From an uncultured Pseudomonadota bacterium (GTDB lineage: Bacteria; Myxococcota_A; UBA9160; UBA4427): a DNA stretch of 42,692 nt. The stretch lies in the NCBI GenBank assembly GCA_913054385.1, contig CAJXIC010000001.1, forward strand, positions 1 to 42,692. The letters are read 5' to 3'. The translations under genes were made by a program, and so were the position numbers. The notes beneath the pieces are model-generated. The model was not told the DNA's origin. It ran no database searches and saw only the letters and a list, made by a program, of their open reading frames with translations. Every line of letters starts with the position of its first letter. Positions within the stretch are counted from its first letter, which is position 1. This document shows positions 1 through 42,692 of this stretch, in pieces.

Positions 1-700
1 CCACGGCCCAGATCTCGACCCCCGCTTCGGCCGCACGGCACAGCGCCTCCTGGTACTCGGGGTCGATGTCGCCTGCCGGCTCGACCGAGTCGCAGTCCGC
101 CCTTTGCACCACGAAGAGCAGTGCCGCGCGGGCACCCCGGCTGCGGAGGTGGCTGAGCACCTCGAGGTGTTTGCGGCCGCGCTCGGTCACGCTGTCGGGG
201 AAGCGCGCGCGGCGTCCGGCGGCGAGGGTGACGCTCTTCACTTCGATGTAGGTGGGTTGTGCATCGCCTTTTCGGTGCAGCGCGAAGTCGAGCCGGGTGT
301 TCATGCCGACCTTGATCTCGCGCTGGACCGAATCGTGCCGGCGAAAGGCCGGGAGGCTTCGCGATTCGAAAAGGCGCGCGGCGACGCGGTTCGCGCGCAG
401 GGTGTGCACCCCTACCCAGATGCGCCCGCTGCGAACCATCTCGAGGGTGTGACGTAGCTTTCGGTGGGGGGCATCGCTGGTGCTGCAACGCACGGCCATG
501 CCGGGCGTGTTCATTCCGCGCATGCTCCCCGGGTTCGGACAGTGGACGGTGAGGCGCTCCCCCGCGTCGGTTTCGACGTCGGCGAGGAAGCGCTTGTAGC
601 GTCGCAAGAGGCGTCCGCGAATGGCCGCTCCGACCGGGTCGGATACCGAGGCGATCGCGCGGGGGCGCGCTGGTGATCGCAGGTCGTGGTGATCGAGCAC
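1..700 (-). CDS. sfsA: SfsA family protein (sugar fermentation stimulation homolog), C-terminus cut by window edge
   Basis: Reading the minus strand from a GTG at 700 gives about 233 codons that stay open to the window edge. SfsA hallmarks are visible in order: RRYKRFLADV near residue 34, HCPNPGSM near 53, TRLDFAL near 135, YIEVKSVTL near 150 and FPDSVTERGRKHLE near 167. The protein ends in-frame at AGVEIWAV, matching a segment roughly 20 residues before the C-terminus of E. coli SfsA, so only a short tail is missing. The GTG start is chosen because an in-frame stop lies just upstream and AGAAGG sits about 8 nt before it. SfsA proteins have a nuclease-like fold (the EVK motif) and bind DNA; their physiological role is poorly defined. 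The gene is divergent from the sulfotransferase at 898. Confidence 0.9.
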   Translation of the reverse strand, partial: MLDHHDLRSPARPRAIASVSDPVGAAIRGRLLRRYKRFLADVETDAGERLTVHCPNPGSMRGMNTPGMAVRCSTSDAPHRKLRHTLEMVRSGRIWVGVHTLRANRVAARLFESRSLPAFRRHDSVQREIKVGMNTRLDFALHRKGDAQPTYIEVKSVTLAAGRRARFPDSVTERGRKHLEVLSHLRSRGARAALLFVVQRADCDSVEPAGDIDPEYQEALCRAAEAGVEIWAV

Positions 701-897
701 GCGCGGAACCTTCTAGTCATGCTGAACGGAAAGGGTGTCGAATGGGAAGTGTTGGATGGGAAGGATGACGGTCGCCCGGGAATCGAGTCTAAGTCAGGGG
801 GCGCGGTTCGGGAAGCCGCGCCGGGCTTCGCTTCCGTTTTGAGGGCGGGTGACCTGTTTCGATAGGCTATGCATCCGCCCGCCTGCGAGAGGTGCCG

Positions 898-2169
898 ATG
901 CCCCACCCGAGTTCAGCGATGAAGACGATGGCCGAACGCTATCCGCGTCCGGATTGGGTGCGTCGCATCAACGCGATGGGCGATTCGGTGGGAGGGGCCC
1001 GACACCTGGTTCCTCTCGATGCCAATAGGCTGCGGCGCGATGCGGTGGAGTTGCTCGGCATCCCTGAGTCGGGTTTCGAAGACCCGGGGGATCCGGGCTT
1101 TGGTGATCGCTTCTTTCAGCTGGTCGACGAACTCGACCGCAGCGCCATGCACACCGTCGGTCGCTTGATGACCCGGCAGGAGATCGCCCGTTCGTTGCTT
1201 TCCCGGGGCCGTCTGCTCCGCGAACTCGCGCAGGATCCCGCCATCGAAAAGCAGGCGGTGCGGGCTCCACTGGTGGTGACCGGCCCGGCGCGTTCGGGCA
1301 CCACGATCCTCTTCGAGTTGCTCTCCCTCGATCCCGAACTGCGCGCGCCGCTGGCCTTCGAGGGTCTCCACCCGGTTCCGCTCTCGACCGGGCCGGTCGA
1401 CGCCAAGTCGGCCACGGACCCGCGTCTTTCGTTCTCGGAATGCGAGCAGGAGTTTTGGGCCGACGTGGCCCCGGAGTTCGCCGCGATCCACGAGCTGCGA
1501 TCGGATCTTCCGGTCGAGTGCGTGACGCTCACCGCCCCTTCTTTTGCGGGGAGTCACTGGCCGATGGTGGCGACGCTCCTCGAATGGCTCCCGGAGATGC
1601 CCGTCTCCTACCGCTACCACAAGCAACTCCTCCAGTGGTTGCAGCACGGGGAGCCCGAGCGCACCTGGCTGCTCAAGACCCCGGCGCACCTGATGACCCT
1701 GGGGCTGCTCTTTGAGACCTATCCCGATTGCTGGGTGATTCAGACCCACCGCGACCCGCTGAAGACGATGCCCTCGACGGTGAGCACCACCGCCATGGCC
1801 CGCTGGATGCGTACCGACGAACTCGATCTCGGTCTCATGGTGAAGGTGATCGACGCCGTCTTCAGCGCCGCGCTGCTCGGCGTGATCGAAGAGCGCCGGG
1901 GCGGGAGGCTCCCGGCGCGTTTCGTCGACGTCCACTTCCAGCAGTTGATGCAGGATCCGGTGGAGACCCTGCGCTGTGCCTACGCCGACATGGGCCGCGA
2001 ACTCGGAGACGATCACGCCGAGCGAATTCGCGAGTACGTGGCAGCGAAACCGCGGGGGAAATTTGGCATCCACCGCTACACCCCCGAAGAATGGGGGTTT
2101 GCCCCGGCCGAATTGCGCGAGCGCCTTCGTCCCTATACCGATCATTACGGGATCGCCCTCGAGGGCTAG
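898..2169 (+). CDS. Sulfotransferase family protein (Stf3-like)
   Basis: A 423-residue cytosolic protein. The PAPS 5'-phosphosulfate loop is seen as GPARSGTTILFELLSLDP near residue 125. The region LLKTPAHL followed by HRDPLKTMPSTVS near residue 290 matches the 3'-phosphate-binding segment of bacterial Sulfotransferase_3 proteins (pattern HRDP..). Such enzymes transfer sulfuryl groups from PAPS to hydroxyls of lipids, sterols or carbohydrates; the acceptor here cannot be told. The ATG at 898 is preferred because GAGAGG (887-892) lies 5 nt before it; an in-frame GTG at 892 overlaps that ribosome site. A tryptophan/arginine-rich C-terminus (GKFGIHRYTPEEWG) is common in the mycobacterial and deltaproteobacterial branch. 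The gene stands alone on its strand, 255 nt before an SDR gene. Confidence 0.85.
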   Translation: MPHPSSAMKTMAERYPRPDWVRRINAMGDSVGGARHLVPLDANRLRRDAVELLGIPESGFEDPGDPGFGDRFFQLVDELDRSAMHTVGRLMTRQEIARSLLSRGRLLRELAQDPAIEKQAVRAPLVVTGPARSGTTILFELLSLDPELRAPLAFEGLHPVPLSTGPVDAKSATDPRLSFSECEQEFWADVAPEFAAIHELRSDLPVECVTLTAPSFAGSHWPMVATLLEWLPEMPVSYRYHKQLLQWLQHGEPERTWLLKTPAHLMTLGLLFETYPDCWVIQTHRDPLKTMPSTVSTTAMARWMRTDELDLGLMVKVIDAVFSAALLGVIEERRGGRLPARFVDVHFQQLMQDPVETLRCAYADMGRELGDDHAERIREYVAAKPRGKFGIHRYTPEEWGFAPAELRERLRPYTDHYGIALEG

Positions 2170-2295
2170 ACGGGATGCGGCCCAGGGTCTCGCGAAACGC
2201 CGCGAAGGGAGCCGTCGCCCTGCTCGAGATCCTGCGGCGGGGTGCAGGCCGCGCCGACATCGGCGAACCGATTTCACAGCTCGATTGCGCACTGC

Positions 2296-2313
2296 CGGCG
2301 GCGGCCGCCGCCG
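2296..2313. repeat. 18-bp perfect GC palindrome
   Basis: A self-complementary CGG/CCG run with no loop lies between the sulfotransferase and the SDR gene. No T-run follows, so it is not a convincing intrinsic terminator; it could form a cruciform or act as a protein site. Nothing else is recognisable in the 255-nt spacer. Confidence 0.5.
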
Positions 2314-2424
2314 ATTCCAGCGAGCGCCTCTCCCACCTCGGCAACCCGATTCGGTGAATCGCTGCTTCCGTCGCCTGTCCTAGTCTCGGGGGGCGTCGGC
2401 ATGCACCCGGCGGAGGGCTTCTTG

Positions 2425-3195
2425 ATGCGACTCCTCGAGGGGAAGGTCGGGCTGGTGACGGGCGGCGGCGCCGGGATCGGTCGCGCCACCTGTCTCACCT
2501 TCGCGCGAGATGGGGCCCGGGTGGTGGTGGTGGATCGGCGCAGCGAATCGGGCCTGGAGACCGTGCGTCTGGTAGAAGCCGAGGGGGGCGAAGCGCTCTT
2601 CGTCGAAGCCGACGTGTCGCAGGAAGCCGATGTCGAGAGGATGGTGGCGGCCACGCTCGAACACTTCGGTGCGCTGCACTGTGCCTCGAACAACGCCGCT
2701 GCGGGTGCAGGTTTCGCGCCGGTGCCCGCGATTGAGCCCAAGGCCTGGCAGCGTGCCCTCGATGTTTCGCTCACCGGGGTCTGGCTGTGTCTGAAATATG
2801 AACTCCCAGCGCTTGAGGCCTCTGGCGGCGGCGCGATCGTGAACGTCGCCTCGGTCTCGGGCATCAAGGGCGAAGCCCACCAGGCGGCTTACAGCGCGGC
2901 GAAGGGCGGTGTGATTGCGCTCACCAAAACCGCGGCGGCAGAGTACGCACAGCGCGGCATCCGCGTGAACGCAGTTTGTCCCGGCGGCGTGCGCACCGAG
3001 GCCATCGCGCATTACTTCGAGACGGTGGAGGGTTCCGAAGCCGCGAGCGTCGCCACCCACGCCATGCGTCGCCTGGCCGAGCCCTCTGAAATCGCCGACG
3101 TCGTGGCCTTCCTCTGCTCGGACCGCGCCTCGTTCGTCACCGGCCACAGCATGGTGGCCGACGGTGGCGTGTTGGTGAACCCGCATACCCTCTGA
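2425..3195 (+). CDS. Short-chain dehydrogenase/reductase (classical SDR)
   Basis: A 256-residue oxidoreductase of the FabG-like classical SDR family. It has the cofactor glycine motif TGGGAGIG (12-19) and an acidic residue at the end of strand 2 (D37 in VVVVDRRS), which favours NAD(H). The structural NNAA motif (89-92) and the catalytic Ser143, Tyr156 and Lys160 (YSAAK) are also present. The C-terminus VTGHSMVADGG is standard for the family. The start at 2425 is preferred over ATG 2401 because GGAGG at 2411-2415 lies 9 nt upstream and the protein then begins at MRLLEGKVGLVTG, the usual family N-terminus. The substrate is unknown. A plus-strand terminator hairpin follows at about 3323. Confidence 0.9.
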   Translation: MRLLEGKVGLVTGGGAGIGRATCLTFARDGARVVVVDRRSESGLETVRLVEAEGGEALFVEADVSQEADVERMVAATLEHFGALHCASNNAAAGAGFAPVPAIEPKAWQRALDVSLTGVWLCLKYELPALEASGGGAIVNVASVSGIKGEAHQAAYSAAKGGVIALTKTAAAEYAQRGIRVNAVCPGGVRTEAIAHYFETVEGSEAASVATHAMRRLAEPSEIADVVAFLCSDRASFVTGHSMVADGGVLVNPHTL

Positions 3196-3322
3196 ACTCG
3201 GGCTCTCGATCGAAGGCTCGCCTGAACGATGTCGCGGAGGTCCCAGCAACGCGACGGCAGGCTGCTCTCGCAGGGCTCGGCGGAGTCGCGGTTCAACGAG
3301 GCGTGAAAGCATGGTTCGGAAG

Positions 3323-3346
3323 ATCGGGAATTGATTCCCGATTTTA
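3323..3346 (+). terminator. Rho-independent terminator after SDR gene
   Basis: An 8-bp stem (ATCGGGAA / TTCCCGAT) with a TTGA loop is followed by TTT. It lies 128 nt downstream of the SDR stop. The rest of the 275-nt spacer up to acs shows no gene. Confidence 0.55.
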
Positions 3347-3447
3347 AATACCCGGCCACCCGGCTCTCAAACTCCCGGTAAGCCGCCAAAACGACCCCCA
3401 GGAAGTACTCGAGCCAGCCATCCCGAAGTCGCGTGACGGTGGAACAG

Positions 3448-3468
3448 TGTCCTATGCCGTATAGGACA
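3448..3468 (-). other. Perfect hairpin abutting the acs stop codon
   Basis: Arms TGTCCTAT and ATAGGACA pair perfectly around a 5-nt loop, two bases past the acs stop on the minus strand. There is no T-run, so it may stabilise the 3' end of the mRNA or act as a weak terminator. Confidence 0.4.
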
Positions 3469-3470
3469 GG

Positions 3471-5426
<1,956 letters not shown>

Positions 5427-5488
5427 GCTGCGATTCTCCGTTGGGGGCTTGACGAAGCGGCTCTACCAGAGCGGCTCCGGGGTCCGGC

Positions 5489-6787
<1,299 letters not shown>

Positions 6788-6804
6788 GCTCGCAGTCTAA
6801 CCCC

Positions 6805-8001
6805 CTACTCGTCGGCGGTGCACACGACGCCAACGCCGGCGCAATAGCTCGCGCAGGTCGTGCCCCGATAGGTGGCGGCGGCGTAGTAGAGCCCGCCGGC
6901 GTGCAGGCGCGGGAAGGCGATGGTTTCGACAGCAAAGCTTTTGGGGTCGACCGCGAAGACACGTCCCGACCAGGTCGTGACCAGAACGCGGCCGGTCTCC
7001 CCGACCTCGATCCCCTGGGCGAAGTCGAGTCTGCGATCGAAGAGGGGGTCCAAGAGGATACGCCGCGCCCCGGCCAGGTCGGCTTTCGGGTTGCCGGGGG
7101 GCAGCACGAAGAGTTCGAGCCCGTTCCCGGTGGCGACCGCGAAGTACCCGGTGGCGTCGCCTGCGAAAGCGAGGATCTGCACCTCGACGTCGTCGATCCG
7201 CGCCACCTGGGCGCCGGCAAGGTCAAGGACGAGGGTCGGGTGGCCGCTGGCTCCGGCTGCCGCCGGCAGCTGATCGCTGGTGACCCAGGCGAGTTGGCGA
7301 CCCGGGTCCCAGGCGACCGACTTGGGGAGCACGCGCTCGTCGCTTCCCTCGCTGCCGAGGGAGAATTGGCCCAGCAGGTTTCCGTCGAGATCGATCCAGA
7401 GCAGCGCACCGCCAGTGTTCTCAGCCGCGGCATAGCGCGTCACGAAGAGTGTTCCGTCCGGCCCCCGCGCCCACTCGTTGAGCCCCTTCCCCAGCTGGTC
7501 GAAGCGTTGGACGGCTCCGCTTTCGAGGTCGCGGAAGCCCGAAACGCCGTAGAAGACGCTGAAGTAGAGGCGCCCGTTCTCATGGGCCAGGACATCCCAG
7601 ACACCGGCGGCACGGCCTCGTGCCAGCGTCAGTGCGGGCAGGAACGCGCGCCTCTCGAGGTCAAAGCGTCCGATGACCTGGGGACCTTGGCCCTCGAGCA
7701 CGCCCAGCGGGGAACCGCTGTCGCGCAGCCCCTGCCAGAACGCCGAGACCCCGAAGTAGAGCACGCCCTCGCGGGCGTCGGCGTACCAACTGCAGACAGC
7801 GCGCCGCTCATCAGCGCCTGGCGATTCGCCCCGGAAAACCTCGAATCGCATCGAAGGGGGATCCGAAGTCGGGGGCGGTAGCGGCGGGCTGCAGGCCGCA
7901 GCAAGGAGCAGCGCGAGAGAGCAGACCGAAACGACTGTGCAATTTAAAATGGCACTGCAATATTTAGATGCTCTCGTATTTTTCCCCAGCAACTTCAGCA
8001 C
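6805..8001 (-). CDS. Predicted lipoprotein, beta-propeller-like repeat protein
   Basis: No specific family recognised. The N-terminus carries a lipoprotein signal: hydrophobic SVCSLALLLAAAC with the lipobox Cys at residue 37 if translation begins at the GTG at 8001, followed by a proline-rich linker. The remaining ~360 residues alternate short beta-strand segments with glycine turns (ARGPDGTLFVTRYA, IDLDGNLLGQF, IEVGETGRVLVTTWSG), as in SMP-30/NHL-type propellers. A cysteine-containing C-terminus (TTCASYCAGVGVVC) could form disulfides. The frame is open upstream to 8091 (TTG, then ATG 8070), but that stretch is AT-rich, lacks a ribosome site and overlaps a candidate plus-strand promoter, so I prefer 8001. 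Probably anchored to a membrane, sensing or binding role unknown. It is followed by pepP after 17 nt. Confidence 0.65.
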   Translation of the reverse strand: MLKLLGKNTRASKYCSAILNCTVVSVCSLALLLAAACSPPLPPPTSDPPSMRFEVFRGESPGADERRAVCSWYADAREGVLYFGVSAFWQGLRDSGSPLGVLEGQGPQVIGRFDLERRAFLPALTLARGRAAGVWDVLAHENGRLYFSVFYGVSGFRDLESGAVQRFDQLGKGLNEWARGPDGTLFVTRYAAAENTGGALLWIDLDGNLLGQFSLGSEGSDERVLPKSVAWDPGRQLAWVTSDQLPAAAGASGHPTLVLDLAGAQVARIDDVEVQILAFAGDATGYFAVATGNGLELFVLPPGNPKADLAGARRILLDPLFDRRLDFAQGIEVGETGRVLVTTWSGRVFAVDPKSFAVETIAFPRLHAGGLYYAAATYRGTTCASYCAGVGVVCTADE

Positions 8002-8009
8002 CTTGTGTC

Positions 8010-8038
8010 TTGTCTGTCCCGAAAAACGGGTGTAATTC
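8010..8038 (+). promoter_or_regulatory. Candidate sigma-70 type promoter of a plus-strand RNA
   Basis: TTGTCT (8010-8015) and TAATTC (8033-8038) are separated by 17 bp. The spacer contains a CCCG/CGGG inverted repeat around A5. No plus-strand gene follows, but a strong terminator lies at 8242. Confidence 0.3.
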
Positions 8039-8043
8039 GGGGA

Positions 8044-8275
8044 GGAGTGATGCCATAAAAAGATGCACATCGAAAAGGGAGTGCCACCCAAACCCGTGCA
8101 AATTCAAACAGTTGGGGGAGCTCGGAGAAAATTCGAGCTGGCACGGATCCTGCTATTGGAACAGTCCGTGGATCCGGCAATTGTGCCGTAGGTGTTTAAA
8201 TACGGGCGCGTTCATCTACGGTCGCCGGGTCCCGATCTTGACCCCTCGGTTGGTTTTACCAGCCGGGGGGTTTTT
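8044..8275 (+). ncRNA. Candidate small RNA of about 230 nt
   Basis: This noncoding, AT-richer interval lies between the lipoprotein and RNase D genes. On the plus strand it starts after a promoter-like pair (8010-8038) and ends in a 12-bp terminator stem with T5 (8242-8275). Internal stems can be drawn: AGCTCG/CGAGCT (8119-8139), then GGCAC/GTGCC (8140-8144 with 8183-8187) enclosing two GGATCC arms (8145-8150 and 8170-8175). I could not match it to 6S RNA, tmRNA, SRP RNA, RNase P or a known riboswitch. The boundaries are inferred, and the alternative is an unusual intergenic spacer. Confidence 0.35.
8242..8275 (+). terminator. Strong rho-independent terminator without an upstream plus-strand gene
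   Basis: Twelve consecutive pairs (two are G-U) form between CCCCTCGGTTGG and CCAGCCGGGGGG around a TTTTA loop, directly followed by TTTTT. The T-run direction is plus, away from both minus-strand neighbours. Confidence 0.7.
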
Positions 8276-8309
8276 CGTTGCTCCCCAGGAGGAGCCCGAC
8301 GGCCCCTGG

Positions 8310-9545
8310 CTAGTCCTCGCCTTCGGATCCCCCACCGCCCCTGCGCCCTCGCGGCCGGCGGGAGCGTCTCCTGGGTTCGCTGCTCTCGGGCGGGGGTGAG
8401 GCTTCTCCCAGCAATTGGACGATCTCCTCGCCGAAGGCTCCGACGAACCAACGCTTCATCCCGGGTAGTTCGTCGAAGTCGCTGACCTGCTCGGGGTTCT
8501 TGAAGGCGATGGTTTCGAGCGAAGCGTTCGAGCACAGGACGCCTGGATCCATTTTAAGTTCGACCGATCGCGGTGCGCGCCACTTCTTCAGCAGCCCGAG
8601 TCGGTACTCGGTGCGTCCGTCCAGTCGGCGTCGCCCGGTGCTCTCCGGCTTCGGAATCGGGCCGTGGGGTTTTTCGGAACCCTTCTCCACGGCTTCGAGA
8701 AGTTCCTTCCCCATCCGGCGCATGATCAGGTCGCTGACCCCGGAGATTCGCGTCATGGTCCTCTCGGTCGTGGGCCGGGTCTCGGAAATTTCCAACAGCG
8801 TGCGATTTCCGATCACCTTGAACGCCGGGCGGTCGATCTCGCGAGCGCGCCGATCACGGGCGAGGTAGAGCTGCTTGAGCACGGCCAGCGCGTCCATGTC
8901 GAGCTTCCGCGCGCCTTTGATCTTGAGGTAGCCGAGGTCGTCGAAGAGGCGCTCGGGCCATTCTCGGGCCATCAGGGTCCGGAATTCATCTTCTGCCCAG
9001 GAGAAACGTCCGGCCTGCTTGAGTTCGGCGGTGAGGTTCTCCACCAGGCGAATCAGGTAGAGGACATCCGACGCAGCGTACGAGAGTTGGCTCTGACTAA
9101 GGGGTCTTCGCGACCAATCCGAGCGCTGCTCGTCCTTTGCCAGCTTGATCCCGAAGTGGTGTTCGATCAGCGCCGCCAACCCCACCTGCGAGTAGCCGAG
9201 CATTTGCGCGCTCAGCATGGTGTCGAAGACGTTCGCAAAGGCGAAACCGCAATCGCGCTTCAGCACGAAGAGGTCGTACTCGGCGGCGTGAAAGATCACC
9301 TGGACGTCGGGGGAGGCGAACACCGGGGCCAGCGGGGCGAGGTTCGCGGGGCCCCCCATTGCCAGCGGATCGATCAGGTAGCAGCCGGTCGGCGTGGCGA
9401 CCTGCACCAGGCAGGTTTTGTCGAAGTAGTGGTAGAAGCTGTCCGCTTCGGTATCGAACGCGACCGATTTCTCGCGAAGTAGCGAATTGGAAAGACGCTC
9501 GAGGTCCTTCTGGTTGTCGATGATCTCGAAGTCCGCCAAGCCCAC
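8310..9545 (-). CDS. rnd: Ribonuclease D
   Basis: A DEDD-family 3'-5' exoribonuclease involved in tRNA 3'-end trimming, about 411 residues. Exo I has D31 and E33 (AFDTEADSF), Exo II has D91 (FHAAEYDLFVLK), and Exo III has Y156 and D160 (YAASDVLYLI). An HRDC domain follows at roughly 200-290 and the C-terminal half matches the second helical domain of RNase D. The last ~35 residues are a low-complexity Arg/Gly/Ser tail (RRRSRRPRGRRGGGG) that could bind RNA. The start is uncertain: GTG at 9545 is used, while TTG at 9539 has a GAGG better placed 6 nt upstream. The open frame further upstream is not family-like. Divergent from the IclR gene. Confidence 0.92.
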   Translation of the reverse strand: MGLADFEIIDNQKDLERLSNSLLREKSVAFDTEADSFYHYFDKTCLVQVATPTGCYLIDPLAMGGPANLAPLAPVFASPDVQVIFHAAEYDLFVLKRDCGFAFANVFDTMLSAQMLGYSQVGLAALIEHHFGIKLAKDEQRSDWSRRPLSQSQLSYAASDVLYLIRLVENLTAELKQAGRFSWAEDEFRTLMAREWPERLFDDLGYLKIKGARKLDMDALAVLKQLYLARDRRAREIDRPAFKVIGNRTLLEISETRPTTERTMTRISGVSDLIMRRMGKELLEAVEKGSEKPHGPIPKPESTGRRRLDGRTEYRLGLLKKWRAPRSVELKMDPGVLCSNASLETIAFKNPEQVSDFDELPGMKRWFVGAFGEEIVQLLGEASPPPESSEPRRRSRRPRGRRGGGGSEGED

Positions 9546-9733
9546 CCTCGATCCGGGGGGTCGAGTCGTAAAAAAGGTCGTCGTGCCCGTCGCCGCCGTT
9601 TCGCGCGGCCGGGTGCCAATGTTCGAAATTGGGGGACGAAGGTGCCGCGGAAGGGAGCTTCGCGGCGAGATCAGCCTAGCCGAAGCCAGGCTGGATAGAA
9701 AGGAGTAGGGGCTGAAACCATCCTCAGATCTCC

Positions 9734-9779
9734 AATATCCGAGTTGTTCTGATATTCGGAACCGTGTACCATTATATGG
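9734..9779 (+). promoter_or_regulatory. Divergent promoter region with inverted repeats, candidate IclR-type operator
   Basis: The 281-nt gap between rnd and the IclR gene has an AT-rich core. It holds AATATC/GATATT arms (9734-9739 and 9751-9756) and CCAT-TAT-ATGG (9769-9779). TTGTTC at 9744 with TACCAT 17 bp later could be a plus-strand promoter. IclR-family regulators commonly bind such palindromes in their own promoter, so autoregulation is a reasonable guess. Confidence 0.35.
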
Positions 9780-9826
9780 AACAATGAGCGAAGCCCTTCG
9801 GCTTTGCCCGCAGCGGGAGTGATCCG

Positions 9827-10591
9827 ATGCGTGCCGCCAGCACGAGTGTCGAGAAAGCCGTGGATCTCCTCTTCCACCTGCACGCGGCCTCGGCTCCCGA
9901 GGGCGTGACGGCGATTGGCCGTGCGCTGGGTCTGCCGAAGTCGAGCGCGCATCGCATCTTGCGCTCGCTCCGTCGGCGCGGCCTCGTCGAGCGCGACGCA
10001 CGCGGGCGCTACGCCCCGGGCATTGGCCTGCTCGCCCTCGGGCTCGGCGTGATCGAAAGCGAGCCGATCGCTGCGGCCGCCCGCCCCGTGCTCGAGCGCC
10101 AGGCCGACGCCGTCGGCGAAACCTTTTTTCTGGTGGTGGCGCGGGCGGACCACTTGATCGTGCTCGACAAGGTCGAGGGCAATGGTTTTTTGCGCGCCGC
10201 ACCGCGGGTGGGCTCCAGCGTTCCGGTCCACGCCACCGCCGCCGGGAAGCTCTACCTCGCCTACGCCCCCCAGCGTTTCGAAGCCGCCCGGGCGGCGTCG
10301 GAATCGCGCGTCGCCTTCACCGAGGAAACGCAGACCGATGCACGCGAACTCGAAGCCGAGGTCGAGCGCGTTCGCAGTCGCGGCTGGGCGGTCAACCGCG
10401 AAGAGTGGATTCCGGGGCTCTCGGTGCTGGCAGCACCTGTCATGCGACGCGGAGGCATCGCCGGAGTGGTCGCGCTTGCCGCGGCGTCGGCGAACTTCGA
10501 GGCCCTCGGCGGCGAGGCACAGAGCGAGCGTGTCGTCGCAATGGCAAGGGAGATCGGGGAGTGCCTCGACGGCCGGAAGGTGGCGCCGTGA
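9827..10591 (+). CDS. IclR-family transcriptional regulator
   Basis: A 254-residue regulator. The N-terminal winged helix-turn-helix (STSVEKAVDLLFHL, then GRALGLPKSSAHRILRSL near 34-51) is typical IclR_HTH. Residues ~75-250 form the GAF-like IclR effector domain, seen as PVHATAAGKLYLAY and GWAVNREEWIPGLSVLAAPV. The start is supported by GGGAG 7 nt upstream. Its TGA overlaps the GTG of ilvE (GTGA), so the two are translationally coupled, and it may control the ilvE-proS-acyl-CoA dehydrogenase-exonuclease chain. The effector is unknown; small organic acids or amino-acid catabolites are typical for this family. Confidence 0.93.
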   Translation: MRAASTSVEKAVDLLFHLHAASAPEGVTAIGRALGLPKSSAHRILRSLRRRGLVERDARGRYAPGIGLLALGLGVIESEPIAAAARPVLERQADAVGETFFLVVARADHLIVLDKVEGNGFLRAAPRVGSSVPVHATAAGKLYLAYAPQRFEAARAASESRVAFTEETQTDARELEAEVERVRSRGWAVNREEWIPGLSVLAAPVMRRGGIAGVVALAAASANFEALGGEAQSERVVAMAREIGECLDGRKVAP

Positions 10592-11454
10592 AGGTCTGGA
10601 TCGACGGCGCGATCGTAGATGGACCGGATGCGAAGATTCCCGTCACCGACCACGGTCTGCTCTACGGAGACGGGGTCTTTGAGGGAATCCGTGTCTATGG
10701 CGGTGCGGTCTTTCGCCTCGCCGACCACCTGCGTCGCCTGGCGGCCGGAGCGCGAGCCATTGGCCTCGAGATTCCGGGGGGGCTGCCTGGGGTCGAGAAG
10801 ATCCTGCGTGCCACGGCCATCGCCTACGCCGCGCCCGATGCCTACATCCGGCTGCTGGTGACGCGCGGAGACGGCGAGTTGGGAGTCGATCCCACCTCCT
10901 GCACGAATCCGCGCATCGTGTGCATCGTCGACGAGGTCCGGCTGTACCCCGAGGCGAAGCGCAAAAGCGGTCTGGATCTGATCACCTCGAGCCTGCGCAA
11001 GCCGAATGCCGATGCCCTCGATCCGCGGATCAAGAGCCTGAACTACCTGAACAGCGTTCTCGCAAAGCGCGAGGCGCGTCTTGCGGGTGCCGACGAAGCC
11101 CTGCTGCAGAATGCCGCGGGCCGGGTTGCCGAGACGAGCGTGGCGAACGTGTTCGTCTACCGGCACGGGATTCTGCGCACGCCCCCCGCGACCGACGGCG
11201 CCCTCGAAGGCATCACCCGCGACAGCGTCCTCGAGATCGCATCCGAAGAGGGGCTGGGCGTGCGGGTCGAGAGCCTCGGCCGCTTCGATCTCTTTGATGC
11301 AGACGAGGTCTTCCTCACGGGAACCGGTGCGCGGATCGTTCCCGTGGCGACCCTCGACGGGCAGCCCATCGGCGAGCCGGGCGTGCACCCGCTGACGGAT
11401 CGCCTCTCGCTTGCCTTCACGGACTACACGCGCTGTCATGGGAGCCCGCTCTAG
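10588..11454 (+). CDS. ilvE: Branched-chain amino-acid aminotransferase (class IV PLP enzyme)
   Basis: A 288-residue fold-type IV aminotransferase that interconverts Val/Leu/Ile and their 2-oxo acids. GDGVFEGIRVYGG (27-39), YIRLLVTRG, the PLP lysine in IKSLNYLNSVLAK (K149) and the Glu in GRVAETSVANVF (about E182) are present. 4-amino-4-deoxychorismate lyase and D-amino-acid transaminase share this fold, but SLNYLN and the length favour a BCAT. The GTG start overlaps the IclR stop by 4 nt; ATG-type starts are absent nearby. Coupling with an acyl-CoA dehydrogenase of the branched-chain type two genes later is consistent with branched-chain amino-acid catabolism. Confidence 0.88.
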   Translation: MKVWIDGAIVDGPDAKIPVTDHGLLYGDGVFEGIRVYGGAVFRLADHLRRLAAGARAIGLEIPGGLPGVEKILRATAIAYAAPDAYIRLLVTRGDGELGVDPTSCTNPRIVCIVDEVRLYPEAKRKSGLDLITSSLRKPNADALDPRIKSLNYLNSVLAKREARLAGADEALLQNAAGRVAETSVANVFVYRHGILRTPPATDGALEGITRDSVLEIASEEGLGVRVESLGRFDLFDADEVFLTGTGARIVPVATLDGQPIGEPGVHPLTDRLSLAFTDYTRCHGSPL

Positions 11455-11535
11455 CGAAGGCACTCGCCGGAGGCCGCCGCCCCGAGACTCCACGCTATCT
11501 TTCTCGCCCCTCGTTTCGCTCCGGGAGTTCTTGCC

Positions 11536-13251
11536 TTGCGCTGGTCCACCAGTTTCATTCCGACCCTTCGTGACGACCCGGCCGATGCCGAGGCGGTGAG
11601 CCACAAGCTCCTCGTTCGCGGCGGCTTCGTGCGCCAGTTGATGGCCGGGGTCTACTCGCTGCTGCCGCTCGGCTTGCGGGTAAAGGCGAAGATCGAAGGC
11701 ATCGCACGCGACGAGATGAAACGCATCGGCGGCCAGGAGTTCCTGCTACCGATCCTTCACCCGGGCGAGCTCTGGAAGCGTTCGGGACGCTGGGATCAGA
11801 TCGGCGACGAACTCTTTCGCCTGCAGGACCGCCGGGGGTCGGACGTCGCCCTCGCCATGACCCACGAAGAGGTCTTCACCGTCGTTGCGGGCGAATTGCG
11901 TTCCTACAAGCAGTTGCCCCAGGTCTGGTTCCACATCCAGACGAAGCTCCGAGACGAGGCGCGACCCAAGAGCGGAATCTTGCGGGTGCGCGAGTTTACG
12001 ATGAAGGATTCGTATTCGTTCGACCGCGACGATGCCGGTCTCGACGCCGCCTTCGACAACCATTTGAATGCTTACCGGCGCTTCTTTCGGCGCTGCGGCT
12101 TCGAGGCGATCGCCGTCGAAGCTTCTTCGGGCGTGATGGGGGGCAACCAGTCGGTCGAGTTCATGCTCGCCTCCGAGGCGGGGGAAGACTGGATCGCTTC
12201 GTGCGCTGCGTGCGGCTACGCGGCAAACCTCGAGAAGGCCTCTTCGACGCTCCCCGCCCCCGAGGACCCGGAGAGCGCCGGGGTGATCGAGAAATTCGCG
12301 ACCCCCGACGTCCACACCATTTCGGAGCTGGCGAATTTTGCCGACGGCGGCGTACCGGCCGAGCGCCAGATCAAGACCCTGGTCTACCGCGCCGGCAATG
12401 AAACCCTGTTGGTGCTGTTGCGGGGCGACCACACCCTCGCCGAGCAGAAACTCCTCGATTCGGTCGAGGCCACCGAAGTGCGCCCGGCTTCGGAGAAAGA
12501 AATCCGCGCGGCCCTCGGCGCTTCACCGGGGAGCCTCGGGGCGGTGGGCGTTACGAATTGCATCGCAATCGTCGACGAAGCCCTGCGCGGACGCCGCGGG
12601 ATGGTCACCGGGGCCAACGAAGACGGTTACCACCTGCGCGGCGTCGACGTCGACCGCGACATCGAAGCGCGCGCCTTCATGGACCTGCGCGAAGTCAGCG
12701 ACGGCGAGGGCTGCCCGGTCTGCGAGGCGCCGATCGCGGTCTTCAAGACCATCGAGGTCGGCCACATCTTCAAGCTTGGCACGAAGTACAGCGCGGCCCT
12801 CGGCGCGAAGGTCCTCGACGAAAACGGCAGTCCCGTGCCCATCGTGATGGGCTCCTACGGGATCGGGATCGAGCGCACCATGGCTGCGGTGGTCGAAGCC
12901 AGCCATGACGAGGCCGGGATCTCCTGGCCCGTCAACATTGCGCCCTTCGAAGCCGTGGTCACGGTCCTGAACCCAAAGGATGTGAAGGTTTCCGAGACGG
13001 CGGAGCACATCTACGAAGATCTGGTCGCCGCCGGGATCGACGTCCTCATCGACGACCGTCACGAGCGGCCGGGCGTGAAATTCAAGGACGCCGAACTCAT
13101 CGGCATCCCTTACCGGATTACGGTCGGGCCAAAGGGTGTCGAGAACGGGGTCGTCGAGTTCATGCGGCGCAGGGACGGCGAATCGCGCGAGGTCGAAATC
13201 GCGCGCGCAGCAGAGACGGCCGCGGAAGCGGTGTTGGAGGAGCGATCCTGA
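11536..13251 (+). CDS. proS: Prolyl-tRNA synthetase (bacterial type with editing domain)
   Basis: A 571-residue class II synthetase charging tRNA-Pro. The N-terminus MRWSTSFIPTLRDDP is diagnostic. Class II motif 2 is around LRDEARPKSGILRVREFTM and motif 3 is GSYGIGIERTMAA. Between them sits the INS editing insertion (about 225-400, with GDHTLAEQKLLDSVEATEV) that hydrolyses Ala-tRNA-Pro. The C-terminal anticodon-binding domain ends the protein. The start is a TTG at 11536, fixed by GGGAG 8 nt upstream and by the family N-terminus. Its TGA overlaps the next ATG (TGATG), coupling an essential synthetase to a catabolic dehydrogenase. Confidence 0.97.
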   Translation: MRWSTSFIPTLRDDPADAEAVSHKLLVRGGFVRQLMAGVYSLLPLGLRVKAKIEGIARDEMKRIGGQEFLLPILHPGELWKRSGRWDQIGDELFRLQDRRGSDVALAMTHEEVFTVVAGELRSYKQLPQVWFHIQTKLRDEARPKSGILRVREFTMKDSYSFDRDDAGLDAAFDNHLNAYRRFFRRCGFEAIAVEASSGVMGGNQSVEFMLASEAGEDWIASCAACGYAANLEKASSTLPAPEDPESAGVIEKFATPDVHTISELANFADGGVPAERQIKTLVYRAGNETLLVLLRGDHTLAEQKLLDSVEATEVRPASEKEIRAALGASPGSLGAVGVTNCIAIVDEALRGRRGMVTGANEDGYHLRGVDVDRDIEARAFMDLREVSDGEGCPVCEAPIAVFKTIEVGHIFKLGTKYSAALGAKVLDENGSPVPIVMGSYGIGIERTMAAVVEASHDEAGISWPVNIAPFEAVVTVLNPKDVKVSETAEHIYEDLVAAGIDVLIDDRHERPGVKFKDAELIGIPYRITVGPKGVENGVVEFMRRRDGESREVEIARAAETAAEAVLEERS

Positions 13252-14411
13252 TGTCGAGGGCGCTGACCGATCTGGGTGAAGAGGAACGCATCTTCCGGGA
13301 AACCGTACGCGAGTTTGCGGACGAAAAACTGGCACCGCTGGCGGCGTCGATGGACCGCGAAGGCAAGCTCGATGAGAAAGTGATTCCCTGGCTCTTCGAG
13401 CTCGGCCTGATGGGGATCGAGATCCCCGAAGAGCACGGCGGAGCGGGCGCGAGTTTCCTGATGGCGATTCTCGCGATCGAGGAGATCGCCCGGGTCGATC
13501 CGGCGGTCGCCGTCGTTTGCGATGTGCAGAATACGCTCTGCATCAATGCCATCAGGCGCTGGGGCAACGAGGAGCAGCAGGCCCGGTTCTTCGGGATGCT
13601 CGCCAGCGGCACCGTTGGCGCCTACGCCCTCTCCGAAGCGAACTCGGGAAGCGATGCCTTCGCGCTGCAGTGTGCCGCACGCGAGGACGGCGACGATTAC
13701 GTCCTGGACGGCCGCAAGCTCTGGATCACCAACGCGGCCGAGGCGGGCCTCTTTCTCGTGTTTGCAAACGTCGCTCCCGAAGCGGGTTATCGCGGGATCA
13801 CGGGCTTCGTCGTCGAACGCGAGATGGCGGGCTTCTCGGTTGGCAAGAAGGAAGACAAGCTCGGGATTCGCGCCTCGAGCACCTGCGAGCTGATCCTCGA
13901 AGGTGTGCGTGTGCCGAAGGCGAATATTCTGGGCGTGGTCGGCGAGGGCTACAAGGTCGCGATCGAGACGCTGAACGAGGGGCGCATCGGGATCGGCGCC
14001 CAGATGGTCGGGCTCGGCCGTGGCGCCATCGAGGGGGCGCTCGCCTACGTGCAGGAGCGCGAACAGTTCGGTCGCAAGATCAGCGAGAACCAGGCGGTGC
14101 AGCATCGCCTCGCGCGCTGCGCCACCGAACTGGAGGCGGCGCGCCTGATGGTCTACAACGCCGCGCGTCTCCAGGAAACCGGTCGCCCCTTCCGCCAGCA
14201 AGCGGCGATGGCGAAGTGGTTCGCGAGCGAGGTGGCCGAGCGCGCCGCCAGCGAGTGCCTCGAACTCTACGGGGGCATTGGCTTCACGAAGGAGTGCCCG
14301 GCCGAGAAGCTGCTGCGCGACGCGAAGATCGGGAAGATCTACGAGGGAACCTCCTTCCTACAACTCGAGACGATCGCGAAGACGCTGATCAAAGAGGGTC
14401 TTGGCGATTAG
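13251..14411 (+). CDS. Acyl-CoA dehydrogenase (short/branched-chain type)
   Basis: A 386-residue FAD enzyme oxidising acyl-CoA to 2-enoyl-CoA. N-terminal helical domain (FREFAD-like FRETVREFADEKLAP), middle beta domain with AYALSEANSGSDAFALQ and WITNAAEAG, then the C-terminal domain with REQFGRKISENQAVQ and LYGGIGFTKECPAEKLLRD. The catalytic base is expected at E365 in IYEGTS, the position used by short- and branched-chain dehydrogenases rather than by isovaleryl/long-chain enzymes. The ATG overlaps the proS stop by one base. The 3' end overlaps the exonuclease gene by 11 nt. Electron transfer flavoprotein genes are not in the window. Confidence 0.95.
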   Translation: MSRALTDLGEEERIFRETVREFADEKLAPLAASMDREGKLDEKVIPWLFELGLMGIEIPEEHGGAGASFLMAILAIEEIARVDPAVAVVCDVQNTLCINAIRRWGNEEQQARFFGMLASGTVGAYALSEANSGSDAFALQCAAREDGDDYVLDGRKLWITNAAEAGLFLVFANVAPEAGYRGITGFVVEREMAGFSVGKKEDKLGIRASSTCELILEGVRVPKANILGVVGEGYKVAIETLNEGRIGIGAQMVGLGRGAIEGALAYVQEREQFGRKISENQAVQHRLARCATELEAARLMVYNAARLQETGRPFRQQAAMAKWFASEVAERAASECLELYGGIGFTKECPAEKLLRDAKIGKIYEGTSFLQLETIAKTLIKEGLGD

Positions 14412-15303
14412 CGCCTCCCCGCTGGTCCATCTCTTCGATGGCCACGTCTATATCTTTCGCGCCTATTACTCGGTGGCGCCGATGGAAGCGCCCGACGGAA
14501 CGCCCACGAACGCCGCCTACGGCTTCGCGAACACGCTGGTCCGCTACGTGGCCGACGAGCGCCCGAGTCACGCCGCCGTGTGTTTCGACGCCGCCATGAC
14601 GAGCTTTCGCAACGAGGTCCTGCCCGAGTACAAGGCGAACCGCGGTGAGACCCCGGACGATCTCGGGGTGCAATTTGACCTCTGCCGCGAGATCGCCCTG
14701 GCGCTGGGCTTCCGGGTCTACGAGGAGCCGGGTTTCGAGGCCGACGATCTGCTCGCCAGTGCGACCGCCGCGCTGCTCCGGCGCCGCGCGCGCATTCGGA
14801 TCGTCACCAGCGACAAGGACCTCGCGCAACTGGTTCGCGAGGACGCGCGTGTCGTCGTCTACGACCTCGCCCGCGAGACTCGCTACGACGCAGACGCTGT
14901 GCGCGCGAAGTTCGGGGTCGATCCCGCACAGATCCCCGACTATCTCGGACTGGTGGGGGACAGCGTGGACAACCTACCGGGCGTGCCGGGTGTTGGCGCG
15001 GTCTCGGCGGCGGCGGTTCTCCAGAACTTTCCGTCGATCGAGGCCATCCCGGACCGCTACGAAGACTGGCCCGACCTCGAAATTCGGGGGGCCAAAAGCA
15101 CCGCGCGCCGCATTGCGGAACATCGCGAGGTCGCCCTGCTGACGAAAGAACTCGCGACGGTGCGGCGCGACGTGCCGGGGGTGACGCCGACGCTCTCCGA
15201 TCTGCGGCACCGAGGGGCGCAGCGCGAACGGGTCGATGAACTCTTTGATCGCCTCGGTTTCCACCGAATCCGCGACCGCATCACGCGCTGGGCCCCGGGC
15301 TAG
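14401..15303 (+). CDS. 5'-3' exonuclease, stand-alone PolI N-terminal domain type
   Basis: A 300-residue FEN/Xni-like nuclease. Acidic metal-site segments are visible: LFDGHVYIFRAYY, CFDAAMTSFRNEVLPEYKANR (arched region), GFEADDLLAS, VTSDKDLAQLV and the helix-3-turn-helix segment GLVGDSVDNLPGVPGVGA. No polymerase domain follows, so it is a free flap endonuclease/5'-exonuclease for Okazaki processing or repair. The start is a TTG at 14401 with AGAGGG just upstream, overlapping the acyl-CoA dehydrogenase stop by 11 nt. The last gene of the chain that begins at 9827. Confidence 0.93.
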   Translation: MAISASPLVHLFDGHVYIFRAYYSVAPMEAPDGTPTNAAYGFANTLVRYVADERPSHAAVCFDAAMTSFRNEVLPEYKANRGETPDDLGVQFDLCREIALALGFRVYEEPGFEADDLLASATAALLRRRARIRIVTSDKDLAQLVREDARVVVYDLARETRYDADAVRAKFGVDPAQIPDYLGLVGDSVDNLPGVPGVGAVSAAAVLQNFPSIEAIPDRYEDWPDLEIRGAKSTARRIAEHREVALLTKELATVRRDVPGVTPTLSDLRHRGAQRERVDELFDRLGFHRIRDRITRWAPG

Positions 15304-15400
15304 CCGAGAACGTCCCCGCTTTTCGCGTCCCGTTTTCGGCCGTCTTCCCCGGCGGGGGTGAATCGCCCCGCACAACTCTCGGCGGGTTCGTGCCAATTTA

Positions 15401-15436
15401 CACGGGTTCGCACGGGTTCGCCCCGCAAGGTATAAA
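15401..15436 (+). promoter_or_regulatory. 10-bp tandem repeat and TATAAA box upstream of the PuuD-like gene
   Basis: CACGGGTTCG occurs twice in tandem (15401-15420), with a related copy at 15381, directly before TATAAA (15431-15436). The position, about 50 nt before the gene, suggests a promoter with a possible activator site. I see no good -35 box. Confidence 0.35.
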
Positions 15437-15464
15437 TTCGAGGCTCGAAGATCGCCAACGACAG

Positions 15465-15481
15465 TTTTTTTTGGGGGGGGG
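15465..15481 (+). repeat. T8G9 homopolymer tract 4 nt before a start codon
   Basis: Eight T (15465-15472) are followed by nine G (15473-15481), ending 4 nt before the ATG at 15486. The G-run would serve as the ribosome-binding site, so slippage could alter spacing and expression. An assembly length error is also possible in such a tract. Confidence 0.75.
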
Positions 15482-15485
15482 TTCC

Positions 15486-16208
15486 ATGGATCTCATCACG
15501 ACCGCAGCCGGGTGGGAATTTCTGCTCCGGTACGTCCACCTTCTGGCGGGGACTACCTGGATCGGTGTTCTCTACTACTTCAACTTCATCCAGACGCCGT
15601 TCTTCGGGACGGAACTCGGAGGCCAGGCAAAGAGCGCGATGACCCGCGGCCTGGTGCCCAACGCGCTCTGGTGGTTCCGTTGGGGCGCGATGTTCACGTT
15701 CCTCACGGGCTGGACCATCGTGCTGATGAAGTTGGGCCACGGCGGCATCGGGCTCGGCGAGCCGTACATGACCCGGATCCTCACCGGCGGACTGATGGGC
15801 ACGCTGATGTGGGCGAACGTCTGGTTCGTGATCTGGCCCGCCCAGCAGGTGGTGATCCGCTCCGCCGAGCAGATCGCCGGCGGCGGCGAAGCCATTCCCG
15901 AAGCTCCCGGGCTCGCGGCCCGCGCGGGTCTCGCTTCGCGCACCAACACGCTCTTCTCGATCCCGATGCTCTTCTTCATGGGATCGGCGAGTCACCTGGC
16001 GTGGCTCGATGATGGCTCGAACCTGCTCTCCTACTGGCTGGTCGCGGGCGGGTTGATCGTACTGGTCGAGATCAACGGCCTCATCGGGCCCGGGTTGGCC
16101 ACGCAGAAGCCGCTGGGTAGCGTGAAGGGAACGATCCACGCCGGTCTCGGGCTGACGCTGGTGCTGTTCCTGATCGGCGTCTTCATCAATTCTTCGAGTC
16201 TGGCCTGA
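15486..16208 (+). CDS. Membrane protein of the urate hydroxylase PuuD N-terminal family
   Basis: A 240-residue protein with about six membrane helices (roughly 12-30, 64-81, 97-118, 155-175, 180-203, 216-235). The segments LRYVHLLAGTTWIGVLYYF, LMGTLMWANVWFVIWPAQQ and SRTNTLFSIPMLFFMGSASH match the Urate_ox_N (PF06181) pattern known from PuuD, where this domain is fused to a C-terminal cytochrome c. Here the cytochrome part is absent and a separate c-type cytochrome is encoded convergently 87 nt downstream. The function is therefore probably a membrane redox or quinone-linked oxidase/dehydrogenase partner, not proven to act on urate. The ATG lies right after a G9 tract. A terminator follows at 16248. 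Confidence 0.75.
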   Translation: MDLITTAAGWEFLLRYVHLLAGTTWIGVLYYFNFIQTPFFGTELGGQAKSAMTRGLVPNALWWFRWGAMFTFLTGWTIVLMKLGHGGIGLGEPYMTRILTGGLMGTLMWANVWFVIWPAQQVVIRSAEQIAGGGEAIPEAPGLAARAGLASRTNTLFSIPMLFFMGSASHLAWLDDGSNLLSYWLVAGGLIVLVEINGLIGPGLATQKPLGSVKGTIHAGLGLTLVLFLIGVFINSSSLA

Positions 16209-16247
16209 GCGGTATCCCATCGCGGAGGCCACTGGGTAGCGATGACC

Positions 16248-16284
16248 AACGGGGACGATCCAACCGGATCGTCCCCGTTTCGTT
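16248..16284 (+). terminator. Rho-independent terminator between convergent genes
   Basis: A perfect 14-bp stem (AACGGGGACGATCC with its complement at 16266-16279) around AACC, followed by TCGTTT. It ends the PuuD-like gene; the opposite direction lacks a T-run. Confidence 0.8.
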
Positions 16285-16295
16285 TAGGGCTGTCG

Positions 16296-16700
16296 CTACT
16301 TCAGGTAGGCTGCGAGCGCGGGGATCTGCTTTGCGAGATTCGGAAGCGCGATCATCGCGTTGGTGTCCCGCTTCGGCGTATACCCCGGCGGATAGGTGTT
16401 GTGGAGGACCTTCGCCTCGAGGAGTGTCTCCGAGGAGCCCTGGATCGCCGGAGCGATGGCGCCGGGCTCGGCCGGGTTCGGGTTGTGACAGGCGACGCAG
16501 TTCGCGTTGTAGACCGAGCGTCCGCGAGACGCCAAGGTGTCGGACGCTGCTGCCGGAGCCGCATTGGAAGCCGTCGTCGCCGGCGCTTTCCCAGTGCTCG
16601 GTGCCTGGGCGGAGTCCCCACAGCCCTGTAGGCCCAATAGGGAGAGCCCAAGCAGGGCTCCCGGTATCGCTACGCGCGCGGATTGCAAAAGGCGATGCAT
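16296..16700 (-). CDS. c-type cytochrome lipoprotein (mono-haem)
   Basis: A 134-residue exported protein. The signal peptide ALLGLSLLGLQGC has a lipobox with the lipidated Cys27, followed by an Ala/Thr/Pro linker (about 30-55). One haem-binding CVACH (C68, C71, H72) sits in a class I cytochrome c domain, and M116 in DTNAMIALPN is the likely axial ligand. The C-terminal helix NLAKQIPALAAYLK is typical. The start at 16700 is preferred because GGGAGAAG lies upstream and the signal peptide begins there. Convergent with the PuuD-like membrane protein, whose fused relatives carry a cytochrome c domain of this kind, so they may work together in periplasmic electron transfer. Confidence 0.88.
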   Translation of the reverse strand: MHRLLQSARVAIPGALLGLSLLGLQGCGDSAQAPSTGKAPATTASNAAPAAASDTLASRGRSVYNANCVACHNPNPAEPGAIAPAIQGSSETLLEAKVLHNTYPPGYTPKRDTNAMIALPNLAKQIPALAAYLK

Positions 16701-16789
16701 TTTCTCTTCTCCCAGGCTTGGCGGCGCAAGGCTAGCGGCTCGCCGCGGTGGGTGGAAGCCGATTCCAAAGCTTGCGATAGCCTCGCCGC

Positions 16790-17377
16790 ATGGTCTCGTC
16801 TCCGAAGCCACCGTCTTCGAATTCACCGGGCTCACCGGGCTCGCCGGGCTGGGCCACGCCCGCCAACGGGCTCACGCTCGCGCGGCTGGTGATGGCCCCA
16901 CTGTGCGCCGCGGCTATCTACAACGAGTGGACCCTGACGGCGGCGGGGCTCTTCGTTGCGGCGGTGATCAGCGATTTCGCGGATGGGCCACTGGCCAGGC
17001 GGCGCGGAGAAGCGAGTCGCCTCGGCGCCTTCTTCGACCACGCGACCGACGCCACCTTCGTCGCGCTGGGCCTCCTGGCACTCGGCCTTCGCGGGGCGCT
17101 GCCGCTGGCCCTCCCGCTCCTCGTCGTAGTGGCCTTCGTCCAGTACAGCATCGACTCGAGGGTCTTTGCCCGGCTTCCATTGCGAGCCAGCGCACTCGGG
17201 CGCGCCAATGGCATCGCCTACTTCGTGCTGCTCGGAGTGCCGCTGGTGCGCGACGCGCTGGGGCTCGGCTGGCCGGGAGAAGGCCTGGTCCGATTCCTGG
17301 CCTGGGTTCTCGTGGCGACCACGATCGCGTCGATGCTCGACCGGCTCGCGGCTCTGCGAAGGGCCCGCACCGCCTGA
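16790..17377 (+). CDS. CDP-alcohol phosphatidyltransferase
   Basis: A 195-residue membrane enzyme. The complete family signature D-x2-DG-x2-AR-x8-G-x3-D-x3-D is seen at D62, D65/G66, A69/R70, G79, D83 and D87 (DFADGPLARRRGEASRLG then FFDHATD). Hydrophobic helices precede and follow it. Such enzymes join a CDP-activated lipid to an alcohol in phospholipid synthesis; PgsA-like glycerol-phosphate transfer is the commonest role, but the acceptor cannot be assigned. The N-terminal 24 residues are Ser/Pro/Gly-rich and may be untranslated or disordered. It ends 8 nt from the convergent membrane protein gene, with both stops inside one inverted repeat. Confidence 0.88.
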   Translation: MVSSPKPPSSNSPGSPGSPGWATPANGLTLARLVMAPLCAAAIYNEWTLTAAGLFVAAVISDFADGPLARRRGEASRLGAFFDHATDATFVALGLLALGLRGALPLALPLLVVVAFVQYSIDSRVFARLPLRASALGRANGIAYFVLLGVPLVRDALGLGWPGEGLVRFLAWVLVATTIASMLDRLAALRRARTA

Positions 17378-17392
17378 GCCCCCCCTCAGGCG
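17371..17392. terminator. Inverted repeat holding both convergent stop codons
   Basis: CGCCTGAG and CTCAGGCG form a perfect 8-bp stem around C6. The TGA of the phosphatidyltransferase and the TGA of the minus-strand gene are both in the arms. No T-run, so bidirectional termination is only possible, not shown. Confidence 0.4.
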
Positions 17393-18399
17393 CGCGCTTC
17401 GGGGGCCTCTTTCGGGGTGCCGAAGAGCTCGCGGTTCGCCCGCCTCAGGAAGAGAAGACCGATCGCGGCGTTGAAGAAGATGAAGAAGTTGTGCTGCACG
17501 AAGCCGAAGGCGGTCATCGCGCCCTCGTGTCCGGGGAAGAGCACGACCCAGAGCGTGATGGCGACCGAGCGCATCGGCCCGGGGGTGGCGGCCCCGAAGA
17601 AGATCACCGGCAGCACGCCGAGCATCCCGATGAAATCCGAGGGGACGCCGAAAAGCCGCAGCGCGAGGGTGTAGACCACCACGGCTGCGAGCAGCGCCGG
17701 GGAACGAATCAGCATGATCTGGAGGTAGTGCGCGACGCGCGCCTCGCGGAAGGCCTTCCAGATCGGGCGCTCGCGGAAGTCGCTCGCCGCTGCGAAGTGC
17801 CCCCTCATGAAGAGGTGGAAGGCTGCGAAGAAAATGAGCGCCGCCAGCGCGATCCACGGGATTGCAGCGAACTGGCTCGGCAGGCGATCAGCGGCGATGG
17901 CGTAGCCGAGGGTGGCGAAGAAAAGCAGGTAGTAGAACTCGCAGAACATGATGAAGATCATGCTCGAGCCGACTTCCCAGCCCGGCACCCCGTGGCGCCG
18001 ATGCAGGTAGACCCCCATCGCTCCCTTGCCGACCTGCTCGTTCAAGATCGAGAGGATGTAGGAGCTTCCGCGAATCGGCAGGATGTCTTTGTAAGCCAGC
18101 CGCGTGTTGAACCAGTTGATCACGCGCCACACGACCGCCGAATCGACCAGGAAGAAGAACGCCGAGTAGGGGATCATCAATGCCAGCCAGGTGCCCCAGT
18201 CCACGCCCTGGAAGACGTCGCCCAGGTAACCGGCGACGTCCTGTCCTTCGCGAGCGGCGGCGGCATCGATGCGCGTCAGGAGGTACGCAAAGCAGGCCAG
18301 CGTGATCAGCCACGGGACGAGCTTCTGCCACAGCGGGATGGTCCGCCGGGTTGCGGGCTGCGGGTGGCCCGAGGGATCGTGAATGGGTTCCGGTGTCAC
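17386..18399 (-). CDS. Polytopic inner-membrane protein, possibly lysylphosphatidylglycerol-synthase-TM/flippase-like
   Basis: A 337-residue protein with about eight hydrophobic segments (for example KLVPWLITLACFAYLL, LALMIPYSAFFFLVDSAVVW, MIFIMFCEFYYLLFFATLGY, WIALAALIFFAAFHLF, HNFFIFFNAAIGLLFL). The motif ILNEQVGKGAMGVYLHRR in a loop and GAATPGPMRSVAI near the C-terminus recall the LPG_synthase_TM/UPF0104 group of lipid-handling membrane proteins, but the match is from general appearance and is not firm. The GTG start at 18399 follows the stop of the upstream dehydrogenase gene by one base, so both are one transcript. The adjacent phosphatidyltransferase supports a lipid context. Confidence 0.6.
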   Translation of the reverse strand: MTPEPIHDPSGHPQPATRRTIPLWQKLVPWLITLACFAYLLTRIDAAAAREGQDVAGYLGDVFQGVDWGTWLALMIPYSAFFFLVDSAVVWRVINWFNTRLAYKDILPIRGSSYILSILNEQVGKGAMGVYLHRRHGVPGWEVGSSMIFIMFCEFYYLLFFATLGYAIAADRLPSQFAAIPWIALAALIFFAAFHLFMRGHFAAASDFRERPIWKAFREARVAHYLQIMLIRSPALLAAVVVYTLALRLFGVPSDFIGMLGVLPVIFFGAATPGPMRSVAITLWVVLFPGHEGAMTAFGFVQHNFFIFFNAAIGLLFLRRANRELFGTPKEAPEARA

Positions 18400-18400
18400 G

Positions 18401-19333
18401 CTAATTCTCGGCCTCAGAGGCACAGTACCGGAGGGTCGAATCGAGATCCCGAAGCGCGATTCCCAGTGCAAGGAGCGCGGGACCGTTGTCGCAGCAGTCG
18501 TCGTGTTCGAGGATCTCGAAGACCGCGCGAGTGAGCGGCGGGCTCGGCAGCAGTCGCTCGAGGGCGCCCACGGCGAAGCCCGCCAGGGACCTCGGGACTC
18601 CGACGATTCGCGGCTGTGTCCCAAGGAGAGAAGCCGCGCGCAGCAGCAACGCGCGGTGGCTGAGGACCTCCGGGCCGCCGAGTTCGAGAACCGAGGCGAT
18701 GGGAGCCGCGGCCCCGCACGCCGCACGAAGCGCGAGCACGACGTCGCGGGCGTCGATCGGCTGCTGCAGGGTGTCGCCGCCTGCGACCAGCGGCACGATG
18801 TGCGAGCGCGCCTGCGAAAGCAGCGCACGACTCCCCGGATCTCCGGGGCCCAGGACCATCGGTAGCCGCAGCACCAGGGTCGGCGTCGATGCCGCGCGCA
18901 GGATTTCTTCCGCACGCCCCTTCGAGGCGAGGCAGGGGTTCTGTGAGCGCGGGTCCGCGCCGAAAAGGCTCGGGTACACGATCTGCTTCAAGCCCGCCTC
19001 GTCGGCTGCGCGGGCCAGCGCAGTGGCGCTGGTTTCGTGGGCGTCCCGGTAACTCGTGGTCGAGGTCTCGCGCAGGATCCCCACCAGGTGAAGCGCCGCG
19101 TCGCAGCCTTCCGCCGCGCGCGCCAGGTCGCTCGGGTCGTCGTAGTCGACGACCCGGATCTCCTCGGGACGCTGCCGCGGGGGGAGCCCTTCGAGTTGGG
19201 ACCGGGCGCGCTCGGAGCGCACCACGGCGCGGGTTGAGAATGCGCCCGCGTCGGCGCCCGCGGCTTCGAGCCAGCGTTGCCCGAGGTGTCCGTTTGACCC
19301 GGTCACGAGAATGCGTTGGGGGGACAACGACAC
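18401..19333 (-). CDS. NAD(P)-binding epimerase-like protein, NDUFA9 type
   Basis: A 310-residue Rossmann protein of the extended/atypical SDR class. The nucleotide motif TGSNGHLG is at 11-18. ALHLVGILRETSTTSYRDAH, VYPSLFGADPRS and ILRLPMVLGPGDP-like LVLRLPMVLGPGDPGS match the complex I NDUFA9-related family, in which the classical YxxxK is degenerate. It may be a quinone-related or sugar-nucleotide enzyme; the substrate is unknown. The start is a GTG at 19333. The gene sits one base upstream of the polytopic membrane protein gene and is divergent from the hydrolase at 19399. Confidence 0.8.
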   Translation of the reverse strand: MSLSPQRILVTGSNGHLGQRWLEAAGADAGAFSTRAVVRSERARSQLEGLPPRQRPEEIRVVDYDDPSDLARAAEGCDAALHLVGILRETSTTSYRDAHETSATALARAADEAGLKQIVYPSLFGADPRSQNPCLASKGRAEEILRAASTPTLVLRLPMVLGPGDPGSRALLSQARSHIVPLVAGGDTLQQPIDARDVVLALRAACGAAAPIASVLELGGPEVLSHRALLLRAASLLGTQPRIVGVPRSLAGFAVGALERLLPSPPLTRAVFEILEHDDCCDNGPALLALGIALRDLDSTLRYCASEAEN

Positions 19334-19363
19334 GGCACGACGATAGCACCCGCGCCCGGAGGA

Positions 19364-19392
19364 TTGACTCGCGCCCGTTGTCGCGGTGCAAT
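19364..19392 (+). promoter_or_regulatory. Promoter-like pair giving a near-leaderless transcript
   Basis: TTGACT (19364-19369) and TGCAAT (19387-19392) are 17 bp apart, and the ATG of the hydrolase follows only 6 nt after the -10. No ribosome-binding site is visible, fitting a leaderless mRNA. Confidence 0.35.
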
Positions 19393-19398
19393 AGCTGA

Positions 19399-20973
19399 AT
19401 GAAATGGTGGATCCGACTCGCGATCGCGGCCCTCGTTCTGCTGCTCTTCGAACTCCTCTGGCTCGGACGCCTCGAGCGTGGCGGTCCGCCGCACGCGAAC
19501 GTCGATCTCGCTGGGGGAATCCCGGCGACCTTCACCCTGCCGCGACCTGCATCGGGCGAGGTCCCGATCTTCGGGCTTCCCGAACCCGCACCCCTGGGAT
19601 CGCGCCCCCCCGCCATCGTGCTGGTACACGGTTTCTCCGGCGACCGGATGGGGCTCTCGCCGCTGGCGCGTTCGATCGCCGAAGCCGGCTACGCGGTGCT
19701 GGCCATCGATGTGCGCGGCCATGGTGAAAATCGCAACTCGATGGGGCGCGGCACCGGCAACAACGACGGGCTCGTCGCGGACATCGGCCACGCTGTCGAC
19801 TTCTTGCGGACTTCGCCCCACGTCGATGGCTCGAGGATCAGCGTCGGCGGTCACTCGATGGGGGCTGGCGCGAGCCTGGCCTACGGCGGCCGCGATTCCG
19901 GTCTCGACGCGTTGATCCTGATCGCCGGAGGCGGTCCGTTATTGGGTCCGCAGCGACCGCCGAACGTGCTTCTGCTCTACGCCGAAGACGATCCCGATTT
20001 CATCAAGGCGGGCATGACGCGCGTCGCGGGCCAACTCTCGGGCGACGCGCAGCTGGGGATTGGTGAGAACGCCGGTGATTTCGCGAAGGGAACCCGGGTT
20101 CGCCTGGTCGAAATTCCGCAGACCGATCACCTGAGCATTTTGATCGACGACGTTACGGTGATGGAAACCGTTGCCTGGCTCGATTCGATCTCTGGTGTCG
20201 AGCGGGCTTCGAACGCGCGGATCGAGGACCCGAGACTGCGTGCGGTGCAGGTCGGCAACCTTGCCCTGACACTGTTGCTTCCCGGGCTGGGGATCGTTCT
20301 GGGGAGGCTGGCCCCGCGCGTCGCGCAGACCTCTTCGGTCCGCGCCGGCCGCCGAATCGGTCTCTTCGCAGCGGCGTTTCTGGTTGTGTTGCCGCTGTGC
20401 GCGGTCCCGGGCGCGGCCGAATTCCTGCCGCTGGCGGTGGCCGATTCGCTGGTACAACTCTTCGCCTACGCCGGTGTGGTGGTGCTTGCAATGCTGGCTT
20501 CCCGAGGCGACCTGGCCCTGTCCTCGAAGACCGGGCGCCCGCTCCTCGCGCTGGCGGTCGCGGGGCTGGGCTTTGCGGCGATCTACGCCTTCACCACTCC
20601 GCTGAACGTCGCCATGCACCGGCTGGCACTCGGCCCCGAGCGGGCGGTGGCCTTCGCCATGGCGACGCTGGGGCTCCTGCCCTTCTGTTTCGGCCAGGGG
20701 TTGTTGCTGCGCCGGGGGACGACGCTTCAGGCGACCCTTGCTTCCGTGGCGGGGCACGTCGTTCTGCTCGCTGCGCTGGTCGTCGGGATCGTTCTCGAAA
20801 TCCTTCCCGGTGTACTGGGCATCCTGCTGCCGATTCTGGGGGGCCTGCTCTTCAGCTTCGAACTCCTCGCCACCGGGATCTACGCGGCTTCGCGGAACAT
20901 CGCGACCATCGCGGTGATCGAGTCGCTGTGGCTGGCGTGGTTCTTTGCCGCGGTGCTGCCCTACGTGGGCTGA
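19399..20973 (+). CDS. Membrane-anchored alpha/beta hydrolase with C-terminal polytopic domain
   Basis: A 524-residue protein. An N-terminal signal anchor (IRLAIAALVLLLFELLW, 5-21) is followed by an alpha/beta hydrolase domain (about 40-260) containing VLVHGFSGDRMGLSPLA, the nucleophile elbow GGHSMGAG (S153), an acidic residue in YAEDDPDF (about 197-200) and H244 in TDHLSIL. After residue 270 there are about seven to eight hydrophobic helices to the C-terminus. The hydrolase is thus predicted outside the cytoplasm, tethered to a membrane domain of unknown type. Lipid, ester or envelope-polymer hydrolysis is plausible; no substrate can be named. The 3' end overlaps the convergent MFS gene by 13 bp. 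Confidence 0.8.
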   Translation: MKWWIRLAIAALVLLLFELLWLGRLERGGPPHANVDLAGGIPATFTLPRPASGEVPIFGLPEPAPLGSRPPAIVLVHGFSGDRMGLSPLARSIAEAGYAVLAIDVRGHGENRNSMGRGTGNNDGLVADIGHAVDFLRTSPHVDGSRISVGGHSMGAGASLAYGGRDSGLDALILIAGGGPLLGPQRPPNVLLLYAEDDPDFIKAGMTRVAGQLSGDAQLGIGENAGDFAKGTRVRLVEIPQTDHLSILIDDVTVMETVAWLDSISGVERASNARIEDPRLRAVQVGNLALTLLLPGLGIVLGRLAPRVAQTSSVRAGRRIGLFAAAFLVVLPLCAVPGAAEFLPLAVADSLVQLFAYAGVVVLAMLASRGDLALSSKTGRPLLALAVAGLGFAAIYAFTTPLNVAMHRLALGPERAVAFAMATLGLLPFCFGQGLLLRRGTTLQATLASVAGHVVLLAALVVGIVLEILPGVLGILLPILGGLLFSFELLATGIYAASRNIATIAVIESLWLAWFFAAVLPYVG

Positions 20974-22121
20974 GCGTCTGCCGCTGGGTGCTGCGCGCGC
21001 GCCATCGGGAGGGCAACGGCGGCGGCGAACAGGCACGCGAGTGCCAGCGCCGCGACTGCCGAACGCACACCGAAGGCTTCGGCGCCGACGCCCATCGCAA
21101 AGGGAATGACGAAACCGCCGAAGGATCCGGCGCCGACGGTGAGGCCGATGGCGGTGCCCCGCGCCGCTTTGAAGTGGCGGCCGGCGAGGGTCACCAGTGC
21201 CGGGAAGACGCCGGCGAGGATCAGGCCGCAGAGGCCGTACCAGAGGGCCATGCCGCCGAGTTGCAGGCCGGTGGCGATCAATAGAACGAGGGCGCCGCCG
21301 ACACCGGAAACGACGAAGAGGCGGGCCCGAAATTCGCGACGGGAAAAGAGCAGTGCCAGTCGCCCGAGGAGCAGCCCCAGCCAGAAAATCGAGATCGCGG
21401 TCTGACCGCTGGCGGGGGACTCGTGCAGCACTCCCGTGGCAAACGGAACCGCAAAGAGGGTGAGCCCCGCTTCGACGCCGATGTAGGCGAAGCTGATGGC
21501 GCAGAGGCCGAGCAGGATCGGATCGCCCAAACGAAGAGATTCGCGTGCTCCGGGCTCCTCGGAGCTAGCCCGGGTGTCGGGTGGTCGGGGGGCGAGGAAG
21601 CCCGCGACGAGTCCCCAGACGGCGAGTGCCAACATGAAGAGGCCGGTCGCCCGAAAGCCCGCGACAAAGCCACCGACCGAGGCCAGCAGGGCCACGAGCG
21701 GGGGGCCGACGACGGCGCCGAGGGTCGCGGCGGAGTGCAGAAAGGTCACCGGGCGCGAGGCGTGTTCGCCGTATTGCTCGACGACGACGGTGTTGAGGAG
21801 GGTTTCGAAAACACCGGCCCCGATCCCCGCAACGGCGACGTGGAGTATCGCGCGGGGGAAGGACATGCTGGCATCGACACTGCAAAGAGCGAGCCCGCCG
21901 AGCAGTGCGGCTGCACAGTAGACGGGCCGGCGCGGAAAGCGATCGACCAGCGGCCCCGCCGCGATGACTCCCGCGCCCAGGCCCAGGGATACGCAGGCCC
22001 CCACCAGTCCCACTTCTTCGAGATCAAAGCCGAGGCTCGTCGTCAGGTCCGAGTGGCTTGCACCCACGAGTACCAGCAGCATTCCGAAGACGAGGAAGGA
22101 ACAGAACCCGAGGGGAAGCAT
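20961..22121 (-). CDS. Major facilitator superfamily transporter
   Basis: A 386-residue protein with about 12 membrane helices. The loop 2-3 signature is GPLVDRFPRRPVY, and the sixth-to-seventh loop (APRPPDTRASSEEPGARESL) separates the two halves. The second half has IFWLGLLLGRLALLFSRREFRAR, the repeat of the loop motif. It lacks extra domains, so sugar/drug/organic anion export or uptake is all that can be said. It begins 6 nt after the sufT stop on the same strand with no own ribosome site, so it is likely translated from the SUF transcript. The 3' end overlaps the hydrolase gene by 13 bp on the opposite strand. Confidence 0.88.
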   Translation of the reverse strand: MLPLGFCSFLVFGMLLVLVGASHSDLTTSLGFDLEEVGLVGACVSLGLGAGVIAAGPLVDRFPRRPVYCAAALLGGLALCSVDASMSFPRAILHVAVAGIGAGVFETLLNTVVVEQYGEHASRPVTFLHSAATLGAVVGPPLVALLASVGGFVAGFRATGLFMLALAVWGLVAGFLAPRPPDTRASSEEPGARESLRLGDPILLGLCAISFAYIGVEAGLTLFAVPFATGVLHESPASGQTAISIFWLGLLLGRLALLFSRREFRARLFVVSGVGGALVLLIATGLQLGGMALWYGLCGLILAGVFPALVTLAGRHFKAARGTAIGLTVGAGSFGGFVIPFAMGVGAEAFGVRSAVAALALACLFAAAVALPMARAQHPAADAQPT

Positions 22122-22127
22122 CGACGC

Positions 22128-22466
22128 CTAGAAATTGAGCGTGAGCTTCGCGGCTTCGGACATCATGTCGGGATTCCAGGGCGGATCCCAGACGAGTTCG
22201 AGCGAGACGTCGCGGACCCCGTCGACCGCGCGAAGCTTTTCTTCGACTTCCTGGGGCAGGATCTCCGCCACCGGGCACATCGGGGAGGTCAGCGTCATCT
22301 TGATGTAGACCTTCGCTTCCTCGCGCACTTCTACTTCGTAGATGAGGCCGAGTTCATAGATGTCGACGGGGATCTCCGGGTCGTAGACCGTCTTCAGCGC
22401 TTCGACCAGCCGCGGGCGTATCGCGTCGGAGTCGGTTTCGCCCTCCGGGCGTAAAGTTTCGTCCAT
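22128..22466 (-). CDS. sufT: SufT-like DUF59/MIP18 family Fe-S assembly protein
   Basis: A 112-residue MIP18/DUF59 protein. The signatures DPEIPVDIYELGLIYEV and MTLTSPMCPVAEILPQEV (with the conserved Cys) are present, and the C-terminus WDPPWNPDMMSEAAK matches SufT. In other bacteria SufT helps Fe-S maturation and cluster transfer when demand is high. The ATG at 22466 is preceded by AAGGAGAC, an unusually good ribosome site for this cluster. It lies 83 nt after sufU and 6 nt before the MFS gene, all on the minus strand. Confidence 0.92.
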   Translation of the reverse strand: MDETLRPEGETDSDAIRPRLVEALKTVYDPEIPVDIYELGLIYEVEVREEAKVYIKMTLTSPMCPVAEILPQEVEEKLRAVDGVRDVSLELVWDPPWNPDMMSEAAKLTLNF

Positions 22467-22549
22467 GGTATTCGTCTCCTTGGGATCACTGGGGGCCGTG
22501 GCTTTCGGCGAGCGCCGGAAGAGCCCCGAGAGGGATCGTCGCGAGGGGC

Positions 22550-23005
22550 TCATTCGGTGACCGCGGTCTGGTCGGTCTGGTCGAGGGCCGCGCGAAGCGT
22601 GTGCCAGGCCAGCGTGGCGCACTTGACCCGCATCGGAAATTCGCGCACTCCCGAGAAGACCGCGAGCTTGCCGAGCGATTCCGGCGTGGCGCCTTCTTTG
22701 GGTGCTTTGGTGACCAGGTCGTGGAAGGCGTCGAAGACACGATCGACTTCCTCGCGTGATTGATTTTTTACGTACTCGGTCATGAGCGAGGCGGAGGCCC
22801 GGGAGATGGCGCACCCCGACCCTTCGAAGCCGATGTCGTCGATGCGTCCCGCAGCGTCGACGCGCAGGTAGACGTGTAGTTCATCCCCGCAGAGCGGGTT
22901 GTAGCCTTCGGCGTCGCGATTCGAGTCCGCCGGCACACCAAAGTTTCGGGGACTCTTGTTGTGGTCCAGGATGGTGGACTGGTAGAGATCGCGCAGGTCG
23001 TCCAT
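22550..23005 (-). CDS. sufU: SufU-type iron-sulfur assembly protein
   Basis: A 151-residue IscU-like protein. Zinc/cluster ligands are C39 and D41 (NPLCGDE), C65 (GSGCAISRAS) and C129 (VKCATLAWHTL), with the SufU-type insertion between 65 and 129. In Gram-positive SUF systems SufU accepts sulfur from SufS by swapping its zinc ligand. Here it replaces SufE, since none is seen. The ATG shares one base with the sufS stop (TGATG), so the two are translationally coupled. Confidence 0.95.
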   Translation of the reverse strand: MDDLRDLYQSTILDHNKSPRNFGVPADSNRDAEGYNPLCGDELHVYLRVDAAGRIDDIGFEGSGCAISRASASLMTEYVKNQSREEVDRVFDAFHDLVTKAPKEGATPESLGKLAVFSGVREFPMRVKCATLAWHTLRAALDQTDQTAVTE

Positions 23006-24258
23006 CAACTGAAGATCTCCCGGGTGGTCTCGAGCGCAGAGACGAGGGCATCGATGTCGCTGCGATCGCTGTAGAGGGCGAGTGAGGCCCGCGCCATGGC
23101 CGGCACACCGTAGAATTTCATCAGCGGCTGGGCGCAGTGGTGCCCCGCACGGATGGCGACGCCTTCGCGGTCGAGGATGGTGGCGATGTCGTGGGGGTGC
23201 GCGCAGTCGAGGGAAAACGACAGCACGCCGACCTTCTCGGGGTCGCTCCCGAAAATGTGCAGCCCCGGGATCGCCTCCAGCGCTTCGCTGGCGTAGCGGA
23301 GTAGCTCGCATTCGAAGGCGGCGGCGGCTTCGCGGTCGATTTCCTCGAGCCAGTCGAGCGCGGCGCCCATCCCGATCACGCCGGCCACGTCGGGAGTGCC
23401 CGCCTCGAAGCGTTGGGGAGCGTCGGCGTAGGTCGTACCCTCGAAGGACACGCTGCGGATCATCGAGCCGCCCCCCTGGTAGGGAGGCATCGCGTCCAGC
23501 AGATCGCGCCGCCCCCAGAGCACGCCGGTTCCGGTCGGGCCGAAGACCTTGTGGGCGGAGAAGGCGTAGAAGTCGCAGCCGATTGCCAGGACGTCGACAC
23601 TTCCGTGGGGCACGGCCTGGGCTCCGTCGACCAGGCTGGTGATGCCGCGCGAACGCGCGAGTTGGCAGAGCGCGGCGACCGGGAGGCGCGTCCCCAGTGC
23701 GTTCGAAACGTGCGCCAGCGCGACGAGCTTCGTTCGGGGACCCAGCAGCGCCTCGAAGGCATCGACTTCGACGCACCCGTCGAGCCCGATGGGGGCGACC
23801 CGAAGCCGCGCCCCGGTGCGCTCGCAGAGGAGTTGCCAGGGGACGATGTTCGAGTGGTGTTCGAGCTGGGTGACGACGATCTCGTCGCCAGCGGAGACGT
23901 TCTGTCCCCCCCAGCTCGTGGCGACGAGGTTGATGGCTTCGGTGGTTCCTCTTGTGAAGACGACTTCGCGCGGGTCGCTCGTATGGAGCAGCCGACAGAC
24001 CTTCTCGCGGACGGCCTCGAAACGCTGGGTCGATCGCACCGAGAGGGCGTAGACGCCGCGGTGGACGCTCGCGTATTCGCGGGTGTAGAAGTCCTCGAGT
24101 GCATCGATCACCGCCTGGGGCTTCTGGGCCGTGGCCGCGCTGTCGAGATAGGTGAGGGTCCGCCCGGGACCGTCGTCCGCCAGTACCGGGAACTGCGCAC
24201 GCACCGCAGCGACATCGAAGCGATCGGCCGGCAGCGCGTCGTGGTTGGCAACGCTCAC
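23005..24258 (-). CDS. sufS: Cysteine desulfurase SufS (group II)
   Basis: A 417-residue PLP enzyme that transfers sulfur from cysteine to a persulfide and on to the Fe-S scaffold. PLP lysine is K237 (FSAHKVFGPTG) and the catalytic cysteine is C375 in RAGHHCAQPLM, the group II spacing. His134/135 (QLEHHSN) and the FTRGTTEAINLV segment are conserved. The GTG start overlaps the sufD stop by 4 nt (GTGA); the open frame upstream belongs to sufD's shadow. It feeds SufU, encoded next, and then the SufBCD scaffold. Confidence 0.97.
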   Translation of the reverse strand: MSVANHDALPADRFDVAAVRAQFPVLADDGPGRTLTYLDSAATAQKPQAVIDALEDFYTREYASVHRGVYALSVRSTQRFEAVREKVCRLLHTSDPREVVFTRGTTEAINLVATSWGGQNVSAGDEIVVTQLEHHSNIVPWQLLCERTGARLRVAPIGLDGCVEVDAFEALLGPRTKLVALAHVSNALGTRLPVAALCQLARSRGITSLVDGAQAVPHGSVDVLAIGCDFYAFSAHKVFGPTGTGVLWGRRDLLDAMPPYQGGGSMIRSVSFEGTTYADAPQRFEAGTPDVAGVIGMGAALDWLEEIDREAAAAFECELLRYASEALEAIPGLHIFGSDPEKVGVLSFSLDCAHPHDIATILDREGVAIRAGHHCAQPLMKFYGVPAMARASLALYSDRSDIDALVSALETTREIFS

Positions 24259-25553
24259 GACGCTTCGCCAGTCGTCCAGAGGCGCGCGGTGATCAAGGCA
24301 AGCAGGGCGTCCCGCAAGCCCTGGTCGGGGACGGCATCGACGATTTCGGCGGCGAAGGCCTGGCCCAGCATCGTGCGCGCGTGTTCGGTTCCGACGCCGC
24401 GCGAGCGCAGGTAGAAGATCGCTTCTTCGTCGAGCCGACCGACGGTCGAGCCGTGGCTGCACTTTACGTCGTCCGCGCGAATCTCGAGCTGCGGGCGGCT
24501 GTTGACCTCGGCGCCCGCGCCGAGCAGGAGGTTCGGGTTCTGCTGCCGGGCGTCGGTCTTCTGGGCATCCGGGGCAACGATCACCCGACCGCGGAAGACC
24601 CCGTGCGAGGAACCCGCGAGAATCCCCTTGTAGAGTTCGGCACTCGTTCCGTGCGGGGCTTCGTGACAGACCTCGGTGTAGTTGTCGATCCTCTCGCGAT
24701 CCGTCCCCAGGTACAGGCCGTTCATCCGGCACTCGGCTCCCTCGGCGACGAGCCGAACCTGAAGATCGTTTCGCACCAGGTTCCCGCCCAGGCAGAGGGT
24801 GTGGGTCGCGAGGCGCGCGTCCCGATCAACCCTCGCGGCGAGGTTGGAAACGTGAAAGGTCGGGCTCGTCTCGCGCTGGCAGAGAACGAAATCGAGGTTT
24901 GCACCCGGGCCCACTTCGATCTCGGTGACGGCGTTGCAGAAGGAGACCTCCGGGCTCGCCGAGACGAAATCGGCCACCACGGTGGCCCGACTCGATGCCC
25001 GCGCGCCCACCAGAATTCGCGGATGGTGCACGCGCCGGGCTCCGGGGGTCGCCACAAAAATCAGGTGGATCGGCTTTTCGAGGGTGACGTTCTGGGGCAC
25101 TTCGATCCGGGCTGCGTCGCAAAGGAAAGCGGTGTTCAGCGCTGCAAAGGGGTGCAGCTTGGGGTCGACGAGTTCGCCGAGCGGGCCGGGGCGCCCCGTG
25201 GATCCGCCCGCCCACGAGACGGAGAGACTCGTCGCCACTTCGGGGAGTGTTCGGGAAAGATCGGGGGCGAAGCGGCCGTCGACGAACACGAGGGTCGCTG
25301 CGGTTTCGCCGAATGCCGCGCCGTTGACTGCGCGAGTGACGGAGGCGTCTTCCCCTGCATCGCTGCCGAGTTCGAACGTGGTCTCGGCGATGGCGGAGAC
25401 GTTGGTATAGCGCCAGGCCTCCTGGCGCCGGGTCGGAAAGCCCGCCGCCTCGAAGTGCTGGAACGCTTCCCGGCGCAGGTCCCCCAGCCAGGCGGGCGCT
25501 GCCGCATCCGGCACCAGCGCCTCGAAGGCTTCCCGGAAACCGAGGGTGCTCAT
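24255..25553 (-). CDS. sufD: Fe-S assembly scaffold protein SufD
   Basis: A 432-residue beta-helix protein pairing with SufB in the SufBC2D scaffold. The N-terminal RRQEAWRYTNVSAIA and the C-terminal QLEIRADDVKCSHGSTVGRLDEEAIFYLRSRG are SufD hallmarks; SufD proteins typically have this CSHG with an acidic residue and lack the full set of SufB ligands. The core has the LYLGTDRERIDNYTEVCH repeat region. It starts in an ATGA overlap with sufC. The length equals E. coli SufD (423) plus a short tail. Confidence 0.95.
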   Translation of the reverse strand: MSTLGFREAFEALVPDAAAPAWLGDLRREAFQHFEAAGFPTRRQEAWRYTNVSAIAETTFELGSDAGEDASVTRAVNGAAFGETAATLVFVDGRFAPDLSRTLPEVATSLSVSWAGGSTGRPGPLGELVDPKLHPFAALNTAFLCDAARIEVPQNVTLEKPIHLIFVATPGARRVHHPRILVGARASSRATVVADFVSASPEVSFCNAVTEIEVGPGANLDFVLCQRETSPTFHVSNLAARVDRDARLATHTLCLGGNLVRNDLQVRLVAEGAECRMNGLYLGTDRERIDNYTEVCHEAPHGTSAELYKGILAGSSHGVFRGRVIVAPDAQKTDARQQNPNLLLGAGAEVNSRPQLEIRADDVKCSHGSTVGRLDEEAIFYLRSRGVGTEHARTMLGQAFAAEIVDAVPDQGLRDALLALITARLWTTGEAS

Positions 25554-26319
25554 GCGGGCGCCGCCCCGGCTGCCTCTTCGAGCCAGCCGTAGCCCTTCTC
25601 TTCGAGCTCAAGGGCGAGCGAGCGGTCGCCGCTGCGCACGATCCGACCGTCGGAGAGGACGTGGACGACGTCGGGAATGATCGAATCGAGGAGACGCTGG
25701 TAGTGGGTGATCACGAGCATTCCCCGTTCGGGGGAGCGCAGCGAATTCACTCCCTCGGCCACGCAGCGCAGGGCGTCGATGTCGAGACCCGAGTCGGTTT
25801 CGTCGAGCACGGCGAGCTTCGGCTCGAGCAGCAGCATCTGGAGCACTTCGTTGCGCTTCTTCTCCCCGCCGGAGAAGCCCTCGTTGATCGACCGCTTCAT
25901 CAGATCTTCGGGCATCTCGACCTGCGCCATCTTCTCGCGGCAGAGGGCCAGAAAGTCGAAGGCGTCGACTTCGGGTTGGCCCTGATGCCGGCGGATGGCA
26001 TTTAGTGCCGTGCGCAGGAAGTGGTTGTTCGGCACTCCGGGAATCTCGACGGGGTACTGGAAGGCCATGAAGATGCCCTCCCGGGCGCGAATCTCCGGCT
26101 GCAGCGCCAGCAGGTCCTTGCCCTCGAAGAGGATCTCGCCGCTCGTTACCGAGAAGGAGGGGCGCCCGCAGAGAACGCTGGCGAGTGTGCTCTTGCCGGA
26201 GCCGTTGGGGCCCATCAGCGCGTGGACTTCGCCGGCGTGCAGCGTGAGGTTCACGCCCTTCAGGATCGGGGTCTCTCCGGCGTTCGCATGGACGTCGCGG
26301 AGTTCGAGCAGCGGCGTCG

Positions 26320-26323
<4 letters not shown>
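25550..26323 (-). CDS. sufC: SUF system ABC-type ATPase SufC
   Basis: A 257-residue ATPase that drives conformational change in the SufBCD scaffold. Walker [10 protein letters not shown] (about 38-46), the signature [11 protein letters not shown] and Walker [17 protein letters not shown] with the H-loop ITHYQRLLD are all intact. There is no membrane partner, as expected for SufC. It begins in the sufB stop (ATGA) and ends in the sufD start (ATGA). Confidence 0.97.
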
Positions 26324-27779
<1,456 letters not shown>

Positions 27780-27783
<4 letters not shown>

Positions 27784-28298
27784 TGAGAGGTGTCCAGTCG
27801 GGCCGATGCGACGTGCTGCGGCTGACTACGGGCACCGGGTTCAAAGACCGGGTCGCGCCCGAGGATTTCGAGAGGCGAGGTGCTGGCGCTGAAACACGGG
27901 TCGGCGAGGTCCGCGAGGGTCACTTGCGACAGCGCGCGCTTGACCACCCGGTTGATTACAAACCAGGGGCCGCGCACCGGGCAGCCGGCTTCGTGTTCGC
28001 AGATGTGCGGGCCGAGGTTGCACTCGGTGAGGGCGACCGGGCCCTCGAGTGCCGTCACCATTTCGGAGACGCTGATCTCGCCGGGCGCGCGCACCAGGCT
28101 GTAGCCGCCCTTTGGACCCCGCTGCGATTCGAGCAGGCCGCGGCGGGCCAGGGCCTTTAGCACCTTGCTCACCATCGGAAGCGGCAGGTCGACTTCAGCG
28201 GCGACCTCCCGGGCCGCGTGCGGAGCGTCGCCGCCGTGGCGCGCGAGGTGCGCCAGCAGCACGATGCCGTAGTCGGTGATCTTCGAGAGTCGAATCAT
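27780..28298 (-). CDS. sufR: Rrf2-family SUF operon regulator
   Basis: A 172-residue winged-helix regulator with a predicted Fe-S cluster. The HTH is around residues 27-50 ([21 protein letters not shown]), the beta wing is [13 protein letters not shown], and the cysteines C93, C100 and C106 (spacing x6, x5) sit where IscR-type regulators bind [2Fe-2S] or [4Fe-4S]. The spacing is close but not identical to IscR (x5, x5). The C-terminal tail of about 40 residues is longer than usual and may be disordered. It leads the operon, so it most likely represses the SUF genes through the palindrome at 28373 and is relieved when clusters are lost. The symbol sufR denotes function by analogy, not cyanobacterial SufR. 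Confidence 0.85.
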
Positions 28299-28369
28299 CG
28301 TTCACGCCTCGGGGTCTGGTCCGCGCTGAAGATGCGCGCGCGGCAGGGCCGCGCGGTGGTCGCAGCGGA

Positions 28370-28399
28370 GGTATAGAGGACTGCTCCAGTCCGATACAA
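28370..28399 (-). promoter_or_regulatory. SUF promoter with IscR type-1-like operator in the spacer
   Basis: On the minus strand TTGTAT (28394-28399) and TATACC (28370-28375) are 18 bp apart (17 to CTATAC). The spacer holds GTA-TCG-GACT-N5-AGTC-CTC-TAT at 28373-28397; on plus it reads ATA-GAG-GACT-N5-AGTC-CGA-TAC. This matches the E. coli IscR type-1 pattern in the GACT-N5-AGTC core and the outer ATA/TAT arms. It lies about 75 nt before the regulator start. A similar half site occurs 20 nt further upstream. Confidence 0.6.
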
Positions 28400-28493
28400 A
28401 TCGTACCACAGCAGTCCGATTAAATCGGGCCTGGGGGCCGTCCCTTGCGCTCTGGAGCGAACCCCCCGGGGGTGGAATCCGCTCTGCGGCGGC

Positions 28494-29777
28494 CTAAGCC
28501 CGTGTGCTCCGAAGGCCCCGGGGAGAGAGGCCTGCCAGCAGCGGTCCCCCATCCGGGTGCCAACCGAAGGGCGGCGCCTGCATCCCACCGGCTGCCACCA
28601 CGCGCGAGGCGCCGGCGGCCCTGAGTTTGGCTTCGAAATCGGGGGAGTCGCCCGCTGTGTCGATCGCGACCCCGTCGACCGACACCGCAGCCAGGTGGGA
28701 CCCGAGCGGGAGCAGGGCCACCCGTGCCTCGTCTGGGGTCGCCACCCGATACACCCGCACGAATCGGTGTAGCGGTGTGCTGCGCCAGTCGCTCGCTGGC
28801 TCGAGGACCACGGTAAAGGCGTCGTCGTCGGGAGCCATGAGCGCCACCTCCTGCCCGGCGGCCGCGCGGAACCTCGCCTCGTCGCGCGCATCGCGGATCG
28901 CTGCCTCTACGCCGGCGCCGATTCGGCCGCGCGGCCAGCGCGCTTCGAGACTGCGGAGTGCCTCGGCGAGGGCACGCGCCACGGCTTCCACGCGGGAGCG
29001 GTCGCCCACCGCGTAGACCGCTGCCGTCGACAGGCAGCCGAGTTGGTCCCAGAGAGCGACATCCCGGGCGGCGCGCTCCGCCCAATCTTCCGCCTCAACG
29101 TCTGCTCCGACGATCGCCAACGAGAGGCGGTGGCCATGACCGACGAAGCGTTGCCCGCTGGGTGTTCTCTCGCGAATTCGCTCCAATGTTGCGTCGCTTC
29201 CCGAAGCCACGAGGCAGGGAAGCTGGACGAAGGCATCAATGGCCGGGGCGTCGTCGGATGCGAAATCGCAGATCTCGATACAACGTGCGAGCAGGGGATG
29301 GAACTTCGCCAGGCTTCGGGCGAAGAGCTTCGGGGTCACGCGGTCGCGCCCTGCGGGTTTCACCAACACGGGCGATCCGAGCAGCAGCGGGAGTAGCAGC
29401 GCCTGCAGCGTTGGCATGGGGATCGATCCCGCGAGGATGCAGCCGGTCAGGGGGAAAGCCGACAGTGGTGAAGCAGCCCTCGAATCGAGGTTCGCGGGGT
29501 CCCCTACTTCGTTCTCGATCAGAGCTGCGAGGGCGCTGCCGTTCCAGTCCTCGAGCGCCAGGCGTAGCCCCGCCCGGATGGTCTCCGGGTGAAAGCCCGC
29601 GTGCGATGCGAGCTGCTCCGTGCACGCGGACTGGAAGGCTCCGAGTGGATCCGCGAGTGCGTCGAGTAGCTGCTGTAGGGCCGCAATGCGCTCCGCTGCG
29701 GGAAGCCTTCGCAGTTCCTGCCCGGCTTCCTGCAGGCGGAGCTGGGCTGCCCGGATGTCGGCGGCCTGGGCGCTCAC
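28494..29777 (-). CDS. luxC-like: LuxC-like acyl-CoA/acyl-protein reductase
   Basis: A 427-residue protein of the LuxC acyl-CoA reductase family (PF05893), which reduces an enzyme-bound or CoA-linked fatty acyl group to an aldehyde with NADPH. The N-terminus is helical; the dehydrogenase core contains GCILAGSIPMPTLQALLLPL and LGSPVLVKPAGRDRVTP. The likely catalytic cysteine is C248 in LWDQLGCLSTAAVY, corresponding to the acylated Cys of Vibrio LuxC. The length is a little shorter than Vibrio LuxC (about 480). The start is a GTG overlapping the LuxE stop (GTGA). No luxAB, luxD or flavin oxidoreductase is nearby, so bioluminescence is unlikely. Confidence 0.88.
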   Translation of the reverse strand: MSAQAADIRAAQLRLQEAGQELRRLPAAERIAALQQLLDALADPLGAFQSACTEQLASHAGFHPETIRAGLRLALEDWNGSALAALIENEVGDPANLDSRAASPLSAFPLTGCILAGSIPMPTLQALLLPLLLGSPVLVKPAGRDRVTPKLFARSLAKFHPLLARCIEICDFASDDAPAIDAFVQLPCLVASGSDATLERIRERTPSGQRFVGHGHRLSLAIVGADVEAEDWAERAARDVALWDQLGCLSTAAVYAVGDRSRVEAVARALAEALRSLEARWPRGRIGAGVEAAIRDARDEARFRAAAGQEVALMAPDDDAFTVVLEPASDWRSTPLHRFVRVYRVATPDEARVALLPLGSHLAAVSVDGVAIDTAGDSPDFEAKLRAAGASRVVAAGGMQAPPFGWHPDGGPLLAGLSPRGLRSTRA

Positions 29778-30895
29778 GTCCCGGTTTCGAGCATGCTGTC
29801 GGCTGCGATGGAACAGCCGCGTTCCTCGGCTCCCGGCTCGCGCCCGAGAATCTCGAAGCGCTCATCAACAGAGCCCGCCGTGAAGCGCCCCAGGTCGGCG
29901 GTCTGGATCGCCGCCACGCTTCCGGTGTTGGCGAGGTCGTGGATCACGATCATTCCCGTCCGGTCGGGGCCGACGTCGTCTCCCGACCCGGGGTCGATCA
30001 GGCGAACCCGGGTCCAGGGCGGAGTGGGTTTTCCGGGGGGAGCGCCCTCTTCCTGCAGCGGGCCGTCGTAAAACTGGCTCCCGAGTTCGGTCATCCCGTA
30101 TTGATTCAGGACGTGTGAACCCGGCAATCCGAAGCGCTCCCCGATCATCGCATGGAGATCCGGCCGAGACACAGAACGCGATCGCCCCTTGAACCCTCCG
30201 GTTTCAAGGACGCGGCTTCCGGTCGGAAGCTCGAGGCCCGCGCTCCCGCGCTCTTCGATTTCGTCGAGCAGATGGACGAAGGCGAAGGCGGTGCCGCAGA
30301 TTGCCAGCGGTCGGTTGGCATGGCGCGAGCGCAATACGGCTGCGAGAAAGTTTTCGACACAGAGCTTTGTGTCCTCGAGATCGTGACCGCTGCTCTCGTC
30401 GCCGAAAATTTCGAGCGCGCGGTCGAACATGTGCGAGAGCGAGGAGTCGGGGGCTTCCTGCGCACTGGGGGCCAACACCCGGATCGTCATCCGTTCCCCG
30501 CCCTCGAGGTCGGGGAAGACGAAGCGACGCAGGGAGGCCTCGAGGGAGGTTTCGTAGAGCGCGAGGGTGTCGAGGTGGAGTTCGCCGCGGCGCGCGATGC
30601 TGGTTCCGCTCGTGCGGAAGATCTTGCAGGTCGAAGCGGGGTCGAAGCCGGCGAGCCGCACCTCCTTGAAGGCCCCGGTCGGGACGGTGGGGATGTCGCG
30701 CCAACTCGCGACCTCGCCGGGCACGCTGCCCTGGCTCCGGCAATAGCGTGCGTAAGGCACGCAGGCTTCGAATTGGTGGGCGAAGAGACGCAGCGCGAGC
30801 GAGTCGAAACGCGTTTCGTCGTGCTGCCAGGGGGTTTCCCGCATCCATTCGAGAATCTCGGAATCGAGCGCCGCGCGCGAGGTCTTTTGCGTCAC
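29774..30895 (-). CDS. luxE-like: LuxE-like acyl-protein synthetase (fatty-acid activating ligase)
   Basis: A 373-residue protein of the LuxE/acyl-protein synthetase family, which makes an acyl-AMP and loads it on its own cysteine. The AMP-binding FRTSGTSIARRGELHL, the region VLNQYGMTELGSQFYDG and the C-terminal RGCSIAADSM are all present. The cysteine in the latter (C361) aligns by position with the acyl-accepting cysteine near the C-terminus of Vibrio LuxE. It starts at a GTG overlapping the aminotransferase stop and its own stop overlaps the LuxC start, so all three proteins are expected in equal amounts. Substrate fatty or other carboxylic acid is unknown. Confidence 0.9.
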   Translation of the reverse strand: MTQKTSRAALDSEILEWMRETPWQHDETRFDSLALRLFAHQFEACVPYARYCRSQGSVPGEVASWRDIPTVPTGAFKEVRLAGFDPASTCKIFRTSGTSIARRGELHLDTLALYETSLEASLRRFVFPDLEGGERMTIRVLAPSAQEAPDSSLSHMFDRALEIFGDESSGHDLEDTKLCVENFLAAVLRSRHANRPLAICGTAFAFVHLLDEIEERGSAGLELPTGSRVLETGGFKGRSRSVSRPDLHAMIGERFGLPGSHVLNQYGMTELGSQFYDGPLQEEGAPPGKPTPPWTRVRLIDPGSGDDVGPDRTGMIVIHDLANTGSVAAIQTADLGRFTAGSVDERFEILGREPGAEERGCSIAADSMLETGT

Positions 30896-32169
30896 GAGAA
30901 GCCCCTGCAGACGCGGTCGAGAGCGTCTTCGAAGCCGTCCCGAGGGATGCCGAGAGGGGGCGTGAGCGAAAGGACTCGCCCGTCGTCGCCCGCCGGAAGC
31001 GTGATGACTCCGCGCTTTAGGGAATCGACCCAGACCTGCTCGACGCGCTCGCTGCTTTGGCATTCGATTCCGAGCATCAGGCCGCTGCCGCGGACTTCGG
31101 TGACCTCGGGGTGATCGGCGAGTCGCCCTTTGAGGTAGGCCAGCGCGAAACGGCCGCTGTCTCGGGCTGCGTCCGCCAGCGATTCCTCTTCGATCACGGC
31201 CAGCGCCGCGAGCGCGGCCGCGCAACCCACCGGGTGCCCGAGAAAGGTCTGGGTGTGGAGCGATTCGCCTGTCGAAATCGGCCAGGCGGCCATCACCTCG
31301 GCCCGGGCGAGGCACGCGGCAATCGGCATTCCGCCGCCGAGCGCCTTCCCGACGCAGAGCACGTCGGGGATCACGCCTTCGTGTTCGCAGGCGAAGCGGA
31401 TTCCGGTGCGACCGAGGCCTGTGTAGATCTCGTCGACGATCAGGAGCCAGCCGTTGGCATCGCAGACTTCTCGCAGCGCTTCGAGGAAGCCCGGTTCGGG
31501 GATGCGGATGCCCCCGCGCCCCTGCACCGGCTCGACGAGGATCGCGCCGACCTCGAAATCGGCGTCACGTCCGCTGCGCTCGGCGTCGACGGCGTCGCCG
31601 AAGCGGGCGAAGGCGGTCTGGCGCGGTAATCGTGCGCTGAAGGGTTCGCGGAATTCGCTGCGCCAGGTGGTGTCGAGCGCGCCCAGGCTGAGTCCGTGGT
31701 ACGCCCCTTCAAAAGCGACGATACCGGGTCGTCCGGTCGCGAGCAGCGCCGTCTTGAGCCCGGCCTCGACCGCATCGGACCCCGAACTCCCGAGGATCGC
31801 CCGCGCCGCGACTCCGCCGGGATAGAGAGCCGTGAGTGTCTCGAGCAGTCGGGTGCGAACCGATGTCGGGTGAACGTCACCCATCCCGTGGAGCAATCGT
31901 TCGGCCTGATCCGAAATCGCCTCGACCACCCGCTGGTGGGCGTGCCCGATTGCGGCGACGCCGAAGGCCGCGTCGAGATCGACGTAGCGATTTTCGTCGA
32001 CGTCCCAGACGTTCGCGCCGCGAGCGCGTTCCCAGAAGATCGGAGCGTCGGGCTCGAGGCAGGTGACGTTCGGACTCTCCACCGCCCGAAGGCGCGTGGC
32101 GAGCGCCAGCGATCGCGGTCCGGGAACCGCGGTTAGAAGGTCCGGGGGCAGGCAGGCCGTCGACGACAC
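30892..32169 (-). CDS. Class III (omega-type) PLP aminotransferase
   Basis: A 425-residue fold-type I, class III aminotransferase. The PLP lysine is K275 in VLCVGKALGGGMPIAA, D246 in IVDEIYTGLGRTG binds the pyridine ring, and GSSGSDAVEAGLK provides phosphate contacts. The acceptor is unknown; relatives act on acetylornithine, 4-aminobutyrate, lysine or aldehydes. The start is a GTG at 32169; the frame is open further upstream, but there it overlaps the folK start on the other strand. Its stop overlaps the LuxE GTG. Sitting ahead of acid-activating and acid-reducing genes, it is well placed to aminate the aldehyde they make. Confidence 0.88.
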   Translation of the reverse strand: MSSTACLPPDLLTAVPGPRSLALATRLRAVESPNVTCLEPDAPIFWERARGANVWDVDENRYVDLDAAFGVAAIGHAHQRVVEAISDQAERLLHGMGDVHPTSVRTRLLETLTALYPGGVAARAILGSSGSDAVEAGLKTALLATGRPGIVAFEGAYHGLSLGALDTTWRSEFREPFSARLPRQTAFARFGDAVDAERSGRDADFEVGAILVEPVQGRGGIRIPEPGFLEALREVCDANGWLLIVDEIYTGLGRTGIRFACEHEGVIPDVLCVGKALGGGMPIAACLARAEVMAAWPISTGESLHTQTFLGHPVGCAAALAALAVIEEESLADAARDSGRFALAYLKGRLADHPEVTEVRGSGLMLGIECQSSERVEQVWVDSLKRGVITLPAGDDGRVLSLTPPLGIPRDGFEDALDRVCRGFS

Positions 32170-32230
32170 CGCGCCAGTGTAGCTGTACCCTCCGGGGTCT
32201 CGATTGGCAGAGCATCGATCGGAGGAGTGC

Positions 32231-32764
32231 GTGGCGACTGGCAGTGGCGACGGGGCTGCGCGGGTGCTCGCGACGCTGGGCCTGGGTTCGAACCTCGGTG
32301 AGCGCGAGCAGCATCTGGCGGTCGCGTGCTCGGCGCTGCGAAACCTCCCGCACACGGACTGGGTCGACGCTTCCCGGGTTTTCGAGACCGATCCGGTGGG
32401 GGGCCCTCCCCAGGGCCCCTACCTGAATGCCGTGGTGCGGATTCGCACCGGGCTCGCGGCGCGCGCGCTGCTCGAATCGCTGCTCGAAATCGAGCGACTC
32501 GGCGGTCGCGAGCGCGGGGGCCCGCGCTTCGGTCCGCGCAGCCTCGACCTCGATCTGCTGCTCTACGGCGACAACCGGGTGGACGAGGTGGGCCTGCAGG
32601 TGCCGCATCCGCGGCTTCCCCAGCGCCGGTTCGTCCTGGCCCCGCTCTGCGACCTGGCCGCCGCCGAGCGTCATCCCGTCCTCGGCAATTCCTTTGCAGA
32701 GTTGCTTCGAAAACTCCCCGACGATGCTGCCGGCGTCCGCGTGATCGACGGGCTGTCGCTATAA
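32231..32764 (+). CDS. folK: 6-hydroxymethyl-7,8-dihydropterin pyrophosphokinase (HPPK)
   Basis: A 177-residue enzyme of folate synthesis, transferring pyrophosphate from ATP to the pterin. The family motifs GLGSNLGEREQHL near residue 17, FETDPVGGPPQGPYLN, RGGPRFGPRSLDLDLLLYGD and VPHPRLPQRRFVLAPL are intact, including the two aspartates of DLDLLLYGD that bind magnesium. The start at 32231 (GTG) is preferred because GGAGG lies 5 nt upstream; a TTG at 32204 is in frame but has no ribosome site. No folP or folB is adjacent. Divergent, 61 nt, from the aminotransferase. Confidence 0.95.
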   Translation: MATGSGDGAARVLATLGLGSNLGEREQHLAVACSALRNLPHTDWVDASRVFETDPVGGPPQGPYLNAVVRIRTGLAARALLESLLEIERLGGRERGGPRFGPRSLDLDLLLYGDNRVDEVGLQVPHPRLPQRRFVLAPLCDLAAAERHPVLGNSFAELLRKLPDDAAGVRVIDGLSL

Positions 32765-32776
32765 GATACAAAAATA

Positions 32777-32801
32777 GTAGGGATATTGCGCTTTTCTCTA
32801 C
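32777..32801 (+). promoter_or_regulatory. AT-rich stretch with inverted repeat upstream of cysH
   Basis: GTAGGGA and TCTCTAC (7 + 7 with an 11-nt spacer; one G-T) lie in the most AT-rich part of the folK-cysH gap. They could form a folK 3' hairpin or an operator. TTGCGC (32786) to TAATCA (32809) at 17 bp is a weak promoter candidate. Confidence 0.25.
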
Positions 32802-32893
32802 GGTGACGTAATCAAGATTTACCCGTGCGAGTGTCGCGGTTGTCGATTTTCGTGCGCCCCTGGACGCCCTGGGGCCCTACTCCCGTGGAGTCC

Positions 32894-33670
32894 ATGCCTG
32901 CAACGGAAGCGTTCACATCGCCGCCGCATCGGCACTCCGACGACGTCGTCCAGGCGATCGCGGGGGGTTCGCTCGAGGGTCTCTCCGCCGAGAAACTCTT
33001 GACCTGGGCGGTCGGTAATTTCCATCCGCGACTCGCCCTCTCGGCTTCTTTCGGCGCGCCCGAGGGCATGGTGCTGCTCGATATGATGCACCGGATCGAG
33101 CCCGCGTCGCGGGTTTTCGTGCTCGACACCGGGCGGCTCCACCAGGCCACCTTCGACCTGATCGACCGGGTTCGGGAGCGCTATGCGAAACCGGTCGAGG
33201 TGCTCTTCCCGGAGACCCATCGCGTCCAGGAAATGACCCGCAGTCGGGGCATGAATCTCTTCTACGAATCCCTTGAAAATCGCAAGCTCTGCTGCGAGAT
33301 CCGCAAGGTCGAGCCGATGCGCCGAATGCTGGCCGACCTCGATGCTTTCGTAACGGGCCTGCGCCGGGACCAGTCGGTGACGCGAACCGATACCAAGAAG
33401 GCATTCGTCGATGCCTCCTACAACGGGATCGTGAAACTGAATCCGCTGGCCGACTGGGATTCGGATCGCGTCTGGCAGTATGTGCGAGAACACGACGTGC
33501 CGGTCAATCGCCTCCACCGCAGCGGGTATCCCTCGGTGGGATGCGAGCCCTGCACCCGGGCGATCCGCCCGGGCGACGACCCCCGCGGCGGCCGTTGGTG
33601 GTGGGAGAACGAGGACACCCGGGAATGCGGCTTACACGATCAGGATCAAGAACAGGGCTCCGGGATCTGA
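32894..33670 (+). CDS. cysH: Assimilatory adenylyl-sulfate (APS) reductase, [4Fe-4S] type
   Basis: A 258-residue reductase of sulfate assimilation, converting APS (or PAPS) to sulfite with thioredoxin. The cysteine pair CC (C133, C134, in KLCCEIRKVEP) and CxxC (C217, C220, GCEPC) are the [4Fe-4S] ligands that mark APS reductases and cluster-containing relatives. The redox cysteine is C245 in ECGLHD. LALSASFGAPEGMVLLD is the nucleotide loop region. The ATG at 32894 is chosen because GGAG is 5 nt upstream; GTG 32825 would add 23 residues. Sulfate adenylyltransferase is not in the window. Its 3' end overlaps the next gene by 46 bp. Confidence 0.93.
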   Translation: MPATEAFTSPPHRHSDDVVQAIAGGSLEGLSAEKLLTWAVGNFHPRLALSASFGAPEGMVLLDMMHRIEPASRVFVLDTGRLHQATFDLIDRVRERYAKPVEVLFPETHRVQEMTRSRGMNLFYESLENRKLCCEIRKVEPMRRMLADLDAFVTGLRRDQSVTRTDTKKAFVDASYNGIVKLNPLADWDSDRVWQYVREHDVPVNRLHRSGYPSVGCEPCTRAIRPGDDPRGGRWWWENEDTRECGLHDQDQEQGSGI

Positions 33671-34275
33671 CTCCCAACCCCTCGGGCGAAGGTTGCGACC
33701 GTCGCGCCTTTCTCGAACGCAGCCTGGTGGTTCTCGGCGGCCTCGTCCTGGCGCCGGCCGGGCTGAAGGCCCGCTGGGCGCACGCGGAGGCTGCGAAGGG
33801 CAGCCCGGCGGCGGATCTCGCCGCGGCCCTTGGCGAAAGTCCCTATGTCTACGTTTCGCCTCTGCGCCGCGATGGCGCAGAAAGCACCTGTCACGGCGAG
33901 GTGTGGTTCGCCTGGATCGATGGGGCCGTGGTCACCACCGTCGCGAGCGTGCGCTGGAAGGCGCGGGCACTGGCCCGGGGTCTCGATCGCGCGCGCCTCT
34001 GGGTGGGCGATCATGGGCGCTGGAAAGGCGTGCTCGGCCGCAACGAGGCCTTTCGCGGCGCGCCGCATTTCGACGCCCGGGCCTCGGTGAGCCGCGATCC
34101 GGACCTGCTCGAAGCGTTGCTGTCGGAGTACGAGAGGAAGTACCCCGCGGAGATCGGCAGCTGGGGCGACAAGATGCGCGCGGGCCAGCGCGACGGCTCG
34201 CGCGTGATGATCCGCTACCAACCGCTGCCAACCGCTGCCAACCGCTACGAACCGCTGACAGCGGTGGCGGACTAG
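33625..34275 (+). CDS. Tat-exported protein, split-barrel flavin-like
   Basis: A 216-residue protein with a twin-arginine signal (RRAFLERSLVVLGGLVLAP, RR at 26-27) and cleavage near AHA. The mature part (ESPYVYVSPLRRDG, VWFAWIDGAVVTTVASVRWKARA, WVGDHGRWKG) resembles the FMN/F420-binding split-barrel oxidase fold, which is not certain. The start (33625) is the first ATG after the cysH frame and has weak support; it overlaps cysH by 46 bp, so the same transcript is likely. The C-terminus carries four imperfect 10-bp tandem repeats that encode QPLPTAANRYEPLTA. No homologous partner is seen nearby. An exported reductase/oxidase accessory is only a guess. Confidence 0.6.
   Translation: MRLTRSGSRTGLRDLTPNPSGEGCDRRAFLERSLVVLGGLVLAPAGLKARWAHAEAAKGSPAADLAAALGESPYVYVSPLRRDGAESTCHGEVWFAWIDGAVVTTVASVRWKARALARGLDRARLWVGDHGRWKGVLGRNEAFRGAPHFDARASVSRDPDLLEALLSEYERKYPAEIGSWGDKMRAGQRDGSRVMIRYQPLPTAANRYEPLTAVAD
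34221..34260 (+). repeat. Four imperfect 10-bp tandem repeats inside a coding end
   Basis: The unit ACCGCTGCCA occurs twice exactly (34221-34240), then with two and one changes (34241-34260). It lies near the 3' end of the Tat-protein gene. Its length is not a multiple of three, so copy-number change would shift the frame near the C-terminus. Confidence 0.7.
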
Positions 34276-34317
34276 CGGGTAAGGGCGCCCGCTCGCAGCG
34301 CCGAAACCAGCAGCCGC

Positions 34318-34881
34318 CTAGGCCACCAGCGCGTGGATCGCCTTGAACTCGGCTTCGCGCGAATCGATCACCCACTCGAAGAGGATCGACTCGGCGCTGG
34401 CCGGCAGGGCCCCCGACGCGACCAACTTTTCCCAGCCAGCGGCGTCCTCGAGCGCGAAGCGCGAAGTCATGGCGTCGCGCGGGACGTGGACCTGAAGATC
34501 CGCCCGCATCAGATCGAGCACCGTCTGGCCCACGCAGACGTGGGTTTCGATGCCGGTGACGATGACCTGGTCGCATCCGGTTCCCGCGATGTGAGTACGC
34601 AAGTCGGCGTGGCCCCAGCAGGAGAAGGTTCGCTTCGCGAACCGGGGGGTCTCGGCCTCGAGAACTTCCTCGATCTCGCTTCGGGTGGGGCCGAGTTTTT
34701 CCGGATATTGCTCGGTCACCACCACCGGGATGTGGAGGATCTTCGCCGCCTTGATCAGCGTCGCATTGGCTCGCAAGGTGCGTTCCTCTTCGTGGAGTTT
34801 CCCGCGATACGACTCCTGCAGGTCGACTACGAGAAGGAGCGAACGCTCGGGGTCGGCGAGGCGATGCGAACGGTGGGCCAT
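34318..34881 (-). CDS. Isochorismatase-family (cysteine) hydrolase
   Basis: A 187-residue alpha/beta hydrolase of the isochorismatase/YcaC-like group. The catalytic triad is D20 (LLLVVDLQ), K83 (FAKRTFSC) and C116 (VTGIETHVCVGQT), and the cis-peptide region IVTGIETHVC is typical. Family members hydrolyse vinyl ethers or amides (nicotinamide, ureidoacrylate); the substrate is unknown here. It lies convergent to the Tat-protein gene with a 42-nt gap and divergent from a small secreted-protein gene. Confidence 0.9.
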   Translation of the reverse strand: MAHRSHRLADPERSLLLVVDLQESYRGKLHEEERTLRANATLIKAAKILHIPVVVTEQYPEKLGPTRSEIEEVLEAETPRFAKRTFSCWGHADLRTHIAGTGCDQVIVTGIETHVCVGQTVLDLMRADLQVHVPRDAMTSRFALEDAAGWEKLVASGALPASAESILFEWVIDSREAEFKAIHALVA

Positions 34882-35000
34882 GGTGGACGGGTTCCTCGTT
34901 TCGTTCTTCGCCGGCGGGCCGTGGCGGGTTCTCGCTGGCAGCGCGGAGAAGGTCTCGGACAGGCTTCAAGCCGCGGCCCCTGAGCGCCGATGAGTGGCTC

Positions 35001-35324
35001 ATGGCGGAAGGTAACACGCGCACCCGTTGCGCCGGGGCCTCGAGGCGTTCTGCACTCGTGTTGCTCGTCGCGCTCGCGCTGCCTGTTTGGGCTTTCGCCG
35101 TTTCGGCCAGCGAGACGGTCGGCGGAGCGGCGACGTGCCGGGAAGCCTCCGCCGCACCGGCGCTTTTTGAGATCGAGCAGAGGGTGCGGCGTGCGCTGCG
35201 GGAAGCCCAGCGTGGCGCCACCCCGCCGGGAGGGCCGGTGGTGCTGAACGGGCGCGGCTACAACTACCGCGCGTCGCGAGAAGGGCCTCCGGATGGCTTC
35301 TCGGGCCCCATAAAGCGCCCGTAG
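35001..35324 (+). CDS. Small predicted secreted protein
   Basis: A 107-residue ORF with an N-terminal signal peptide (basic RRSALVL, hydrophobic VLLVALALPVWAFA, likely cleavage after VSA). The mature ~65 residues are polar, with a helical segment (LFEIEQRVRRALREAQRG) and a Gly/Pro-rich end (TPPGGPVVLNGRGYNYRA). No family recognised. There is no strong ribosome site. Codon GC pattern is like that of its neighbours. It stands alone between isochorismatase (divergent) and the kinase gene. Confidence 0.55.
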   Translation: MAEGNTRTRCAGASRRSALVLLVALALPVWAFAVSASETVGGAATCREASAAPALFEIEQRVRRALREAQRGATPPGGPVVLNGRGYNYRASREGPPDGFSGPIKRP

Positions 35325-35444
35325 CGCGAAGCACCAAAAGGCACAGGCGGCTTGGCTTCGGGTGCGCCGGCGATCTATGCCATCCTGTAAAACGGATCCG
35401 ATTGCGCGTCTTCCCCCCACCCCCGCGCCGGCATCCAGGACGGA

Positions 35445-37973
35445 ATGAAGCGCAAAACGACCGTCGGGCTCCGGCGCGGTACTGCTGTCGTCGCAGTGCT
35501 CTGGGCGTGTGTCGCCATCGGGGCCTCGTTCTACGCGCTCTTCTTCCTCCAGCAGCGCCTCTCGCTGCCGATGGATTTCAGCTTCGTCACCGGTGCGGGT
35601 GTCGTTGCCGCCACCAGCCCCGAAGCGACTCGCGCGGGCATCCGTGCGGGGGATCGCGTCCTGTCGGTCGACGGTCGCCCCGTGATCGCCGTGGTGCGGT
35701 CGCCGATGGATCTCGATGCGGGCGTCGCGAATCATTACGAGGTTCGCCGGCCGGGCGGCGAGGTCTTCGACGTTGCCCTTCGTCCTCTTCCGGCGGCGGC
35801 CATGCAGCGCCCCTACGACGTCCTGCTCCACGTCGGGCTGCTCTCCGTGGCCGTCGTCTACGTTTTCGTCGTGGTGATCGCCTGGCTCGGTCGTCCTGAT
35901 CGCGATGAGACCTTTGCGCTTCTGCTCTTTGGCTGTACCGCTTCGGTGGTGCTTTCGACCGGCGTGCGGGCCGATCTGCTGCCCTGGTCGGGTGCGCGTG
36001 CGCTCGCGGTGCTTCCGTGGCTCGGAGCGACGTCCTTTCATCTCTTTACGACCTACCCCGTGCAGCCGCGCTGGCTCGAGCGGCGCCCGGGCATTCGCGC
36101 CATCCCCTACCTGGGCGCGGTCGCGATCTCGATCGCGATTTTCCTGGCCTCTCACTTCGATTGGCAGACCGACTGGCCCGAGCAAATCGCATTCTTCTAC
36201 GGCGTTGCGGTCGCGGTCTGCGCGATGGGAATCCTCGCCTCCGAACGGCGCCGCGCCAATCGGGCTGGGCTGGGCGAGCGCACCGACCTGATGCTGGCCG
36301 CGGGCCTGGTGAGCTTCCTGCCGGGAATCGCGCTCGCCTTCCTGCCGCTCTTCGCCCCGGCCCCGGCGCCCTGGTACGTCGGCCTGCTTTCGATGGCCTT
36401 CTTTCCGCTGGCCATCAGCTACGGCATGGTGCGCCGGCAACTCTTCGATTTCCGGCTGGCCGCTCGCTCCTCGGCAGCCTACGGCGTGGCCAGCCTCGTG
36501 GTGACCGGTGCCTTTGCGGGCCTCGTTGCCTTCACCGACGAGATCGTGCTGCTTTCGGGAGTCACTGCCCGATCGGTGCAGGTGGTTGCACTCTTCTTCG
36601 CCATCCTCGCCTTCAACCCGGTTCGCGCTCGGGTGCAGAGCGTCGTCGACCGGGTGTTCGACCGAAACCGCGCACGTCACCGCCGTGCGGTGGGCGAAGT
36701 GGCGGCCGCGCTGGTTTCTGTGATTTCGGTCGAGGAGATTCGCGATCGGATCCTCGATGCCCTGACCACGACCATGGGCGTGCGCCGGGCGATGTTGATG
36801 CTCTACGACGAAGAGACCCGCCGGCTCGAGCCCGCGGCCTGGCGCGGCGACTGGCCTGATCCAAAAGCGTTCTCGATGGCGCGCAACCATCCGCTCTGCG
36901 CCAGTCTGGCTGCCGGGCCGAAGGAGTGCGCGAAGATCGATTTCGAGGATGAGCTGGATTCTGCGCGGCGCGAGATGTGTCAGGGGCTCTTTGATTCGCA
37001 AGAGGTCGAGCTGCTGACCCCCATTCTCTTTGGGAACGAATTGCTCGGCGTGATCGCAGTCGGAAAGAAGGTGACGGGCGATCGCATTGGTGTGGCGGAC
37101 CGCGAGCTGCTTCGCACCCTCGCCAACCAGGGCGCCATCGGTCTCGAGAACGCGAAGGCCTTCGAGGAAATTGCTCAGCTCAACGAGAATCTCGAAGCGC
37201 GGGTCGAGGAGCGCAGCCGCGAATTGCGTGAGATCCAGGCGCAACTCATTCAGAGCGAAAAACTGACTTCGCTGGGGCAGCTCGTCGCCGGGGTGGCGCA
37301 TGAGCTGAACAATCCCATTGGCTTCGTCCACGCCAATCTGCAGTTGCTCGACGAATACATCGACAAATTGCTGAAGGGAGAGGACGATCCCGAAGAGGTC
37401 AAGCGCCTCCGGACGGCGATCTCGAAGCTTCTCTCGCGCAGTCGCGAGGGGACCCTTCGGGTCAAGGAAATCGTCCAGGACCTCCGGACCTTCTCGCGCA
37501 TGGACCAGGCCGAATTGCAGGAAGCGGATCTCTGCGAGGAACTCGACCGCACGCTGACACTGATGAAGCCGCGCCTGCGCGAGGGCATCGAGGTCGTTCG
37601 CGATTTCGAACCGATTCCGCTGATTCGCTGCTATCCGGGACAGCTGGACCAGGTGTTGCTGAACCTGCTGATGAACGCCTGTGACGCGATGCCCGACGGC
37701 GGCAAGATCACGTTGCGCACGCGCAAGACGCTCGCCGGCATTCGCGTGGAAATTCTCGATACCGGACCGGGGATCGCGCCGGAGCACCAGAGCCAGGTCT
37801 TTGACCCCTTCTTTACCACGAAGGCCGTGGGCCAGGGAACGGGCCTTGGGCTCTCGATTTCCCACGGCATCGTCGAACGCCACGGCGGGCGCATTCGCGC
37901 GCTTGCGAACCCGGAGGGGGGCGCGCTCTTCAGCATCGAGTTGCCCCTCGACGTCGCTTCGGTCGCTCCATAA
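35445..37973 (+). CDS. Multi-TM sensor histidine kinase, PDZ + TM + GAF + HisKA/HATPase (ComP-like N-terminus)
   Basis: An 842-residue kinase. TM1 (about 13-35) is followed by a PDZ-like loop (45-115, with AGIRAGDRVLSVDGRPV), then about nine helices (124-391), a cytoplasmic GAF domain (about 425-570), a coiled coil (575-605) and HisKA plus HATPase. The phosphoacceptor is H619 in GVAHELNNPIGFV; the N box is around N744 (NLLMNACDAM), G1 is DTGPGI (772 on), and GTGLGLSISHG completes the ATP lid. The TM/PDZ/TM layout is known from Bacillus ComP, a quorum-peptide receptor; the C-terminal kinase type is different (HisKA of the NtrB sort, not HisKA_3). No response regulator lies alongside. The start has AGGA nearby. 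Confidence 0.88.
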   Translation: MKRKTTVGLRRGTAVVAVLWACVAIGASFYALFFLQQRLSLPMDFSFVTGAGVVAATSPEATRAGIRAGDRVLSVDGRPVIAVVRSPMDLDAGVANHYEVRRPGGEVFDVALRPLPAAAMQRPYDVLLHVGLLSVAVVYVFVVVIAWLGRPDRDETFALLLFGCTASVVLSTGVRADLLPWSGARALAVLPWLGATSFHLFTTYPVQPRWLERRPGIRAIPYLGAVAISIAIFLASHFDWQTDWPEQIAFFYGVAVAVCAMGILASERRRANRAGLGERTDLMLAAGLVSFLPGIALAFLPLFAPAPAPWYVGLLSMAFFPLAISYGMVRRQLFDFRLAARSSAAYGVASLVVTGAFAGLVAFTDEIVLLSGVTARSVQVVALFFAILAFNPVRARVQSVVDRVFDRNRARHRRAVGEVAAALVSVISVEEIRDRILDALTTTMGVRRAMLMLYDEETRRLEPAAWRGDWPDPKAFSMARNHPLCASLAAGPKECAKIDFEDELDSARREMCQGLFDSQEVELLTPILFGNELLGVIAVGKKVTGDRIGVADRELLRTLANQGAIGLENAKAFEEIAQLNENLEARVEERSRELREIQAQLIQSEKLTSLGQLVAGVAHELNNPIGFVHANLQLLDEYIDKLLKGEDDPEEVKRLRTAISKLLSRSREGTLRVKEIVQDLRTFSRMDQAELQEADLCEELDRTLTLMKPRLREGIEVVRDFEPIPLIRCYPGQLDQVLLNLLMNACDAMPDGGKITLRTRKTLAGIRVEILDTGPGIAPEHQSQVFDPFFTTKAVGQGTGLGLSISHGIVERHGGRIRALANPEGGALFSIELPLDVASVAP

Positions 37974-37989
37974 GCTACGACGACCGTGT

Positions 37990-38071
37990 TCGGTCGAGTT
38001 CAAGTCGGGCTCGGTCGAGTTCAGTCGTGCTCGGTCGGGTTCAAGTCGTGCTCGGTCGAGTTCAGTCGGGT
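37990..38071 (+). repeat. 41-bp tandem repeat (two copies, each of two 20-21 bp half units)
   Basis: TCGGTCGAGTTCA-type units run four times: 37990-38010, 38011-38030, 38031-38051 and 38052-38071. Odd units are 21 bp and even ones 20 bp, giving two 41-bp copies. The array fills the 114-nt gap between the kinase stop and bioA start and ends just before the bioA ribosome site. Confidence 0.85.
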
Positions 38072-38087
38072 TCGGAAGGAGACAAGC

Positions 38088-39398
38088 ATGAGCGATTTAA
38101 GAGAACGCACCGTGGCAATGGACAAGGCGCGGGTCTGGCATCCGTACACAGAGATGAGCCGCTACCAGCGCGAGACCGAGCCGCTGGTCGTGGTGCGGGG
38201 GCGGGGCTCGAAGCTCGAGGACGCCGATGGTCGCGAGATCCTCGATGGCAACGCTTCGTGGTGGACCGCCACCCTCGGCCACAATCACCCGCGGCTTACC
38301 AAAGCGCTCGAAACGCAGATGCAAAAGATCTGCCACACGGCCCTGGCGGGGATCGCCCATCCCGGGGCTTCGGAACTCGCCGAGGAGATCTGCGCGGTGG
38401 CGCCCCCGGGTCTCGAACACGTCTTCTACAGCGACAACGGTTCAACTTCGGTCGAAGTCGCGATGAAGCTGGTGCTGCAGTACTGGGCACAGAACGGTCG
38501 CCCCCGGCGAGTGGCCTTCGTGGCCCTCGAGGAAGCCTTCCACGGTGAGACTCTCGGTGTCACCGCGCTGGGGGGCGTCGATGTTTTTCGCGACCCCTTC
38601 TCGAAGGTGCTGCTCGAGTGCCAGCACATCCCCTCGCCCGCGTCGGAGGGCGGGCACGAGGCGGCGCTTGCGCGTCTCGCTGAAATATTCGAAGCGGACT
38701 CCGACCGGATTGCCGCCCTGGTGGTCGAGCCCATGGTGCAGGGGGCCGCGGGCATGCGGATGTATTCCGCCGACTTCCTGCGCGGGGCGCGTCGCCTGTG
38801 TGATCAGTTCGACATCTTTCTCGTATGCGACGAAGTCTTCACCGGTTACGGCCGCACCGGCCGCATGTGGGCGAGCCAACACGCCGGGATTTCGCCGGAC
38901 ATTCTCTGCACGGCGAAGGGCTTTTCGGGTGGCATGTTTCCGATGGCCGCGACCCTGGCGACGCCGCGCATCTTCGAGGGTTTCCTGGGCGAGGCCTCGC
39001 GTGCCTTCTACTACGGCCACACCTTCTGCGGGAATCCCCTCGGCGCGGCGGTCGCTCGCGAAGTCCTCCGCGTCTTTAGGGACGAAGACATCATCGCTTC
39101 GGCGCAGGCGAAGGCTCAGAGGATCGAGCGCGCCTTCGCGGAAATGTCGGGGTGGAGTGGCGTCACCGCCACGCGATCGCTCGGCATGATCGGTGCCTGC
39201 GACCTCGAGGGCGACTCGGGCTACCTCTCGGAAGTGGGATGGCGAGTCTACGCCGAGGCCCTCGCAAGCGGCGCCTACCTGCGCCCGCTCGGCAACGTGG
39301 TCTACGTAACGCCCTCGATCAATATTCCCGACGAAGATCTCGATCGCCTTCTCGACATCCTCCAGACCAGCGTCGCGAAGGTGCTGGGTGATCGATAG
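38088..39398 (+). CDS. bioA: Adenosylmethionine-8-amino-7-oxononanoate aminotransferase (DAPA synthase)
   Basis: A 436-residue class III PLP enzyme of biotin synthesis, using S-adenosylmethionine as amino donor to make 7,8-diaminopelargonate. BioA-diagnostic WHPYTEM (Y20), the paired WW (58-59), FYSDNGSTSVEVAMK, CDEVFTGYGRTGRMW (D248) and the PLP lysine K277 in CTAKGFSGGMFPMAATL are present, with LRPLGNVVYVTP at the C-terminus. The ATG at 38088 follows AAGGAG by 7 nt. The frame is open through the repeat upstream to 37986, but the repeat is not family sequence. No bioB, bioD or bioF is adjacent, so the rest of the pathway lies elsewhere. Confidence 0.95.
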   Translation: MSDLRERTVAMDKARVWHPYTEMSRYQRETEPLVVVRGRGSKLEDADGREILDGNASWWTATLGHNHPRLTKALETQMQKICHTALAGIAHPGASELAEEICAVAPPGLEHVFYSDNGSTSVEVAMKLVLQYWAQNGRPRRVAFVALEEAFHGETLGVTALGGVDVFRDPFSKVLLECQHIPSPASEGGHEAALARLAEIFEADSDRIAALVVEPMVQGAAGMRMYSADFLRGARRLCDQFDIFLVCDEVFTGYGRTGRMWASQHAGISPDILCTAKGFSGGMFPMAATLATPRIFEGFLGEASRAFYYGHTFCGNPLGAAVAREVLRVFRDEDIIASAQAKAQRIERAFAEMSGWSGVTATRSLGMIGACDLEGDSGYLSEVGWRVYAEALASGAYLRPLGNVVYVTPSINIPDEDLDRLLDILQTSVAKVLGDR

Positions 39399-40365
39399 CC
39401 GCGGCATTCTCTCCTGGGCGTTCGCGCTCCTGCTGTCGTCTTTGCTCGTGACGTCACTCGCCGGAGCCGGGGATACGCCGTCACGGAACGGCTTCGATCT
39501 CAGCGATTCTCGGGTGCCCGTGGACCAGATCCTGCGCGGAACGGCGCGCGATGGAGCCCGTGCCGTCGATGCGCCGCGCTTTGTGGACCTCGAAGCGGCG
39601 GCGCGCTGGGTGGCTCCGGAGAACGCCGTTCTCGGCCTCGTGCTCGCGGGAGAGGCGCGCGCCTACCCCGAGCACCTGCTCGATTATCACCAGGTCGTCA
39701 ACGATCGCGTTGGGGAGCACGCGGTGGTGGTCATCTGGGACCCGATCGCCGGGATCCCCCTGGCCTTCGAGCGTGAAGTCGATGGACGAATGCTCGATTT
39801 TGGCGTGTCGGGCCTGGTCTACCGCGGGCATTGCCTGCTCTACGACCGACAGACCGAAAGTCTGTGGCTTCCGATCGAGGGGCGCGCCGTCGCGGGTCCG
39901 CTTGCCGGTGCTAAATGGCGTCGCGTTCGGATCGTGAAGCGTGCCCTGGCGAGTTGGGCCGAGACGCATCCCGAAACGAAGATTCTAGAACGACCGCTAC
40001 TCAAGCAGATCGACTACCGCTTCAGCCCGTTCTCGGCCTACTGGTCATCGCCCCGCATTCCCTTTCCGGTAGGCGACGTCGATCCGCGTTTCCACCCGAA
40101 GGAAATCGTGCTGGGGGTTAGCTGTGGTGGCGACGAGCGAGCGTTCCTGTCCTCGCTGGTCACCGCGGCGGGGGGCCGGGTGGTAGACGAGGTAGGCGGC
40201 GTTCGCTTGCGCGTGGCCTACGACCCCGCGTCGGCGACTTTCTTCCACGACGCCGGCGATCAGTGCACCGTGATCGAAGCCTACTGGTTTGCCTGGCAGG
40301 CCTTTCGTCCCGGGGTGCGCGTCTGGCAGCAGGCCGAGGTACTCGAGGGGCTGCCCCTTCGGTAA
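39388..40365 (+). CDS. Exported DUF3179 domain protein
   Basis: A 325-residue protein with a signal peptide (ILSWAFALLLSSLLVTSLAGAGD). The mature part matches the DUF3179 pattern in ARAYPEHLLDYHQVVND, HAVVVIWDPIAGIPLAFERE and LLYDRQTESLWLPIEGRAVAGPLAG. No catalytic role is established for this family. The GTG at 39388 lies inside the bioA 3' end (11-bp overlap), so it is likely co-transcribed with bioA. The two functions are not obviously related. Confidence 0.8.
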   Translation: MIDSRGILSWAFALLLSSLLVTSLAGAGDTPSRNGFDLSDSRVPVDQILRGTARDGARAVDAPRFVDLEAAARWVAPENAVLGLVLAGEARAYPEHLLDYHQVVNDRVGEHAVVVIWDPIAGIPLAFEREVDGRMLDFGVSGLVYRGHCLLYDRQTESLWLPIEGRAVAGPLAGAKWRRVRIVKRALASWAETHPETKILERPLLKQIDYRFSPFSAYWSSPRIPFPVGDVDPRFHPKEIVLGVSCGGDERAFLSSLVTAAGGRVVDEVGGVRLRVAYDPASATFFHDAGDQCTVIEAYWFAWQAFRPGVRVWQQAEVLEGLPLR

Positions 40366-40417
40366 TCGCCGCGGTGCCGATTCGCGAGAGCGCCCGATGC
40401 GCTGCGGCGGTGTCCCT

Positions 40418-41227
40418 CTAGACCAGGGGTTCGAGGAAGCGCTGCAATGCACCGAGGACGGCCGCGGGCTGCTCGAGTTGGACGTGATGCCCGGCCCCCG
40501 GGATCTCTGCGAATTCCGCGTTCGGCAGTTCGCCTAGCAGGGCGGTGGCGCCGTCGGGAGTCAGCAACTCGCTTGCCTGGCCGCGGATCAGCAGTGTCGG
40601 GCAGGTCACCCGGGAGAGATCGGGGCGTGGGCGCGACGGTATCCCGAACCAGCGGGGATCAAAGGCGAATCCATATCGACCGTCGTCGGTTTCGCAGACC
40701 GAAGCCCTGGCAATCGAGGCACGTAGCGCTTCGTCGGCCCCGCGCGCCCGGGGCAGGAAGTTGAAGCGGGCGACCGCTTCTTCGCGTGTGGCGTAGGTGC
40801 GGCGCAGCATGAGCGCGAGCCGTGCCACCCGCCGTGAGCGCCGGCTGGCTCCCGCGGAGACGTCGAGGAGTGCGAGCCCACGAATCTGCGGGTGACGGGC
40901 CGCGTGATCGAGGGCAATGGCACCCCCCATCGAATGGCCCACGAGAATGGCGTCTTCCCGACCGAGGTGGTCGAGGAGCCCTTCGAGATCGTTGTTGAAG
41001 GCACCCACTTCGAGTTCTTCGGGGTAACGGGAGGCGCCGTGCCCACGGAAGTCGAGGGCCACGACAGAGGTGTTTCGGGTGAGGTCGGGGGCCAGGTGGC
41101 ACCACCAGTGGGCGTTCGCACCGCCGCCGTGGAGGAGGACCAGGGGACGTTGGCCCCGCTCTCCCCAGTGGAGTGCATGCAGGCGGATACCCGGGATGCG
41201 TTCGGATTCGAAGTGTTCACTTTGCAC
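40418..41227 (-). CDS. Alpha/beta hydrolase
   Basis: A 269-residue cytosolic hydrolase. LVLLHGGGANAHWWCHLAPDL holds the oxyanion region, the nucleophile elbow is VGHSMGGAI (S99), and the catalytic histidine is in GAGHHVQLEQP (about 247-248). VALDFRGHGAS near 56-66 and the acid in LLIRGQASELLTPD are in the usual places. Esterase, thioesterase or C-C hydrolase activities are all possible. The GTG start at 41227 has only a weak ribosome site. It converges on the DUF3179 gene with 52 nt between. Confidence 0.85.
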   Translation of the reverse strand: MQSEHFESERIPGIRLHALHWGERGQRPLVLLHGGGANAHWWCHLAPDLTRNTSVVALDFRGHGASRYPEELEVGAFNNDLEGLLDHLGREDAILVGHSMGGAIALDHAARHPQIRGLALLDVSAGASRRSRRVARLALMLRRTYATREEAVARFNFLPRARGADEALRASIARASVCETDDGRYGFAFDPRWFGIPSRPRPDLSRVTCPTLLIRGQASELLTPDGATALLGELPNAEFAEIPGAGHHVQLEQPAAVLGALQRFLEPLV

Positions 41228-41566
41228 CGGGCCAAAGGCTATCGGTCCCGCGAACCCGGCTCAATCGCCTGATCGACCGGGTTGCGATCGAAGAAAAACC
41301 CCGAATTCGGCCTTTTCGGCGGCTCTCCGGGCATTTTGGGGTTTTATGCCCGGCTCCGAACGCTTATGCTCGGCGACCGATGCGGGGATGGGGTCGCGAT
41401 TGGGATCGCCGTCGTCGCGTCGATTGATCGGATTGAAACGGAGTCCGGCACGTCGCCCAACCTAGGGGGGAGGGATGGCAACCGGTACCCAACTTGGGGT
41501 GCGTCGTTTCGGTGGAAGCCTTTGGCTCCCGCGCCCGCGGACGACGAACCTTGGGGGAATACAAGA
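41228..41566 (+). other. Long spacer before the histone-like gene, with one hairpin
   Basis: 339 nt without a convincing gene. CCGGGCAT and ATGCCCGG pair perfectly (41327-41353) around an 11-nt T/G-rich loop. A plus-strand frame is open through the spacer but its translation has no family features. No -35/-10 pair is convincing. The GGGGGA at 41553 is the ribosome site for the next gene. Confidence 0.4.
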
Positions 41567-41794
41567 ATGGCAGCCAGGAAGAAGAAGAAGGCCGGTAAGA
41601 AGAAGGCAGCACGGCGCGGAAAGCCCGCCGAGTTGATCATCTCGAAGACGCGCACGAAGAAAGCGACCAAGAAGTGCAACGTCGGCGCTGAGTTCTACGG
41701 AGCTCTCGACGCCGTGGTTCGCGATCTGATCAAGGGCGCCGAAGCGCGTGCGATTGGCAACAAGCGCAAGACGCTGAAGGCGGTCGATCTCTAG
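41567..41794 (+). CDS. Small histone-fold-like DNA-binding protein with lysine-rich N-terminal tail
   Basis: A 75-residue protein. Residues 2-19 (ARKKKKAGKKKAARRGKP) are almost all basic. Residues ~22-75 look like a single histone fold: a short helix (AELIISKTRTKKATKK), a long central helix (GALDAVVRDLIKGAEARA), the loop NKRKTLK and a last short helix (AVDL). The RKT..D segment and the order of helices match the pattern of bacterial single-histone proteins (Bdellovibrio and Leptospira type, DUF1931-like). The family call is from pattern memory, not a search. The ATG follows GGGGGA by 8 nt. A strong terminator lies downstream, so it is a monocistronic, possibly highly expressed gene. Alternative: a histone H1-like or Alba-like basic protein. 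Confidence 0.65.
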   Translation: MAARKKKKAGKKKAARRGKPAELIISKTRTKKATKKCNVGAEFYGALDAVVRDLIKGAEARAIGNKRKTLKAVDL

Positions 41795-41840
41795 ATCGTC
41801 CGAATCCGTCTGGACCGGCGTCTGAGCTGGTTTGGGTGTT

Positions 41841-41856
41841 GACGCCTTCGGGCGTC
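41841..41856 (+). other. Short hairpin downstream of the histone-like gene
   Basis: GACGCC and GGCGTC pair around a TTCG tetraloop, a very stable RNA hairpin, before the main terminator at 41868. Confidence 0.5.
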
Positions 41857-41867
41857 TTCCAGGAAGG

Positions 41868-41900
41868 GCCCCGCTGGAGCGATCCGGCGGGGCTCTTCTC
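41868..41900 (+). terminator. Terminator of the histone-like gene
   Basis: GCCCCGCTGG and CCGGCGGGGC form a 10-bp stem (one G-U) around AGCGAT, followed by TCTTCTC. It lies 74 nt after the stop. Confidence 0.65.
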
Positions 41901-41910
41901 GTGCGGGGGA

Positions 41911-42692
41911 TCACTCCCGGAGCGCTCGCGGCTCCGGGGCGAGATTGGCGCCCACCCGGAAGAGTCGTTCGACTTCGACCCGGCGCAGCACCTCGACGGC
42001 GCTCAGACCGTTTTCACGGGCGAGGTACTCGAGGCCGCGACTCGTCTGGAGCGCCGCTTCGTCAAGGGCCCGGGGCAGGGTTTCGGGCTCGCCGAGAGGC
42101 AATTGATCGGCGATGGCGACCGCGTTGGCGATGGCGACGAAGGCGTAGAAGAAGGCTTGTCGTTCCTCGGGCTCGAGTTCGGCGAGTGCGCGGAAGACGA
42201 GGTGCGTTGAATCGAGGGCGGCGGGAAGCCCGGGCATCCAGACCGGAAGCGACCAGCTGCTCGCATCGAAGGGGCGGCTGCCGGTCGGGATTTCGGCGCG
42301 CTGTTCCGGGCGGAGGAAGCCGTAGATTCGCATGGCTTCGTCCCACGAGGGGAAGCCCATGTCCTGGAGTCGACCCGTCCGCCAGCGCCGCGCCCACTCT
42401 TCGAGGTCGCTGTCGAGTTCCCAAATCGCACCCTGCATCAACCGGTAGTAGAGCCAATAGTCCGAGCTGAAGAGAATGCGAAGCAATCGTGCCAACGAAT
42501 CGACGTCGTCATTCTCTCGCTTCGCGCCGAAGTAGAACTGGCCCTCGAGCGTCTGGAAGCCCGGGGGTGCCTGCCACTCTTCGTCGCGCGGGTCGAGGTA
42601 GACGTCGACGCGGTCACGCAGGTAGAGGACCAGGAGTTCGGGATCGAGTGCTCGGGTTCCGCGCAGCAAGGCCGCCTCGCTGGCGGTGGACA
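41911..42692 (-). CDS. DUF6178-like protein, N-terminus cut by window edge
   Basis: About 260 in-frame residues run on the minus strand from the window edge to a stop at 41911; the true start is outside. Segments such as LDPELLVLYLRDRVDV, YWLYYRLMQGAIWEL, RWRTGRLQDMGFPSWDEAMRIYGFL and EPEERQAFFYAFVAIAN recall the DUF6178 family found in deltaproteobacterial genomes; no function is known for it. No signal or membrane segment is seen. The recognition is by pattern only. Confidence 0.55.
   Translation of the reverse strand, partial: STASEAALLRGTRALDPELLVLYLRDRVDVYLDPRDEEWQAPPGFQTLEGQFYFGAKRENDDVDSLARLLRILFSSDYWLYYRLMQGAIWELDSDLEEWARRWRTGRLQDMGFPSWDEAMRIYGFLRPEQRAEIPTGSRPFDASSWSLPVWMPGLPAALDSTHLVFRALAELEPEERQAFFYAFVAIANAVAIADQLPLGEPETLPRALDEAALQTSRGLEYLARENGLSAVEVLRRVEVERLFRVGANLAPEPRALRE

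Follow-up and report, generated by a model that had tools for sequence, protein, structure and literature searches.

Within the window, a 42,692-nucleotide stretch of DNA from an uncultured bacterium of the Myxococcota, three consecutive genes encode a class III, PLP-dependent aminotransferase (AT), a LuxE-type acyl-protein synthetase, and a LuxC-type acyl-thioester reductase (Table 1). Neighboring reading frames share 4 nucleotides at each junction in the direction AT to LuxE to LuxC, and the coordinates and Pfam scores bear out an earlier note on this DNA that had described three overlapping minus-strand genes of these types. No luciferase, LuxD, or flavin reductase lies beside the trio, again as that note had said. 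The surrounding genes include folK, cysH, and suf genes. The divergent folK neighbor and the downstream regulator are both recurrent neighbor clusters in related loci; neither is part of the step in queuosine synthesis proposed below.

Table 1. Positions in the window of the trio, its aligned active-site residues, and the two flanking genes
Feature	Position	Strand	Length	Family or model
folK (HPPK), divergent neighbor	32204..32764	plus		PF01288, TIGR01498
Class III (PLP) aminotransferase (AT)	32169-30892	minus	425 aa	PF00202
AT Lys275, codon	31347-31345	minus		
LuxE-type acyl-protein synthetase	30895-29774	minus	373 aa	PF04443
LuxE Cys361 (RGCS), codon	29815-29813	minus		
LuxC-type acyl-thioester reductase	29777-28494	minus	427 aa	PF05893
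LuxC Cys248, codon	29036-29034	minus		
SUF-system Rrf2 regulator, downstream neighbor	27780..28298	minus		TIGR02944 (above cut-off)

Family membership and active-site residues

Against the Pfam families listed in Table 1, the AT (Aminotran_3) scores 315 bits (E = 9e-94; curated cut-off 30.5), the LuxE-like protein 51 bits (E = 1e-13; cut-off 24.9), and the LuxC-like protein, encoded by the only gene of the host genome to match its family, 144 bits (E = 6e-42; cut-off 21). Lys275 of the AT aligns with the lysine of acetylornithine and putrescine aminotransferases (1vef/4uox). LuxE and LuxC each have one sequence match among solved structures, both in the LuxC-LuxE complex 7xc6, where the two cysteines anticipated by the earlier note, Cys361 of LuxE and Cys248 of LuxC, align with those of 7xc6_E and 7xc6_A, respectively. 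As judged from sequence, then, the AT is a member of its family by profile score and PLP-binding lysine, the LuxE-like protein by profile score, adenylate-forming motifs, and C-terminal cysteine, and the LuxC-like protein by profile score and catalytic cysteine. The LuxE motifs TSGTS, YGMTE, and RGCS are invariant or almost so among 19 relatives, and mean column identity of the AT across 17 relatives is 73%.

Models of specific functions are another matter. The best scores of the AT against the NCBIfam acetylornithine, ornithine, and GABA equivalog models are 208-288 bits, with cut-offs of 372-850, and none is passed; on profile scores alone, the AT is thus probably not the standard ornithine/GABA enzyme that the earlier note had raised as a possibility. 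Likewise, at 51 bits the scores with the NCBIfam models for long-chain LuxE and LuxC stay far short of the cut-offs, 550 and 750.

Distribution of the trio and of queuosine genes

Adjacency of the three genes in other genomes had been set beforehand as a test, and it is borne out. Of 61 genomes from the window's Myxococcota order, 59 carry LuxE relatives; in the loci retrieved from the LuxE-positive genomes of that order, AT, LuxE, and LuxC are contiguous and their order is fixed, and most of the Myxococcota families surveyed show this arrangement as well, a pattern that chance does not explain. Being near-universal in its order and widespread in its phylum, the trio resembles core metabolism more than a cluster for a lipid or signal. 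No phage or viral copies were found.

In queuosine synthesis, QueC and QueF convert 7-carboxy-7-deazaguanine (CDG) to preQ0 and then to preQ1 (7-aminomethyl-7-deazaguanine), turning a carboxylate into an aminomethyl group, and Tgt in turn incorporates the base preQ1 into tRNA en route to queuosine. The distribution of these two enzymes is nearly the complement of that of LuxE. Among 193 high-quality genomes, the 164 with LuxE include none with QueF and three in which QueC was scored, and the 29 without LuxE include 23 with QueC and 21 with QueF, counts whose Fisher test values are uncorrected for phylogeny. Across the whole set of 284 genomes, QueF is absent from all 226 LuxE-positive genomes and QueC from 221 of them, so that LuxE occurs together with QueF in 0 of 284 genomes and with QueC in five. 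Among the genomes with both, G120, G192, and G282 carry a trio-type or unclassified LuxE alongside QueC or a QueC fragment, and the sole LuxE of the QueC-positive G173 is a non-trio protein of another clade. A few genomes lack both LuxE and QueC. On a tree of QueA, gene presence is strongly clustered; the labels change several times, and the independent pairs are nearly always opposite, albeit too few for significance.

The rest of the pathway is retained. Tgt is found in 278 of the 284 genomes, and trio genomes keep FolE, QueD/PTPS, QueE, Tgt, and QueA, with the QueE of the window's own order divergent and below family cut-offs. The host genome itself has a PTPS-PTPS-FolE array, a QueE-like gene, and a QueA-Tgt pair, and profile searches of it found neither QueC nor QueF. 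In a further sample of 10 genomes, eight of them from other phyla, Tgt was present in all 10 and canonical QueC in none. In the window's own order, queuosine genes do not adjoin the trio, and no preQ1 riboswitch was seen at trio loci. In other phyla the genes are physically linked: a Bacillota genome (L134) carries a queD-queE-luxE-luxC-AT cluster, and a Verrucomicrobiota genome (L131) a queE-AT-luxE-luxC cluster. Biotin, pantothenate, arginine/lysine, and heme synthesis, considered as other core pathways that take an acid to an amine, were dropped once queE was seen beside the trio.

A candidate route from CDG to preQ1

Together, the near-universal occurrence of the trio, its complementarity with the absence of QueC and QueF, and its adjacency to queD and queE in other phyla point to a role in converting CDG to preQ1, independently of QueC and QueF, a reading to which a probability of roughly 0.8 is assigned here. 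The presence of Tgt, QueA, PTPS/QueD, and QueE in genomes where the enzymes between CDG and preQ1 are missing supports the suggestion that the trio fills this gap, and the chemistry of the three families, from acid through acyl thioester and aldehyde to primary amine, fits the missing carboxylate-to-aminomethyl step. Probably, then, the trio replaces two textbook enzymes that are absent from nearly all trio genomes. In the proposed sequence, LuxE would adenylate the carboxylate of CDG with ATP and transfer the acyl group to Cys361; LuxC would accept it on Cys248 and reduce it with NAD(P)H to give 7-formyl-7-deazaguanine, which the PLP-dependent AT would convert to preQ1 using an amino donor. 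CDG as substrate, the formyl intermediate, preQ1 as product, and the cofactor preference are what we infer from these associations. Weighing against the reading are G120, G192, and G282 with their QueC or QueC fragment, the few genomes that lack both LuxE and QueC, the lineages in which LuxE-LuxC has no AT beside it, the divergent QueE of the window's own order, the missing riboswitch, the shortage of independent pairs on the QueA tree, and the use of LuxE-LuxC pairs in other pathways.

A variant of this reading keeps the trio in queuosine metabolism but shifts its point of action or its product: LuxE-LuxC might act on CDG and the AT elsewhere, for example, or a different 7-substituted deazaguanine might be formed. 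Several LuxE-positive, QueC-negative lineages do lack an adjacent AT (none adjoins LuxE-LuxC in the families f18 and f48 or in Gemmatimonadota and Chloroflexota), and the AT of the Bacillota cluster shares only about 31% identity with that of the window. Yet most lineages do have the AT next to LuxE-LuxC, both queE-linked clusters contain it, and the product that is missing is an amine, all of which makes the variant improbable.

Quite unlikely, too, is the proposal of the earlier note, in which LuxE and LuxC would produce an aldehyde from a fatty acid or another lipophilic acid and the AT would then aminate it on the way to a lipid or signal. The family names suggest it, as does the alignment of LuxE and LuxC with a Photobacterium-type fatty acid reductase complex, but a trio that is near-universal in order and phylum, complements QueC and QueF, and clusters with queD and queE is hard to reconcile with such a role, and the scores against the long-chain models are far too low. 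Most likely, the trio acts on something other than a fatty acid. The fatty amine, lipid, or signal cluster has accordingly been demoted; what survives of the earlier proposal is its progression from acid to aldehyde to amine, with which the conserved unit and the predicted family chemistry agree. Finally, salvage of preQ1 or queuine from the environment, with the complementarity of LuxE a lineage effect and the trio's function unrelated, is very improbable. In its favor, salvage by bacteria that lack QueDECF is widespread (PMC11130926), the genes cluster strongly by lineage on the tree, and the pairwise correction has too little power. Against it, the salvagers of that survey are missing all of QueDECF together, whereas QueE and PTPS are retained in trio genomes, and the queD-queE-luxE-luxC-AT cluster would go unexplained.

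With CDG to preQ1 as the preferred assignment, it appears likely that bacteria have a second, widespread preQ1 route, bypassing preQ0, QueC, and QueF by way of LuxE/LuxC and a class III transaminase, which would be the main one in Myxococcota and reach at least into Verrucomicrobiota and Bacillota. Within the literature library consulted, there was no published description of a LuxE-LuxC-AT route to preQ1, nothing on 7-formyl-7-deazaguanine or on preQ1 in Myxococcus, and only an unrelated paper on queuosine in connection with LuxE and an aminotransferase. QueC and QueF serve as markers of preQ1 synthesis, and a 2024 survey infers the type of preQ1 pathway from the presence of QueD, QueE, QueC, and QueF (PMC11130926). 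Should the trio indeed make preQ1, such markers would wrongly class most Myxococcota as unable to do so, a luminescence-type pair annotated as fatty-acid enzymes would gain a role in tRNA modification, and a nitrile-free route to preQ1 would acquire a named gene set.

Comparison with known systems

The trio and the QueC-QueF pair would share a starting compound (CDG), an end product (preQ1), and a place between QueE and Tgt, while their families are unrelated. The proposed intermediate is an aldehyde rather than the amide and nitrile of QueC and QueF, nitrogen would come from a transaminase donor rather than from ammonia, and, to judge from the chemistry of the families, the route would cost one ATP and one NAD(P)H in place of two ATP and two NADPH.

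The LuxC-LuxE fatty acid reductase of luminous bacteria (7xc6) is drawn from the same families, with aligned key cysteines and a predicted common order of action: adenylation, thioester formation on the LuxE cysteine, then transfer to the LuxC cysteine and reduction. By equivalog scores and by neighborhood (no luxAB or luxD), however, the trio does not look like a fatty acid reductase of the lux system; its partner is the AT, and it is proposed to act on a polar heterocyclic acid. With LysJ/ArgD and the putrescine aminotransferases, also of class III, the AT shares a fold family, the PLP lysine, and, putatively, amination of an aldehyde carbon; it differs in falling below all equivalog cut-offs and in having LuxE-LuxC as partners instead of a kinase and semialdehyde dehydrogenase.

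LuxE-LuxC pairs serve other pathways elsewhere. Operons of the LuxE-LuxC-SDR and FAD oxidoreductase-LuxE-LuxC types, found on Azospirillum and Pantoea plasmids and in some Myxococcota, contain a homologous acid-reducing module. The plasmid LuxE homologues are about 40% identical, two of them with SDR partners, and were rejected as trio members on the basis of their different clade; LuxE proteins linked to an SDR or FAD oxidoreductase form a separate group (SH-aLRT 96) without an AT, and presumably these pairs act on another acid, with another fate for the aldehyde. These comparisons suggest a general acid-reducing role for the LuxE-LuxC module, with the partner, whether transaminase, SDR, or luciferase, setting the outcome.

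Genes and distribution of the trio

The three adjoining window genes, here called the trio, encode a class III aminotransferase (AT), a LuxE-type ligase and a LuxC-type reductase; 4-nt overlaps link each to the next on the minus strand, and folK and cysH (divergent) and SUF genes flank them. Among solved structures, those closest in sequence to the AT are acetylornithine and putrescine aminotransferases; for both other proteins it is the LuxC-LuxE complex 7xc6. Alignment matches the catalytic residues of all three (AT Lys275, LuxE-like Cys361, LuxC-like Cys248). The earlier note had placed these reading frames, their overlaps and their protein families correctly.

Coordinates of trio genes and of queuosine-pathway genes discussed here
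Locus	Feature	Position	Strand	Remarks
Window	AT	32169-30892	minus	GTG start; Pfam Aminotran_3 over cut-off
Window	LuxE-like	30895-29774	minus	GTG start; Pfam LuxE over cut-off
Window	LuxC-like	29777-28494	minus	GTG start; Pfam LuxC over cut-off
L131, Verrucomicrobiota	queE	7690-8337
L131	AT	8627-9865
L131	luxE	9917-11110
L131	luxC	11074-12408
L134, Bacillota	PTPS/queD	8749-9246
L134	queE	9250-9900
L134	luxE	9998-11122
L134	luxC	about 11119-12552
L134	AT	12556-13890
L190, window's own genome	QueE-like radical SAM	3366-4139		CxxxCxxC lineage
L209	QueE-like radical SAM	5069-5935		CxxxCxxC lineage

LuxE is present in 59 of 61 genomes of the window's order or family, and in the loci fetched from these the three genes are contiguous, in a single order, wherever the contig extends far enough. 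Across Myxococcota, a profile search finds the LuxE family in 232/284 genomes, with the AT-LuxE-LuxC order kept in most families sampled; named relatives come chiefly from Myxococcota and "Deltaproteobacteria" metagenome-assembled genomes (MAGs). So wide a spread speaks for a place in core metabolism.

The step between CDG and preQ1

In queuosine synthesis, the QueE product 7-carboxy-7-deazaguanine (CDG) is a carboxylate, the preQ1 needed by Tgt carries an aminomethyl group, and QueC followed by QueF is the standard link between them (PMC13329287, PMC11130926). The net change from CDG to preQ1 is the same as the chemistry predicted for the trio, and in two loci from other phyla queE adjoins the trio, the families being confirmed by profile.

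Were the trio a replacement for QueC and QueF, genomes would be expected to carry one set or the other, not both, with the remaining pathway common to all. With presence thresholds placed by the analyst at clear score gaps (E<=1e-20 for LuxE, E<=1e-18 for QueC and QueF), 226 of 284 Myxococcota genomes have LuxE, five of these with QueC and none with QueF; among the 58 LuxE-negative genomes, 35 have QueC and 30 QueF. The 193 high-quality genomes divide similarly (164 LuxE-positive, QueC 3, QueF 0; 29 LuxE-negative, QueC 23, QueF 21). Weak QueC matches, mostly under 35 bits and about 60 residues long, are probably other ATP-pyrophosphatases, and weak QueF matches (22-32 bits) are probably FolE; the one in the window's own genome lands on the FolE reading frame. 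Fisher values (p about 1e-21 to 1e-25) ignore phylogeny and are not to be taken at face value, since a QueA tree covering 80 genomes yields too few independent pairs for significance: two to three run in opposite directions, pairs running the same way arise in almost no sampling, and the rest do not differ. Strongly supported branches of that tree force at least eight changes for "LuxE only" and at least four for "QueC only". Independent weight for replacement comes from the logic of the missing step and from the gene clusters. Ten further LuxE/LuxC genomes, eight from other phyla, all have Tgt, and canonical QueC was found in none of them.

The rest of the pathway is widespread (Tgt 278/284, PTPS 162/179, QueA 170/179 genomes). 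QueE at E<=1e-40 occurs in 117 of 173 LuxE-positive, QueC-negative genomes outside the window's order, the remainder including other QueE types (e.g. G208, TIGR04508 4e-104); a divergent QueE-like radical SAM lineage is typical of the order itself. The window's own genome, a MAG of 455 contigs and 91% completeness, has PTPS, PTPS and FolE consecutively on contig 274, QueA adjoining Tgt on contig 150, and on contig 181 a radical SAM protein resembling QueE, which among NCBIfam models matches those for QueE best, though below cut-off. Profile searches found neither QueC nor QueF there, an absence that in so fragmented a MAG weighs only jointly with other genomes. Most genomes of the order, this one included, have two Tgt-family matches each.

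The complementarity with QueC and QueF, together with queE beside the trio, bears on the earlier note's proposal of a carboxylate-to-amine pathway for amine, amino-lipid or signal synthesis: the kind of chemistry stands, but a fatty-acid substrate and this role are probably wrong.

Exceptions and other LuxE-LuxC pairs

Canonical QueC motifs include YxQxHxxE and VPxRN (PMC13329287). Both are missing from the QueC-like proteins of G004 and of the Verrucomicrobiota genome G303, the latter also without YPDC; G192 has a QueC with one motif altered, and G282 a QueC fragment at a contig end. In G120, LuxE-positive with three Tgt matches, canonical QueC and a QueC paralogue lie about 2 kb apart (L295, contig 41), possibly marking an island of genes for DNA modification or defence. 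The sole LuxE of QueC-positive G173 belongs to a separate subfamily without AT that groups with plasmid LuxE-LuxC pairs; G199, G161 and G260 each have a LuxE of this subfamily plus a trio-type copy with AT. In two such plasmid pairs, from Azospirillum (L211) and Pantoea (L212), a short-chain dehydrogenase gene comes next and ABC transporter genes lie close by; these presumably form a separate acid-reduction pathway built on the same LuxE-LuxC module. At three Myxococcota loci (L187, L204, L197), a second LuxE-LuxC pair, distinct from the trio that these genomes also have, is immediately preceded upstream by a gene that opens with a GxGPAGL FAD-binding motif.

Eight LuxE-positive f22/f24 genomes without QueC (G084, at L301 on contig 4; G104, G135, G143, G186, G198, G243, G267) encode divergent T-fold proteins resembling QueF (E about 1e-15, below threshold), which might replace QueD or be QueF relatives in another role. 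Several families with such proteins also have no PTPS match. Families f42, f45, f28 and part of f14 have QueC, without QueF and without trio-type LuxE; they might use preQ0 or reach preQ1 in some other way.

A candidate route to preQ1

The trio most likely serves a QueC/QueF-independent synthesis of preQ1. Judging from family chemistry, LuxE would activate CDG with ATP to CDG-AMP and take the acyl group onto Cys361; transfer to Cys248 of LuxC and reduction with NAD(P)H would then give 7-formyl-7-deazaguanine, which the AT, with PLP and an amino donor, would convert to preQ1. As pyrrole aldehydes are weakly electrophilic, the transamination may need a good donor or the pull of Tgt. No published description of such a synthesis was found in the literature searched, mostly without subscription journals and preprints. 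Such a route would be another form of an established pathway, its enzymes all drawn from known families.
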